Shown here piece after piece: positions 1-37,470 of a DNA stretch of 37,470 nt. Origin of the DNA: a virus; the IMG/VR virus record IMGVR_UViG_3300047551_001631, positions 1 through 37,470 of that record; one strand, given 5' to 3'. Within the stretch, counting starts at the first letter, position 1, and each line of letters starts with the position of its first letter. Under the pieces are notes generated by a model. That model saw only the letters and a list, made by a program, of their open reading frames with translations. It was not told the origin of the DNA and did not search any database. The translations under genes were made by a program, and so were the position numbers.

Positions 1-206
1 GTGTAACGATGCTCCATCCAATTCCGCGCAGTCTCAACCTGCGCATCACGCAACACAAACTTGATACGCCCACGCTCAGGGTGACGAATGTACCAGTACT
101 CCGAACAGAAGTACTCGAACGCTTCCAACAGTTCGTCGGTCCCGCCATCGGCGGGTCCGCGACACTTACGCCACTCCCTTTCGTTGAGGAGGTCCCCCAA
201 CTCCAT
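1..206 (-). CDS. Terminase large subunit, N-terminal fragment (alternative branch)
   Basis: Reading leftwards from an ATG at 206, this frame gives about 68 residues beginning MELGDLLNEREW and runs off the window edge. It aligns without gaps to the first 69 residues of the TerL at 35284-36882: 40 of 69 positions are identical by my count, sharing EWR.CR, YFC..YW, GRIKF and the RYT just before the ATPase domain. The start directly follows the stop of the holin-like gene, with an AAGGA SD inside that gene. Because the main TerL is complete elsewhere, this is probably a diverged relative's terminase joined here through a shared assembly k-mer (inference). No lysozyme gene lies between it and the holin-like gene, unlike the other copy. 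Confidence 0.85.
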   Translation of the reverse strand, partial: MELGDLLNEREWRKCRGPADGGTDELLEAFEYFCSEYWYIRHPERGRIKFVLRDAQVETARNWMEHRY

Positions 207-410
207 TTAGCGTCCTTTCGGCTTGCTCCTACCAAACGCCTTATCGTTCGGATTAGCCCACCGCAAAACAGGGGGCAACAAAGCAACAACAGCAGCCTTG
301 GCGATATCCTCAGCGTTCCAGTTACCTGCGGCTACAACCGCAGCCACAGCAGCCAACACGCTACGGGCATACGACTGCAAAGCAGCCTGCTGCTTCTTAT
401 TCAGTTTCAT
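207..410 (-). CDS. Small membrane protein, putative holin
   Basis: A 67-residue protein with a basic start (MKLNKKQQ), an alanine/valine-rich hydrophobic segment at about residues 15-30, a second apolar stretch at about 38-50 (AVVALLPPVL) and a basic tail. This size and layout are common for phage proteins annotated as putative holins, which permeabilise the inner membrane for lysis. In the closed genome its neighbour downstream is the lysozyme-like gene, which fits lysis. The ATG overlaps the stop of the preceding 81-aa gene (ATGA), suggesting translational coupling. No specific holin family signature is recognised. Confidence 0.6.
   Translation of the reverse strand: MKLNKKQQAALQSYARSVLAAVAAVVAAGNWNAEDIAKAAVVALLPPVLRWANPNDKAFGRSKPKGR
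232..358. repeat. 127-bp exact direct repeat, left copy
   Basis: Identical base for base to 37344-37470, the last 127 bases of the window. The match starts at CCAAACGCC and is lost immediately to the left (231 is A; the matching base 37343 is G). It lies inside the holin-like gene. A repeat that stops exactly at a contig end and measures 127 bases, a common de Bruijn k-mer, points to an assembly overlap that closes the genome rather than a biological repeat. Confidence 0.9.
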
Positions 411-652
411 TCAACAGCCTCAACCACAGGCGACGCAAACACCGAACCGTCCCACAGGTCTCCGATGCCTGCGTACTTGCCGCGTGACGCACCCTCAACA
501 GGGTTGTTGTTGTATGAGGTTTGTACCCATTCGCCTGCGAGTCCGATGCTGGCGATGAATGCTTTGCCTGCGGCTTCGGTTGGTGCGTCGTCGTTGCTGA
601 TGACGATGACTTCTCGTACGATGCCGTTTTCTACTTTTGCGAAGTGTGCCAT
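407..652 (-). CDS. Hypothetical late structural-type protein
   Basis: An 81-residue protein starting MAHFAKVENGIVREV with a conserved-looking WVQTSYNNNP and a glycine-rich YAGIGDLWDG. Small proteins with an 'HFAKVENGIV ... QTSYN ... YAGIG' pattern are common in phage structural regions, but I know of no assigned function. It lies between the glycine-rich fibre-like genes and the holin-like gene, overlapping the latter by four bases. A minor tail or fibre-associated role is inferred from position only. Confidence 0.7.
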   Translation of the reverse strand: MAHFAKVENGIVREVIVISNDDAPTEAAGKAFIASIGLAGEWVQTSYNNNPVEGASRGKYAGIGDLWDGSVFASPVVEAVE

Positions 653-667
653 TGTGATACCTGCTTT

Positions 668-1549
668 CTATGCGAGCGTGAGACTGCCTGTTGAGTCCCA
701 AGCGTAATAAGTGTATGAGCCATCGGTTCCTGTGGTCGGTGAACCTGTCGTGGTGATAGTAAATCCTGCGGCTGTTGCGTCAGCAGTCAACCAACGGACC
801 ACGACACGACCTGAACCACCAGCGCCGCCAGTACCCATAGTAACTCCGCTACCATTGCCGCCTGCGCCACCACCGCCGCCACCACGATTGGCTGTGGCAG
901 CGGTTCCATTGCCTGCGGTATTGCCACCGTTTCCAGCGTTCGTACCACCACTACCACCAGTTCCACTGTTCCCAGCACCACCACCACCGCCACCACCAGA
1001 ATACGAAATAGTTGAGCCTGTGTAGTTGTTTGTAGATGCCGCACCGCCAGCACCACCTGTTGCGGTTGAACTACCACTACCGTTGCCACCAGCACCGCCA
1101 GCACCGCCACCGCCACCGCCAGCAGACCAGTCAATCTGCCCAGGACCTGGGTCTAAGTAGGTTCCCGTGCCACCGTTGTTGCCTTCTCCAGAAACCCCCA
1201 AACCTGCTGCGCCACCAATGCTGGTAGCAGCGCCACCACCACCAGAGCCACCATTTACTCCTACACTGCCACCACCATTGCCGCCACCGTTAGCCGATTT
1301 GATGAATGACGAAGGACTGCCACTTCTTGCTTTGGCGTCTGAAACACTGCCACCACCCCCAACTTTCACAGTGTATGTGCCTTTTCCAATGATGTTTGTT
1401 CCAGTTACAAATCCACCAGCACCACCGCCGCTAGTACCAGAAGTTCCGCCACCGCCACCAACAACAAGATAATCAACACTTAGCACCTGCTGATTCGGCA
1501 AATACGAAGTCGTTTGCGATGACACATAACCGAGATACGAACGAGTCAT
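668..1549 (-). CDS. Glycine-rich tail fibre-like protein, paralogue B
   Basis: A 293-residue protein. The first 25 residues (MTRSYLGYVSSQTTSYLP) resemble the start of the upstream 284-aa protein; LGYVSSxTT is shared and may be a common anchor. Then comes DYLVVGGGGG followed by long runs of G broken by S, A, T and N, ending in the strand-rich GRVVVRWLT and a C-terminal segment of about 40 residues (TTTGSPTTGTDGSYTYYAW). This matches the phage glycine-rich domain type, a polyglycine-II or beta-sandwich fold found in tail fibre adhesins. A role in host recognition is inferred. It sits 2 bp after the upstream paralogue. Low complexity makes assembly errors possible here. Confidence 0.75.
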   Translation of the reverse strand: MTRSYLGYVSSQTTSYLPNQQVLSVDYLVVGGGGGTSGTSGGGAGGFVTGTNIIGKGTYTVKVGGGGSVSDAKARSGSPSSFIKSANGGGNGGGSVGVNGGSGGGGAATSIGGAAGLGVSGEGNNGGTGTYLDPGPGQIDWSAGGGGGGAGGAGGNGSGSSTATGGAGGAASTNNYTGSTISYSGGGGGGGAGNSGTGGSGGTNAGNGGNTAGNGTAATANRGGGGGGAGGNGSGVTMGTGGAGGSGRVVVRWLTADATAAGFTITTTGSPTTGTDGSYTYYAWDSTGSLTLA

Positions 1550-1551
1550 AA

Positions 1552-2406
1552 CTACACCTTGAACCTTACATACACGATGCCAGAACCACCGTTACCACCT
1601 GAGGCGTTTGTTCCAGCGCCTCCGCCACTACCACTATTTGCTGTTCCAGTGCCACCATCGGCAGATGCGCTTCCAGCACCGCCGCCACCAGTTCCACCTG
1701 CGCCACCAGTTCCGCCTGCGCCGCCGCCACCAGCACCTTTGTAGGTGGTTCCAGCAGACTGACCCAGCCACGAAGAAATGTCTTTACCTGTTCCACCAGC
1801 AGCGCCAACACCTGACCCAGCAGTTGTGCCAGCCCCTCCAGCACCGCCACCGCCGCCACCGCTATTAGAAGATGCTGTTGAGCCTCCACCAGCAAAACCA
1901 GTTGCAGCGGTAAAGGGCTGACCAGCAGCAGCGCCGCGACCACTGCCACCACCAGAACCACCCATCAGTCCTACGGCATTACCACCACCACCTCCACCAC
2001 CAGCGGTAATAGAGCCAACGGATGTTCCGATTGAAACTCCCGCCCCGATACGCCCAGGAGACTCACTTTGACCTGCACCACCAGCACCAATAACAACACT
2101 TTGATTAGCGGAAACATAAATCGTAGTCTCTAAATACTGACCGCCTCCACCTCCGCCACCAGACATATTCACATTGTTGTTGTAGCCACCACCACCTCCG
2201 CCACCGACCAGCAAGACATCAAACAGCCCAGCAGAAGAAACAGTCAGCGTAGATGAACTAGTGAAAGTCAGCAGCGTGTAGTTCTGACCATCAACCGTGA
2301 TACTTGACGACGAGCCGCCCGTTGCAACACCGTATGCACCCTGAATGGGAATGTTCTGCGTCGTCAGCGACGACACATACCCAAGTTGCCGACGAGCCGT
2401 AGCCAT
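1552..2406 (-). CDS. Glycine-rich tail fibre-like protein, paralogue A
   Basis: A 284-residue protein. It starts MATARRQLGYVSSLTT, followed by a short strand-rich region (about residues 30-65: YTLLTFTSSSTLTV, then FDVLLVGGGGGG) and about 200 residues of glycine-rich sequence, and ends GGSGIVYVRFKV. The LLVGGGGGG entry and VYVRF exit are typical of glycine-rich adhesin domains. It shares its N-terminal motif with the downstream 293-aa gene, so the two are probably a tandem duplication that diverged. Likely a fibre or adhesin component; the pair may give alternative or combined receptor binding (inference). Confidence 0.75.
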   Translation of the reverse strand: MATARRQLGYVSSLTTQNIPIQGAYGVATGGSSSSITVDGQNYTLLTFTSSSTLTVSSAGLFDVLLVGGGGGGGYNNNVNMSGGGGGGGQYLETTIYVSANQSVVIGAGGAGQSESPGRIGAGVSIGTSVGSITAGGGGGGGNAVGLMGGSGGGSGRGAAAGQPFTAATGFAGGGSTASSNSGGGGGGAGGAGTTAGSGVGAAGGTGKDISSWLGQSAGTTYKGAGGGGAGGTGGAGGTGGGGAGSASADGGTGTANSGSGGGAGTNASGGNGGSGIVYVRFKV

Positions 2407-2409
2407 CAG

Positions 2410-2772
2410 TTAGACCGTAATTCGGTTGACGAACCCGTGAATCGTAATCACATTCGCCGTCGCAGCAAACGCACGAACAACCAACGCAGTCGCATTCCCC
2501 TTGATAAGCAGACCCGGCGCCACCGTCACCAAACCAGCCTCAGGCTGAACCGTCAACTCAATCAAGTCATCAGGCGAAGCAGTGCCACCCCACTCAATCG
2601 TCAACTTCACAGCCGACGATGAAGTATTGACCGCGTACAGCCACACCTCATCCAAAGTTGTGGCAGTCGTGCTACCCGTGTGAATCGTCGTGCCCGCAGT
2701 CGCGGTCGCAGCCACTTTGATGGCTTTGCCATCGGTTGAGCCGCTCAAAATCGCTTTGCTGAAAGTTGCCAT
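2410..2772 (-). CDS. Beta-rich structural protein (hypothetical)
   Basis: A 120-residue protein, threonine/alanine/valine-rich, with alternating strand pattern and almost no charged helix. It contains LDEVWLYAVNTSSSAVKLTIEWGG and a C-terminal VITIHGFVNRITV. Small all-beta proteins of this type are common next to tail fibre genes. The ATG has an SD in CTAGGAG, 5 bases upstream. It precedes the glycine-rich genes in the late unit. The function is not recognised; a fibre connector or minor virion protein is a guess from context. Confidence 0.7.
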   Translation of the reverse strand: MATFSKAILSGSTDGKAIKVAATATAGTTIHTGSTTATTLDEVWLYAVNTSSSAVKLTIEWGGTASPDDLIELTVQPEAGLVTVAPGLLIKGNATALVVRAFAATANVITIHGFVNRITV

Positions 2773-2797
2773 ATCTACTCCTAGCGGGATTTGTTCC

Positions 2798-3025
2798 CTA
2801 GTTAAATACTGCCCCAGCCAAAACTGCTTGGTCTGAGTCTACGGGGCTGCCAGCCTCATCTAAAGCAGTTGCAAACGAACCGCTATCCAAAACAAAAGTT
2901 ACAACATCACTTAAAGAAATCTTTTTCGTTGTGGTCGCACTAGTGTCCACAACAGCAAGCACATCTGCCGCATCCGCTTGCGCGGCGGTTAACGCGGTCA
3001 ATTGAGAAATCTTTAGGTCAGACAT
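2798..3025 (-). CDS. Short fibre or tail attachment-type protein
   Basis: A 75-residue protein starting MSDLKISQLTALTAAQAD and containing ADVLAVVDTSATTTKKISLSDV. The 'KISQL-T ... D-LAVVD-S ... KKISL-D' pattern recurs at the N-termini of phage tail fibre and virion-associated proteins, where it probably forms a small trimeric or virion-binding unit. The end (FATALDEAGSPVDSDQ) is low complexity. The ATG overlaps the end of the upstream gene. The TAG stop forms part of a CTAGGGAAC word that also occurs after the portal gene. Confidence 0.65.
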   Translation of the reverse strand: MSDLKISQLTALTAAQADAADVLAVVDTSATTTKKISLSDVVTFVLDSGSFATALDEAGSPVDSDQAVLAGAVFN

Positions 3026-3299
3026 TTCCAGCCTCCAACAGCATAAAAGAGCCGTCCTCTAATAGAATATCGTTCCCCGTTTCCAACTCAAGGTTGGAAA
3101 CGACATAATCGGGGTCCGTCCAATATGCGAATGCGGCATCCGACCAAGTTGTAGCCGACGGCACCACAGCCGCATAATACTCATACGACCCCAACCGTGG
3201 AGACAAGTTCTCTGCGTGCAGCAAATCACCCAGCGTGGGTGCCACAGTCGGATGCAACGCCTTAAGGGCGGTAAACATCGCGTCGTTAATGGTCGTCAT
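3018..3299 (-). CDS. Hypothetical late protein
   Basis: A 93-residue protein starting MTTINDAMFTALKALHP. The ATG at 3299 is preceded by a GTAGGA SD, which is why I prefer it to a longer in-frame extension that would overlap TerS. A tryptophan/tyrosine-rich middle (SYEYYAAVV, YWTDPDYV) is followed by an acidic C-terminal repeat-like segment, ETGNDILLEDGSFMLLEAG; an LLLEDG-type repeat is common in phage tail-associated proteins. Function unknown. Confidence 0.65.
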   Translation of the reverse strand: MTTINDAMFTALKALHPTVAPTLGDLLHAENLSPRLGSYEYYAAVVPSATTWSDAAFAYWTDPDYVVSNLELETGNDILLEDGSFMLLEAGNV

Positions 3300-3306
3300 A
3301 GTCCTA

Positions 3307-3744
3307 CTATTGTGCGTCCAGTTCCTTACGGCGTTCCTCGCGCAGAACACGGGCTTCGCTGGCAATCAAAGCATCCAACTCGGCATCCGATAACTCGGAC
3401 ACAGTTTGGGTATGCTGGACATTAATTTGAGTGGGCGCCAACCTGTTAGTTGCCTGAAGATACAACTGTGCCGCCTTATTGTCACCGTTTAACCCAGCCT
3501 CATACAACGAATCCAACAGTCGCTGAGTTCTTTCGGGAGAACCCTGTAGTTCCGCAACCCGCTTTTCCCACTCCGCCCTGAAGGCAGGTTTCTTATCCCA
3601 CCTGCGGAGCGTAGAAGAATCTAGTCCGTTTTGGTCTGCGAATTCTTGTTTGGTGGGTGGGATTCGGAATGGTGGCGGAGTCATTAGCCAGTTTAAGTAT
3701 TTTTCTTGGCGTGTGTCCAGCGTGTGGTCGTCTGTCATCGCCAT
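3307..3744 (-). CDS. terS: Terminase small subunit-like protein (TerS)
   Basis: A 145-residue protein. An N-terminal helix-turn-helix region covers about residues 15-60: a TPPPFRIPPTKQEFADQNG segment, then STLRRWDKKPAFRAEWEKR, the layout of small terminase DNA-binding domains. A helical region (SPERTQRLLDSLYEAGLNGDNKAAQLYLQATNRLAP) follows, then an acidic/basic C-terminal helix. TerS binds the packaging site and loads TerL. It is the first gene of the late unit, yet TerL lies about 4 kb further on, beyond the fibre and lysis genes in the closed genome. The ATG at 3744 has only a weak SD; an ATG at 3738 is an alternative. Confidence 0.75.
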   Translation of the reverse strand: MAMTDDHTLDTRQEKYLNWLMTPPPFRIPPTKQEFADQNGLDSSTLRRWDKKPAFRAEWEKRVAELQGSPERTQRLLDSLYEAGLNGDNKAAQLYLQATNRLAPTQINVQHTQTVSELSDAELDALIASEARVLREERRKELDAQ

Positions 3745-3875
3745 TATTGTAATTGTTCCCGTGAATCAACTAGGGAACAGGGGAGGGGGATAATAGGGGG
3801 AGGGGTTAAGGGAAAGTCTGGGTACCGCCGAGGCGGTAGCCGTAGGCGGAGACAAGAACGGTCAATGGGGTTAAG
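3745..3875. promoter_or_regulatory. Divergent control region with G-quadruplex motif
   Basis: This gap separates the leftward late unit from the rightward early unit, so promoters for both are expected here. Visible on the plus strand: an inverted repeat GTTCCC/GGGAAC (3755-3760 and 3773-3778, 12-base spacer); four G-runs at 3780-3805 arranged G4-A-G5-ATAATA-G5-A-G4; and a 7-bp hairpin at 3823-3838 (TACCGCC/GGCGGTA). TATTAT on the minus strand (3795-3790) is a possible -10 box for the late unit but lacks a convincing -35. Confidence 0.5.
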
Positions 3876-4004
3876 GTGATTACTGGTTTGTTGAAGATTC
3901 TTGTGGGTTTGTTTTTGGGGTCTGTTGCCGCACTAGTACTTTTAGTTCTAGCGTTTTGGGTTTTGTACACCCAATACCGTAAAATAGAGTCGTTGGATGA
4001 CTAA
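3876..4004 (+). CDS. Small single-span membrane protein (hypothetical)
   Basis: An open frame of about 42 codons from a GTG at 3876 (TTG at 3888 or 3891 are alternatives, with AAGGTG as SD). It encodes a single strongly hydrophobic segment (KILVGLFLGSVAALVLLV) followed by FWVLYTQYRKIESLDD, a basic-then-acidic tail. Its end overlaps the ATG of the next gene. It fills the gap before 3997 with good hydrophobic character, but with no ATG the start is uncertain. Function unknown. Confidence 0.45.
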   Translation: MITGLLKILVGLFLGSVAALVLLVLAFWVLYTQYRKIESLDD

Positions 4005-4275
4005 GGTCACTGTTGGTTTGCGTAATTGGGATTTAGTGTTGGTGGAGTGGCAAGATGCTTTTGATGCTACTGCTGGGTGGCACGACATAGATTCCTACAA
4101 GGAATCGGAGTGTATTATTCGCAGTGTGGGGTATTGGTGGAATACGCCGAATCCAAGCGGCTATTTGGTGTTGGCGGCGACACGCGGACAAGGCATAGTC
4201 TCACAGGTCACTCATATCCCGATGGGTATGATAAAATCTGTGACGAAACTACAAGCAAGGAGTAAACCTAAATGA
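3997..4275 (+). CDS. Hypothetical early protein
   Basis: A 92-residue protein beginning MTKVTVGLRNWDLVLVEW. It contains WHDIDSYKESECIIRSVGYWW and GYLVLAATRG, then QVTHIPMGMIKSVTKL. Phage proteins with the pattern 'VEW-D ... CxxRSVGxL ... L-L... IP...I..L' are common, but I know of no function. It is the first ATG-started gene of the early arm, and its end overlaps the next start by four bases. Confidence 0.7.
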   Translation: MTKVTVGLRNWDLVLVEWQDAFDATAGWHDIDSYKESECIIRSVGYWWNTPNPSGYLVLAATRGQGIVSQVTHIPMGMIKSVTKLQARSKPK

Positions 4276-4430
4276 AGAAACCAGCCAAAGTGCGTAAAGT
4301 AATGGGTGAGTACAAGCGTGGAACCTTAAAAAGTTCTTCTGGTCGCAAAGTGAAGTCTCGTAAGCAGGCTGTTGCTATTGCGATGAGTGAAGCGGGCATT
4401 GCCCGCAAGCGTCGTAAGCGGAGCCGATAA
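4272..4430 (+). CDS. Small basic protein, DUF6496-like
   Basis: A 52-residue lysine/arginine-rich protein starting MKKPAKVRKVMGEYKRGTL and containing LKSSSGRKVKSRKQAVAIAM followed by SEAGIARKRRKRSR. The 'VMGEYKRG-LKSSSG-KV-SRKQA-AIA-SEAG' pattern is the small DUF6496-type family seen in phages and bacteria; the role is unknown, and the charge suggests nucleic-acid binding. It overlaps its neighbours at both ends (TAATG at 4428-4432), forming a tightly coupled trio of basic proteins. Confidence 0.75.
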   Translation: MKKPAKVRKVMGEYKRGTLKSSSGRKVKSRKQAVAIAMSEAGIARKRRKRSR

Positions 4431-4828
4431 TGGTTTACACTAAACCCTCTTTAAGGGAGTCTATTAAGCGTCGTGTAATGGCAGGTACGCGAGGCGGTAA
4501 AGCGGGACAATGGTCCGCCCGTAAAGCGCAACTAGTCGCCTTAGAGTACAAAAAGGCTGGTGGAGGGTACAGTGGGGGTCGCACAAAGAAACAAAAGTCC
4601 TTAAAGAAGTGGACTAAAGAAAAGTGGACGACATCAGATAAAAAACCTGCTATTAGAAGCACTGGCACGACACGATATTTACCTAAGGCGGCTTGGAACA
4701 AGTTATCGCCGTCGCAAAAACAGGCTACAAATCGCAAGAAACTACAAGCATCACGAAAAGGTAAGCAGTTTGTTGCGAACACTAAAGCAGCAAAAACAGC
4801 GGGACGCCAAGTCCGTAGGAGCAAATAA
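4430..4828 (+). CDS. Basic protein, DUF5872-like
   Basis: A 132-residue protein starting MVYTKPSLRESIKRRVMAG with TRGGKAGQWSARKAQLVALE and YKKAGGGYSGG, then KKSLKKWTKEKW-type repeats. The YTKPSLRE..KRR-MAGT-GGK-GQWSARK signature is that of DUF5872, a family found in phages and large viruses. A second motif, RYLPKAAWNKLSPSQKQATN, resembles a short basic motif often found with it. No enzymatic residues are evident. Nucleic-acid or nucleoid association is inferred from the charge only. Confidence 0.75.
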   Translation: MVYTKPSLRESIKRRVMAGTRGGKAGQWSARKAQLVALEYKKAGGGYSGGRTKKQKSLKKWTKEKWTTSDKKPAIRSTGTTRYLPKAAWNKLSPSQKQATNRKKLQASRKGKQFVANTKAAKTAGRQVRRSK

Positions 4829-5139
4829 TGAACAAGCGTGACCCACGCCTAGCAAGAGCAGGTGTATCAGGCTACAACAAGCCGAAGCGTACACCGTCAC
4901 ATCCGACAAAGTCGCATATCGTCGTTGCCCGTAGCGGTGGACAAGTTAAAACGATTCGGTTCGGACAGCAAGGTGTCCGAACCAACCAGACAGCGGGGCA
5001 AAGACAAGCATTCAAGTCGCGGCATCACAAAAACATCGCCCGAGGACCACTATCGGCAGCATACTGGGCAGACAAAGTAAAATGGTCGCCGTCAAAGACG
5101 GCGCAACCCCGCAACAAGAAATGGGTCAAAGGCTCATAA
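4828..5139 (+). CDS. Basic protein, DUF6321-like
   Basis: A 103-residue protein starting MNKRDPRLARAGVSGYNKPK, then RTPSHPTKSHIVVARSGGQV and KTIRFGQQG. Near the end FKSRHHKNIARG is followed by SAAYWADKVKW. This series matches the small viral and phage DUF6321-type family as I remember it. It is the last of the basic trio and ends before a 1.1-kb gene-free region. Overlap with the upstream gene (TAATG) suggests coupling. Function unknown. Confidence 0.7.
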   Translation: MNKRDPRLARAGVSGYNKPKRTPSHPTKSHIVVARSGGQVKTIRFGQQGVRTNQTAGQRQAFKSRHHKNIARGPLSAAYWADKVKWSPSKTAQPRNKKWVKGS

Positions 5140-5261
5140 AAAATGTGACGCCCGTCACACCAGATTCAGAAATTTCACAATCTGGCTATGGAGCCTCATA
5201 ACAAAACAGTCACGCACGGGCGTGCCCCCCTATGCCCCCACCCCTATGCGGCTGGCAGGTG

Positions 5262-5317
5262 CCGATTATGGGTGTACCGATTGTGCCCCAATCAGCCCAT
5301 AATCAGGGCATAATCGG
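5262..5317. repeat. Iteron-like repeats, consensus CYGATTATGSS
   Basis: Copies on the plus strand are CCGATTATGGG (5262-5272) and CCGATTGTGCC (5277-5287). On the minus strand they are CTGATTATGGG (5306-5296) and CCGATTATGCC (5317-5307), plus a weaker CTGATTGGGG (5295-5286). The cluster is thus a nested inverted repeat of about 11-bp units at 9-15 bp spacing. It could be an origin iteron set or an operator array for a dimeric protein. Confidence 0.55.
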
Positions 5318-5507
5318 AACAATAGTCCTACCACCAAACACCTGTTCGCTTGACAGCCGTGCTATCACACGCGCCGCGCCCACGCTGTGCGCACCGTGCG
5401 AGGCGACGACGACGCAACGAACGCTTGTTCGCCTGTTCGGCAGACTGATGCGTGTGTAAAGTACTGTGGGCGCATTATGTGTGTGTGGTACTGTGTGTGC
5501 GTGTACG

Positions 5508-5547
5508 GATTCCCGTAGGGAATCTCAAAATATTTTTTTTATTTTTT
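5508..5547 (+). terminator. Possible intrinsic terminator
   Basis: A 7-bp stem (GATTCCC, 5508-5514, with GGGAATC, 5518-5524) with a GTA loop is followed by TCAAAATA and then a T-rich run to 5547. The T run starts about 8 bases after the stem, later than in a textbook terminator. It could end transcription from the basic-protein trio; equally the AT tract could serve DNA unwinding. Confidence 0.4.
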
Positions 5548-5574
5548 GTCAAGGCAATTCCTGTGCATTATGCG
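5546..5574 (+). promoter_or_regulatory. Sigma70-like promoter
   Basis: TTGTCA (5546-5551) and TATGCG (5569-5574) are separated by 17 bases, close to the consensus -35/-10 layout. Transcription would start near 5581 and run through the structured region into the ATPase gene at 6252. The -10 match is imperfect. Confidence 0.4.
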
Positions 5575-5580
5575 TAGGAT

Positions 5581-6250
5581 TGCGGTAGGTGTGCGCACCG
5601 TCTGATTTGCAATCTGATTTTCGGTGTGCCATAGACTGTTCGGCATCCTCAACGGTCACGGCTCACGGCTTTGACTGTCAGGTGAATCGCCCAAATAGTG
5701 GCGGTGGCAAGTCAGCGGTAGCGATTACGCTCCGACCGACTGTCGGCGTGAAGCAATCAGGCGATGATTCGCCGTGAAGCGCTAGGCATCCCGAGTGGCT
5801 CAGGTCACGGTACGGTCAATCCGTGGGATGCAATACGAGGTAGGGCGAGTACTCTGAACCGAGCGCCTCTCGGATAATGTGCCGATGTGGCACACACGGT
5901 CACAATTCTTGGGAGAATTGTGTCTAGTGGGGAGTATGGTCTGGCTTGCCCTTCGGGGTGGACTGAGCGGTGACACTCACTGGGCACAACCTTTGGTTGT
6001 GGTCGTAGGGTACAGTGGTGACAAGTGGTCACCTCTATGTGCCCCAAGCGTAATTGCGAGAACCCGCGTGGAGGCGATTACGCAAGGTTAGTATGCGTCC
6101 GTAATCGTTTACGATTACGGTAGTGCGTGAACCTAGTGTTAGGTTCGGCGGTGCGATTCCGTCACTATCCGCTATGACAACATACTGTTGTCAGAACTTC
6201 GCCGATTGGCAATCAGCGGAGACAACACACCAGAACTGGAGGTTCTGAAT
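5581..6250 (+). ncRNA. Large structured RNA or leader of unknown class
   Basis: About 670 bases without a credible gene but dense in stable stem-loops. These include 5786-5831 (GCATCCC/GGGATGC enclosing CACGG/CCGTG), 5859-5873, 5878-5894 (TGTGCC/GGCACA), 5901-5922 (9 bp, loop TGGG), 5949-5958 (UUCG tetraloop), 5985-6001 (7 bp), 6017-6033, 6048-6083 (GCGTAAT/ATTACGC), 6099-6120 (9 bp, loop TTTA), 6129-6146 (7 bp, loop GTGT) and 6175-6193 (8 bp, loop TAC). Most stems are perfect, which is unlikely by chance. It lies directly before the ATPase gene, so it may be a free RNA or a long regulatory leader. Size and phage context recall giant structured phage RNAs such as GOLLD, but I cannot show membership. 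Confidence 0.55.
6231..6247 (+). promoter_or_regulatory. SD-in-loop hairpin before ATPase gene
   Basis: CAGAAC (6231-6236) pairs with GTTCTG (6242-6247) and the loop is TGGAG, so the GGAGG SD (6238-6242) lies mostly in the loop. The ATG follows at 6252. A second CAGAAC at 6192-6197 can compete for the same 3' arm. Confidence 0.7.
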
Positions 6251-6251
6251 T

Positions 6252-7550
6252 ATGCCAGCAACACCAGCCCGTCAAATCCTCGGATTTGACCACGGTACAC
6301 AGATGGTGACCCTCAAGGGTCACCACGGTGGCACCGTCCAATCACCACTGTCGGCTTTGCCGAAAGTGGAAGTCATAGCCGTTGCCAAGTATCTTGGCAT
6401 CAAGTTCGTCGGCAAGAATCCTCTTGCGATGGATTTGGGCAGGATTCACGATGCGATTGTGAATCGGAAGTCCGTCGTCGTTTACGACGGTAAGCCGTCG
6501 CCGACTCCGTCGCCGATTCCGTCACCGACTCCGAAGGAGGAGCCAATGCCACAACCGAAGCCCGAGGCGAAGCCTCAGCCGAACACCAAGCCTTTGGGCT
6601 TGGAGGAGATGGTTCGTCAGATTGCCACTGAGGTGACTGACACGGCGCTCGCAGAATACGAGGGCGGTGTCAATGCCGACGATGTTAAGAACATCGTTGA
6701 CCCGATTATGTCGGGGTTCCGTCACGAAGTGACCGAGTTGGTCAAGTCCGTCAAGCCAATCGTGAATACGATTGTCATCAAGGACAAGCCGACCAAGACA
6801 CTGAACGGTGTGCAACACTTCGTGTTCCCCAAGGTTCTCGGAGCGGTTTCGCAGGGCGTGAACTTGTGGCTGGTCGGACCTGCAGGCACAGGTAAGTCCA
6901 CCATCGGTGAGCAAGTCGCCGAGGCTTTGTCGTTGCCGTTCTCAGCGGTCAACTGCACATCTACGATGACGGAAACTGCCCTGAAGGGTTACAACGATGC
7001 GAATGGCAACTATGTTGCCACCGAATTCCGTCGCATCTTTGAGGGTGGCGGTGTGTTCGTCTTTGACGAAGTGGACAACGCCAATCCGAATGTCCTCGGT
7101 GCCCTGAACTCGGCGCTGGCGAACGGGTTTATGGCGTTCGCAGACCGCAGGGTTCAGAAGCATCCCGACTTCGTCGCCATCGCTACTGGCAATACCTTCG
7201 GTAGCGGTGCCACGATGGAATATGTCGGTCGTAATCCGATTGACGGTGCCACGATTGACCGATTCGCACAACTAGTTGTGCCGATTGACACCAAGGTGGA
7301 GGATGCGATGCTGGAGTCCGTAGGACTTGATGCGCCGACCGCCACGAAGTGGGTCACGGCGGTTCGTCAGGCTCGGCAGAATGCCGAGAAGTTCGGACTC
7401 AAGGTCATCGTGTCGCCCCGAGCGACGCTCAACGGTGCCCGACTCATCCGTAGCGGTGCATTCACGATGACCGAGGTGTTTGATGCCACGGTCATCAAGG
7501 GTGCCAAGCCTGACCAAGCCGACAAGATTCGGCAGGGCGTTACCCTTTAG
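6252..7550 (+). CDS. MoxR-type AAA+ ATPase
   Basis: A 432-residue protein. The N-terminal region (about 1-80) has a small predicted domain, followed by a proline-rich linker (81-115, PSPTPSPIPSPTP) and a helical segment. The AAA+ core has Walker A GPAGTGKST (209-217), Walker B VFVFDEVDN (D272, E273) and sensor 1 ATGNTFG (N314), the pattern of MoxR/CbbQ/CobS-like (AAA_5) ATPases. These usually work with a VWA-domain partner as chaperone-like remodelling machines; the next gene encodes a VWA-like protein. The SD lies in a hairpin loop. The substrate is unknown. The TAG stop (7548-7550) lies in the loop of an 8-bp hairpin. Confidence 0.85.
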   Translation: MPATPARQILGFDHGTQMVTLKGHHGGTVQSPLSALPKVEVIAVAKYLGIKFVGKNPLAMDLGRIHDAIVNRKSVVVYDGKPSPTPSPIPSPTPKEEPMPQPKPEAKPQPNTKPLGLEEMVRQIATEVTDTALAEYEGGVNADDVKNIVDPIMSGFRHEVTELVKSVKPIVNTIVIKDKPTKTLNGVQHFVFPKVLGAVSQGVNLWLVGPAGTGKSTIGEQVAEALSLPFSAVNCTSTMTETALKGYNDANGNYVATEFRRIFEGGGVFVFDEVDNANPNVLGALNSALANGFMAFADRRVQKHPDFVAIATGNTFGSGATMEYVGRNPIDGATIDRFAQLVVPIDTKVEDAMLESVGLDAPTATKWVTAVRQARQNAEKFGLKVIVSPRATLNGARLIRSGAFTMTEVFDATVIKGAKPDQADKIRQGVTL

Positions 7551-7599
7551 GGGTAACGGAAATACGGAATACACCGTGGGGCAATCCTGCCCCACGGTG
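7538..7599 (+). other. Tandem hairpins at ATPase gene end
   Basis: First hairpin: CGTTACCC (7538-7545) with GGGTAACG (7551-7558), loop TTTAG holding the stop codon. Second: a perfect 12-bp stem (7572-7583 with 7588-7599) with loop ATCC. No T run follows, so RNA processing or 3'-end protection seems more likely than intrinsic termination. Confidence 0.6.
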
Positions 7600-7606
7600 C
7601 CCTACG

Positions 7607-7627
7607 ATAAACACTGGAGGTGTTTAT
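7607..7627 (+). promoter_or_regulatory. SD-in-loop hairpin before VWA-like gene
   Basis: ATAAACAC (7607-7614) pairs with GTGTTTAT (7620-7627) around loop TGGAG. The SD GGAGG is 7616-7620, and the first two bases of the ATG at 7626 lie in the stem. Confidence 0.75.
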
Positions 7628-8489
7628 GCTAGTCACGAAAGATGCGAAGTCAGTCTACGGTGTGAACCTGTGGATTGAGGAATTCGGCAGCCTTGCCGAA
7701 ACGCTGGATTATGCTGGCGCCAATACGAATCCACGCTCATCTGACAAGGAGCGTGGCACTGATTGGGCTGGTGGCACCGAGAACCTGAAAGCCGCCGTCA
7801 AATTGGGGCACGAAGGGTACGAGGAAATTCGCCCCGAAGTGGAGCGGATGTTCTCCGAACTGGAATCGCAACTCGCCGAGCGTCTGGAAGTAGCCTTCCA
7901 GACTCGCTTTGATTACAGCGGTTCCGTCGTGGATGTGGGTCGCTACTTGGGTGGCGAGCCTGAGTGTATGATTGACTTCGTCCCCGAGCCTTCGGCTCGT
8001 ATGGGTCGGGTCGTCAAGGTCATAATCAACGGCTCCTGCTCAGCGTATGTTGATGCCAAGCGCATCATTCAGCGTGGCGTGGTTGTGTGTGCGCTGGTTG
8101 ACGCAATCCACAAACTCGGGATGGGTGTTGAGGTTTATGCCGAATTCCCCATCAACGACACGGGTATCAACAATCGGAACGGCAAGGTTCATACTTCACT
8201 TGTGAAGTTGCATTCGTCGGAACAGTTGCTGGACATCAATAACTTGATGTTCGCTCTGTGCCATCCGTCAATGTTGCGCCGAATCCAGTTCTCGTTGATG
8301 GAGCAATCCCAATGGGATTCTGCCAAGCGCATAATCAAATCGGGCTACGGTTATCCGTCGGCTCTTGAGTGCGCCGAGCGTGTCGGTGCTGATGTCAAGT
8401 GCGAGATGCTTCAGTCCGCTCGTGAGGATTATGAGTCCAAGCCTGTTGATTGGGTGATGTCCACTCTTAGTGGATTGGGGGTCATCTAA
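7626..8489 (+). CDS. VWA-like partner of MoxR ATPase
   Basis: A 287-residue protein. I start it at ATG 7626, five bases after GGAGG, rather than at the in-frame GTG at 7620. An N-terminal mixed region is followed by a VWA-like core at about 126-165: VVKVIINGSCSAYVDAKRII, then helix VVVCALVDAIHKLG and strand GVEVYAEF. This is the order of a VWA Rossmann fold, but the MIDAS DxSxS position reads NGSCS (135-139), so the first aspartate is replaced. MoxR-VWA pairs are known in bacteria and phages (CobS/CobT-like). The pairing is strong from context; exact family membership is not certain. The TAA stop lies just before a hammerhead ribozyme. Confidence 0.65.
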   Translation: MLVTKDAKSVYGVNLWIEEFGSLAETLDYAGANTNPRSSDKERGTDWAGGTENLKAAVKLGHEGYEEIRPEVERMFSELESQLAERLEVAFQTRFDYSGSVVDVGRYLGGEPECMIDFVPEPSARMGRVVKVIINGSCSAYVDAKRIIQRGVVVCALVDAIHKLGMGVEVYAEFPINDTGINNRNGKVHTSLVKLHSSEQLLDINNLMFALCHPSMLRRIQFSLMEQSQWDSAKRIIKSGYGYPSALECAERVGADVKCEMLQSAREDYESKPVDWVMSTLSGLGVI

Positions 8490-8494
8490 TCCTA

Positions 8495-8560
8495 GGACGA
8501 AACACGGAGCCTTGTGTGTTGGCTCCGTGTCCGCCAGTGTGTGCTGGCGCTGATGAGTCC
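8495..8560 (+). ncRNA. Type II hammerhead ribozyme 1
   Basis: All core elements are present in circularly permuted (type II) order. Helix II is GGAC (8495-8498) with GTCC (8557-8560). GAAA is 8499-8502. Helix III is 10 bp (8502-8511 with 8521-8530, loop of 9). The cleavage triplet GTC is 8529-8531, with the cut after 8531. Helix I is CGCCAG/CTGGCG (8532-8537 and 8544-8549, loop TGTGTG). The second core strand is CTGATGA (8550-8556). It lies between the VWA-like gene and the next small gene. Self-cleavage would separate the two messages. Confidence 0.9.
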
Positions 8561-8571
8561 AGTTTGATTCG

Positions 8572-8586
8572 CAACCTTGGAGGTTG
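8572..8586 (+). promoter_or_regulatory. SD-in-loop hairpin downstream of ribozyme 1
   Basis: CAACCT (8572-8577) pairs with AGGTTG (8581-8586), loop TGG. The SD GGAGG is 8579-8583 and the ATG is at 8590. Confidence 0.65.
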
Positions 8587-8589
8587 GGT

Positions 8590-8766
8590 ATGAAATGGTA
8601 CACTGTGAAGTGGGTGGGCAAGAATTTTATTCTGTCCACCGTAGTTGAGGCTGAATCGGAGGAGCGGGCTGGCGCTTATGCGTTCGCTGACCTGACCACT
8701 GGTTTTGTCCACACTGAGGAGGCGTTGCGTAATGCGACGATGCTGATTGAGGAGGTCACGCAATGA
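8590..8766 (+). CDS. Hypothetical early protein, 58 aa
   Basis: Starts MKWYTVKWVGKNFILSTVVE, then EAESEERAGAYAFADLTTG and a helical acidic end (LRNATMLIEEVTQ). The strand-strand-helix pattern suggests a small alpha/beta fold. The ATG at 8590 is six bases after GGAGG. Its stop overlaps the next ATG (ATGA). No function is recognised. Confidence 0.65.
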   Translation: MKWYTVKWVGKNFILSTVVEAESEERAGAYAFADLTTGFVHTEEALRNATMLIEEVTQ

Positions 8767-9023
8767 AGTATGTTTTTGCACGGTTGATTATTGCCTTGCT
8801 GGCTTTAGCCAGCGCCGTCGGCGCGTCATACTTGGTTGTGACCAATACGACCGATGAGGTGAATTATGCGGTGGCTATGTTGGCACTGGTTGTGATGGTG
8901 CTGGCGTGGATTCCCGTTGTAATAGCGTCAATGGGCGTAGGCGAGGAATGGGCTAGTTATTGCGAGACGGTTAGCCGTCGTCGCCGTATGGCGAAGCGTC
9001 GCCACCCAAGCCGAGTTCACTAA
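8763..9023 (+). CDS. Two-span membrane protein (hypothetical)
   Basis: An 86-residue protein with hydrophobic segments at about residues 5-26 (FARLIIALLALASAVGASYL) and 35-58 (YAVAMLALVVMVLAWIPVVI). A cytoplasmic-type basic tail follows (SRRRRMAKRRHPSRVH). It overlaps the preceding gene by four bases. The TAA stop sits in an inverted repeat just upstream of the second hammerhead. Function unknown. Confidence 0.7.
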   Translation: MKYVFARLIIALLALASAVGASYLVVTNTTDEVNYAVAMLALVVMVLAWIPVVIASMGVGEEWASYCETVSRRRRMAKRRHPSRVH

Positions 9024-9053
9024 TTGCGTCACACCCCCTGCTACAGTGAACTC
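9013..9053 (+). other. Inverted repeat over stop codon
   Basis: GAGTTCACT (9013-9021) is exactly complementary to AGTGAACTC (9045-9053), with a 23-base loop. It covers the end of the membrane protein gene and abuts ribozyme 2 at 9055. It may shield the 3' end of the upstream cleavage product or help the ribozyme fold. Confidence 0.5.
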
Positions 9054-9054
9054 A

Positions 9055-9120
9055 GGACGAAACGCTCAGGGTCTCCTTTCCCCTGAGCGTCCACCAGTAG
9101 ATGCTGGTGCTGACGAGTCC
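9055..9120 (+). ncRNA. Type II hammerhead ribozyme 2
   Basis: Same architecture and same length as ribozyme 1. Helix II is GGAC (9055-9058) with GTCC (9117-9120). GAAA is 9059-9062. Helix III is ACGCTCAGGG/CCCTGAGCGT (9062-9071 and 9081-9090, loop of 9). GTC is 9089-9091, with the cut after 9091. Helix I is CACCAG/CTGGTG (9092-9097 and 9104-9109). The core strand is CTGACGA (9110-9116). Helix III differs almost wholly from ribozyme 1 yet pairs over 10 bp, and helix I has one compensated pair change. Confidence 0.9.
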
Positions 9121-9131
9121 AGAAGCACTCA

Positions 9132-9150
9132 ATAACACTGGAGGTGTTAT
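9132..9150 (+). promoter_or_regulatory. SD-in-loop hairpin downstream of ribozyme 2
   Basis: ATAACAC (9132-9138) pairs with GTGTTAT (9144-9150) around loop TGGAG. The SD GGAGG is 9140-9144. The ATG at 9149 begins inside the 3' arm. Confidence 0.75.
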
Positions 9151-9769
9151 GTTTGGAATGACCACTGGCGTAGTTGTCTACGCCGACCCACACAAGGAAC
9201 CCGAGACGGTTCTACTCGGTGGCGGTGACGCTGACCGAGTGACAGAAATTCAGAGTCTCGTCGGAGGACACTTTGACGCTGTGCGTCTATCGTGCCACGA
9301 CGATTCTGGCAAATACAAAGACTTCGTGTTGCTGGGCTATGTCCACGACGAGGGTCTGCTACTGAATCTGCCACTGAATCCGATGGCGTCAATGCTGTTC
9401 AGCCGTCACATTGCAGGCGATGTGGTGCTGGTCAACGGCACCAATCCCGAGACACACCAATACGATGGGGAGACTTACAGTCTGCCGATGGACTTTGCCG
9501 AGTACCTGATTCGTGGCGTGTATCCGCAAGTTCAGGAATCGCTGGTATTCAGCCAGATGCTGGCAACTGCGGTTCAGTTTGCGGTTGTTCAGGGCGCTAT
9601 CACCAAGGAGGAATTTGACAAGGTTCAGTCGTTTATGACTGAGCGCAGTTCCGATACTGATGGTGCGCCTGCGGCTCACATCAGTGAGTTGCCCGAGGAA
9701 ATCAAGGAGATTCTCACGAAGTGCGTTGACAACGCCGTGAAATTTGCGGAAGAATTGGGTGACCAATGA
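9149..9769 (+). CDS. DUF3846 domain protein
   Basis: A 206-residue protein. I start it at ATG 9149 because of the SD at 9140-9144; an upstream in-frame start would lie inside the ribozyme. Residues about 20-115 follow the DUF3846 pattern: EIQSLVGGHFDAVRL, GYVHDEGLLLNLPLNPMASM and a GDVVLVNG strand. A helical C-terminal half (EYLIRGVYPQVQESL, ITKEEFDKVQSF) ends acidic. DUF3846 proteins are common in phages and plasmids of varied bacteria, with no settled function. It overlaps the next gene by four bases. Confidence 0.75.
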   Translation: MFGMTTGVVVYADPHKEPETVLLGGGDADRVTEIQSLVGGHFDAVRLSCHDDSGKYKDFVLLGYVHDEGLLLNLPLNPMASMLFSRHIAGDVVLVNGTNPETHQYDGETYSLPMDFAEYLIRGVYPQVQESLVFSQMLATAVQFAVVQGAITKEEFDKVQSFMTERSSDTDGAPAAHISELPEEIKEILTKCVDNAVKFAEELGDQ

Positions 9770-9939
9770 GTAAGCATTACATTCGGCTTACCGTCTCATT
9801 CTTTATGGATGAGATGGATGGCGAACCCGAGGAATCGGCTGAGATTGCTATGGGGATTATGGACAACCTGCTTCGTGAACACACGGCGTGGGAGGAATGC
9901 GATACGAGGACTCACGCCTGCTATGAAGTTATGTCCTGA
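9766..9939 (+). CDS. Small acidic protein (hypothetical)
   Basis: A 57-residue protein starting MSKHYIRLTVSFFMDEMDG; strongly acidic (GEPEESAEIAMGIMDNLL), with two cysteines near the end. Its start overlaps the DUF3846 stop (ATGA) and its end overlaps the next gene, so it belongs to a coupled run. No family recognised. Confidence 0.6.
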   Translation: MSKHYIRLTVSFFMDEMDGEPEESAEIAMGIMDNLLREHTAWEECDTRTHACYEVMS

Positions 9940-10126
9940 TGGTGCGGTCGGTGGCGGACGAAAGTCCGCCACCAAATCGCTCCCCAAGAATACGAAATAC
10001 ACCTGCCCCAAGTGTTCCACTTGGGTGCTGGTTCACATTGCATTAAGATTCCGACCAGTGTGTACAAGACACGCTGGCGGTACAACACAGATGCTGGAGG
10101 CATCCAATGACACCAATACACCCTGA
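9923..10126 (+). CDS. Zinc-ribbon-like protein (hypothetical)
   Basis: A 67-residue protein starting MKLCPDGAVGGGRKSATK. A CPKC knuckle (TKYTCPKCSTW) is followed by RFRPVCTRHAGG; that cysteine and histidine could complete a zinc site, although a second clear CxxC is missing. Similar short C-terminal zinc ribbons occur in phage SprT-like and hypothetical proteins. An exact 10-bp hairpin with a GAAA loop (9950-9973) lies in its coding sequence. Its last 20 bases overlap the next gene. Confidence 0.6.
   Translation: MKLCPDGAVGGGRKSATKSLPKNTKYTCPKCSTWVLVHIALRFRPVCTRHAGGTTQMLEASNDTNTP
10090..10104 (+). promoter_or_regulatory. SD-in-loop hairpin before 79-aa gene
   Basis: GATGC (10090-10094) pairs with GCATC (10100-10104) around loop TGGAG. 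The SD GGAGG is 10096-10100 and the ATG is at 10107. This copy lies inside the end of the zinc-ribbon gene, so the element is kept even where it overlaps coding sequence. Confidence 0.6.
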
Positions 10127-10346
10127 AATCAACATTCCGATGGTCGGTGAGGACGGTAATGCGTTCTCAATCCTTGGGCGAGTCAAACGCATTATGCGCC
10201 GAGCAGGCTTGGAGGACACCGAGTGGGAAGCATTCCACGAGGAAGCCACATCAGGCGATTACGACAACCTGCTCGTGACCGTCGTGCGCTGGTTCTCGGT
10301 TGATGCCGACTTGGACGACGACTACGAGGACAACGATTATGAATAA
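10107..10346 (+). CDS. Conserved phage hypothetical protein, 79 aa
   Basis: Starts MTPIHPEINIPMVGEDGNAF, then ILGRVKRIMRRAGLEDTEWE and EEATSGDYDNLLVTVVRWF, with an acidic tail (DADLDDDYEDNDYE). The 'VGEDGNAF-I-GRV--AMRRAG ... F--EATSGDYD-LL' pattern is common among phage and plasmid proteins; no function is known to me. It overlaps the next start by eight bases. Confidence 0.75.
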   Translation: MTPIHPEINIPMVGEDGNAFSILGRVKRIMRRAGLEDTEWEAFHEEATSGDYDNLLVTVVRWFSVDADLDDDYEDNDYE

Positions 10347-10503
10347 ACAACGCTGCCTAGTACCCAAATGTCGCTGCGAATACACGCACATTGTCGCAGA
10401 ATTCCCGTGGCTTGTGTGTCGCAAACACAAGAAAGGGATGACCGTAATGTGTCCACGCTACAAGACCGCTACCGAACGGAGGTTGGCTGATGTCTTCGGA
10501 TGA
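10339..10503 (+). CDS. Small Cys/His-rich protein
   Basis: A 54-residue protein starting MNKQRCLVPKCRCEYTHIVA. It contains C-x4-C-x-C, then a CRKHKK segment and a later single C (VMCPRYK), so it could form a zinc site with the histidines. Its end overlaps the next gene by 14 bases. No family recognised. Confidence 0.6.
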   Translation: MNKQRCLVPKCRCEYTHIVAEFPWLVCRKHKKGMTVMCPRYKTATERRLADVFG

Positions 10504-11233
10504 CCTGAGGGATGTAATCCCAATCGGTGTCACAATCGGTATTTCCGATGGTGTTCAGGAGATGAAGTTCGGTCGCCGTATCTGCGAGATTCGTGGGTAC
10601 GGCGAGAACGGCTGGACGCGTGACCAAATGCTGGATTACTTTGAGGACTTGTGCCGTGTTTATGATGCGTGGGCTGAATCCAAGCGTCCTTGGATTCTGC
10701 CCGACAACTTTGACGATTTAGTTCTGCCAGACGGAATCAAACACGACGGGTTTAACACGGGGCATCAACTCAAGAATTTCGTTGCGAAATGCTACGAGAA
10801 GTATGTGCCCCATTCCATTTGTGGCATACTGCTGAAACTGAAAGTTCCGATTATGGATTGGTATCAGTCTGTCCACCACGGGCGGATACCGCCCCGTGTG
10901 TTGACGCCCAATGCTTTATGTATGATTGAGCAGCATTACACGGCGGTGACCCCTGCGACCGAAATCAAAGAACTGATTGCGGAGACAGGACTGACCCGCA
11001 GGATGATTGAGACGCTGGGCGAAATGTTTAAGGGACGCAGAATCGCTTTGTATGGCGAAACTGCGCTTCTCGTTGACCGTGCGCCACAGATGCTGAAACA
11101 ACTGCTCCGTGAAGGCGAACTGAGGAATTATGAATGCATCAAAGAAATACAGGCAACCACGGGAGTTAAATACTCCAAGTCGTATGTGTCCAAGATGCGC
11201 AAACAAGTAAATGAGGAATACCATAACCGTTGA
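10490..11233 (+). CDS. Putative DNA-binding protein, HTH-type C-terminus
   Basis: A 247-residue protein starting MSSDDLRDVIPIGVTIGISD. The first 130 residues are not recognised (FGRRICEIRGYGENGWTRDQ, a helical middle). Two helix-turn-helix-like stretches follow: about 160-185 (EIKELIAETGLTRRMIETLG) and about 225-245 (TGVKYSKSYVSKMRKQ), the latter with a typical recognition-helix pattern. An SD (GGAGG, about 10480) lies within the upstream gene. It could be a regulator or origin-binding protein; it precedes a promoter-like sequence and the replication genes. Confidence 0.6.
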   Translation: MSSDDLRDVIPIGVTIGISDGVQEMKFGRRICEIRGYGENGWTRDQMLDYFEDLCRVYDAWAESKRPWILPDNFDDLVLPDGIKHDGFNTGHQLKNFVAKCYEKYVPHSICGILLKLKVPIMDWYQSVHHGRIPPRVLTPNALCMIEQHYTAVTPATEIKELIAETGLTRRMIETLGEMFKGRRIALYGETALLVDRAPQMLKQLLREGELRNYECIKEIQATTGVKYSKSYVSKMRKQVNEEYHNR

Positions 11234-11236
11234 CTC

Positions 11237-11268
11237 TTGTCTTCGCCAATGGTGTTAGAATGATTTAT
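11237..11268 (+). promoter_or_regulatory. Extended -10 type promoter
   Basis: TGTTAGAAT (TG-N-TAGAAT, -10 box ending near 11264) is a good extended -10. Upstream, TTGACT has a long spacer (about 20) and TTGTCT a short one (13), so the -35 is poor. It lies in the gap before the nuclease gene. A similar word, TTGTCTCCGCTATGATGTT, occurs at 12137-12155 before the next gap gene. Confidence 0.45.
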
Positions 11269-11275
11269 CAACAAT

Positions 11276-11289
11276 CACCGTAGGAGGTG
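11276..11289 (+). promoter_or_regulatory. Short SD-in-loop hairpin before nuclease gene
   Basis: CACC (11276-11279) pairs with GGTG (11286-11289), loop GTAGGA. The SD AGGAGG is 11282-11287 and the ATG is at 11294. This is the weakest of the seven (4 bp). Confidence 0.45.
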
Positions 11290-11293
11290 CGTA

Positions 11294-12121
11294 ATGGAAT
11301 ACGATACACAACTTAGGCGAATCTATGTTCGCCAGTCTTGGCTGGGAGATGTTCTTATTTGTCCCGAGCGGGCACGATTGGGTTTGCTGCATCCCGAGCG
11401 ACGGGAGGCGTCGGATGCCACAATTCTCGGGACGGCTACACATTCGGCGATAGAACACTGGTTGGGTTCTGAGAAGCCTGACTTCTCGGAGACGGTCGCC
11501 GTGGGTGTTAATGAGTGGCGTGGGCTGGCTGCAAAGCCGCACAGGTCGTCGTCTGGCATAAACCCTGATGCCGCCCCACGATTGATTGAGGCTATGACTT
11601 TGGCTTTCGTGGAGCAGATTTCACCGCAGGTGGAACGGGGTGGCGAAACCGAATACAAGTTCGCTGTCCCGACGGGCATCGTAATTGATGGCTGGGAGGT
11701 TTACCTCAAAGGAACAATTGATTACATTACGCCTAACGGCGTAATTTGGGATTGGAAAACTGCGAAGCGTGCTTACAATCAGCGCGATAAACAGACCCAC
11801 TCCGTGCAGGCATCTGTTTATGCTTGGGCTGGTGGCATCCTCGGCAAGGTGTCCGACCCGAACAATGTGGACTTTCGTTTCGGCGTAATGCTGAGACAAG
11901 AGAAGCCGAAAGGGCAAATCGTTCAGGTGTTTCGCACCGCTGAGCATCGCCAGTGGCTGGCGGCTCAGATTCGGTCCGTGGTGATTATGGCTCACGAACT
12001 GGACATTTCTCAACCGTGGCTCAAAAATGACCAAGGCAACCTGTGTTCAGCGAAATGGTGTGACCACTGGTCGTCCTGCAAAGGGGCGTTCATCAAGGAC
12101 GCCGAAGGCGACGACGAGTGA
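11294..12121 (+). CDS. Cas4/RecB-like PD-(D/E)XK nuclease with Fe-S cysteines
   Basis: A 275-residue protein. Motifs in order: C23 (LICPERARL); GTATHSAIEHW (46-56; H50 and E54 of motif I); LKGTIDYI (D143); IWDWKTAK (D153, K155 of the D..ExK core, here D-W-K); and QASVYAW (Q172, Y176). The C-terminal C251, C256 and C262 (CSAKWCDHWSSC) can join C23 as ligands of a 4Fe-4S cluster, as in Cas4 and AddB-type nucleases. Such phage enzymes act as exonucleases in replication or recombination. It is followed by replication genes and preceded by its own promoter-like sequence. Confidence 0.85.
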   Translation: MEYDTQLRRIYVRQSWLGDVLICPERARLGLLHPERREASDATILGTATHSAIEHWLGSEKPDFSETVAVGVNEWRGLAAKPHRSSSGINPDAAPRLIEAMTLAFVEQISPQVERGGETEYKFAVPTGIVIDGWEVYLKGTIDYITPNGVIWDWKTAKRAYNQRDKQTHSVQASVYAWAGGILGKVSDPNNVDFRFGVMLRQEKPKGQIVQVFRTAEHRQWLAAQIRSVVIMAHELDISQPWLKNDQGNLCSAKWCDHWSSCKGAFIKDAEGDDE

Positions 12122-12169
12122 GTTCACCACTTCCTCGTTGTCTCCGCTATGATGTTCGGCAGATGTTAA

Positions 12170-12230
12170 GGCTCCCTGTGCCCCACAGCGTGTGTTGTGT
12201 GGCGCTGTGGACGACCTCCCACAGGGAGCC
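12170..12230 (+). other. Composite stem-loop between nuclease and 150-aa gene
   Basis: An 11-bp outer stem (GGCTCCCTGTG, 12170-12180, with 12220-12230) encloses an 8-bp stem (CCACAGCG, 12183-12190, with CGCTGTGG, 12203-12210) and an unpaired ACGACCTCC. No T run follows. No known ribozyme core is visible. It holds the same position relative to the next gene as the hammerheads do elsewhere. Confidence 0.6.
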
Positions 12231-12257
12231 GATTTGTAATACCGCAATACCGAATAC

Positions 12258-12290
12258 CAACAACAACAACAACAAACACCTTGGAGGTGT
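12258..12290 (+). promoter_or_regulatory. CAA-repeat leader and SD-in-loop hairpin
   Basis: Six CAA-type repeats (about 12258-12275) form an unstructured linker. ACACCT (12276-12281) then pairs with AGGTGT (12285-12290), loop TGG. The SD GGAGG is 12283-12287 and the ATG is at 12294. CAA runs are known to keep leaders unfolded; that purpose here is inferred. Confidence 0.65.
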
Positions 12291-12293
12291 GTA

Positions 12294-12746
12294 ATGACAA
12301 TCAGTAAAGACCAATCCATCATCACGCAGGTGGCGGCTAAAATCGCCGCCGACCTGACCCCCAAGACCGAGGATGTGAACAAGAATGTCGCAGACTTCTT
12401 GGTTGCGTTTGAGGTCACGACCGAAGCGTTGCTCAAGGCGCACGGTATGTCGGCGATTACGACCGAACAGCAGTTCACCGAAGCGGTGACGCAGGTGTTC
12501 GGCGAGACGGCACCGACCACACCAGTTCAGATGCCACAAACGGCACCGCAGACTGGTGGCGGTTTCACCGTCCGCATCAAGGGCAAACAGCACGGACCTA
12601 TCCCCGAATGGTTGCCTGCCGCCTGTATGGCGAAGGGCGTGACCGAGGTGTGGGACAACCGTGACCGCTTGGCGGAGAATCCGAAGCGTCCGTGGTTTAA
12701 GTCCACGACTTCCGAGGATGCCTTCTGGGTACCTAGGAAGCGTTGA
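12294..12746 (+). CDS. Hypothetical protein of replication module
   Basis: A 150-residue protein. The N-terminal half is helical and acidic (DQSIITQVAAKIAADL, KNVADFLVAFEVTTEALL), then a proline/threonine linker (about 75-90). The C-terminal half is GFTVRIKGKQHGPIPEWLPA, VTEVWDNRDRLAENPKRPWF and AFWVPRKR, rich in aromatics and basic residues. It could be a single-strand DNA-binding or helicase-loading accessory, but no family signature is seen. It directly precedes the helicase and overlaps its leader. Confidence 0.7.
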   Translation: MTISKDQSIITQVAAKIAADLTPKTEDVNKNVADFLVAFEVTTEALLKAHGMSAITTEQQFTEAVTQVFGETAPTTPVQMPQTAPQTGGGFTVRIKGKQHGPIPEWLPAACMAKGVTEVWDNRDRLAENPKRPWFKSTTSEDAFWVPRKR

Positions 12747-12748
12747 TT

Positions 12749-13831
12749 ATGGCGCCCGATTACTCGGGGCGCTGGTCAGCATTGGGGCGGGGGGATGCAC
12801 TCCCCGCCCCTGATGCTGTAATCCCGTCCCATCAGTATTACAAACCGCTGGTTTCGGCGGCAGATGAGTTCGTGCATTGGGCGCAAACGCCCGAGGAGCG
12901 TGTCTACTTGGGATTTCCTGAGATTGATACGCAGATGCGTGGTATCGCCCCGTCCGAGATGTGTCTGATTAACGGCTACAGCCATTCAGGTAAGACGCTG
13001 TTTTTGATGCAGATTCTGAACACGAACAAGTCCAAGCCCGTAATCTATTTCTGTCCTGATGAGCCACGCCAATTGACGCTAATCAAACTGGCGTGTGTCA
13101 CCCACGGCGTGGACGCAAACCTGCTGGAGCAGGAAGTGTCCGAAGGCAAGTCTCACGCAATTGAGATGTTGCGGTCTACCGCTACTCGGGATTATCCGAA
13201 TCTTGCCGTATTTGACCAGACGATGAGTCTGGCAGATATGGAACGCGCTTTGTCTGAGGTTCGGGAAATGTGGGGTCAGCCGTCGCTAATGGTGTTTGAC
13301 TACTTGGAGTTGCTCACTGGCGGGGGCGAGGATGTCCCATCCAAAGCGAACACTCTCAAGGCTTTCGGCAAACGCCATAATGTACCGCTGCTGGTGCTGC
13401 ACCAGTCGTCACGCACCGCTGGTGCGGACGGACGCAGACAAACAATCTCGTCTGGTGCGTATGGTGGCGAACAGCAGGCGACGCACATAATCGGTGTGCG
13501 ACGCAAACGGTTTGAGATTGAGGCGCAGATTCGGGAGATTGAGGAGAAGTTGGACAAGTCCACCAACTCCGAGCGTCTGCTGGAGCGTATGGACACACTC
13601 AAGTGGATGCACCGTATCCACCTGCACACACTGACCGTCAATCTGGTGAAATGTAAGCGCCCTGCGTCCGTGTTGCTGGACGATATGGATTATGAAATTG
13701 AGTTCGGCACTGGTCGGCTCAAGCGCCTACAGGACAATCATCTGCCGTCGCAGTTCGCTGTTGACGAATCGCAGGCGGCGACAATCGTGGAGCAACCACG
13801 GCTGGAGATGGTCAATATGGAGGAATGGTGA
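12749..13831 (+). CDS. RecA-fold replicative helicase (DnaB-like)
   Basis: A 360-residue protein. I start it at ATG 12749, with CTAGGAAG as SD. Core motifs: GYSHSGKT (Walker A, 76-83), FCPDEP (catalytic-type E105), MVFDYLELL (Walker B, D184) and VPLLVLHQSSR (H218/Q219, the DnaB motif 3 position). A coiled-coil-like insertion (about 250-280, EIEEKLDKSTNSERLLERMD) and a C-terminal strand region follow. It lacks the DnaB N-terminal primase-binding domain. With the following primase it probably forms the replication fork unit. It overlaps the primase start by one base. Confidence 0.8.
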   Translation: MAPDYSGRWSALGRGDALPAPDAVIPSHQYYKPLVSAADEFVHWAQTPEERVYLGFPEIDTQMRGIAPSEMCLINGYSHSGKTLFLMQILNTNKSKPVIYFCPDEPRQLTLIKLACVTHGVDANLLEQEVSEGKSHAIEMLRSTATRDYPNLAVFDQTMSLADMERALSEVREMWGQPSLMVFDYLELLTGGGEDVPSKANTLKAFGKRHNVPLLVLHQSSRTAGADGRRQTISSGAYGGEQQATHIIGVRRKRFEIEAQIREIEEKLDKSTNSERLLERMDTLKWMHRIHLHTLTVNLVKCKRPASVLLDDMDYEIEFGTGRLKRLQDNHLPSQFAVDESQAATIVEQPRLEMVNMEEW

Positions 13832-14736
13832 TGACAACCGAAACGATGCTTGACTCCCGTTTCGCATCCCTGTTTCGGGGGCGTACCGACGCATACGGCT
13901 CGGAGGAGGGTGGCTGTGTCAAACAATCTGTCACCCTTGAGTTGTTCGGCGACCACCTGCTCGGCGGTGAACCTATCGGTATCTATCCGCTGTACAAGTC
14001 TGGTGGCGAATGGATGTGCGTGTGGGGTTGCTCCGACATTGATGTGGACGACATAAACGCCGCACTGTCAATCAAGGAGGCGTTGGGTGCCGCTGGTGTG
14101 ACCGCATTCGTGGAACGCTCACGCTCCAAAGGATACCACATTTGGGTCTTTGCTGACCAGCCTGTGCCTGCCGCCGCAATGCGGCGTATGTTCCTGTGCG
14201 CCCATCAGGTAGCCGAATATCCAGCCCGTGAGGTCAATCCGAAACAAGAATCATTGTCGGATGGACAGTTCGGCAATTATGTTCGGTTGCCGTATTGGAA
14301 CGCCTCTGACAAGTCGGCGATACATCGCCGTGTGCTGACCGACGACCTGACCCCGATGCCGTTGGCAGAGTTCATCGGTCGTGCCTACGCCACCAAGACA
14401 CCTGCGGAGACAATCAAACGGCTCGCTGGCTACTGGAAACCGCCAACACCACAGCGTCAGGTGCGCGTTGACCTGAATGTGCCCGAGTCGCTGGCTGACG
14501 CACTCCGCCTGCTGTCTCCGCTTGGGAAAGTTATCTGGCGTGACGGTCCGCTCCCCGAGCGTGACCGCTCCAGCACACTGACGAAACTGGCGTACGAATG
14601 CGTCAAATCAGGTATGTCCCCATCCGAATGCAAGGTCGTTCTTGTGGACGCTGACAGGCGGTGGGGCAAGTACCATCTCCGCCGTAACGGCGACTTAGAG
14701 ATTGACAAACTTGTAGTCAGGGTGTTCTCACGATGA
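13831..14736 (+). CDS. Archaeo-eukaryotic-type primase (PrimPol-like)
   Basis: A 301-residue protein. ATG 13831 is seven bases after GGAGG. Motif I CSDIDVDD (D69, D71) supplies metal-binding aspartates. Motif II is SRSKGYHIWVF (S99, H103), and the third region is REVNPKQ followed by GNYVRLPYW (148-156). This is the AEP/PrimPol pattern found in phages and in TOTE-type conflict systems. The C-terminal third (about 220-301) is helical. It synthesises primers for the helicase-driven fork. No DNA polymerase gene follows, so extension probably relies on the host unless this enzyme itself polymerises. Confidence 0.85.
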   Translation: MTTETMLDSRFASLFRGRTDAYGSEEGGCVKQSVTLELFGDHLLGGEPIGIYPLYKSGGEWMCVWGCSDIDVDDINAALSIKEALGAAGVTAFVERSRSKGYHIWVFADQPVPAAAMRRMFLCAHQVAEYPAREVNPKQESLSDGQFGNYVRLPYWNASDKSAIHRRVLTDDLTPMPLAEFIGRAYATKTPAETIKRLAGYWKPPTPQRQVRVDLNVPESLADALRLLSPLGKVIWRDGPLPERDRSSTLTKLAYECVKSGMSPSECKVVLVDADRRWGKYHLRRNGDLEIDKLVVRVFSR

Positions 14737-14957
14737 TAATGCCCTACATCCTCAGCATAATCGGCGTCACAGCCTTGTGGCTTATCGGTCGCAAGTTGTG
14801 GTGGGGCTGGCTTATTGCGTGGGGAAACGAATGCTTGTGGGTGGCGTTCGCCTTATCAACACAACAATACGGTTTCATACTCGGCGCTGCCGTGTACGGA
14901 ACCATCAATATGGCTAACGCCATTATGTGGAGACGAGATGCGAAAACAAAAAAATAA
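14733..14957 (+). CDS. Membrane protein (hypothetical)
   Basis: A 74-residue protein with two or three hydrophobic segments: IMPYILSIIGVTALWLIG, WGWLIAWGNECLWVAFAL and YGFILGAAVYGTINMANAIM. The tryptophan-rich pattern resembles small phage membrane proteins of unknown role. It overlaps the primase stop by four bases (ATGA) and the RusA gene by 20, so it is coupled to replication genes. Confidence 0.7.
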   Translation: MIMPYILSIIGVTALWLIGRKLWWGWLIAWGNECLWVAFALSTQQYGFILGAAVYGTINMANAIMWRRDAKTKK

Positions 14958-15309
14958 ACAATCGTTTATTGACGGGGTGACGGTGTTTGTGCCACATAAA
15001 CCCGTCCCCAAGGGGCGACCGCGTATGACACGCCGTGGGCGTGTATTCACCCCCAAACGCACCTTGGATGCCGAGGCGCTGGTCCGTGAAGCGTGGGGCG
15101 ACAACCCCAAGTTCACGGGCACCGTCGGCGTAGTAATGCTGTTGGGCACAGACGGAACTTTGATTACGGTGTTCCCGCACGAATCAGAAACCCAGAAACT
15201 ACGCGGCGACATTGACAACTATGTGAAAACGATTATGGACGGACTAAACGGCAAGGCTTGGGATGACGACAAGCAAGTAACTTATCTCGTTGCGGAAAAG
15301 GGTGCGTGA
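14938..15309 (+). CDS. rusA: RusA-family Holliday junction resolvase
   Basis: A 123-residue protein. Conserved features: VPKGRPRMTRRGRVFTPKRT (25-42, DNA-binding loop) and GDIDNYVKTIMDGLNGKAWDD (90-110) with catalytic-type aspartates D91, D93, D101, D109 and D110. RusA enzymes resolve four-way junctions, here probably replication or recombination intermediates before packaging. The ATG follows a GGAG SD inside the upstream gene. Length is typical of the family. Confidence 0.9.
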   Translation: MRKQKNKQSFIDGVTVFVPHKPVPKGRPRMTRRGRVFTPKRTLDAEALVREAWGDNPKFTGTVGVVMLLGTDGTLITVFPHESETQKLRGDIDNYVKTIMDGLNGKAWDDDKQVTYLVAEKGA

Positions 15310-15752
15310 TGGGCAAGTTCTCAGACTTTGATTTGCCAGCCCGCAAGTTTGACTTCCGCAAAGATTTGGCTTACGGTCAGCAAGGCGAAAAACTGGTGTC
15401 CGATTTCTTGGATGCAATGGAATCGGGTTCATTTGAGGTTAAAACCGACAGGTATCGGAACGGTCGGATGGTGATTGAGATGGAACAGAATCCTCGCCGC
15501 AAAGGCGAATGGATACCGTCAGGTCTTCAGGTAACCCAAGCCAAATGGTGGGTGTATGTGTTCACGCTGGATGGCGCGTTTATTATGGTTTCTGTTGACC
15601 GCATTAAACGGTACATTGCGCAGCGACAACTCGGACCGAAGGAATACAAGGAGTTTGCGCGAGGGTCGCAAAACCCGTCGCGTGGCTTCCTGTTGGAAGC
15701 CGCCGATGTTGCGGACTTAATGACCAGCCCTGATTACGACGATGAAGTATGA
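15309..15752 (+). CDS. Nuclease-like protein (PD-(D/E)XK type)
   Basis: A 147-residue protein starting MGKFSDFDLPARKFDFRKDL. GQQGEKLVSDFLDA followed by FEVKTDRYRNGRMVIEMEQN gives an E ... E-x-K ... E layout, as in PD-(D/E)XK phage endonucleases; WIPSGLQVTQAKWWVYVF supplies the last strand and helix. Catalysis is inferred from motif order. Its start overlaps the RusA stop by one base and its end overlaps the next gene. Confidence 0.65.
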   Translation: MGKFSDFDLPARKFDFRKDLAYGQQGEKLVSDFLDAMESGSFEVKTDRYRNGRMVIEMEQNPRRKGEWIPSGLQVTQAKWWVYVFTLDGAFIMVSVDRIKRYIAQRQLGPKEYKEFARGSQNPSRGFLLEAADVADLMTSPDYDDEV

Positions 15753-16065
15753 ACCAATTTCACCCGTCGGTAGGGATTTCTTTGAGCGTCTTATGCAACC
15801 GTTCTCGCCCGACGAGACGGACACAGATTGGGAACTAGTTGACATTGTCTCCGCCGCATACGATAAACTAAGCGACGACGACAAACAGGTTCTGCACGAA
15901 GTGTTCTATGCGCGCTCTACATATGAGGAAACAGCCGAAAATATCGGCATCAAAGCAAAGTCTCACGCTTGGCGAAAAACTCACCGAGCATTGGGAAACC
16001 TCCGCAACAATCTCGTTGCGGACGACAACTTCAGGAGGAAATATGGTCAGAAATACTTGGAATGA
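15742..16065 (+). CDS. Sigma-70 region 4-like protein
   Basis: A 107-residue protein. Residues about 40-92 (LSDDDKQVLHEVFYARSTYE followed by ETAENIGI and KTHRALGNLRNNL) match a sigma region 4 helix-turn-helix that binds -35 elements. The N-terminal 40 residues are short and acidic, with no region 2, so it is more a regulator or partial sigma-like factor than a complete sigma. It could redirect host polymerase to late promoters (inference). Confidence 0.65.
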   Translation: MKYEPISPVGRDFFERLMQPFSPDETDTDWELVDIVSAAYDKLSDDDKQVLHEVFYARSTYEETAENIGIKAKSHAWRKTHRALGNLRNNLVADDNFRRKYGQKYLE

Positions 16066-16543
16066 TGCCTGCGCAGATGCGCTGGCTACCCTCAGGCAAC
16101 TAAACAGAATCGTGCCAGTTGGGGAAACCGACACACGGTCGTTCTCAAATGTTAACAACACGCTCGGCGAGTTCGTTCGCAACGGCTCCAGCCACACCGA
16201 AGTTGCGGTCGGGGCAATGAGTCACGCCGCCGTAATCGCCCTGCGCACCTTGGGTGCGCTCGGCTATCCCGTGGACTACGAGGAACTACACAGTTTGCTG
16301 TGCCGCAAGCAACACGACTACGGACACAAAAACATAGACAACTTCGGGATGATTGGTGTAGCCGTCAGAATCTGCGACAAAATCGCTCGCGCAGACAACC
16401 TGCTCAAACGGGAACAGAACGCAGTCAAAGACGAAACGATAGTGGACACCTACACGGACATCATCGGCTACGCAGTAATCGCCCTGATGTTGGATAAAGA
16501 AACCTTCTATCTGCCGCTGGAGGACGCCGATTATGTCCGATAA
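16043..16543 (+). CDS. MazG-like / DUF1599-type protein
   Basis: A 166-residue protein with an excellent SD (AGGAGG) 5 bases before ATG 16043. The C-terminal half (about 85-160) has LLCRKQHDYGHKNIDNFG, then GVAVRICDKIARADNLLKRE and ETIVDTYTDIIGYAVIALML. This is the layout of DUF1599 and MazG-like all-alpha nucleotide pyrophosphohydrolases, with acidic and asparagine residues for metal and nucleotide binding. The N-terminal half is unassigned. Likely role: adjusting nucleotide pools or removing modified nucleotides. Confidence 0.7.
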   Translation: MVRNTWNDACADALATLRQLNRIVPVGETDTRSFSNVNNTLGEFVRNGSSHTEVAVGAMSHAAVIALRTLGALGYPVDYEELHSLLCRKQHDYGHKNIDNFGMIGVAVRICDKIARADNLLKREQNAVKDETIVDTYTDIIGYAVIALMLDKETFYLPLEDADYVR

Positions 16544-16736
16544 GTACGGCGAAACAGGCAAAGAATACTCTTTCGGGAACGCCCAAATCAAGATTGATGA
16601 CGAGTTTATTATCGCAACCATACTCGCCATCGTGGGTGTGCTGACGGTACACATTCAGGGATTTGACGAACAAACATCACAGACTGCGGCAAGGATTTAT
16701 GAAGCAATCAAACAACAAAATAAGCAAAACTCCTGA
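16533..16736 (+). CDS. Hypothetical protein, 67 aa
   Basis: Starts MSDKYGETGKEYSFGNAQIK. A hydrophobic stretch (FIIATILAIVGVLTVHI) may be a membrane span or buried helix; the end is polar (KQQNKQNS). It overlaps both neighbours. No function recognised. Confidence 0.55.
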   Translation: MSDKYGETGKEYSFGNAQIKIDDEFIIATILAIVGVLTVHIQGFDEQTSQTAARIYEAIKQQNKQNS

Positions 16737-16887
16737 ATGTTTCGTCGCAGACTTGGACACATTCTGCGCCGTGCTGGACGCAATAATCGCAGAAGCAAAG
16801 CCCGTGTTGCCTATGGCGCGGGTCGCCGACTTGGAACAAGCAAAGTTGAGTATCGCCGCATTAAAGAAACACAGGGGAGAAAAATGA
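16699..16887 (+). CDS. Hypothetical protein, 62 aa
   Basis: Starts MKQSNNKISKTPECFVADLD, followed by a helical LDAIIAEAKPVLPMARVADL and LEQAKLSIAALKK. It resembles a short helical hairpin. The long overlap with the preceding gene (38 bases) and four bases with the next fit the crowded end of the early unit. No function recognised. Confidence 0.5.
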   Translation: MKQSNNKISKTPECFVADLDTFCAVLDAIIAEAKPVLPMARVADLEQAKLSIAALKKHRGEK

Positions 16888-17147
16888 TTCGTGACAACGA
16901 CGACGACGATTCGTTCATAAGCCCCGAAGATTTAGCGGAAATGTCCGCCCGATTCTCGGGCATCATCCGCGATGCGGACGCAGGATACATTATGGAATTC
17001 GTCATCTCCCGTGGCGACGCCAAAGAAGTTGTCGCCCTGTGGGACGCCGCAATCCGTGGCGACGAACTCGCCACGGCTTTATGTCTGGCAGAATACGGGA
17101 AAATTATGCGCGAACTAAAACGCGCCCTGAAGCGAGACGACGACTAA
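16884..17147 (+). CDS. Acidic hypothetical protein, last early gene
   Basis: An 87-residue protein starting MIRDNDDDDSFISPEDLAEM, with helical IRDADAGYIMEFVIS and EVVALWDAAIRGDELATALC, ending LKRALKRDDD. ATG 16884 overlaps the previous stop. The final three codons lie in the palindrome at 17136-17155 shared with the convergent late gene. Function unknown. Confidence 0.65.
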   Translation: MIRDNDDDDSFISPEDLAEMSARFSGIIRDADAGYIMEFVISRGDAKEVVALWDAAIRGDELATALCLAEYGKIMRELKRALKRDDD

Positions 17148-17155
17148 TCGTCGTC
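17136..17155. terminator. Palindrome at convergent gene ends
   Basis: GACGACGA (17136-17143) and TCGTCGTC (17148-17155) form an 8-bp stem with loop CTAA. The plus-strand TAA and minus-strand TAG stops both use the loop. It lacks a T run on either side, so it may be a bidirectional roadblock or RNA end structure rather than a classic terminator. Confidence 0.5.
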
Positions 17156-17248
17156 ATCCTCGTCCTCCAACTGGTCACAATACACATCCCGCGAATGCGG
17201 GACGCTTTTGTTCTTTAGGCAGTGACAAACCTCAACGGAGTCGTTCAT
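17144..17248 (-). CDS. Short Cys-containing acidic-tailed protein
   Basis: A 34-residue frame, MNDSVEVCHCLKNKSVPHSR ending CDQLEDEDDDD. It has C-x-C, a histidine and a later C, which could bind zinc. A longer in-frame extension upstream overlaps the M15 gene and looks non-coding, so I take ATG 17248. The SD is weak. It would be the last gene of the late arm. Confidence 0.35.
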   Translation of the reverse strand: MNDSVEVCHCLKNKSVPHSRDVYCDQLEDEDDDD

Positions 17249-17711
17249 CAACACGGGTGTTGTTGCCCCAATCTTTTTTGGTTGTCTCAATATGCAACCA
17301 ACGCGCCCACGACGCACCCATCTCATTTTTTTCGGTCTGCGCTTTCCAACCACGGCGACCACCCTCACGAACCGAACGCCAAATACGGCACCCGTAGTAG
17401 TCGTGAATAGCCTGAATACCGAGTTCCTCCGAGTTCTCAATCAACCACGGCAACACCTCATCCACAACCCGCTGTCTATGCCCAACAGTATCCCCATACC
17501 GCCAATCCAATGCCGCACCAAACGAATGCGAACTCGGCGCAGTCCCGTGCCGAATCGGACGCTTAACAAATATGCCCACATTCGTCCCACCCCACCGCTT
17601 CACCAACGCATCATTGATGGCAACCAAATTCGGTGACGCTTTGCGGAACCGAACATAATCAGCCGCCACAGGCTTCTGCCAATCGTGAAAACGAGTCTTG
17701 TTCTCAGCCAT
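17232..17711 (-). CDS. M15-family peptidase (endolysin-type)
   Basis: A 159-residue protein. SSHSFGAALDW (60-70) carries the SxHxxGxAxD zinc motif (H62, D69), and WARWLHIE (135-142) supplies the final H140 and E142. This is the VanY / L-alanyl-D-glutamate or D-Ala-D-Ala peptidase fold used in phage endolysins. It cleaves peptidoglycan cross-bridges for lysis or, given its place after the virion genes, possibly for entry. ATG 17711 is seven bases after AGGAG and overlaps the stop of the 1891-aa gene. Confidence 0.85.
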   Translation of the reverse strand: MAENKTRFHDWQKPVAADYVRFRKASPNLVAINDALVKRWGGTNVGIFVKRPIRHGTAPSSHSFGAALDWRYGDTVGHRQRVVDEVLPWLIENSEELGIQAIHDYYGCRIWRSVREGGRRGWKAQTEKNEMGASWARWLHIETTKKDWGNNTRVDERLR

Positions 17712-20700
17712 CATTCATCTCCTGACATTTTAATCGGATTCTCCTCCACCTCTGCGGCACGGCGTTCCTTGGATGCCTGCTCACGCTCACGCTTCTTACG
17801 CGCCGCAATCTCATCCTTAACAGCCTTGTACTCCTTGGAATCCTTGCCGTACTTCTTCTCAGCGACCTGAAGTTTTGCGTTGTCGCTTGCTTTCTGCCTA
17901 GCGACTCTTGCCGCCTCCGTCTCTGATTCCTGTTTGGCGGTAGCGCGTTCCTCAGCGCGACGCTCAATGTTCTTTCGTTTCGCAATACGGCTCGGCATAC
18001 CCTCTTGTTTGTTGAACTCCTCGGCACCCTGAATTAATCCGAGACGCTTCAACAAATCCGTGTAATCGTTTATGTTAAACTTGCGACCCACCGCCTCAGA
18101 ACCTTGCATACGCTCGGTAACAAAATCCAAAGGCAAACCAAAGAAGGTTGAAATCGCCGCCAACTGGCGGTCCTTGTACGACTCTTTGCCACCCAACTCT
18201 CCGCCCGTAATTCGCTGCAATTGGGCAATCAACGGGAACAAGTTGCCCGCCGCATACGACGGGAATTCCGTAATCATACGCTCCGACTGGTCAGCAGAAA
18301 CACGAACTTCAGGCGCCCACCTGTTCTCCATTGGAGTCACACCAACCAACTCCGCAACAATCCTGTCAAAGCCTTCTGCTTTGCGCGGCTCATCCCTGAA
18401 AGGGATGCCCAAAGCAAGATTTCGTTCAGCCATAAACTCAATCGGCAACTTGTAAATCGGATACGCAGACCCAACAAGTTTGCTCGGAGTTGTAAACTGT
18501 TGTATTGACTTAATCAACCGTTGATGCGGCAAGTCGGGGCGAATCAAAATATCTGGGCGACCAAACCGCGCCAAACTCAACGGCTCATATTCCCGCTGCC
18601 AGTTCGGCATCAAAATCGTGTCATCCGTCGGCAACGACTCCTGCACATTCTCCCAGAACGAATACACCTGCGGACGCATCCACTGGTTAGCCAACTGATT
18701 CGGCAGGTTACGGGTGGTCCAAATCCAGAACGGGATAAACTTCAACGCAAACTCGTCAATATCCGACAAGTCCTCATAATTGAAATGGTAACGCGTCACC
18801 AACTGTGACGCGCCAACATAATCGTCCCCATTGCGAATTGATTGAAGCGCCAACGGGAACCGCACCGCATCCTCAACACGCGTATTGGATGCCCGCAATG
18901 CTTTCGTGTACGGGTTGTCAATCAATGTAGCCAAAATCTTTTCGCGACGCGTCCCACGCGTCACAGGCTCAGCCAACTCCGTAAACAAACCACGCCGACC
19001 GCTTGCCTCCACAGCCTTCATAGCCTGCTCAAACTGTGTGCGCTCCAACCCCGTCAAACCCATCTCATCTAACCAGCGCCCAGCACCATACTTGTTGTAA
19101 TACCACATCGCCTTCCAACCCTGCTCCATCGCATCAGCAGAGACACCAGCGACCGCATTCATAAACAATGCGCTGTACAAGTTGCGAACCACATATCCGA
19201 CAGTGCCAATCGCATAAGTCTTAAAGAACCTGTTGAGATAACCCAACCCTTTGAGTACCGCCCCGCGGTTTTGCTTCGCCAAAATCTTCTGAATGTTCGG
19301 CTTCCACACATCCAAAACCTCTTTGGGAATCTGAACACCCAACCCAGCAATCGCCTCCCACCCCTCAAACACCCTGTCTTCTGCTTTCGCCAATAAGCCA
19401 CCCAACTTGCCCGACATAATCGCGTCGTATTCACTCTTGGCAAAAGCCAAACCCTCCTCGGCGGTAGCCAAGTTCCATTCATCAAACGCAGACAAACGCA
19501 TCAACCGCTCGTACGCCGTCCGTAGCGACGGGTCTTGAATCAGATTCCCCGAGTTCACCGCCCGCTGAACACCAGCAATCCAGTTCCGCGACGCCTCAAT
19601 CCCCAAACCAGTCGGCGGCATTGACGCAATAGCGTCAATTGCCGTCGCAATCTCATCACGCACCATCATCCCAGTGCCATAATCCCACGCCAGCAACGCA
19701 GACGCCTCATCAAACAATACGCGCAACCGCTCCTGATTCTGCGCCAACTTTGCCTCAGTACCCCTGAGAGTCAACCCGCCTTCCTTTAAGGCGGCACGCT
19801 CACGCACCAAAGTCCGTTCCATATTCGCCCGCAACCGAGCCTCAGAAGCAGTCAACGCATTCAGATTCTTATCAATCTCACCAAGCGTCATCTGACGCGG
19901 CTTACCACCCAACACAATTTCACGCGGCAAATTACGCGCCTCACCAGCCTTTTCTTTCGCCAGCGCCGCCGCATTCTTCCGCTTTGTCGTCGCCGACTTC
20001 AACCCGCCCTTACGGCTCTGCAAACGCGACATCTCCTGCTTCAACGCAGTCACAGTATCATCAATCTCCGCCTTGCGAGAAGCAACCTGATTCAGCCGCC
20101 CACGGGCGGCACCAAGCGCAGACTCCGCATCCGTACGCATCAACGCATCAATAAGCGGACTTGAAGCATCCTGAACCGAACCAGTCACCGACTTCGTCGG
20201 CTCCAACACCACACGCGGAGCCAAAATCACAACGACATCATCAACCTCGGCGGCATCATCAAACAAATTCGCAGGCAACACAATCCCACGACCCGTATTC
20301 GTTTCGTCCGCCACCTTCGCAACATAACCCAAAGCACCATCCACAATTTGCCGCGCAACTTGGTCAGCGTTTGGCGTACCCAAACGCACCAACAAACCCG
20401 TAATCAGGTCAACATTCTCCTCATAAATCTGCTTCACCAAATTCGGGTCACCAGTCGCCAAAATATCCCGACTGGTATTCCCCTCCATCAACTTCAACAA
20501 ATCAGCCAACTCAGGGAACGCCTGCTCAAACTCGGGGTCAATAGGCATTGTCGCCCGAATCATATCCAAACCCGTCTCCAACGGCTCCGTATCAACACCC
20601 AACATCCGCAACTGGTCAACCAGCCCATCACCAAAATCGTTGCGCCCAAACACCTGAGAAATACCACGCGGTGTCCTGAAATCCAAAATCTCATCGTTGC

Positions 20701-23386
20701 CAAACACGCGCACACCCAACACATCAGCCTTATCGGGGAACCCGCTAGCGGAAGTGCGCAAAGTCTTAAACGGAATCTGCATCTCATCCGTCTCCGCCAT
20801 CTCGCGACCCGTAATGTACAAGAAACCGTTATCGGGCGCATAATCCTGCGCCGCCCGATACTCAGCCATCACACGGAACCCGTTATCCACATCCTTGAGA
20901 CGAGCCATCTCATCAGCCAACTGCTGATACTCTGGCGAACCCACAGCCAAAGAATCCAACTGTGTACGAATCTCCGCCAAACGCACATTAATTTCACGCA
21001 CCTCACGCGCCGCAGGCACTCCACGCGCCGCCACAATCCTGTCAGCCAAAACATCAATATCGTCAGGAACCTTCACGGCATTCGGATACATCGTCCTGTA
21101 AGTGGTCTGAAGACCCAAACGAATCTCATCAAGTTCAGCGGTCCCATTCGCCAAAGCATTACGCAAATTGGTAATGTCCGTCAACAAAGCGGCGTGGACA
21201 ACATCAAACTCGCCCCGTTTATGCGCCTCCAGATTTGCTGCCTGCTGCCGCAAATTCTTCAACGCATCCTCAAGTTTGGTCAACCGTTCAATAGTCGCAT
21301 CCGTAGCCCTCTGGTTCATCTGGGTTTGTCGCAGGTTGCCGTTTATGATGTCCTCGGCATCCTTGATGCCGCGCTTGACTACCTCACGGATACCAACCAT
21401 ACGACGCCCCATACGGGCACGAACAGAGTCACGCGCTTTAATCGCGTCATCCAAAACCTTCTTTGACTCAGCCGCCAACCTCGGGTCAGGAATCGTCTTG
21501 TAAAGCAGCGGCGCAGCCGCAGCATCCCCATATTCAATCAACCGACGCACATACGCTTCGCGACCACGCATCTTCGCCATACTGTACGCATACGACTGCG
21601 CAATGCTGTCAATGTTCGTCTCAAAGAAATTGATGTCAGCACCGCTGACACGCCTAAAAATTTCGTTCAATTCTTTGATGGTTCCCTCACGAACCTGCTC
21701 ACCCATAAAGGTTTCATATTTGATTGTTCCGTCGGGAAGAACCTGTGGCGCACGCAACTTGCGGTACCGCAACGGCGCAGACACATCCGTAATGTCCGCG
21801 GCATCCAAATCGGCGTCGCGGAACCATCCGCGACCCCGAGCCAATCCCTCGTTCTTGGCAAACCAATCTGTCGCCTCACGAGACATCTTGTGAAAAACAT
21901 AATTGTCAATCCACGAAAAATCTGGCACATCAGAACCAAAGTCAACACCAAACTTCTTGTAAACACTTTCAGTGTCCGCATAAACACCACGCTGCCAATC
22001 AACATAATTCCTGACCAGACGCTGCTGAGTTTCATCCAACCGCGAAAACGCCACACCACCCGAAAACGAATACGGGTTTGCCCGTTCCGCCAAATCCGCA
22101 ATCTGGTCCTCCAGACCAGCCTCACGCGCCTCACGCAAAGTATCCTGAATCTGCGAATAAAAACGATTAAACTGATACGGGGTTTGCCCGCGGCTAAACT
22201 GCCGCGCCGACCAGTTCGCAATATTCTTTAACGCATCCTCCTCGGTCAGACGGTACTTGCCAGCCGTCCTGCGCCCAACATCCTGCATAAACGCACGGCT
22301 CCGCGGAGACAACGAAGCACCCAAAGTCTCCCTGCCAACCTTTGTTGCAATATCCATCACCTTTTCCCAAGACGCAGACATCTGACGCCCAACAGGTGCC
22401 GCAATCTGGTCCGTACCCCGAACAACCTGCCCCAAAATACGGACACCAGTCTCAATACCTTCACCCTTAAGAATTTCGGCAAATCCCTCAATTGGTGCGT
22501 GCTGACCATAACGAACAATGTCGTTGTAACGCCCCAACAGTTGCGGATACTTAGTTGTCATTTCCTTGGTTGCAAACCGTTGGGCAAGTGCCAACTTGCC
22601 CGCACGACCAACATATTTCACATTACCAACACCAGTCACATAAGTCATCGGGTCAACAGCAATAGAAACACCCAACTCTGTCGCAAAACCAAGAAAAGGA
22701 TTAATCTTCGCAACAGCCTTATTAATGGCTGATTCACGGAAATTGTAAGACGGGTCCATCGTCTTCTTAACCACATCTTTAATAGAACCCGTAATCGGTT
22801 CCTTCTCAATTGCCGACACTGCTGCAAAAATATCTTTCTCGCGTTGCGTCAACTCGCCCTGCAAACGACGCGTCAAATCAGACTCGCCGCGAGTCACCTC
22901 AATTGCCTTACCAGCCGCCTGCGCGCCAAGCCGCGCAACAGGCGGAACAAACGGACGATACGGCGACCTGCCACGCGCAACCTGTGTCTGCGCTATTTCC
23001 TCAATAACTGCCGAGCCAGCACGAGGCACCAAACCAAGCGTGTAATCATAAATCTTTTCCTTTATCGGGTCTGGCGCAAACGGGGCAATAACACCACCAA
23101 CAGCCTGCTTCGCACCCTTTTTAACACGACCCCACCAACCAGTATCCTGCGTCGGCGACTTGCCGACGGGATACCCCTCATTCAACAACTTGTAAACTTG
23201 GTCAATCGCCCGCTCTTTTTCATCAGCAGACATCGTCCCCGACGCCTTGATGCGAGCAACCGCTTTCTCGGCGGCAGCGACAGCATTCTTGTATTCTTCT
23301 TGTTTGCGTGCCGCATCATCTTTCGGCGGCTCAGGAGCCTGCGGGCGGGGAGCGCCCGCTCTAAATGGGCTGCCGTAAACAGCCAT
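17711..23386 (-). CDS. Giant internal virion / ejection-type protein
   Basis: A 1891-residue protein, the largest in the window. N-terminus: proline/alanine-rich and basic (GAPRPQAPEPPKDDAARKQE). Residues about 80-300 carry small hydrophobic stretches (LGFATELGVSIAVDPMTYVT). Residues about 640-860 and 1090-1230 are rich in long charged helices, and the C-terminus (about 1800-1891) is a K/E/R coiled coil. I see no clear lysozyme or transglycosylase catalytic motif. Very large proteins after the tail-tube genes of podoviruses are usually internal ejection proteins that form a DNA channel across the cell envelope. The gene order (nozzle, coiled-coil proteins, this, peptidase) supports that by inference. 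Confidence 0.7.
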   Translation of the reverse strand: MAVYGSPFRAGAPRPQAPEPPKDDAARKQEEYKNAVAAAEKAVARIKASGTMSADEKERAIDQVYKLLNEGYPVGKSPTQDTGWWGRVKKGAKQAVGGVIAPFAPDPIKEKIYDYTLGLVPRAGSAVIEEIAQTQVARGRSPYRPFVPPVARLGAQAAGKAIEVTRGESDLTRRLQGELTQREKDIFAAVSAIEKEPITGSIKDVVKKTMDPSYNFRESAINKAVAKINPFLGFATELGVSIAVDPMTYVTGVGNVKYVGRAGKLALAQRFATKEMTTKYPQLLGRYNDIVRYGQHAPIEGFAEILKGEGIETGVRILGQVVRGTDQIAAPVGRQMSASWEKVMDIATKVGRETLGASLSPRSRAFMQDVGRRTAGKYRLTEEDALKNIANWSARQFSRGQTPYQFNRFYSQIQDTLREAREAGLEDQIADLAERANPYSFSGGVAFSRLDETQQRLVRNYVDWQRGVYADTESVYKKFGVDFGSDVPDFSWIDNYVFHKMSREATDWFAKNEGLARGRGWFRDADLDAADITDVSAPLRYRKLRAPQVLPDGTIKYETFMGEQVREGTIKELNEIFRRVSGADINFFETNIDSIAQSYAYSMAKMRGREAYVRRLIEYGDAAAAPLLYKTIPDPRLAAESKKVLDDAIKARDSVRARMGRRMVGIREVVKRGIKDAEDIINGNLRQTQMNQRATDATIERLTKLEDALKNLRQQAANLEAHKRGEFDVVHAALLTDITNLRNALANGTAELDEIRLGLQTTYRTMYPNAVKVPDDIDVLADRIVAARGVPAAREVREINVRLAEIRTQLDSLAVGSPEYQQLADEMARLKDVDNGFRVMAEYRAAQDYAPDNGFLYITGREMAETDEMQIPFKTLRTSASGFPDKADVLGVRVFGNDEILDFRTPRGISQVFGRNDFGDGLVDQLRMLGVDTEPLETGLDMIRATMPIDPEFEQAFPELADLLKLMEGNTSRDILATGDPNLVKQIYEENVDLITGLLVRLGTPNADQVARQIVDGALGYVAKVADETNTGRGIVLPANLFDDAAEVDDVVVILAPRVVLEPTKSVTGSVQDASSPLIDALMRTDAESALGAARGRLNQVASRKAEIDDTVTALKQEMSRLQSRKGGLKSATTKRKNAAALAKEKAGEARNLPREIVLGGKPRQMTLGEIDKNLNALTASEARLRANMERTLVRERAALKEGGLTLRGTEAKLAQNQERLRVLFDEASALLAWDYGTGMMVRDEIATAIDAIASMPPTGLGIEASRNWIAGVQRAVNSGNLIQDPSLRTAYERLMRLSAFDEWNLATAEEGLAFAKSEYDAIMSGKLGGLLAKAEDRVFEGWEAIAGLGVQIPKEVLDVWKPNIQKILAKQNRGAVLKGLGYLNRFFKTYAIGTVGYVVRNLYSALFMNAVAGVSADAMEQGWKAMWYYNKYGAGRWLDEMGLTGLERTQFEQAMKAVEASGRRGLFTELAEPVTRGTRREKILATLIDNPYTKALRASNTRVEDAVRFPLALQSIRNGDDYVGASQLVTRYHFNYEDLSDIDEFALKFIPFWIWTTRNLPNQLANQWMRPQVYSFWENVQESLPTDDTILMPNWQREYEPLSLARFGRPDILIRPDLPHQRLIKSIQQFTTPSKLVGSAYPIYKLPIEFMAERNLALGIPFRDEPRKAEGFDRIVAELVGVTPMENRWAPEVRVSADQSERMITEFPSYAAGNLFPLIAQLQRITGGELGGKESYKDRQLAAISTFFGLPLDFVTERMQGSEAVGRKFNINDYTDLLKRLGLIQGAEEFNKQEGMPSRIAKRKNIERRAEERATAKQESETEAARVARQKASDNAKLQVAEKKYGKDSKEYKAVKDEIAARKKREREQASKERRAAEVEENPIKMSGDE

Positions 23387-23388
23387 AA

Positions 23389-24858
23389 TCAGTACATTTC
23401 GTTAGGAATGTACGATGTTCCAGCAAACGGGTCAGAAACCCGTTTGGTCCCTTTCTTGCCCGTCTTTGTGACAGTAGAAGGAGTCGTCACTACTGGCGGC
23501 GTTTGTGCTTGTGGCAACGCAGAACGAAGGTTTGCCAACGCCGCAAGACGGGCATCCTCCAACTGTTTCGCATAATCAAAAGTCGGCTCAGGGACCACAG
23601 GCATCGGTGTCGTACGCACAATCGGCTCAAACGAAGCAGCCTGCGCTCTTGCCTCAGCAGCCTTAGCAGCCGCAGCCGCGGCATCCTCCTGCAAGCCCAA
23701 TCGCACACCAAGAGCCTGCTCCTGTGCCCGACGCAGAGCATCCTCACGCTCCCTAGCGGCAGCCTGCTGCGCCTGAAGCGCAGCCAACTGCGTTGCGGCA
23801 GTGGACGCATCCAACTCGCCCATCGCAGCAAACTCACGCTCACCCAAAGCACCCAACTCTGCTTGACGCTGAGCCTCAGCCTGCTGAATAGACGCCAAAC
23901 GGCTCATCGCAACCTGATTAGCCAACTCGTCAAACCGAGAACGAATACCCTGACCAATTGTTGCCCCACGCACAGCCAAATCTTGACGCGACTGAGCAGC
24001 CGCAAACCTGCCAGCATTCTGAAGCGCCCGCAAATAATTCTCCTCACCAACATTCAACTGACGCATCGCACCACGCGACAAAGCAGCCAACTGCGCCGCA
24101 GCCTGACGCGCCTGCTCCGACTCACCCTGCACACCAGCCATAGACGCACCCTCGGCAGCCAACCCAGCCGCCAACGGATTCTGAATCTGACCCAACTCCA
24201 CCAATGGAGCCTCAGAATATGCCTGAGAACCAACCAAATCCCGCAACAACGCAGCCTCAGACTCACTAATCGTTGACTGCCCACGCGCAATCCCCTGCTC
24301 CAACTGAGCCAACGACTCGGCACGCTGCTGCTCAATCTGCGCAGCCTGAGCATCAAACTGATTTTGCAAACCAGAAATCATATTCCCAAACGACGAATCA
24401 ACCGCCTGCTTACGAGCGGCAAAAGCAGAAGCAGTCTCACCAGAACGACGCTTTAACCCAGCCAGTTGGTCCTCGTACGCTTTTTGCACCTGAGCAGACT
24501 CAGTATCAAACGACGCCCGCAAAGCAGCCAACTGGTCCTCATACTGCTTAACCACATTCGCAGTCTGACCCTGAATGTCCTGTTGCCGCGCACCGTAAAT
24601 ATTTGCAACATTCTGCAACGCAGCAAACTGCGCCGCCCTAGTAGCATCCTCAATTTCTGCTTGTCGCGCCATTTCGGCAGCATCTTGCTGCTGCTGAATA
24701 CGGCGCAAATATGCTTCATATTCGCGGTCAGCCTGAGCCTGAGCCATCTCCATAGCCCGCTCCTGCAACCCCAACCGAGCCTGAAAAGCCTTCAACTGCT
24801 CAGGCGTTAACTGGTCTACGGGCACCCTGTTGCCGCCCTTGCCGCCCTGCCTAGCCAT
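23389..24858 (-). CDS. Coiled-coil internal virion-type protein
   Basis: A 489-residue protein starting MARQGGKGGNRVPVDQLTPE. It is alanine/glutamine/glutamate-rich almost throughout (EMAQAQADREYEAYLRRIQQ; AEAQRQAELGALGEREFAAM) with long heptad-type helices, ending in a proline/threonine tail (TPPVVTTPSTVTKTGKKGTK). No enzymatic motif. Position just before the 1891-aa gene, with a 2-bp gap, suggests a partner ejection protein, as in podovirus internal core stacks. Start taken at ATG 24858; the SD is weak. Confidence 0.7.
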   Translation of the reverse strand: MARQGGKGGNRVPVDQLTPEQLKAFQARLGLQERAMEMAQAQADREYEAYLRRIQQQQDAAEMARQAEIEDATRAAQFAALQNVANIYGARQQDIQGQTANVVKQYEDQLAALRASFDTESAQVQKAYEDQLAGLKRRSGETASAFAARKQAVDSSFGNMISGLQNQFDAQAAQIEQQRAESLAQLEQGIARGQSTISESEAALLRDLVGSQAYSEAPLVELGQIQNPLAAGLAAEGASMAGVQGESEQARQAAAQLAALSRGAMRQLNVGEENYLRALQNAGRFAAAQSRQDLAVRGATIGQGIRSRFDELANQVAMSRLASIQQAEAQRQAELGALGEREFAAMGELDASTAATQLAALQAQQAAAREREDALRRAQEQALGVRLGLQEDAAAAAAKAAEARAQAASFEPIVRTTPMPVVPEPTFDYAKQLEDARLAALANLRSALPQAQTPPVVTTPSTVTKTGKKGTKRVSDPFAGTSYIPNEMY

Positions 24859-24878
24859 CACCAATACCGACTTTGTTC

Positions 24879-25292
24879 CTAGAAGCCCTGAAACTCACGC
24901 AAAGCAGCCGCATCAGCCATAATCTGCTGAGCCTTAGACAACTGAAGTTCATTCAGATACGAATCCAACGACGCCTGCTGGGCAGCCTCAGTAGCCGCAA
25001 TATTATTCAACTCAGTCTGAAGATTCTCCGTCTCCCGACCCAACTCCCGCTGAACTGTCTCCGCATACTTCGCCAACCCAGCCCGCCTAACACCAGTCTT
25101 AACATTCGGTCCACCAAACCCACGCCGACCATACTGCGCCTGCATAGGACGAAACGACTCCGCGGCAACACGCTGAATATCTGCGGTGCGACGCGCACCG
25201 CGCATCTGCCCCATAAACGCTGCCTGCTGATTAGCAAGCGATTCAGAAAGCCGTTGACGGCGCGCACGCGCCGCAGCCAAACCCTCAGCCAT
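24879..25292 (-). CDS. Small helical virion-type protein
   Basis: A 137-residue protein starting MAEGLAAARARRQRLSESLA. Arginine/alanine/glutamine-rich helices (YAETVQRELGRETENLQTEL) and a glycine-arginine patch (QYGRRGFGGPNVK). It resembles small internal virion proteins preceding large ejection proteins; inferred by position. It ends 20 bases before the next gene. Confidence 0.65.
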   Translation of the reverse strand: MAEGLAAARARRQRLSESLANQQAAFMGQMRGARRTADIQRVAAESFRPMQAQYGRRGFGGPNVKTGVRRAGLAKYAETVQRELGRETENLQTELNNIAATEAAQQASLDSYLNELQLSKAQQIMADAAALREFQGF

Positions 25293-25294
25293 AA

Positions 25295-25453
25295 TCAGTA
25301 CCCCCTGCCCCTACGGGCTTCGGTCTGCAACACATCAACTTCGCGTCGCAACTCATTAATCTCAGCAGCCAACATCTTAAAAATCATCCGCAACACATCC
25401 TTGTCAGCAGAGACAAGCGCGTTCAACGAAGGCAACTGAAACGACTGTTCCAT
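25295..25453 (-). CDS. Short coiled-coil protein
   Basis: A 52-residue protein, MEQSFQLPSLNALVSADKDV, then IFKMLAAEINELRREVDVLQ with leucine/isoleucine heptads, ending RRGRGY. Its ATG overlaps the stop of the upstream 75-aa gene (TGATG) and its TGA is two bases before the next ATG, so it is tightly packed. Possibly a trimerisation or chaperone piece for a fibre; function unknown. Confidence 0.6.
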   Translation of the reverse strand: MEQSFQLPSLNALVSADKDVLRMIFKMLAAEINELRREVDVLQTEARRGRGY

Positions 25454-25680
25454 CAGGAAAACACCTGCGAACCAATAACAACCGCAACAGAATCGCCAGC
25501 AGCCAACTGCGACGCCACATTCGCATCCAATTTGGAATATGTGATTGCGCCATCATCAATATTTGTGCCCGCAGCAATACCCTCCACGAAAGTCTTAACC
25601 GCCGTAAAGTTGGCGTTAACCTCCGTAGCGACAGCCGTCGTTCCGTTAATGAATGTGTTTGGAATCGTTAAAGTCGCCAT
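25453..25680 (-). CDS. Short fibre/tail-spike base-type protein
   Basis: A 75-residue protein, MATLTIPNTFINGTTAVATE followed by VNANFTAVKTFVEGIAAGTN. The 'NGT-A-A-EVNANF-AVK-F' motif is common in phage tail fibre or spike N-termini, followed here by DDGAITYSKLDANVASQL. It starts one base after the nozzle gene. A virion-attached fibre role is likely but not proven. Confidence 0.65.
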   Translation of the reverse strand: MATLTIPNTFINGTTAVATEVNANFTAVKTFVEGIAAGTNIDDGAITYSKLDANVASQLAAGDSVAVVIGSQVFS

Positions 25681-25681
25681 A

Positions 25682-27292
25682 TTAGCCTTTTACTCTCCTG
25701 CCTTGATACTTGTAACCGATACTGTTTATGCCCCAAAACTGTCCCGCTGGACCAGTAAATTGAAGTTGGACACAACGCGCCAACCCCAAATTCCTGCCCG
25801 TCAACACGACAGAACTAGCCACACCAGACCCCCACGAATCACCCCATAATCCAGTACCCCAAATAATGCCAGCAGCCGACGGGGTCAAAGTCAAATCAAA
25901 ATTCTTCCGCTCAGTACCGTCACCCTCCTCAAAATTGTGGTACACCTTCACATTAATCACGGTGCTAGTGGACGGTTCTTTTGTGACGATGTCGGGGCGG
26001 CGAAACATTTTATTCTGAATGTACGAACCACCATCAAACCATTTCGTCCTGTAATAACTAACAAAAGTTGCTGGAGTGCCAGTAATATTGTCGGAATCCA
26101 AAGAATACTTATCAACCTGCAACACCCTCGGCTGCGTCGGGTGAATCATCAAATAAATATTATTATCCGACGAATCCACATAATCGCAGCCACCCACCAA
26201 ACCAAATTCGTCAGCAGATTGAAACATCGTAAACGAACCGCCGCGACCAATTGTTTGGTCAAACACAAAATTAACCTTAGGCTGCGTCACCGTCGTGTCT
26301 TTGCTGTACGGGGCAGACATCCACAGACGATGCCCCACCCACGACAAAGTAACCGCCGCAGGAGCAGACAAATTAAACGCACCCAAATCCGCCGCAGGGC
26401 GGATATTCCCAAACAAATCCATCAAACGAGACCCATCAAACAAATACAAACCCTCAGGGTTACTGTAAAAAAACACGGCAGTATCCGAAGTCGCCATCGC
26501 CAACGGATGCGGACACCCCAAATGCGAAGACAACTGAACCAACCTAAAATCGTCAGAATCGTAACCCAAAAGAATGTATGTGGAAGACGGCTTAAAAATC
26601 ACCAGCGAACCCGCAACAACAGCCAAACCAGTAATACCGTTTCCACCACCAACAATATCAATGTAATCGTTTTCAGCCCAATCTTTCGGCGAATCTTCGT
26701 GCGACCAATGCAACCTATTTGGGTAATCCGTACCATTGATGTGGACACCAGCCGCAAACATTTTGTTTGCGTGAACAGCCAACAAATTCGCCTTGGGGAA
26801 ATAATTAGACCCAGGACTGTTGTAGTTGTTGTTCCAATGCGAAGTTGTTAACACATTAATTGCTGTTGCATAAGTGTTTGTCGTAACCCAACTGTAGGAA
26901 CCAGCACCACCCATACCAGTTGCGATGTACAAATCCGTACCCCAGTTCGCAAAGGACGCACCGTGCGTGTACGACACAGCAATGTCATTGCCAGCAGAAA
27001 ATTGAAGCACACTAAAGTCGCCGCCAGTTGAATGATAAACTTTTGCGCCAGTCGTCAACATTATTCGCGGCGTCGCACCAGTAAACTGGTGCAGCCGCTT
27101 CGGCGACCAAGTACCACTAACAGCGGTCGTATTAATGCGCTCATAGCCGCCACGGCTAAATACACCACCACGCGGGTCAATTTCCACATTCAACATATTC
27201 GGAGACTCATTATCAGCCAACTGAAACTGGTCAGCGCGAAAATTCAACCCGCCAGTAAAATCCTGCTGCTGATAAATCTGAAGCGACGACAT
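25682..27292 (-). CDS. Tail nozzle/hub-like beta-propeller protein
   Basis: A 536-residue protein starting MSSLQIYQQQDFTGGLNFRA (ATG 27292; TGATG overlap with the adaptor stop). 'FTGGLN--AD-FQL-DNESP-MLNVEIDPRGGV--R-GY' is the typical opening of podovirus tail hub proteins related to the P22 gp10 type. The middle has repeated blade-like strands (KVYHSTGGDFSVLQF, NKMFAAGVHING, GSLVIFKPSSTYILLGYDSD, AVFFYSNPEGLYLFDGSRL). It probably sits below the adaptor and closes the tail channel. Assigned from sequence pattern and gene order. Confidence 0.75.
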   Translation of the reverse strand: MSSLQIYQQQDFTGGLNFRADQFQLADNESPNMLNVEIDPRGGVFSRGGYERINTTAVSGTWSPKRLHQFTGATPRIMLTTGAKVYHSTGGDFSVLQFSAGNDIAVSYTHGASFANWGTDLYIATGMGGAGSYSWVTTNTYATAINVLTTSHWNNNYNSPGSNYFPKANLLAVHANKMFAAGVHINGTDYPNRLHWSHEDSPKDWAENDYIDIVGGGNGITGLAVVAGSLVIFKPSSTYILLGYDSDDFRLVQLSSHLGCPHPLAMATSDTAVFFYSNPEGLYLFDGSRLMDLFGNIRPAADLGAFNLSAPAAVTLSWVGHRLWMSAPYSKDTTVTQPKVNFVFDQTIGRGGSFTMFQSADEFGLVGGCDYVDSSDNNIYLMIHPTQPRVLQVDKYSLDSDNITGTPATFVSYYRTKWFDGGSYIQNKMFRRPDIVTKEPSTSTVINVKVYHNFEEGDGTERKNFDLTLTPSAAGIIWGTGLWGDSWGSGVASSVVLTGRNLGLARCVQLQFTGPAGQFWGINSIGYKYQGRRVKG

Positions 27293-28002
27293 CAATCACC
27301 CAACTGGCGACCCAGCCTGTTAACCCACCCATTAAAAGTCGGACGACCCTTCGTCTGACCGTGCGCCATAATCAACTGCCCGTGACTAGTCGGCTTCATA
27401 ATGTTTTGACGCGCCAACGCAACACCCTCATCAAACGCCTGCTTGTACACCGACGCCATCTGCGCATCCTCAAGTTTCTGATAAATACGGCTACACGCAT
27501 AATACGCCAACGGAAAATGCAAAGACGGGGCAGCATCAACAGCGCCACCAGTAGTCTGCCAATCAATCGGCTCACGATACGCCCGCACCACCAAAGCACG
27601 CGCATTATTCGGCTTCGGAAACAAATGAATCTGCCCATTCCACACCGCATAAAACAACGGGTCACCACTAGTGTCATACGACCCAATGTAAGTCTGCTCA
27701 GCCATATCGTAACCAACCATATCCAACCGCGCACCCACACCCACATTGTCCACAATAGAAACAACCTGAGAAATCGGGTCAGCCGTAAACGCCGAAATCG
27801 TGTACGCCCTCTGGTTCGTTATCGTATTAAAAGTAAAAGTCGTCTCCAACCAACCCCAACGCTTCTCAAGGTCCAAAATCCTGTAATAGCCATCCCGAAT
27901 GTACAAATTCAACAAACTGTCAGGCAAATCATCAGCATCCAAATCCACAATGTCACGAACAGTTGACCGCAACACGGTCGCCGTCATCGTCTGGTAAGCC
28001 AT
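27292..28002 (-). CDS. Head-tail adaptor-like protein
   Basis: A 236-residue protein. An N-terminal helical stretch (TMTATVLRSTVRDIVDL, ADDLPDSLLNLYIRDGYYRI) is followed by EKRWGWLETTFTFNTITNQR, a strand-rich domain with LHFPLAYYACSRIYQKLED, and a C-terminal helix. This is the common podovirus adaptor pattern (gp4/gp11-like). It joins the portal ring to the tail hub encoded next, with overlapping stop and start. The gene order agrees. Confidence 0.75.
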   Translation of the reverse strand: MAYQTMTATVLRSTVRDIVDLDADDLPDSLLNLYIRDGYYRILDLEKRWGWLETTFTFNTITNQRAYTISAFTADPISQVVSIVDNVGVGARLDMVGYDMAEQTYIGSYDTSGDPLFYAVWNGQIHLFPKPNNARALVVRAYREPIDWQTTGGAVDAAPSLHFPLAYYACSRIYQKLEDAQMASVYKQAFDEGVALARQNIMKPTSHGQLIMAHGQTKGRPTFNGWVNRLGRQLGD

Positions 28003-28004
28003 AC

Positions 28005-28187
28005 CTAGACCCCCTTAGATTTGGCTGCTTTACGCCCTTGCGGCTTCACAGGCGGCACCACAGACGCCACCTCACCCTCATACGGGACACCACCAGCCTG
28101 CACCCCAACCTCAGCAATCAGCGTCTGTCGTTGCCCCCCAACAGGGGTTCCATAATAGGCTTGCGCGTGAACAGGCTTGTTATTCAT
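28005..28187 (-). CDS. Small hypothetical late protein
   Basis: A 60-residue protein, MNNKPVHAQAYYGTPVGGQR, then GVQAGGVPYEGEVASVVPPV and a basic end (GRKAAKSKGV). I use ATG 28187; a longer frame would start at a TTG (28220) within a strong hairpin. No good SD is seen. It lies between the basic-protein series and the adaptor. Confidence 0.5.
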   Translation of the reverse strand: MNNKPVHAQAYYGTPVGGQRQTLIAEVGVQAGGVPYEGEVASVVPPVKPQGRKAAKSKGV

Positions 28188-28194
28188 CACAAAT

Positions 28195-28218
28195 GGGGGT
28201 TTCGTTCCCGAAACCCCC
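28195..28218 (-). other. 10-bp hairpin with GGAA loop
   Basis: On the minus strand GGGGGTTTCG pairs perfectly with CGAAACCCCC around loop GGAA (a GNRA-type tetraloop). It lies between the last basic protein gene and ATG 28187. GGGTTTCGTTCCC recurs on the plus strand near 35265, just upstream of the zinc-ribbon gene. No T run, so a processing or stabilising element is more likely than a terminator. Confidence 0.55.
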
Positions 28219-28227
28219 AAAATGCAA

Positions 28228-28683
28228 CTACTTTAGACGCTTAGCAGCCCTAAGAGCCTTACGGGCAGCATTCTTAGCCGCCTTACTATCCGCCTGCTTA
28301 ATCACATCCTGAATCAACGAACGCAAAGTCTTCATACGCTCTTCGCCACCAGCAATCAAAACAGGCTTACCCTTCTCCATACGAGAAGTCAAACGGCGCC
28401 TATTAAAAGACTCAATCTCTTTCCCGCCCTCACGCAAAACATTAATCGGGTCATTAAACCGCGCAACATACTTAGAACCCTTGCTACGCAAACCCTTGGC
28501 TTCACCCTGACGGCTCTTAGCAGCATCCGCATAAAACGAACGCCCAGCAATTCTCCCAGCCTTACGCTCACCACGCTTAATGCCAGCCTGACGCTGCGCT
28601 TCAGCACGCTCAAACCCAGACATCTTCTTAAACACTTCATCTGGAATATTGCGCTTACGCTTACGCGGTTTCGGCTTAGCCAT
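28228..28683 (-). CDS. Basic late protein G (151 aa)
   Basis: Starts MAKPKPRKRKRNIPDEVFKK; lysine/arginine-rich throughout (RQAGIKRGERKAGRIAGRSF, KNAARKALRAAKRLK). A middle helix (EGGKEIESFNRRRLTSRMEK) could be ordered. It is the last of seven basic proteins encoded in a row after the capsid genes. No known fold; DNA association in the head is a plausible inference. Confidence 0.65.
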   Translation of the reverse strand: MAKPKPRKRKRNIPDEVFKKMSGFERAEAQRQAGIKRGERKAGRIAGRSFYADAAKSRQGEAKGLRSKGSKYVARFNDPINVLREGGKEIESFNRRRLTSRMEKGKPVLIAGGEERMKTLRSLIQDVIKQADSKAAKNAARKALRAAKRLK

Positions 28684-28685
28684 AA

Positions 28686-29075
28686 TTACTCCCTGAACAT
28701 CTCCATATTCCTAGCAGCAGGCATTTTCGCCCTATTGGGCGACATACCCGCTCCTCTAAATAAGTCTTTTGTTCCCCTGTAAGAACGAATCGCACCCTTA
28801 ACCGCTGCGGGAATCTTATTGGCACGCATCAAAGAAGCATACAAAGCCAAACTGGCAAGATGCCCTTGGTCTGGACCCTTGCTGGCTAAACGCCCCAATT
28901 CCTCACCCGTAAACGGAGTCGCATAATTAATACCCTCACGAACCAAATATTCGGCATTCTGTAATTGTGGCGAAGACACATAACGGTCCTCGGAGCCAGC
29001 AACCATCTGTTGAATGGCGCGAAGGTACTTCATCAAATCATCCGCAGAAAACTGCGGCTTACGCCCCTTAGCCAT
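28686..29075 (-). CDS. Basic late protein F (129 aa)
   Basis: Starts MAKGRKPQFSADDLMKYLRA, with helical QMVAGSEDRYVSSPQLQNAE and a glycine/arginine-rich C-terminal part (IRSYRGTKDLFRGAGMSPNR). Shares the MAKGRKP start with basic protein E. It begins two bases after the previous stop. Function unknown. Confidence 0.65.
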   Translation of the reverse strand: MAKGRKPQFSADDLMKYLRAIQQMVAGSEDRYVSSPQLQNAEYLVREGINYATPFTGEELGRLASKGPDQGHLASLALYASLMRANKIPAAVKGAIRSYRGTKDLFRGAGMSPNRAKMPAARNMEMFRE

Positions 29076-29077
29076 AA

Positions 29078-29653
29078 CTATTTCTTTTTTGGAACTTTTG
29101 CCTTAGGGGTTAATGCACGCTTGGTTGCCTTGTAGTTTTTGGCTCCCTGCTTGCGACCAATCTCAACTTCCGCTCGCCAAGCAGAGTTCATACGGCGATT
29201 GAACTCTTTGCGTGGCGCACGACCACTCGGCATTTCCGAAAAAAACCTGTCGTGCGGTCCCCTTGAGTCGCCATAGGTCCGAGCATATTTGTCTTGCTTT
29301 TTGTAATACATTTCCAGTTTATGTTCAGCAAGTTTGTCGGATTTCTTATTAGATATTTTTCGTGGAACGCCATTGGCTTGCAATCTGCGACTGCCAGTAT
29401 TTTTGCCAGTTTTTGTCAAACTGTCACGGGTGTAATTGTTGACAACACGCCTTTCCACTGCATCAGCAAGACCACGCTTCTCAAAGTTTCCAGACCAACC
29501 AATGCCACGGGCATAACGCTTGATGTGTTGAATATCCGCTTTCTTTAGTTGCTTGCCGCCCTGCTTGGCAAGCCACTTGGCGGCATCATCCAAAGGCGAT
29601 TTGGGATTGCTGCGACCAGCCAATTCAATAGCGGGTTTGCGACCCTTAGCCAC
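29078..29653 (-). CDS. Basic late protein E (191 aa)
   Basis: Starts MAKGRKPAIELAGRSNPKSP and is lysine/arginine-rich to the end (GAKNYKATKRALTPKAKVPK). The first 12 residues nearly match basic protein D (MAKARKPAIELGG). The middle contains KRYARGIGWSGNFEKRGLAD and DRFFSEMPSGRAPRKEFNRR. No recognised domain. The longest of the series. Confidence 0.65.
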   Translation of the reverse strand: MAKGRKPAIELAGRSNPKSPLDDAAKWLAKQGGKQLKKADIQHIKRYARGIGWSGNFEKRGLADAVERRVVNNYTRDSLTKTGKNTGSRRLQANGVPRKISNKKSDKLAEHKLEMYYKKQDKYARTYGDSRGPHDRFFSEMPSGRAPRKEFNRRMNSAWRAEVEIGRKQGAKNYKATKRALTPKAKVPKKK

Positions 29654-29658
29654 GACGC

Positions 29659-29910
29659 TTACGCCCCTTTGCCACGGGTCCGCTTAGGCTTTCCGATAGA
29701 AGCGTCCTCATAAATCGTGTACCCCTCGGCACGCTTGGCGCGAACACGACGCCCATACTCCGTATCCTTAGCCATTTCACGCTTCATCTGAATACGCCAC
29801 GGATGCTTCGGGCTTTCACCACGCAACTGTTTCCCGCGGGCGTGACGACGACGCGCCTCGCTAATGTCATAGCCGCCCAACTCAATAGCAGGTTTACGCG
29901 CCTTAGCCAT
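29659..29910 (-). CDS. Basic late protein D (83 aa)
   Basis: Starts MAKARKPAIELGGYDISEAR at ATG 29910, which overlaps the previous stop (TAATG); a longer frame upstream would overlap further and lacks an SD. Followed by RRRHARGKQLRGESPKHPWR and a C-terminal KPKRTRGKGA. Strongly basic; shares its N-terminal motif with E. Function unknown. Confidence 0.6.
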   Translation of the reverse strand: MAKARKPAIELGGYDISEARRRHARGKQLRGESPKHPWRIQMKREMAKDTEYGRRVRAKRAEGYTIYEDASIGKPKRTRGKGA

Positions 29911-30134
29911 TATTTGCCCCCACCCCACCTTTGACCCGACTTCTTCATAATCTCCATATGCTTCGCAGCCATCCGCGCAGTCTTTTTCATTTCACGGCGC
30001 TTGGTTGCGGTACGCGCAAACTGCGTACCCAACTTCTTCGCCTGAGGCGCAGTCGCCTTCGCAATTTGCTTAGCGGCATCATCCCAAAAGCCCGCTGGGC
30101 GTGCCACATCGGCAATAGCACGCTTCTTAGCCAT
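29910..30134 (-). CDS. Basic late protein C (74 aa)
   Basis: Starts MAKKRAIADVARPAGFWDDA, then AKQIAKATAPQAKKLGTQFA and KKTARMAAKHMEIMKKSGQR. DDAAK.(I/L)AK also occurs in protein E (SPLDDAAKWLAKQ), supporting common origin of this series. It overlaps both neighbours at start/stop junctions. Function unknown. Confidence 0.6.
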   Translation of the reverse strand: MAKKRAIADVARPAGFWDDAAKQIAKATAPQAKKLGTQFARTATKRREMKKTARMAAKHMEIMKKSGQRWGGGK

Positions 30135-30388
30135 CAGCGTGTCTTCTTCTTTTTGGGCAATGTCTTGCTTTCATATTTATCTAGCGGTCTACGGCGACGA
30201 GGCGAGTTAGCAAACTCCCCCATAGTTGGCTTACCCCAATAATCATAAGGATTGGAAAGCAAGCCGCGCTGCTGCATCCGTCGCTTAATACGCACTTTTG
30301 CTGGCAATTCAGCAAATTTGCGTTCGCTGTTCTTGCTTCGCATAATGGCATCCCGAATGATGTCATCCAAATTTTGACGCCCAGCCAT
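30134..30388 (-). CDS. Basic late protein B (84 aa)
   Basis: Starts MAGRQNLDDIIRDAIMRSKN, then SERKFAELPAKVRIKRRMQQ and a basic end (LDKYESKTLPKKKKTR). Start and stop overlap neighbours by one base, implying translational coupling. Function unknown. Confidence 0.6.
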   Translation of the reverse strand: MAGRQNLDDIIRDAIMRSKNSERKFAELPAKVRIKRRMQQRGLLSNPYDYWGKPTMGEFANSPRRRRPLDKYESKTLPKKKKTR

Positions 30389-30726
30389 TAGCGCATCTTC
30401 ATTCCGCGTTTAGCGCCAACCTGCTTCGCACGCCACTGGCGGTAAAACTCAACCAAAAACTTGCGCGCAATCTTACTATTGGTTTGATTAAGCACACCAC
30501 GCTCACCCTCATCCAAAGCACCAAGTTGACCCTCAACAAAATCCCGTTGAGTTTCACCGCTTCGCGGCTGAGGGATATCCCGCAACACTTCTTCTTTCGT
30601 AATCTTAAGTTGATTACGCTGATTAAACGGCTTTTCGTCGTCCTTCTTGGACATCTTGCGATAGGCGGCAGCAGCCGCCATACCAGCCGATGTGTACGGA
30701 AACTTCTTGCCGTTAACCTGTGGCAT
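30388..30726 (-). CDS. Basic late protein A (112 aa)
   Basis: Starts MPQVNGKKFPYTSAGMAAAA at ATG 30726 with TAGGAG as SD; a longer frame would read through a strong hairpin. 'MP-VNGKKFPYT--GMAAA' resembles a common phage motif next to head genes. Then AYRKMSKKDDEKPFNQRNQL and RSGETQRDFVEGQLGALDEG, with a basic end. First of the seven basic proteins after the decoration-like gene. Confidence 0.65.
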   Translation of the reverse strand: MPQVNGKKFPYTSAGMAAAAAYRKMSKKDDEKPFNQRNQLKITKEEVLRDIPQPRSGETQRDFVEGQLGALDEGERGVLNQTNSKIARKFLVEFYRQWRAKQVGAKRGMKMR

Positions 30727-30745
30727 AATACTCCTAAGTAACTTC

Positions 30746-30773
30746 GGGTGGCGGGGCTTTATCCCCGCCACCC
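30746..30773 (-). other. 11-bp hairpin after decoration gene
   Basis: On the minus strand GGGTGGCGGGG pairs with CCCCGCCACCC around ATAAAG. It is nearly the same as the hairpin at 31217-31246, so both sides of the decoration-like gene carry the element. No T run follows; likely an mRNA end or processing structure. Confidence 0.6.
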
Positions 30774-30783
30774 AAAAGCGTTA

Positions 30784-31188
30784 TTACTTGCGGTACACCT
30801 TCACGGAACCGTCTGACTGAACGACTCCGAGGAAAGTTCCCGACGACGCTGCGGCAACCGCAGCCGAGCCTTCAATCGTGACCGAAGTGCCGCCAGCAAG
30901 CGTAATTGCGTGCGTCTCGGCAGCCTTGTTCACGATGGTGAACTCAAACGAGGTGCCCGTCACTTCATCCGTGAGCGCAGCAACGATGAGCGCCGCCGTG
31001 GCGGTGGTCAGCGTGCGAGCAGCCGTAGGGGTCTGGACGAAAACCTTGCTGTTGAGCAGTTGAGCAGCGGTCAAAGTAGCAGCCGCATCGCTAAGCGCAA
31101 CTTCCGTCACGCCTTCACGAGCCGCGACATACGCCTCTACACGCTTGCGAGTTACTGCACCGTCTGTGTCATTAGCCTTAAGTGGCAT
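30784..31188 (-). CDS. Capsid decoration-like protein
   Basis: A 134-residue protein starting MPLKANDTDGAVTRKRVEAY. Then alanine/threonine-rich strands (AARTLTTATAALIVAALTDE), and a C-terminal beta segment (FEFTIVNKAAETHAITLAGG, SVTIEGSAAVAAASSGTFLG, DGSVKVYRK). This is a common late-gene type next to major capsid proteins, thought to be a head decoration or head fibre protein. AAGGAG SD before the ATG. Flanking hairpins suggest independent mRNA stability. Confidence 0.65.
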   Translation of the reverse strand: MPLKANDTDGAVTRKRVEAYVAAREGVTEVALSDAAATLTAAQLLNSKVFVQTPTAARTLTTATAALIVAALTDEVTGTSFEFTIVNKAAETHAITLAGGTSVTIEGSAAVAAASSGTFLGVVQSDGSVKVYRK

Positions 31189-31216
31189 TTTAATTACTCC
31201 TTGTTAGTTGTGGCTT

Positions 31217-31246
31217 TGGTGGCGGGGGCTTCATCCCCCGCCACCA
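31217..31246 (-). other. 12-bp hairpin between capsid and decoration genes
   Basis: On the minus strand TGGTGGCGGGGG pairs with CCCCCGCCACCA around ATGAAG. It follows the major capsid stop by about 18 bases. Sequence and geometry match the hairpin at 30746-30773, with a small pair-preserving difference in the stem. No T run follows. Confidence 0.6.
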
Positions 31247-31263
31247 TTACCTTGACTGTTCTA

Positions 31264-32202
31264 TTAGGCGGTCTTCGCCGTCAGTTTGCCCTGCTTCTTC
31301 GCGTTGCGGCAAGTAAGGTTGCCGTAGCAAAGAATCAGTGCGTAACGCGCATCCACATCCTCAGGGGACACGAACTGCGTCTGAGCGAACCACTTGCCCG
31401 AGTGACCAACGAGGGTCAGGTACTTGCTGTTCAGGAAGTACATAACACCAGCGGTGCAATGCACATCGTACACCACAGGAGCAGCCTTGTACAGCAGGTT
31501 CTGGAAACCAGCATCTGCCGTCTTGGTGTCGGTGTAACGAAGGTTCGGGACCAACAGAGCCTCATACTTCTCAAACAGGGTCTGAGTCGTGAGAATCATA
31601 TCGGGGTGGTCATTGCCAACCGACACGGTGTTGTAAGCGGTCGCCATCTGAGCAAGCGTGAGTGCCGTGGCGGTGTTCTCCTCATAGGAGCGCCAGTACT
31701 CGTTGCCCGAGGTCGCACGGTTGATGCCACCGACGGTGCCAGAAGCCTCAACGATGTTGCCGAGACCGTTCCAGTCCTTGCCGCTGTTGCCAGTTCCGTC
31801 ACCGAAGAACATCTGGTTGAAGCCTTCGCGCAGCGATTCCTCAGCCTGCATAATCTTGGCTTCCAGCAGGTTAATGATTTCCTGCTCGCCTTGGTTCTTG
31901 GCTTCCTCAATGCCCGAGATGCTGATGGAGGCAGCGTACTGCTTCCAGTCGTACTCGGCGGCAGTGATGCCGCTCTGCGGGGTCAGCGACAGCGAGTCGT
32001 AGCCGCTGTACGAGGCGACGGTGCTGTTGGTGCCGTAAATTAGCGGCTCAACAATCTTGGTGCCGCCATTGAGCATACGGATGCGACCACGGTCCTGAAG
32101 GAAAAAGGTCAGCGGGCGAGCCGTGAACACATTGTCCGTGAGTTGGTCACGATAGTTGGCGAGCGTCGTTGAAAGCAACGCATCAAAATTTGGGTTAGAC
32201 AC
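31264..32202 (-). CDS. Major capsid protein (HK97-like fold)
   Basis: A 312-residue protein with a GTG start (MSNPNFDALLSTTLANYRDQ) preceded by a strong AGGAGG SD. Helical N-arm-type region, then GGTKIVEPLIYGTNSTVASY, WKQYAASISISGIEEAKNQG, a spine-helix-like EQEIINLLEAKIMQAEESLR and a DHPDMILTTQTLFEKYEALL strand-helix. This pattern is widespread among podovirus and siphovirus major capsid proteins of the HK97 type. It lies directly after the scaffold gene, as expected. Length is typical. Confidence 0.8.
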   Translation of the reverse strand: MSNPNFDALLSTTLANYRDQLTDNVFTARPLTFFLQDRGRIRMLNGGTKIVEPLIYGTNSTVASYSGYDSLSLTPQSGITAAEYDWKQYAASISISGIEEAKNQGEQEIINLLEAKIMQAEESLREGFNQMFFGDGTGNSGKDWNGLGNIVEASGTVGGINRATSGNEYWRSYEENTATALTLAQMATAYNTVSVGNDHPDMILTTQTLFEKYEALLVPNLRYTDTKTADAGFQNLLYKAAPVVYDVHCTAGVMYFLNSKYLTLVGHSGKWFAQTQFVSPEDVDARYALILCYGNLTCRNAKKQGKLTAKTA

Positions 32203-32236
32203 TTTATCCTCCTAGGAAAAAGTTTGTAGTTGTTTG

Positions 32237-33028
32237 TTAGTTCGCACCTAGTTGACGCTTGGCGGCAGCCCACGCGTCTTGTATGTTTGTAATAGGTGTT
32301 GCGCCTTCGCTGGTTGCCGATGCACTAGGGTTAGAACCACCAGAAACCACTGCGGCTTGGCGCTTTGCTGCGACAACCGCGTTCTCGGTTTCCTGCTTCT
32401 TCTTCTGTGCTTCCGCTTCCAGACGCTGACGGTTCATCATTTTGTCAAACATAATCTGCTTGTAGGTACCTTCAAGGTCTGTTGAGCCGAGCCGTAGGGC
32501 GGTGTTAACCACTTCGGCTACATCAAAATCGCTGTATTTGCTTTGCAGACCCGCAATTTCTCGCTCAATCTGCTGCTGAGACTGGTATTCCTCAAACGAA
32601 GCAACACGCTGCTCCATATCTCGGAACTTCTGGTCAATCGGGTCCAGCGGCTCATCTGCCACAGACTCGTTAACCATATCAGCCGCCTGCTGCCGAGAAA
32701 TACCATAATGCCTAGAAAGTAGGTCAATGGTCGCCTCGGGATTACGCTCCAACGCGGACTGGATAGCCGCAGCAAACTCAACCTGTTGCCGCTGCTCAGC
32801 CAACTCCTGCGTCTTCCGAGTGTAATCAGCCTGCCGCTGATAACCGCTCAACGCTTCAGAAAGCGGAACTTGCAGTTCCTCACCGTCCACCTTGACAGGT
32901 ACAACATAATTTGCGTACTCGTCAACCGACAGAATCGGTGTTTCTGCGCCCCCCTGTGCTGTCTCTGCTACTTCGGTTGCACCCGCTTGGGTGTCCACAT
33001 CCGACTGCACTGCGATTTCATCGCTCAT
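32237..33028 (-). CDS. Scaffolding protein
   Basis: A 263-residue acidic, helical protein. N-terminus MSDEIAVQSDVDTQAGATEV, then a VKVDGEELQVPLSEALSGYQ motif followed by RQADYTRKTQELAEQRQQVE, a recurrent feature of phage scaffold proteins. Helices continue to a basic end (DAWAAAKRQLGAN). It is degraded or lost during head assembly. SD GGGAG five bases from ATG. Flanked by portal and capsid genes. Confidence 0.8.
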   Translation of the reverse strand: MSDEIAVQSDVDTQAGATEVAETAQGGAETPILSVDEYANYVVPVKVDGEELQVPLSEALSGYQRQADYTRKTQELAEQRQQVEFAAAIQSALERNPEATIDLLSRHYGISRQQAADMVNESVADEPLDPIDQKFRDMEQRVASFEEYQSQQQIEREIAGLQSKYSDFDVAEVVNTALRLGSTDLEGTYKQIMFDKMMNRQRLEAEAQKKKQETENAVVAAKRQAAVVSGGSNPSASATSEGATPITNIQDAWAAAKRQLGAN

Positions 33029-33081
33029 ATTTATCTCCCAGAGTCCTAAATGGTTGCTCTACCATAGAACTAGGCTGTTCC

Positions 33082-34830
33082 CTAGGCTTCTAGCGACCCC
33101 TCAAAACCAGCCATACCAGCCTCAGCCTGCTGAGGAACTGTCGGATTTTGGGCGGGCGGAATCGGAACTCCGCCAGCGCCCATCGGCATAGACAAAGCAG
33201 CCTGCCCCGCAGGTGGTTGAGGGGGCGGAGCAGACTGCATAAACTGTTCAGGCGACTTAACGCCAAATCCAAACTGCAACACATAAGCCGCAAGTTTGCC
33301 CATATCCACCACACCAGCAGCAGCAAACGGACTCATCGCATCCACAATCTGGAGAGCGGTCTGACGGCGGAACGACTCATTCACGGGTTGCGTAGAGCCG
33401 CCGACCACCTCAAAGTCAAAATCGCCAGCCAAATAGTCGCGGTCATATTTAATCCAAACAGGGTCACCGTTCTTGGATGTAATACGGGCAACCTGTTCTC
33501 CAGTCATAAACTGTTGAGCCAACTTCAACAAACGGCGACCAACCTCCGCCATAGCACGCTCAACCGTAGCCAACTTATCGGCAGTTCTAGCGTTTGCGGC
33601 GTCCTGAAGCAAAGCCGACTCGGTAGCAGTGCGGCGTATTTCCGATACGCCGCCACGCATAAACTCCGAAACACCCGAAACACGGTCAATATCTGCCGTA
33701 ATCACATTAGACTGATTGTAGAAATCAGGCGGGTTAATTACGGCTGGCATAGGCGCAATGACATTCCCCAATGCGTCATCTCCAACCACAGGAACCATCA
33801 CATTGTCCTCATCGGACTCCAAAGCCGTACGACCCAACTGGTCAAACGCCGACTCCTTGTACAACCATTTACGGGCAAACCGCTTGCGGTGATTCATCAT
33901 CTGGGTGCGAGTTTCATTCAACTCTTTCTGTAGCGGCTCAATAGCCTCAAGTTCACCCAACGGATAAAACTGGTCTGGAACATCATAATCGCGCAACATC
34001 ACAAACGGATGCCCAAACGAATATGGCATCGGCATCGGCTTTACAAGAAACCCGTCCCCACCCTCAGCAAAGACCGACATCGTCCGACCCTTGATGTCGT
34101 AAAACTCCCAAATTTCTGCGTAACCTTCGTCTTTGTCGCGAATCTTGCGAACCGACGGGTCATCCGCATAGCGGCTGACCGCCATCGCCGAAACCGATTC
34201 CCGCGCAGCCTTATTGTAACGCTTGTCACTACGAACCTCAGACAGAGGGCGGCGGACACGCTGCGCAATCCAACGCATATCCTTAATTGAGGTTGCATCT
34301 GGGTCAACAAACATATCGTAACAAGACACCCGCTCAGCAAACGGGGCATCCTCAAGAACAACCGTTTGCGGCGTTACTGGATGCTCAGAGTTGCCATCCG
34401 AATCGTCTTCGCCCTCAGGATAAATTTCTTCCTCAACATACCTGTAACCAACCTTAACCCAGCCGTGCCCAAAGATAACCATATCTTTAACAGCAGCCTT
34501 AAGTTCTTCTTTAATGTTCTGATGACGCCACCAATAGTTGACAACAGCCTCAGCAATAATCGCCTCAGCCGCCTGCTCGGGTTTAGTTGCATTAACCGTA
34601 ATCTTCGGATAATTAACCGACACGCTGGGGACGATAACATTCACCGTTGAAAAACAAATATTCACCAGCAGTCGGTCCGAATCACTGTAATACTCGTAAT
34701 GACGACCCCGATACAGGTCGCTCATCCGCTTCCAAATCTGGTCGTAACCTTCTTCCTTGCGCCAACGCTTGGAGGTGTCCAGTTTCTTGCGGTACACCGC
34801 CAACCGTTCACTATTGGATTTGCGTGCCAC
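33082..34830 (-). CDS. Portal protein
   Basis: A 582-residue protein. N-terminus MARKSNSERLAVYRKKLDTS, then SDRLLVNICFSTVNVIVPSV (a membrane-like core strand often seen in this portal type). EELKAAVKDMVIFGHGWVKV, DMFVDPDATSIKDMRWIAQR and a stem-type LEAIEPLQKELNETRTQMMN are characteristic of podovirus portal proteins. The C-terminal part is proline/glutamine-rich. It forms the dodecameric vertex ring for packaging. A one-base overlap with the preceding gene suggests coupling. Confidence 0.85.
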   Translation of the reverse strand: MARKSNSERLAVYRKKLDTSKRWRKEEGYDQIWKRMSDLYRGRHYEYYSDSDRLLVNICFSTVNVIVPSVSVNYPKITVNATKPEQAAEAIIAEAVVNYWWRHQNIKEELKAAVKDMVIFGHGWVKVGYRYVEEEIYPEGEDDSDGNSEHPVTPQTVVLEDAPFAERVSCYDMFVDPDATSIKDMRWIAQRVRRPLSEVRSDKRYNKAARESVSAMAVSRYADDPSVRKIRDKDEGYAEIWEFYDIKGRTMSVFAEGGDGFLVKPMPMPYSFGHPFVMLRDYDVPDQFYPLGELEAIEPLQKELNETRTQMMNHRKRFARKWLYKESAFDQLGRTALESDEDNVMVPVVGDDALGNVIAPMPAVINPPDFYNQSNVITADIDRVSGVSEFMRGGVSEIRRTATESALLQDAANARTADKLATVERAMAEVGRRLLKLAQQFMTGEQVARITSKNGDPVWIKYDRDYLAGDFDFEVVGGSTQPVNESFRRQTALQIVDAMSPFAAAGVVDMGKLAAYVLQFGFGVKSPEQFMQSAPPPQPPAGQAALSMPMGAGGVPIPPAQNPTVPQQAEAGMAGFEGSLEA

Positions 34831-35027
34831 TATTTACCCCTACCTTTGTGCCAACCAATATGCTCATCCAACTTCTGACCCACCGAATCCACCTTGTCCG
34901 CGACACGCTCCAACAACGCACGCCCTTCGGCGTGCTGCTGGGTGTTTTCTTTCCGAAGTTTCTGAATCACCACAACCAACGGACCCGAAATTACAGCCAC
35001 AATTACGGGAATCCAGACGGGGTCCAT
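34830..35027 (-). CDS. Small membrane-anchored coiled-coil protein
   Basis: A 65-residue protein, MDPVWIPVIVAVISGPLVVV (N-terminal hydrophobic segment), then LRKENTQQHAEGRALLERVA and DSVGQKLDEHIGWHKGRGK. This hydrophobic-plus-coiled-coil layout is common in phage proteins near head genes; some are thought to act in lysis (spanin or holin-like), but the role here is unknown. It overlaps the portal start by one base. Confidence 0.6.
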   Translation of the reverse strand: MDPVWIPVIVAVISGPLVVVIQKLRKENTQQHAEGRALLERVADKVDSVGQKLDEHIGWHKGRGK

Positions 35028-35030
35028 ACA

Positions 35031-35255
35031 CTAAACCCAACGCGTCCCAACTGGTTCAGGATTGTAGCCATTAATCTTGGCATCTTTAACAATTTGTTCC
35101 TGACGCTCACGAATCGTCGGACCGTGAAACTCCTCACGCCCCTGACGAAAACCCAATCTGATGCTTTTAATGTGGCATCCGAAGCAAACCGAGCCTCGCC
35201 GTGGCAATTCGTCAACCAAAAACTCTTTTTGACACTGCTCGCAGACCAGATTCAT
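35031..35255 (-). CDS. Zinc-ribbon protein
   Basis: A 74-residue protein starting MNLVCEQCQKEFLVDELPRR (ATG 35255). Two CxxC knuckles, C5/C8 and C24/C27 (GSVCFGCHIKS), form a likely zinc ribbon. The rest is basic and helical (EEFHGPTIRERQEQIVKDAK). A longer frame would overlap the terminase end. It lies just after TerL, where phages often carry HNH or zinc proteins, but there is no HNH motif. Confidence 0.65.
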   Translation of the reverse strand: MNLVCEQCQKEFLVDELPRRGSVCFGCHIKSIRLGFRQGREEFHGPTIRERQEQIVKDAKINGYNPEPVGTRWV

Positions 35256-35283
35256 ACATTTATGCGGGTTTCGTTCCCCAAAA

Positions 35284-36882
35284 CTAGAGGCGGCGGTCAT
35301 TCCTGATGTTATGCGCCCCCAAAGGAACACGCTGAACCGTGGAATTGCCCATAATCTGGCTTTCCCACCACATCAAACTATTCTTCGGAACCTTGTTCGG
35401 GTTCTGATACTCGGGCAACCACACATATTTCAGCATCTGAACCGCAATAGCCAAACTAATAGTACGGTCATCATATGGACTACCAACCATCCTGCCATTG
35501 GCTTTGCGAACAAATGTTCGCAACTCCGCAATAGTACGCTCACAAATCAAATCAATATCACCATTGCGGACGGCAGCGACAAGTTCATCAATCATAAGCG
35601 GCTTAGAAGTAGTAGTAGTGCGCCAACCCAACTGGTCAGTAACCTCAGAACGAACACTGCCAAGTCTGCGGGTGCGATACAGATTCTTGTAACCGACCCG
35701 TTGAGCAGCCTTCAGGGTGGTTAGCCCGTGGTTGTTGTTTTCAACACCCAGCAACGCCGCATTGTACCACCAACCCAAATCAGCCAAAGCCTCACCAAAC
35801 AAGTCTGGTTCAATATGTCCGTGCCAATGTGCCACCACACGCCCATTCTGGGCGTTGATTATGTGAGCCGAACTGTAATCGCCGTGCTGTAATCCTTCGG
35901 CAACATCCGCCCCAACCACATAAACACCATCAGGTTGCGGAAACTCCCAAATAGACAACTCGCCATCCGTAGACGGAATAAACGAAGACGACCCGTCCGC
36001 ATATTCATAAAAATAACCCACCTCAGCCTCAATCGTCTGAAGCCCATTCAACATATCCGTATCAAATACAGGATTACCCGATTTAATAAATGCTTCCTCG
36101 GGATTACGGGGATACTCTTGGTGAAGTTGCCACTGCGCCATATTCCGCGCCTTGTCTTCGTACCAATCCTCGCCACGCTCACCATCCGCATCCCACGGAT
36201 AAAAGATGCCAACAAACTTGTTGGCTCCCGTTTGGGAACCAACCCACAACTGGTGAAAAAAATTACCCGACCCATTAGCAGTACTAAGACCCATCACTCG
36301 CCCACCAACATCAGCAATCGGCTCAATAGAAGCCCACGCCTCCTCGGGATTCGGTAAAAACGCCCACTCATCCACAAACACTGCGTAGACAGATTCACCA
36401 CGCGCAGGGTCGGAACCAGAAGGCAACGACTCAATAGCAGACTCATTCTCAAACACCATCTTCAACTGGTGGTCCGTCGTCTGCTTCGGACCTTTCTCGC
36501 GCATCCAAAACGGCAAAAACTTGTACCCATACTTAGACTTAGACAACAACTTCATTGCTTCGCGCTCAGTGCGCGACAACATAATCACAAAACGGTCTTG
36601 AAAAAAATATGTCATCCAAAATGCATACGCAGCAGCCAGAGTGGAAAACCCAATCTGGCGCGCCTTTAAGACAACCGTGTACCTGTCACCCATCCACGAC
36701 CGCACCGTTTCAATCTGCGCTGGACGCAACGCAAACTTAATACGCCCCTTGGAGGGATGTTTAATATGCCAATAGTTTTCACAAAAATATTGAAACGCAA
36801 CCAACTGCTCGTCAACAGACGCATCATCAGCAGAGCGACACAAACGCCACTCTTTTTCGTGTAACAATTCTTGAATGTTCAC
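35284..36882 (-). CDS. terL: Terminase large subunit
   Basis: A 532-residue protein. I start it at GTG 36882, overlapping the lysozyme stop (GTGA); this aligns with the ATG of the fragment at 1-206. ATPase: KARQIGFST (73-81; the Walker A loop reads K-A-R-Q-I-G-F-S-T, the terminase variant), FVDEW (Walker B, D171/E172) and GLSTANGSG (coupling motif, about 198-206). Nuclease: GADVAEGLQHGDYSS (D326), GVENNNHG (E381) and YDDRTISLAIA (D471/D472), an RNase H-like set. It packages and cuts DNA with TerS. Confidence 0.9.
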   Translation of the reverse strand: MNIQELLHEKEWRLCRSADDASVDEQLVAFQYFCENYWHIKHPSKGRIKFALRPAQIETVRSWMGDRYTVVLKARQIGFSTLAAAYAFWMTYFFQDRFVIMLSRTEREAMKLLSKSKYGYKFLPFWMREKGPKQTTDHQLKMVFENESAIESLPSGSDPARGESVYAVFVDEWAFLPNPEEAWASIEPIADVGGRVMGLSTANGSGNFFHQLWVGSQTGANKFVGIFYPWDADGERGEDWYEDKARNMAQWQLHQEYPRNPEEAFIKSGNPVFDTDMLNGLQTIEAEVGYFYEYADGSSSFIPSTDGELSIWEFPQPDGVYVVGADVAEGLQHGDYSSAHIINAQNGRVVAHWHGHIEPDLFGEALADLGWWYNAALLGVENNNHGLTTLKAAQRVGYKNLYRTRRLGSVRSEVTDQLGWRTTTTSKPLMIDELVAAVRNGDIDLICERTIAELRTFVRKANGRMVGSPYDDRTISLAIAVQMLKYVWLPEYQNPNKVPKNSLMWWESQIMGNSTVQRVPLGAHNIRNDRRL

Positions 36883-37280
36883 AAACCCCACGGCTGCCAG
36901 CCGTTACCCTTATTATGTTCAACACTGTAATCAAAAATAGCCTTGGCGGCTTTCAGATTTGTTAACGGATTGTACAAATCATTACAGTCAACAACAACCC
37001 CTTCGGACTGCAACCAACCTTCGGAATGCCAACGCGATGGTTTGCACCAAAACATATTAATCTGCATCAACCCGATACTTCCACCATTCGGGTCTTTCCC
37101 GTTAAACACCCCATAAATGCATCGCGATTCGCGGTGCATCACCCGCAAAGCCATACCGCGTTCCTGAATAGGAAACCCAACAAACGCGACAGCGTTTGCA
37201 TACTCTGGGCAATGCTGAGAACGACGCCACTCAGTACCCGCAGGTGTCAACGCCAAAATAGCAGCCAACAACAGTTTCAT
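36879..37280 (-). CDS. Lysozyme-like transglycosylase with signal peptide
   Basis: A 133-residue protein. ATG 37280 has a GGAGG SD. MKLLLAAILALTPAG is a Sec-type signal sequence. Then RVMHRESRCIYGVF with E51 as the likely catalytic acid, GSIGLMQINMFWC and a final NGWQPWG, the pattern of soluble lytic transglycosylase / goose-type lysozyme-like domains. It would degrade peptidoglycan outside the membrane, working with the holin-like protein just upstream. The alternative genome branch at the left end lacks it. Confidence 0.8.
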   Translation of the reverse strand: MKLLLAAILALTPAGTEWRRSQHCPEYANAVAFVGFPIQERGMALRVMHRESRCIYGVFNGKDPNGGSIGLMQINMFWCKPSRWHSEGWLQSEGVVVDCNDLYNPLTNLKAAKAIFDYSVEHNKGNGWQPWGL

Positions 37281-37296
37281 TATTCCTCCAGTCAAT

Positions 37297-37314
37297 CACA
37301 CGCCAAAGCGTGTG
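37297..37314 (-). other. 7-bp hairpin upstream of lysozyme gene
   Basis: On the minus strand CACACGC and GCGTGTG (37314-37308 with 37303-37297) form a stem with loop TTTG between the holin-like stop and the lysozyme SD. It may separate the two lysis messages or damp lysozyme translation. Confidence 0.5.
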
Positions 37315-37321
37315 AATAATA

Positions 37322-37470
37322 CTATCGGGATTTCTTGGTTCTGCCAAACGCCTTATCGTTCGGATTAGCCCACCGCAAAACAGGGGGCAACAAAGCAACA
37401 ACAGCAGCCTTGGCGATATCCTCAGCGTTCCAGTTACCTGCGGCTACAACCGCAGCCACAGCAGCCAACA
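37322..37470 (-). CDS. Putative holin, partial second copy
   Basis: The same gene as at 207-410 but cut by the window end; about 49 codons remain. After the shared part (NPNDKAFGR) the C-terminus reads TKKSR instead of SKPKGR, and the stop TAG is at 37322-37324. This is the version followed by the lysozyme gene, so the closed genome probably uses this C-terminus together with the left copy's N-terminal half. Confidence 0.8.
   Translation of the reverse strand, partial: LAAVAAVVAAGNWNAEDIAKAAVVALLPPVLRWANPNDKAFGRTKKSR
37344..37470. repeat. 127-bp exact direct repeat, right copy
   Basis: Identical to 232-358. It ends at the last base of the window, so joining it to the left copy closes a circle of 37,112 bp. 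Confidence 0.9.

Follow-up and report, generated by a model that had tools for sequence, protein, structure and literature searches.

The DNA analysed here, a virus record of 37,470 bases (hereafter the window, always taken at its full length), contains at positions 8495–8560 what is almost certainly a true hammerhead ribozyme, of type II architecture and situated between two co-directional genes. The best explanation for this element, argued from sequence, is that it would cut a polycistronic phage mRNA between its cistrons, a reading that we hold at a probability of about three in four. A second hammerhead lies 560 nucleotides from the first, and related copies are very common in phages, where they are usually missed by standard annotation.

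Architecture of the two ribozymes

The elements of the first copy, each located from the sequence unless another basis is given, are as follows:

8495–8560 (+): type II hammerhead ribozyme, copy 1 (sequence, fold, sub-threshold Rfam match, pattern statistics and covariation)
8495–8498 with 8557–8560 (+): helix II, GGAC paired with GTCC
8499–8502 (+): GAAA
8502–8511 with 8521–8530 (+): helix III, 10 bp
8531 (+): C17, the end of the GTC triplet
8532–8537 with 8544–8549 (+): helix I, 6 bp, or 7 bp with the closing U-G pair
8550–8556 (+): core strand CTGATGA
Between 8531 and 8532 (+): predicted self-cleavage site (homology to the hammerhead mechanism)

Every core element of the original prediction is present at the same coordinates and in the right order, and its reading as a type II hammerhead between two genes, which are co-directional, is supported. 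The minimum-free-energy fold of copy 1 is exactly that of a hammerhead (-34.7 kcal/mol, z -4.5). The second copy and the region directly upstream of it comprise:

9015–9051 (+): inverted repeat GTTCACT...AGTGAAC, overlapping an extended -10-like element, TGCTACAGT, and ending 3 nt before copy 2
9055–9120 (+): type II hammerhead ribozyme, copy 2 (sub-threshold Rfam match, sequence, fold and orthologs)
After 9091 (+): predicted cleavage site of copy 2

Copy 2, with the core elements CTGACGA, GAAA and GTC, repeats the architecture of copy 1 with wholly different stem sequences. It is as good a hammerhead as the first, its minimum-free-energy fold again being an exact hammerhead (-32.0 kcal/mol, z -3.8), and its helix III shows compensatory changes among five orthologs. 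A search of the whole window found exactly these two. In both copies CUGANGA, GAAA and a NUH triplet are disposed around a three-way junction, the arrangement by which hammerheads are recognised, and fold and element order show stems I and III closed by loops and stem II open, which is the type II architecture.

The covariance-model check that accompanied the original prediction gave an outcome that, read literally, is borderline. The Rfam Hammerhead_II model (RF02276) matches copy 1 at 8495–8568 (24.3 bits, E 0.88) and copy 2 at 9055–9128 (26.7 bits, E 0.2), and both scores fall below the gathering threshold of 37 bits. The assignment of the copies to type II rests on their architecture and not on the model score. 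As the same shortfall is seen in nearly all relatives, we attribute it to the model rather than to the motif. The low scores are what a chance resemblance or a decayed, inactive ribozyme would predict, a reading to which we give hardly any credence, since both cores are intact despite completely different stems, orthologs carry compensatory changes, and the statistics of the class given below exclude it.

The region 5' of copy 2 bears on another account, according to which the ribozyme would define the 5' end of the downstream gene's message, replacing a 5'-triphosphate by a 5'-hydroxyl and a hairpin without any cutting between genes, copy 2 being the first element of a transcript of its own. 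An extended -10-like element, TGCTAYAGT, is conserved a few nucleotides 5' of copy 2 in the window and in most relatives, inside an inverted repeat whose arms covary in the relatives (GTCCACTAT/ATAGTGGAC and GTACACTA/TAGTGTAC). The repeat at 9015–9051 may be a promoter with its operator or, alternatively, an RNA hairpin, and either a hairpin or an operator explains it equally well as the 5'-end account. Moreover, no such -10-like element precedes copy 1, at which terminator and promoter prediction called neither kind of signal, and the element before copy 2 was not called by the promoter scan and lacks a clear -35. We consider this account quite unlikely.

A widespread class of hammerheads between phage genes

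The genes and signals that flank the ribozymes in the window are:

7626–8489 (+): upstream gene, DUF7192 (PF23822; phrog_1909), whose stop ends 5 nt before copy 1
8572–8586 (+): hairpin CAACC-TTGGA-GGTTG, which contains the Shine-Dalgarno sequence and is separated by 3 nt from ATG 8590
8590–8766 (+): downstream small gene of 58 aa, an ORF starting at ATG 8590, of no family
9149–9769 (+): gene downstream of copy 2, DUF3846 (PF12957), 206 aa

Copy 1 had originally been placed between a VWA-like gene and a small gene. The small gene stands, and the upstream gene is a DUF7192 member that has no match to a VWA model and for which a VWA assignment is plausible by gene pairing; an AAA_5/MoxR-like ATPase gene lies upstream of it. 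Its start is probably ATG 7626 rather than the longest-ORF GTG 7620, judging from the fit to a Shine-Dalgarno hairpin. The DUF7192 gene also contains, 5' of copy 1, a palindrome that was set aside on finding that relatives do not conserve it. Copy 2 is flanked by an 86-aa gene on its 5' side and the DUF3846 gene on its 3' side. Because genes for a DnaB-like helicase, a PD-(D/E)XK nuclease and a primase-like protein lie downstream, the genes around the ribozymes belong to the replication side and are probably early ones; the terminase is encoded on the opposite strand. Elsewhere on the minus strand, at 17711–23386, a 1891-aa ORF without a PHROGs match possibly encodes a large virion protein such as the tape measure.

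A comparison of 3 kb of DNA gave no match to annotated phages. Four contigs with DUF7192 proteins 70–78% identical to that of the window carry ribozymes after the DUF7192 gene and before a DUF3846-like gene, and in two of the four additional ribozymes lie around other small genes. An uncultured podovirus, MW202803, has the same ATPase-DUF7192 cassette as the window, with one hammerhead and a TCAG-type tail. More distant relatives of DUF7192 occur in mycobacteriophages; a pattern scan of the 30–73 kb stretch of LeBron revealed no type II hammerhead.

As a separate observation, perfect hairpins of 5–8 bp with the Shine-Dalgarno sequence in the loop (e.g. CAGAAC-TGGAG-GTTCTG) stand just before many gene starts in the window, at 6231–6247, 7607–7627, 8572–8586, 9132–9150, 10090–10104 and 12276–12290. 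Eight are present, six of them at gene starts, versus 1.1 in shuffled sequences, and hairpins with other stem sequences occupy the corresponding positions in the relatives. They were not seen in other hammerhead phages and are not tied to the ribozymes, and look like a phage-wide translational control.

The class to which the two ribozymes belong was delineated with a search pattern consisting only of the core and a 4-bp helix II, with helices I and III left unspecified. This pattern matches more than 119 viral-contig stretches, versus 3 for the reversed pattern, and in the loci that were fetched both unspecified helices are present in 191 of 192 matches. A wider scan of the loci brought 244 unique ribozymes to light, reversed sequence giving none, and later scans enlarged the set to 434. 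Taken together, the excess over the reversed pattern, the presence of both stems and the empty reversed scan exclude chance. Among 171 unique ribozymes, pairs 1–6 of helix III and pairs 1–6 of helix I are 91–100% standard, and nearly all pair types occur at most positions of both helices, which is the signature of compensatory change. Helix II is confined to 4 bp: an extension into the flanks was ruled out by the absence of any further pair in 157 of the 171.

Bacterial genomes yielded only 7 stretches matching the pattern, and in the collections searched it is therefore mainly a phage feature. Individual phage contig stretches carry up to 9 copies; three of them (L247, L072 and L062) have 8 to 9 hammerheads per gene row. 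Cultured phages carry such copies as well: seven unannotated type II hammerheads are found in 16 kb of Streptomyces phage Lizz (L194, 2697–9578), each followed within a few nucleotides by a ribosome-binding site, and four, likewise unannotated and a few nucleotides before ribosome-binding sites, in 16 kb of Streptomyces phage Wentworth. At its cut-off Rfam misses nearly all of these elements, with 2 matches in 14 ribozyme-rich viral loci, none among the 11 type II hammerheads of the two cultured Streptomyces phages, and none in one podovirus.

Throughout the class, counted from the base with which the ribozyme begins, the upstream stop ends between -5 and +3 in 115 of 216 cases, and in 46 of these 115 the last base of the stop is itself the first base of the ribozyme (TAG|GAC). 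A Shine-Dalgarno sequence and start follow within 150 nt of 92% of ribozymes (median 27 nt), versus 55% of random positions. Since the stop abuts the 5' side and a ribosome-binding site and start soon follow, the ribozyme occupies almost the entire gap between two genes across phages. By a crude ORF count, the local coding strand is not clearly biased (92 versus 69).

Base conservation in the class also suggests a possible tertiary contact, for which the window offers a candidate base:

8494 (+): A directly 5' of helix II, which may touch the loop I U (8538) in a tertiary contact linking loop I and stem II

This A, which formed no part of the search pattern, is present at its position in 167 of the 171, and loop I opens with U in nearly all of them. 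Type I and III hammerheads have a reverse Hoogsteen contact, which joins a U in stem I to the A with which loop II ends on its 3' side. The A at -1 and the loop I U appear to resemble this loop I–loop II contact. Pseudoknot pairing of loop I with the tail, by comparison, is depleted if anything, at least 4 Watson-Crick pairs being available in 9 of 244 ribozymes versus 16.6 in shuffled sequences, and assignment of the class to the pseudoknotted type II subclass of Perreault et al. was accordingly rejected.

Pairing of the 3' tail with the catalytic strand

In roughly one fifth of the ribozymes the tail just 3' of the motif is able to pair with the catalytic strand. A first test of core–tail pairing with 25-nt tails gave no clear excess, an outcome which we think reflects an inflated background from G-U pairing of the Shine-Dalgarno sequence, and it was replaced by register-specific tests. 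In the first register, tails of the form N'TCAG, which pair with CTGAN, were seen 22 times versus 3.8 in shuffled sequences, in about a tenth of the nonredundant ribozymes. The base N' covaries with core position 7 (T-A 10 and C-G 8, versus T-G 1 and C-A 1; Fisher p 0.0009). Fresh helix II classes gave 13 instances versus 2.2 expected, with position 7 pairable in 13 of 13. In the second register (type B), GAGNC, which lies partly in helix II, pairs with the tail in 21 cases versus 4.8 in shuffled sequences. Over all data the count is 26, versus 6.3 in shuffled sequences and 11.6 with cores of another helix II swapped in; fresh data lend weaker support (6 versus 1.7, one shuffle reaching 9). 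Permutation of cores with all tails taken together is marginal, 27–40 of 300 permutations being as good for tails of 10–16 nt, and more for longer ones. Core–tail complementarity is a feature of the class, and in the window it takes the following forms:

8554–8571 (+): product-side alternative hairpin of copy 1, TGAGTC-CAGTTT-GATTCG (type B; enriched over shuffles)
9115–9118 with 9127–9130 (+): weaker product-side pairing of copy 2, GAGT with ACTC, 4 bp only

The predicted minimum-free-energy fold of the 3' product of copy 1 contains the inner 5 bp of the TGAGTC/GATTCG hairpin. In active hammerheads the CUGANGA strand lies outside any helix. Tail pairing excludes the active fold and must therefore act either before or after the cut.

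A role before the cut would make the 3' tail of an active hammerhead an off-switch that sequesters the catalytic strand, with cutting dependent on co-transcriptional timing, ribosomes or some other factor. The tail pairing does compete directly with helix II, the mean probability of which before cleavage is 0.15 with TCAG tails and 0.50 otherwise in a model that considers secondary structure only, and the upstream stop overlaps or abuts the ribozyme, so that a ribosome terminating there would sit on the 5' strand of the ribozyme. However, the ribozyme is complete before its tail is transcribed, strong tail pairing is absent from most ribozymes of the class, and neither a conserved ligand pocket nor a further partner was seen. 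The energy model ignores the tertiary contact, and for copies 1 and 2 it favours helix II before cleavage (0.87 and 0.79). We regard such a switch as unlikely, and prefer a role after the cut, because helix II is favoured beforehand in both copies of the window, its 4 bp alone hold the products together, and a one-way cut suits mRNA processing.

Under the preferred reading of intercistronic cutting, copy 1 would be transcribed within a polycistronic phage mRNA, in which helices I, II and III would form and the contact of the loop I U with the A 5' of helix II would steady the core. The RNA would, we infer, cut itself after C8531, leaving an upstream DUF7192 message closed off by the helix III hairpin and bearing a 2',3'-cyclic phosphate, and a downstream message that begins with a 5'-hydroxyl and the helix I hairpin. 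With nothing but the 4-bp helix II and the tertiary contact to keep them together, the products would part easily, and the freed 3' core strand could pair with the tail (TGAGTC/GATTCG), which would block re-ligation. A fully structured leader would be left 5' of the Shine-Dalgarno hairpin and ATG 8590, and the operon would be split into separately stabilised and separately translated messages.

Natural hammerheads with tertiary contacts are capable of ligation, and the presence of two copies 560 nt apart could suggest that cleavage and ligation generate circular or spliced RNAs between successive ribozymes. Such RNAs were sought and not detected by Perreault et al. (PMC3088659), and a product-side trap would oppose ligation, making this outcome very improbable. 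More generally, we tentatively propose, at somewhat less than even confidence, that these elements form a large phage type II subclass, invisible to Rfam, with a built-in product trap (CUGANG or NGAGNC with the tail) that would render cleavage irreversible and leave the downstream mRNA capped by structure. The core-sequestering tail hairpin is possibly a new structural element, no prior description having been found in the literature accessible to us, which includes few subscription journals. This covarying hairpin offers a specific prediction, open to mutation, of how the cut might become one-way.

Relationship to known hammerheads

Clustered hammerheads flanking genes in prophages were reported in 2011, and processing of long phage transcripts was proposed for them (Perreault et al., PMC3088659); three tandem phage-type hammerheads of A. 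tumefaciens cleave both in vitro and in E. coli (PMC3088659). An intercistronic role has hence already been put forward, and the ribozyme of the window adds to the known phage hammerheads. The original suggestion that use as operon punctuation is uncommon is contradicted by this work, as well as by the contig stretches with as many as 9 copies and the 7 in 16 kb of Lizz. A 2017 review noted the phage link and left the role of prokaryotic and phage hammerheads open (PMC6155905), a question on which the almost exact fit of phage hammerheads into the space from a stop codon to the following ribosome-binding site bears directly, as does the finding that many phage contigs carry hammerheads missed by the current covariance model.

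With the type II hammerheads of Perreault et al. (RF02276) the present class shares the core, the circular permutation that leaves stem II open, the intergenic clusters in phages and the proposed processing of transcripts. In type II hammerheads already published, loop I and the tail often form a pseudoknot (PMC3088659), whereas here helix II has 4 bp, there is no signal of such a pseudoknot and Rfam scores are below the cut-off; in place of the pseudoknot there are the conserved A before helix II and the U that opens loop I, and in about a fifth of cases a tail complementary to the core. The A at -1 and the loop I U occupy places matching those of the type I and III hammerheads of Schistosoma and sTRSV (PMC6155905), although in the present class stem II has no closing loop and the contact is a putative one read from sequence. 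In Lizz and Wentworth, which are unrelated phages, the same type II motif stands directly before the ribosome-binding sites of small genes, and any trap-like pairing there places the Shine-Dalgarno sequence in the loop; the many copies in these cultured Streptomyces phages make the idea of mRNA processing directly testable.
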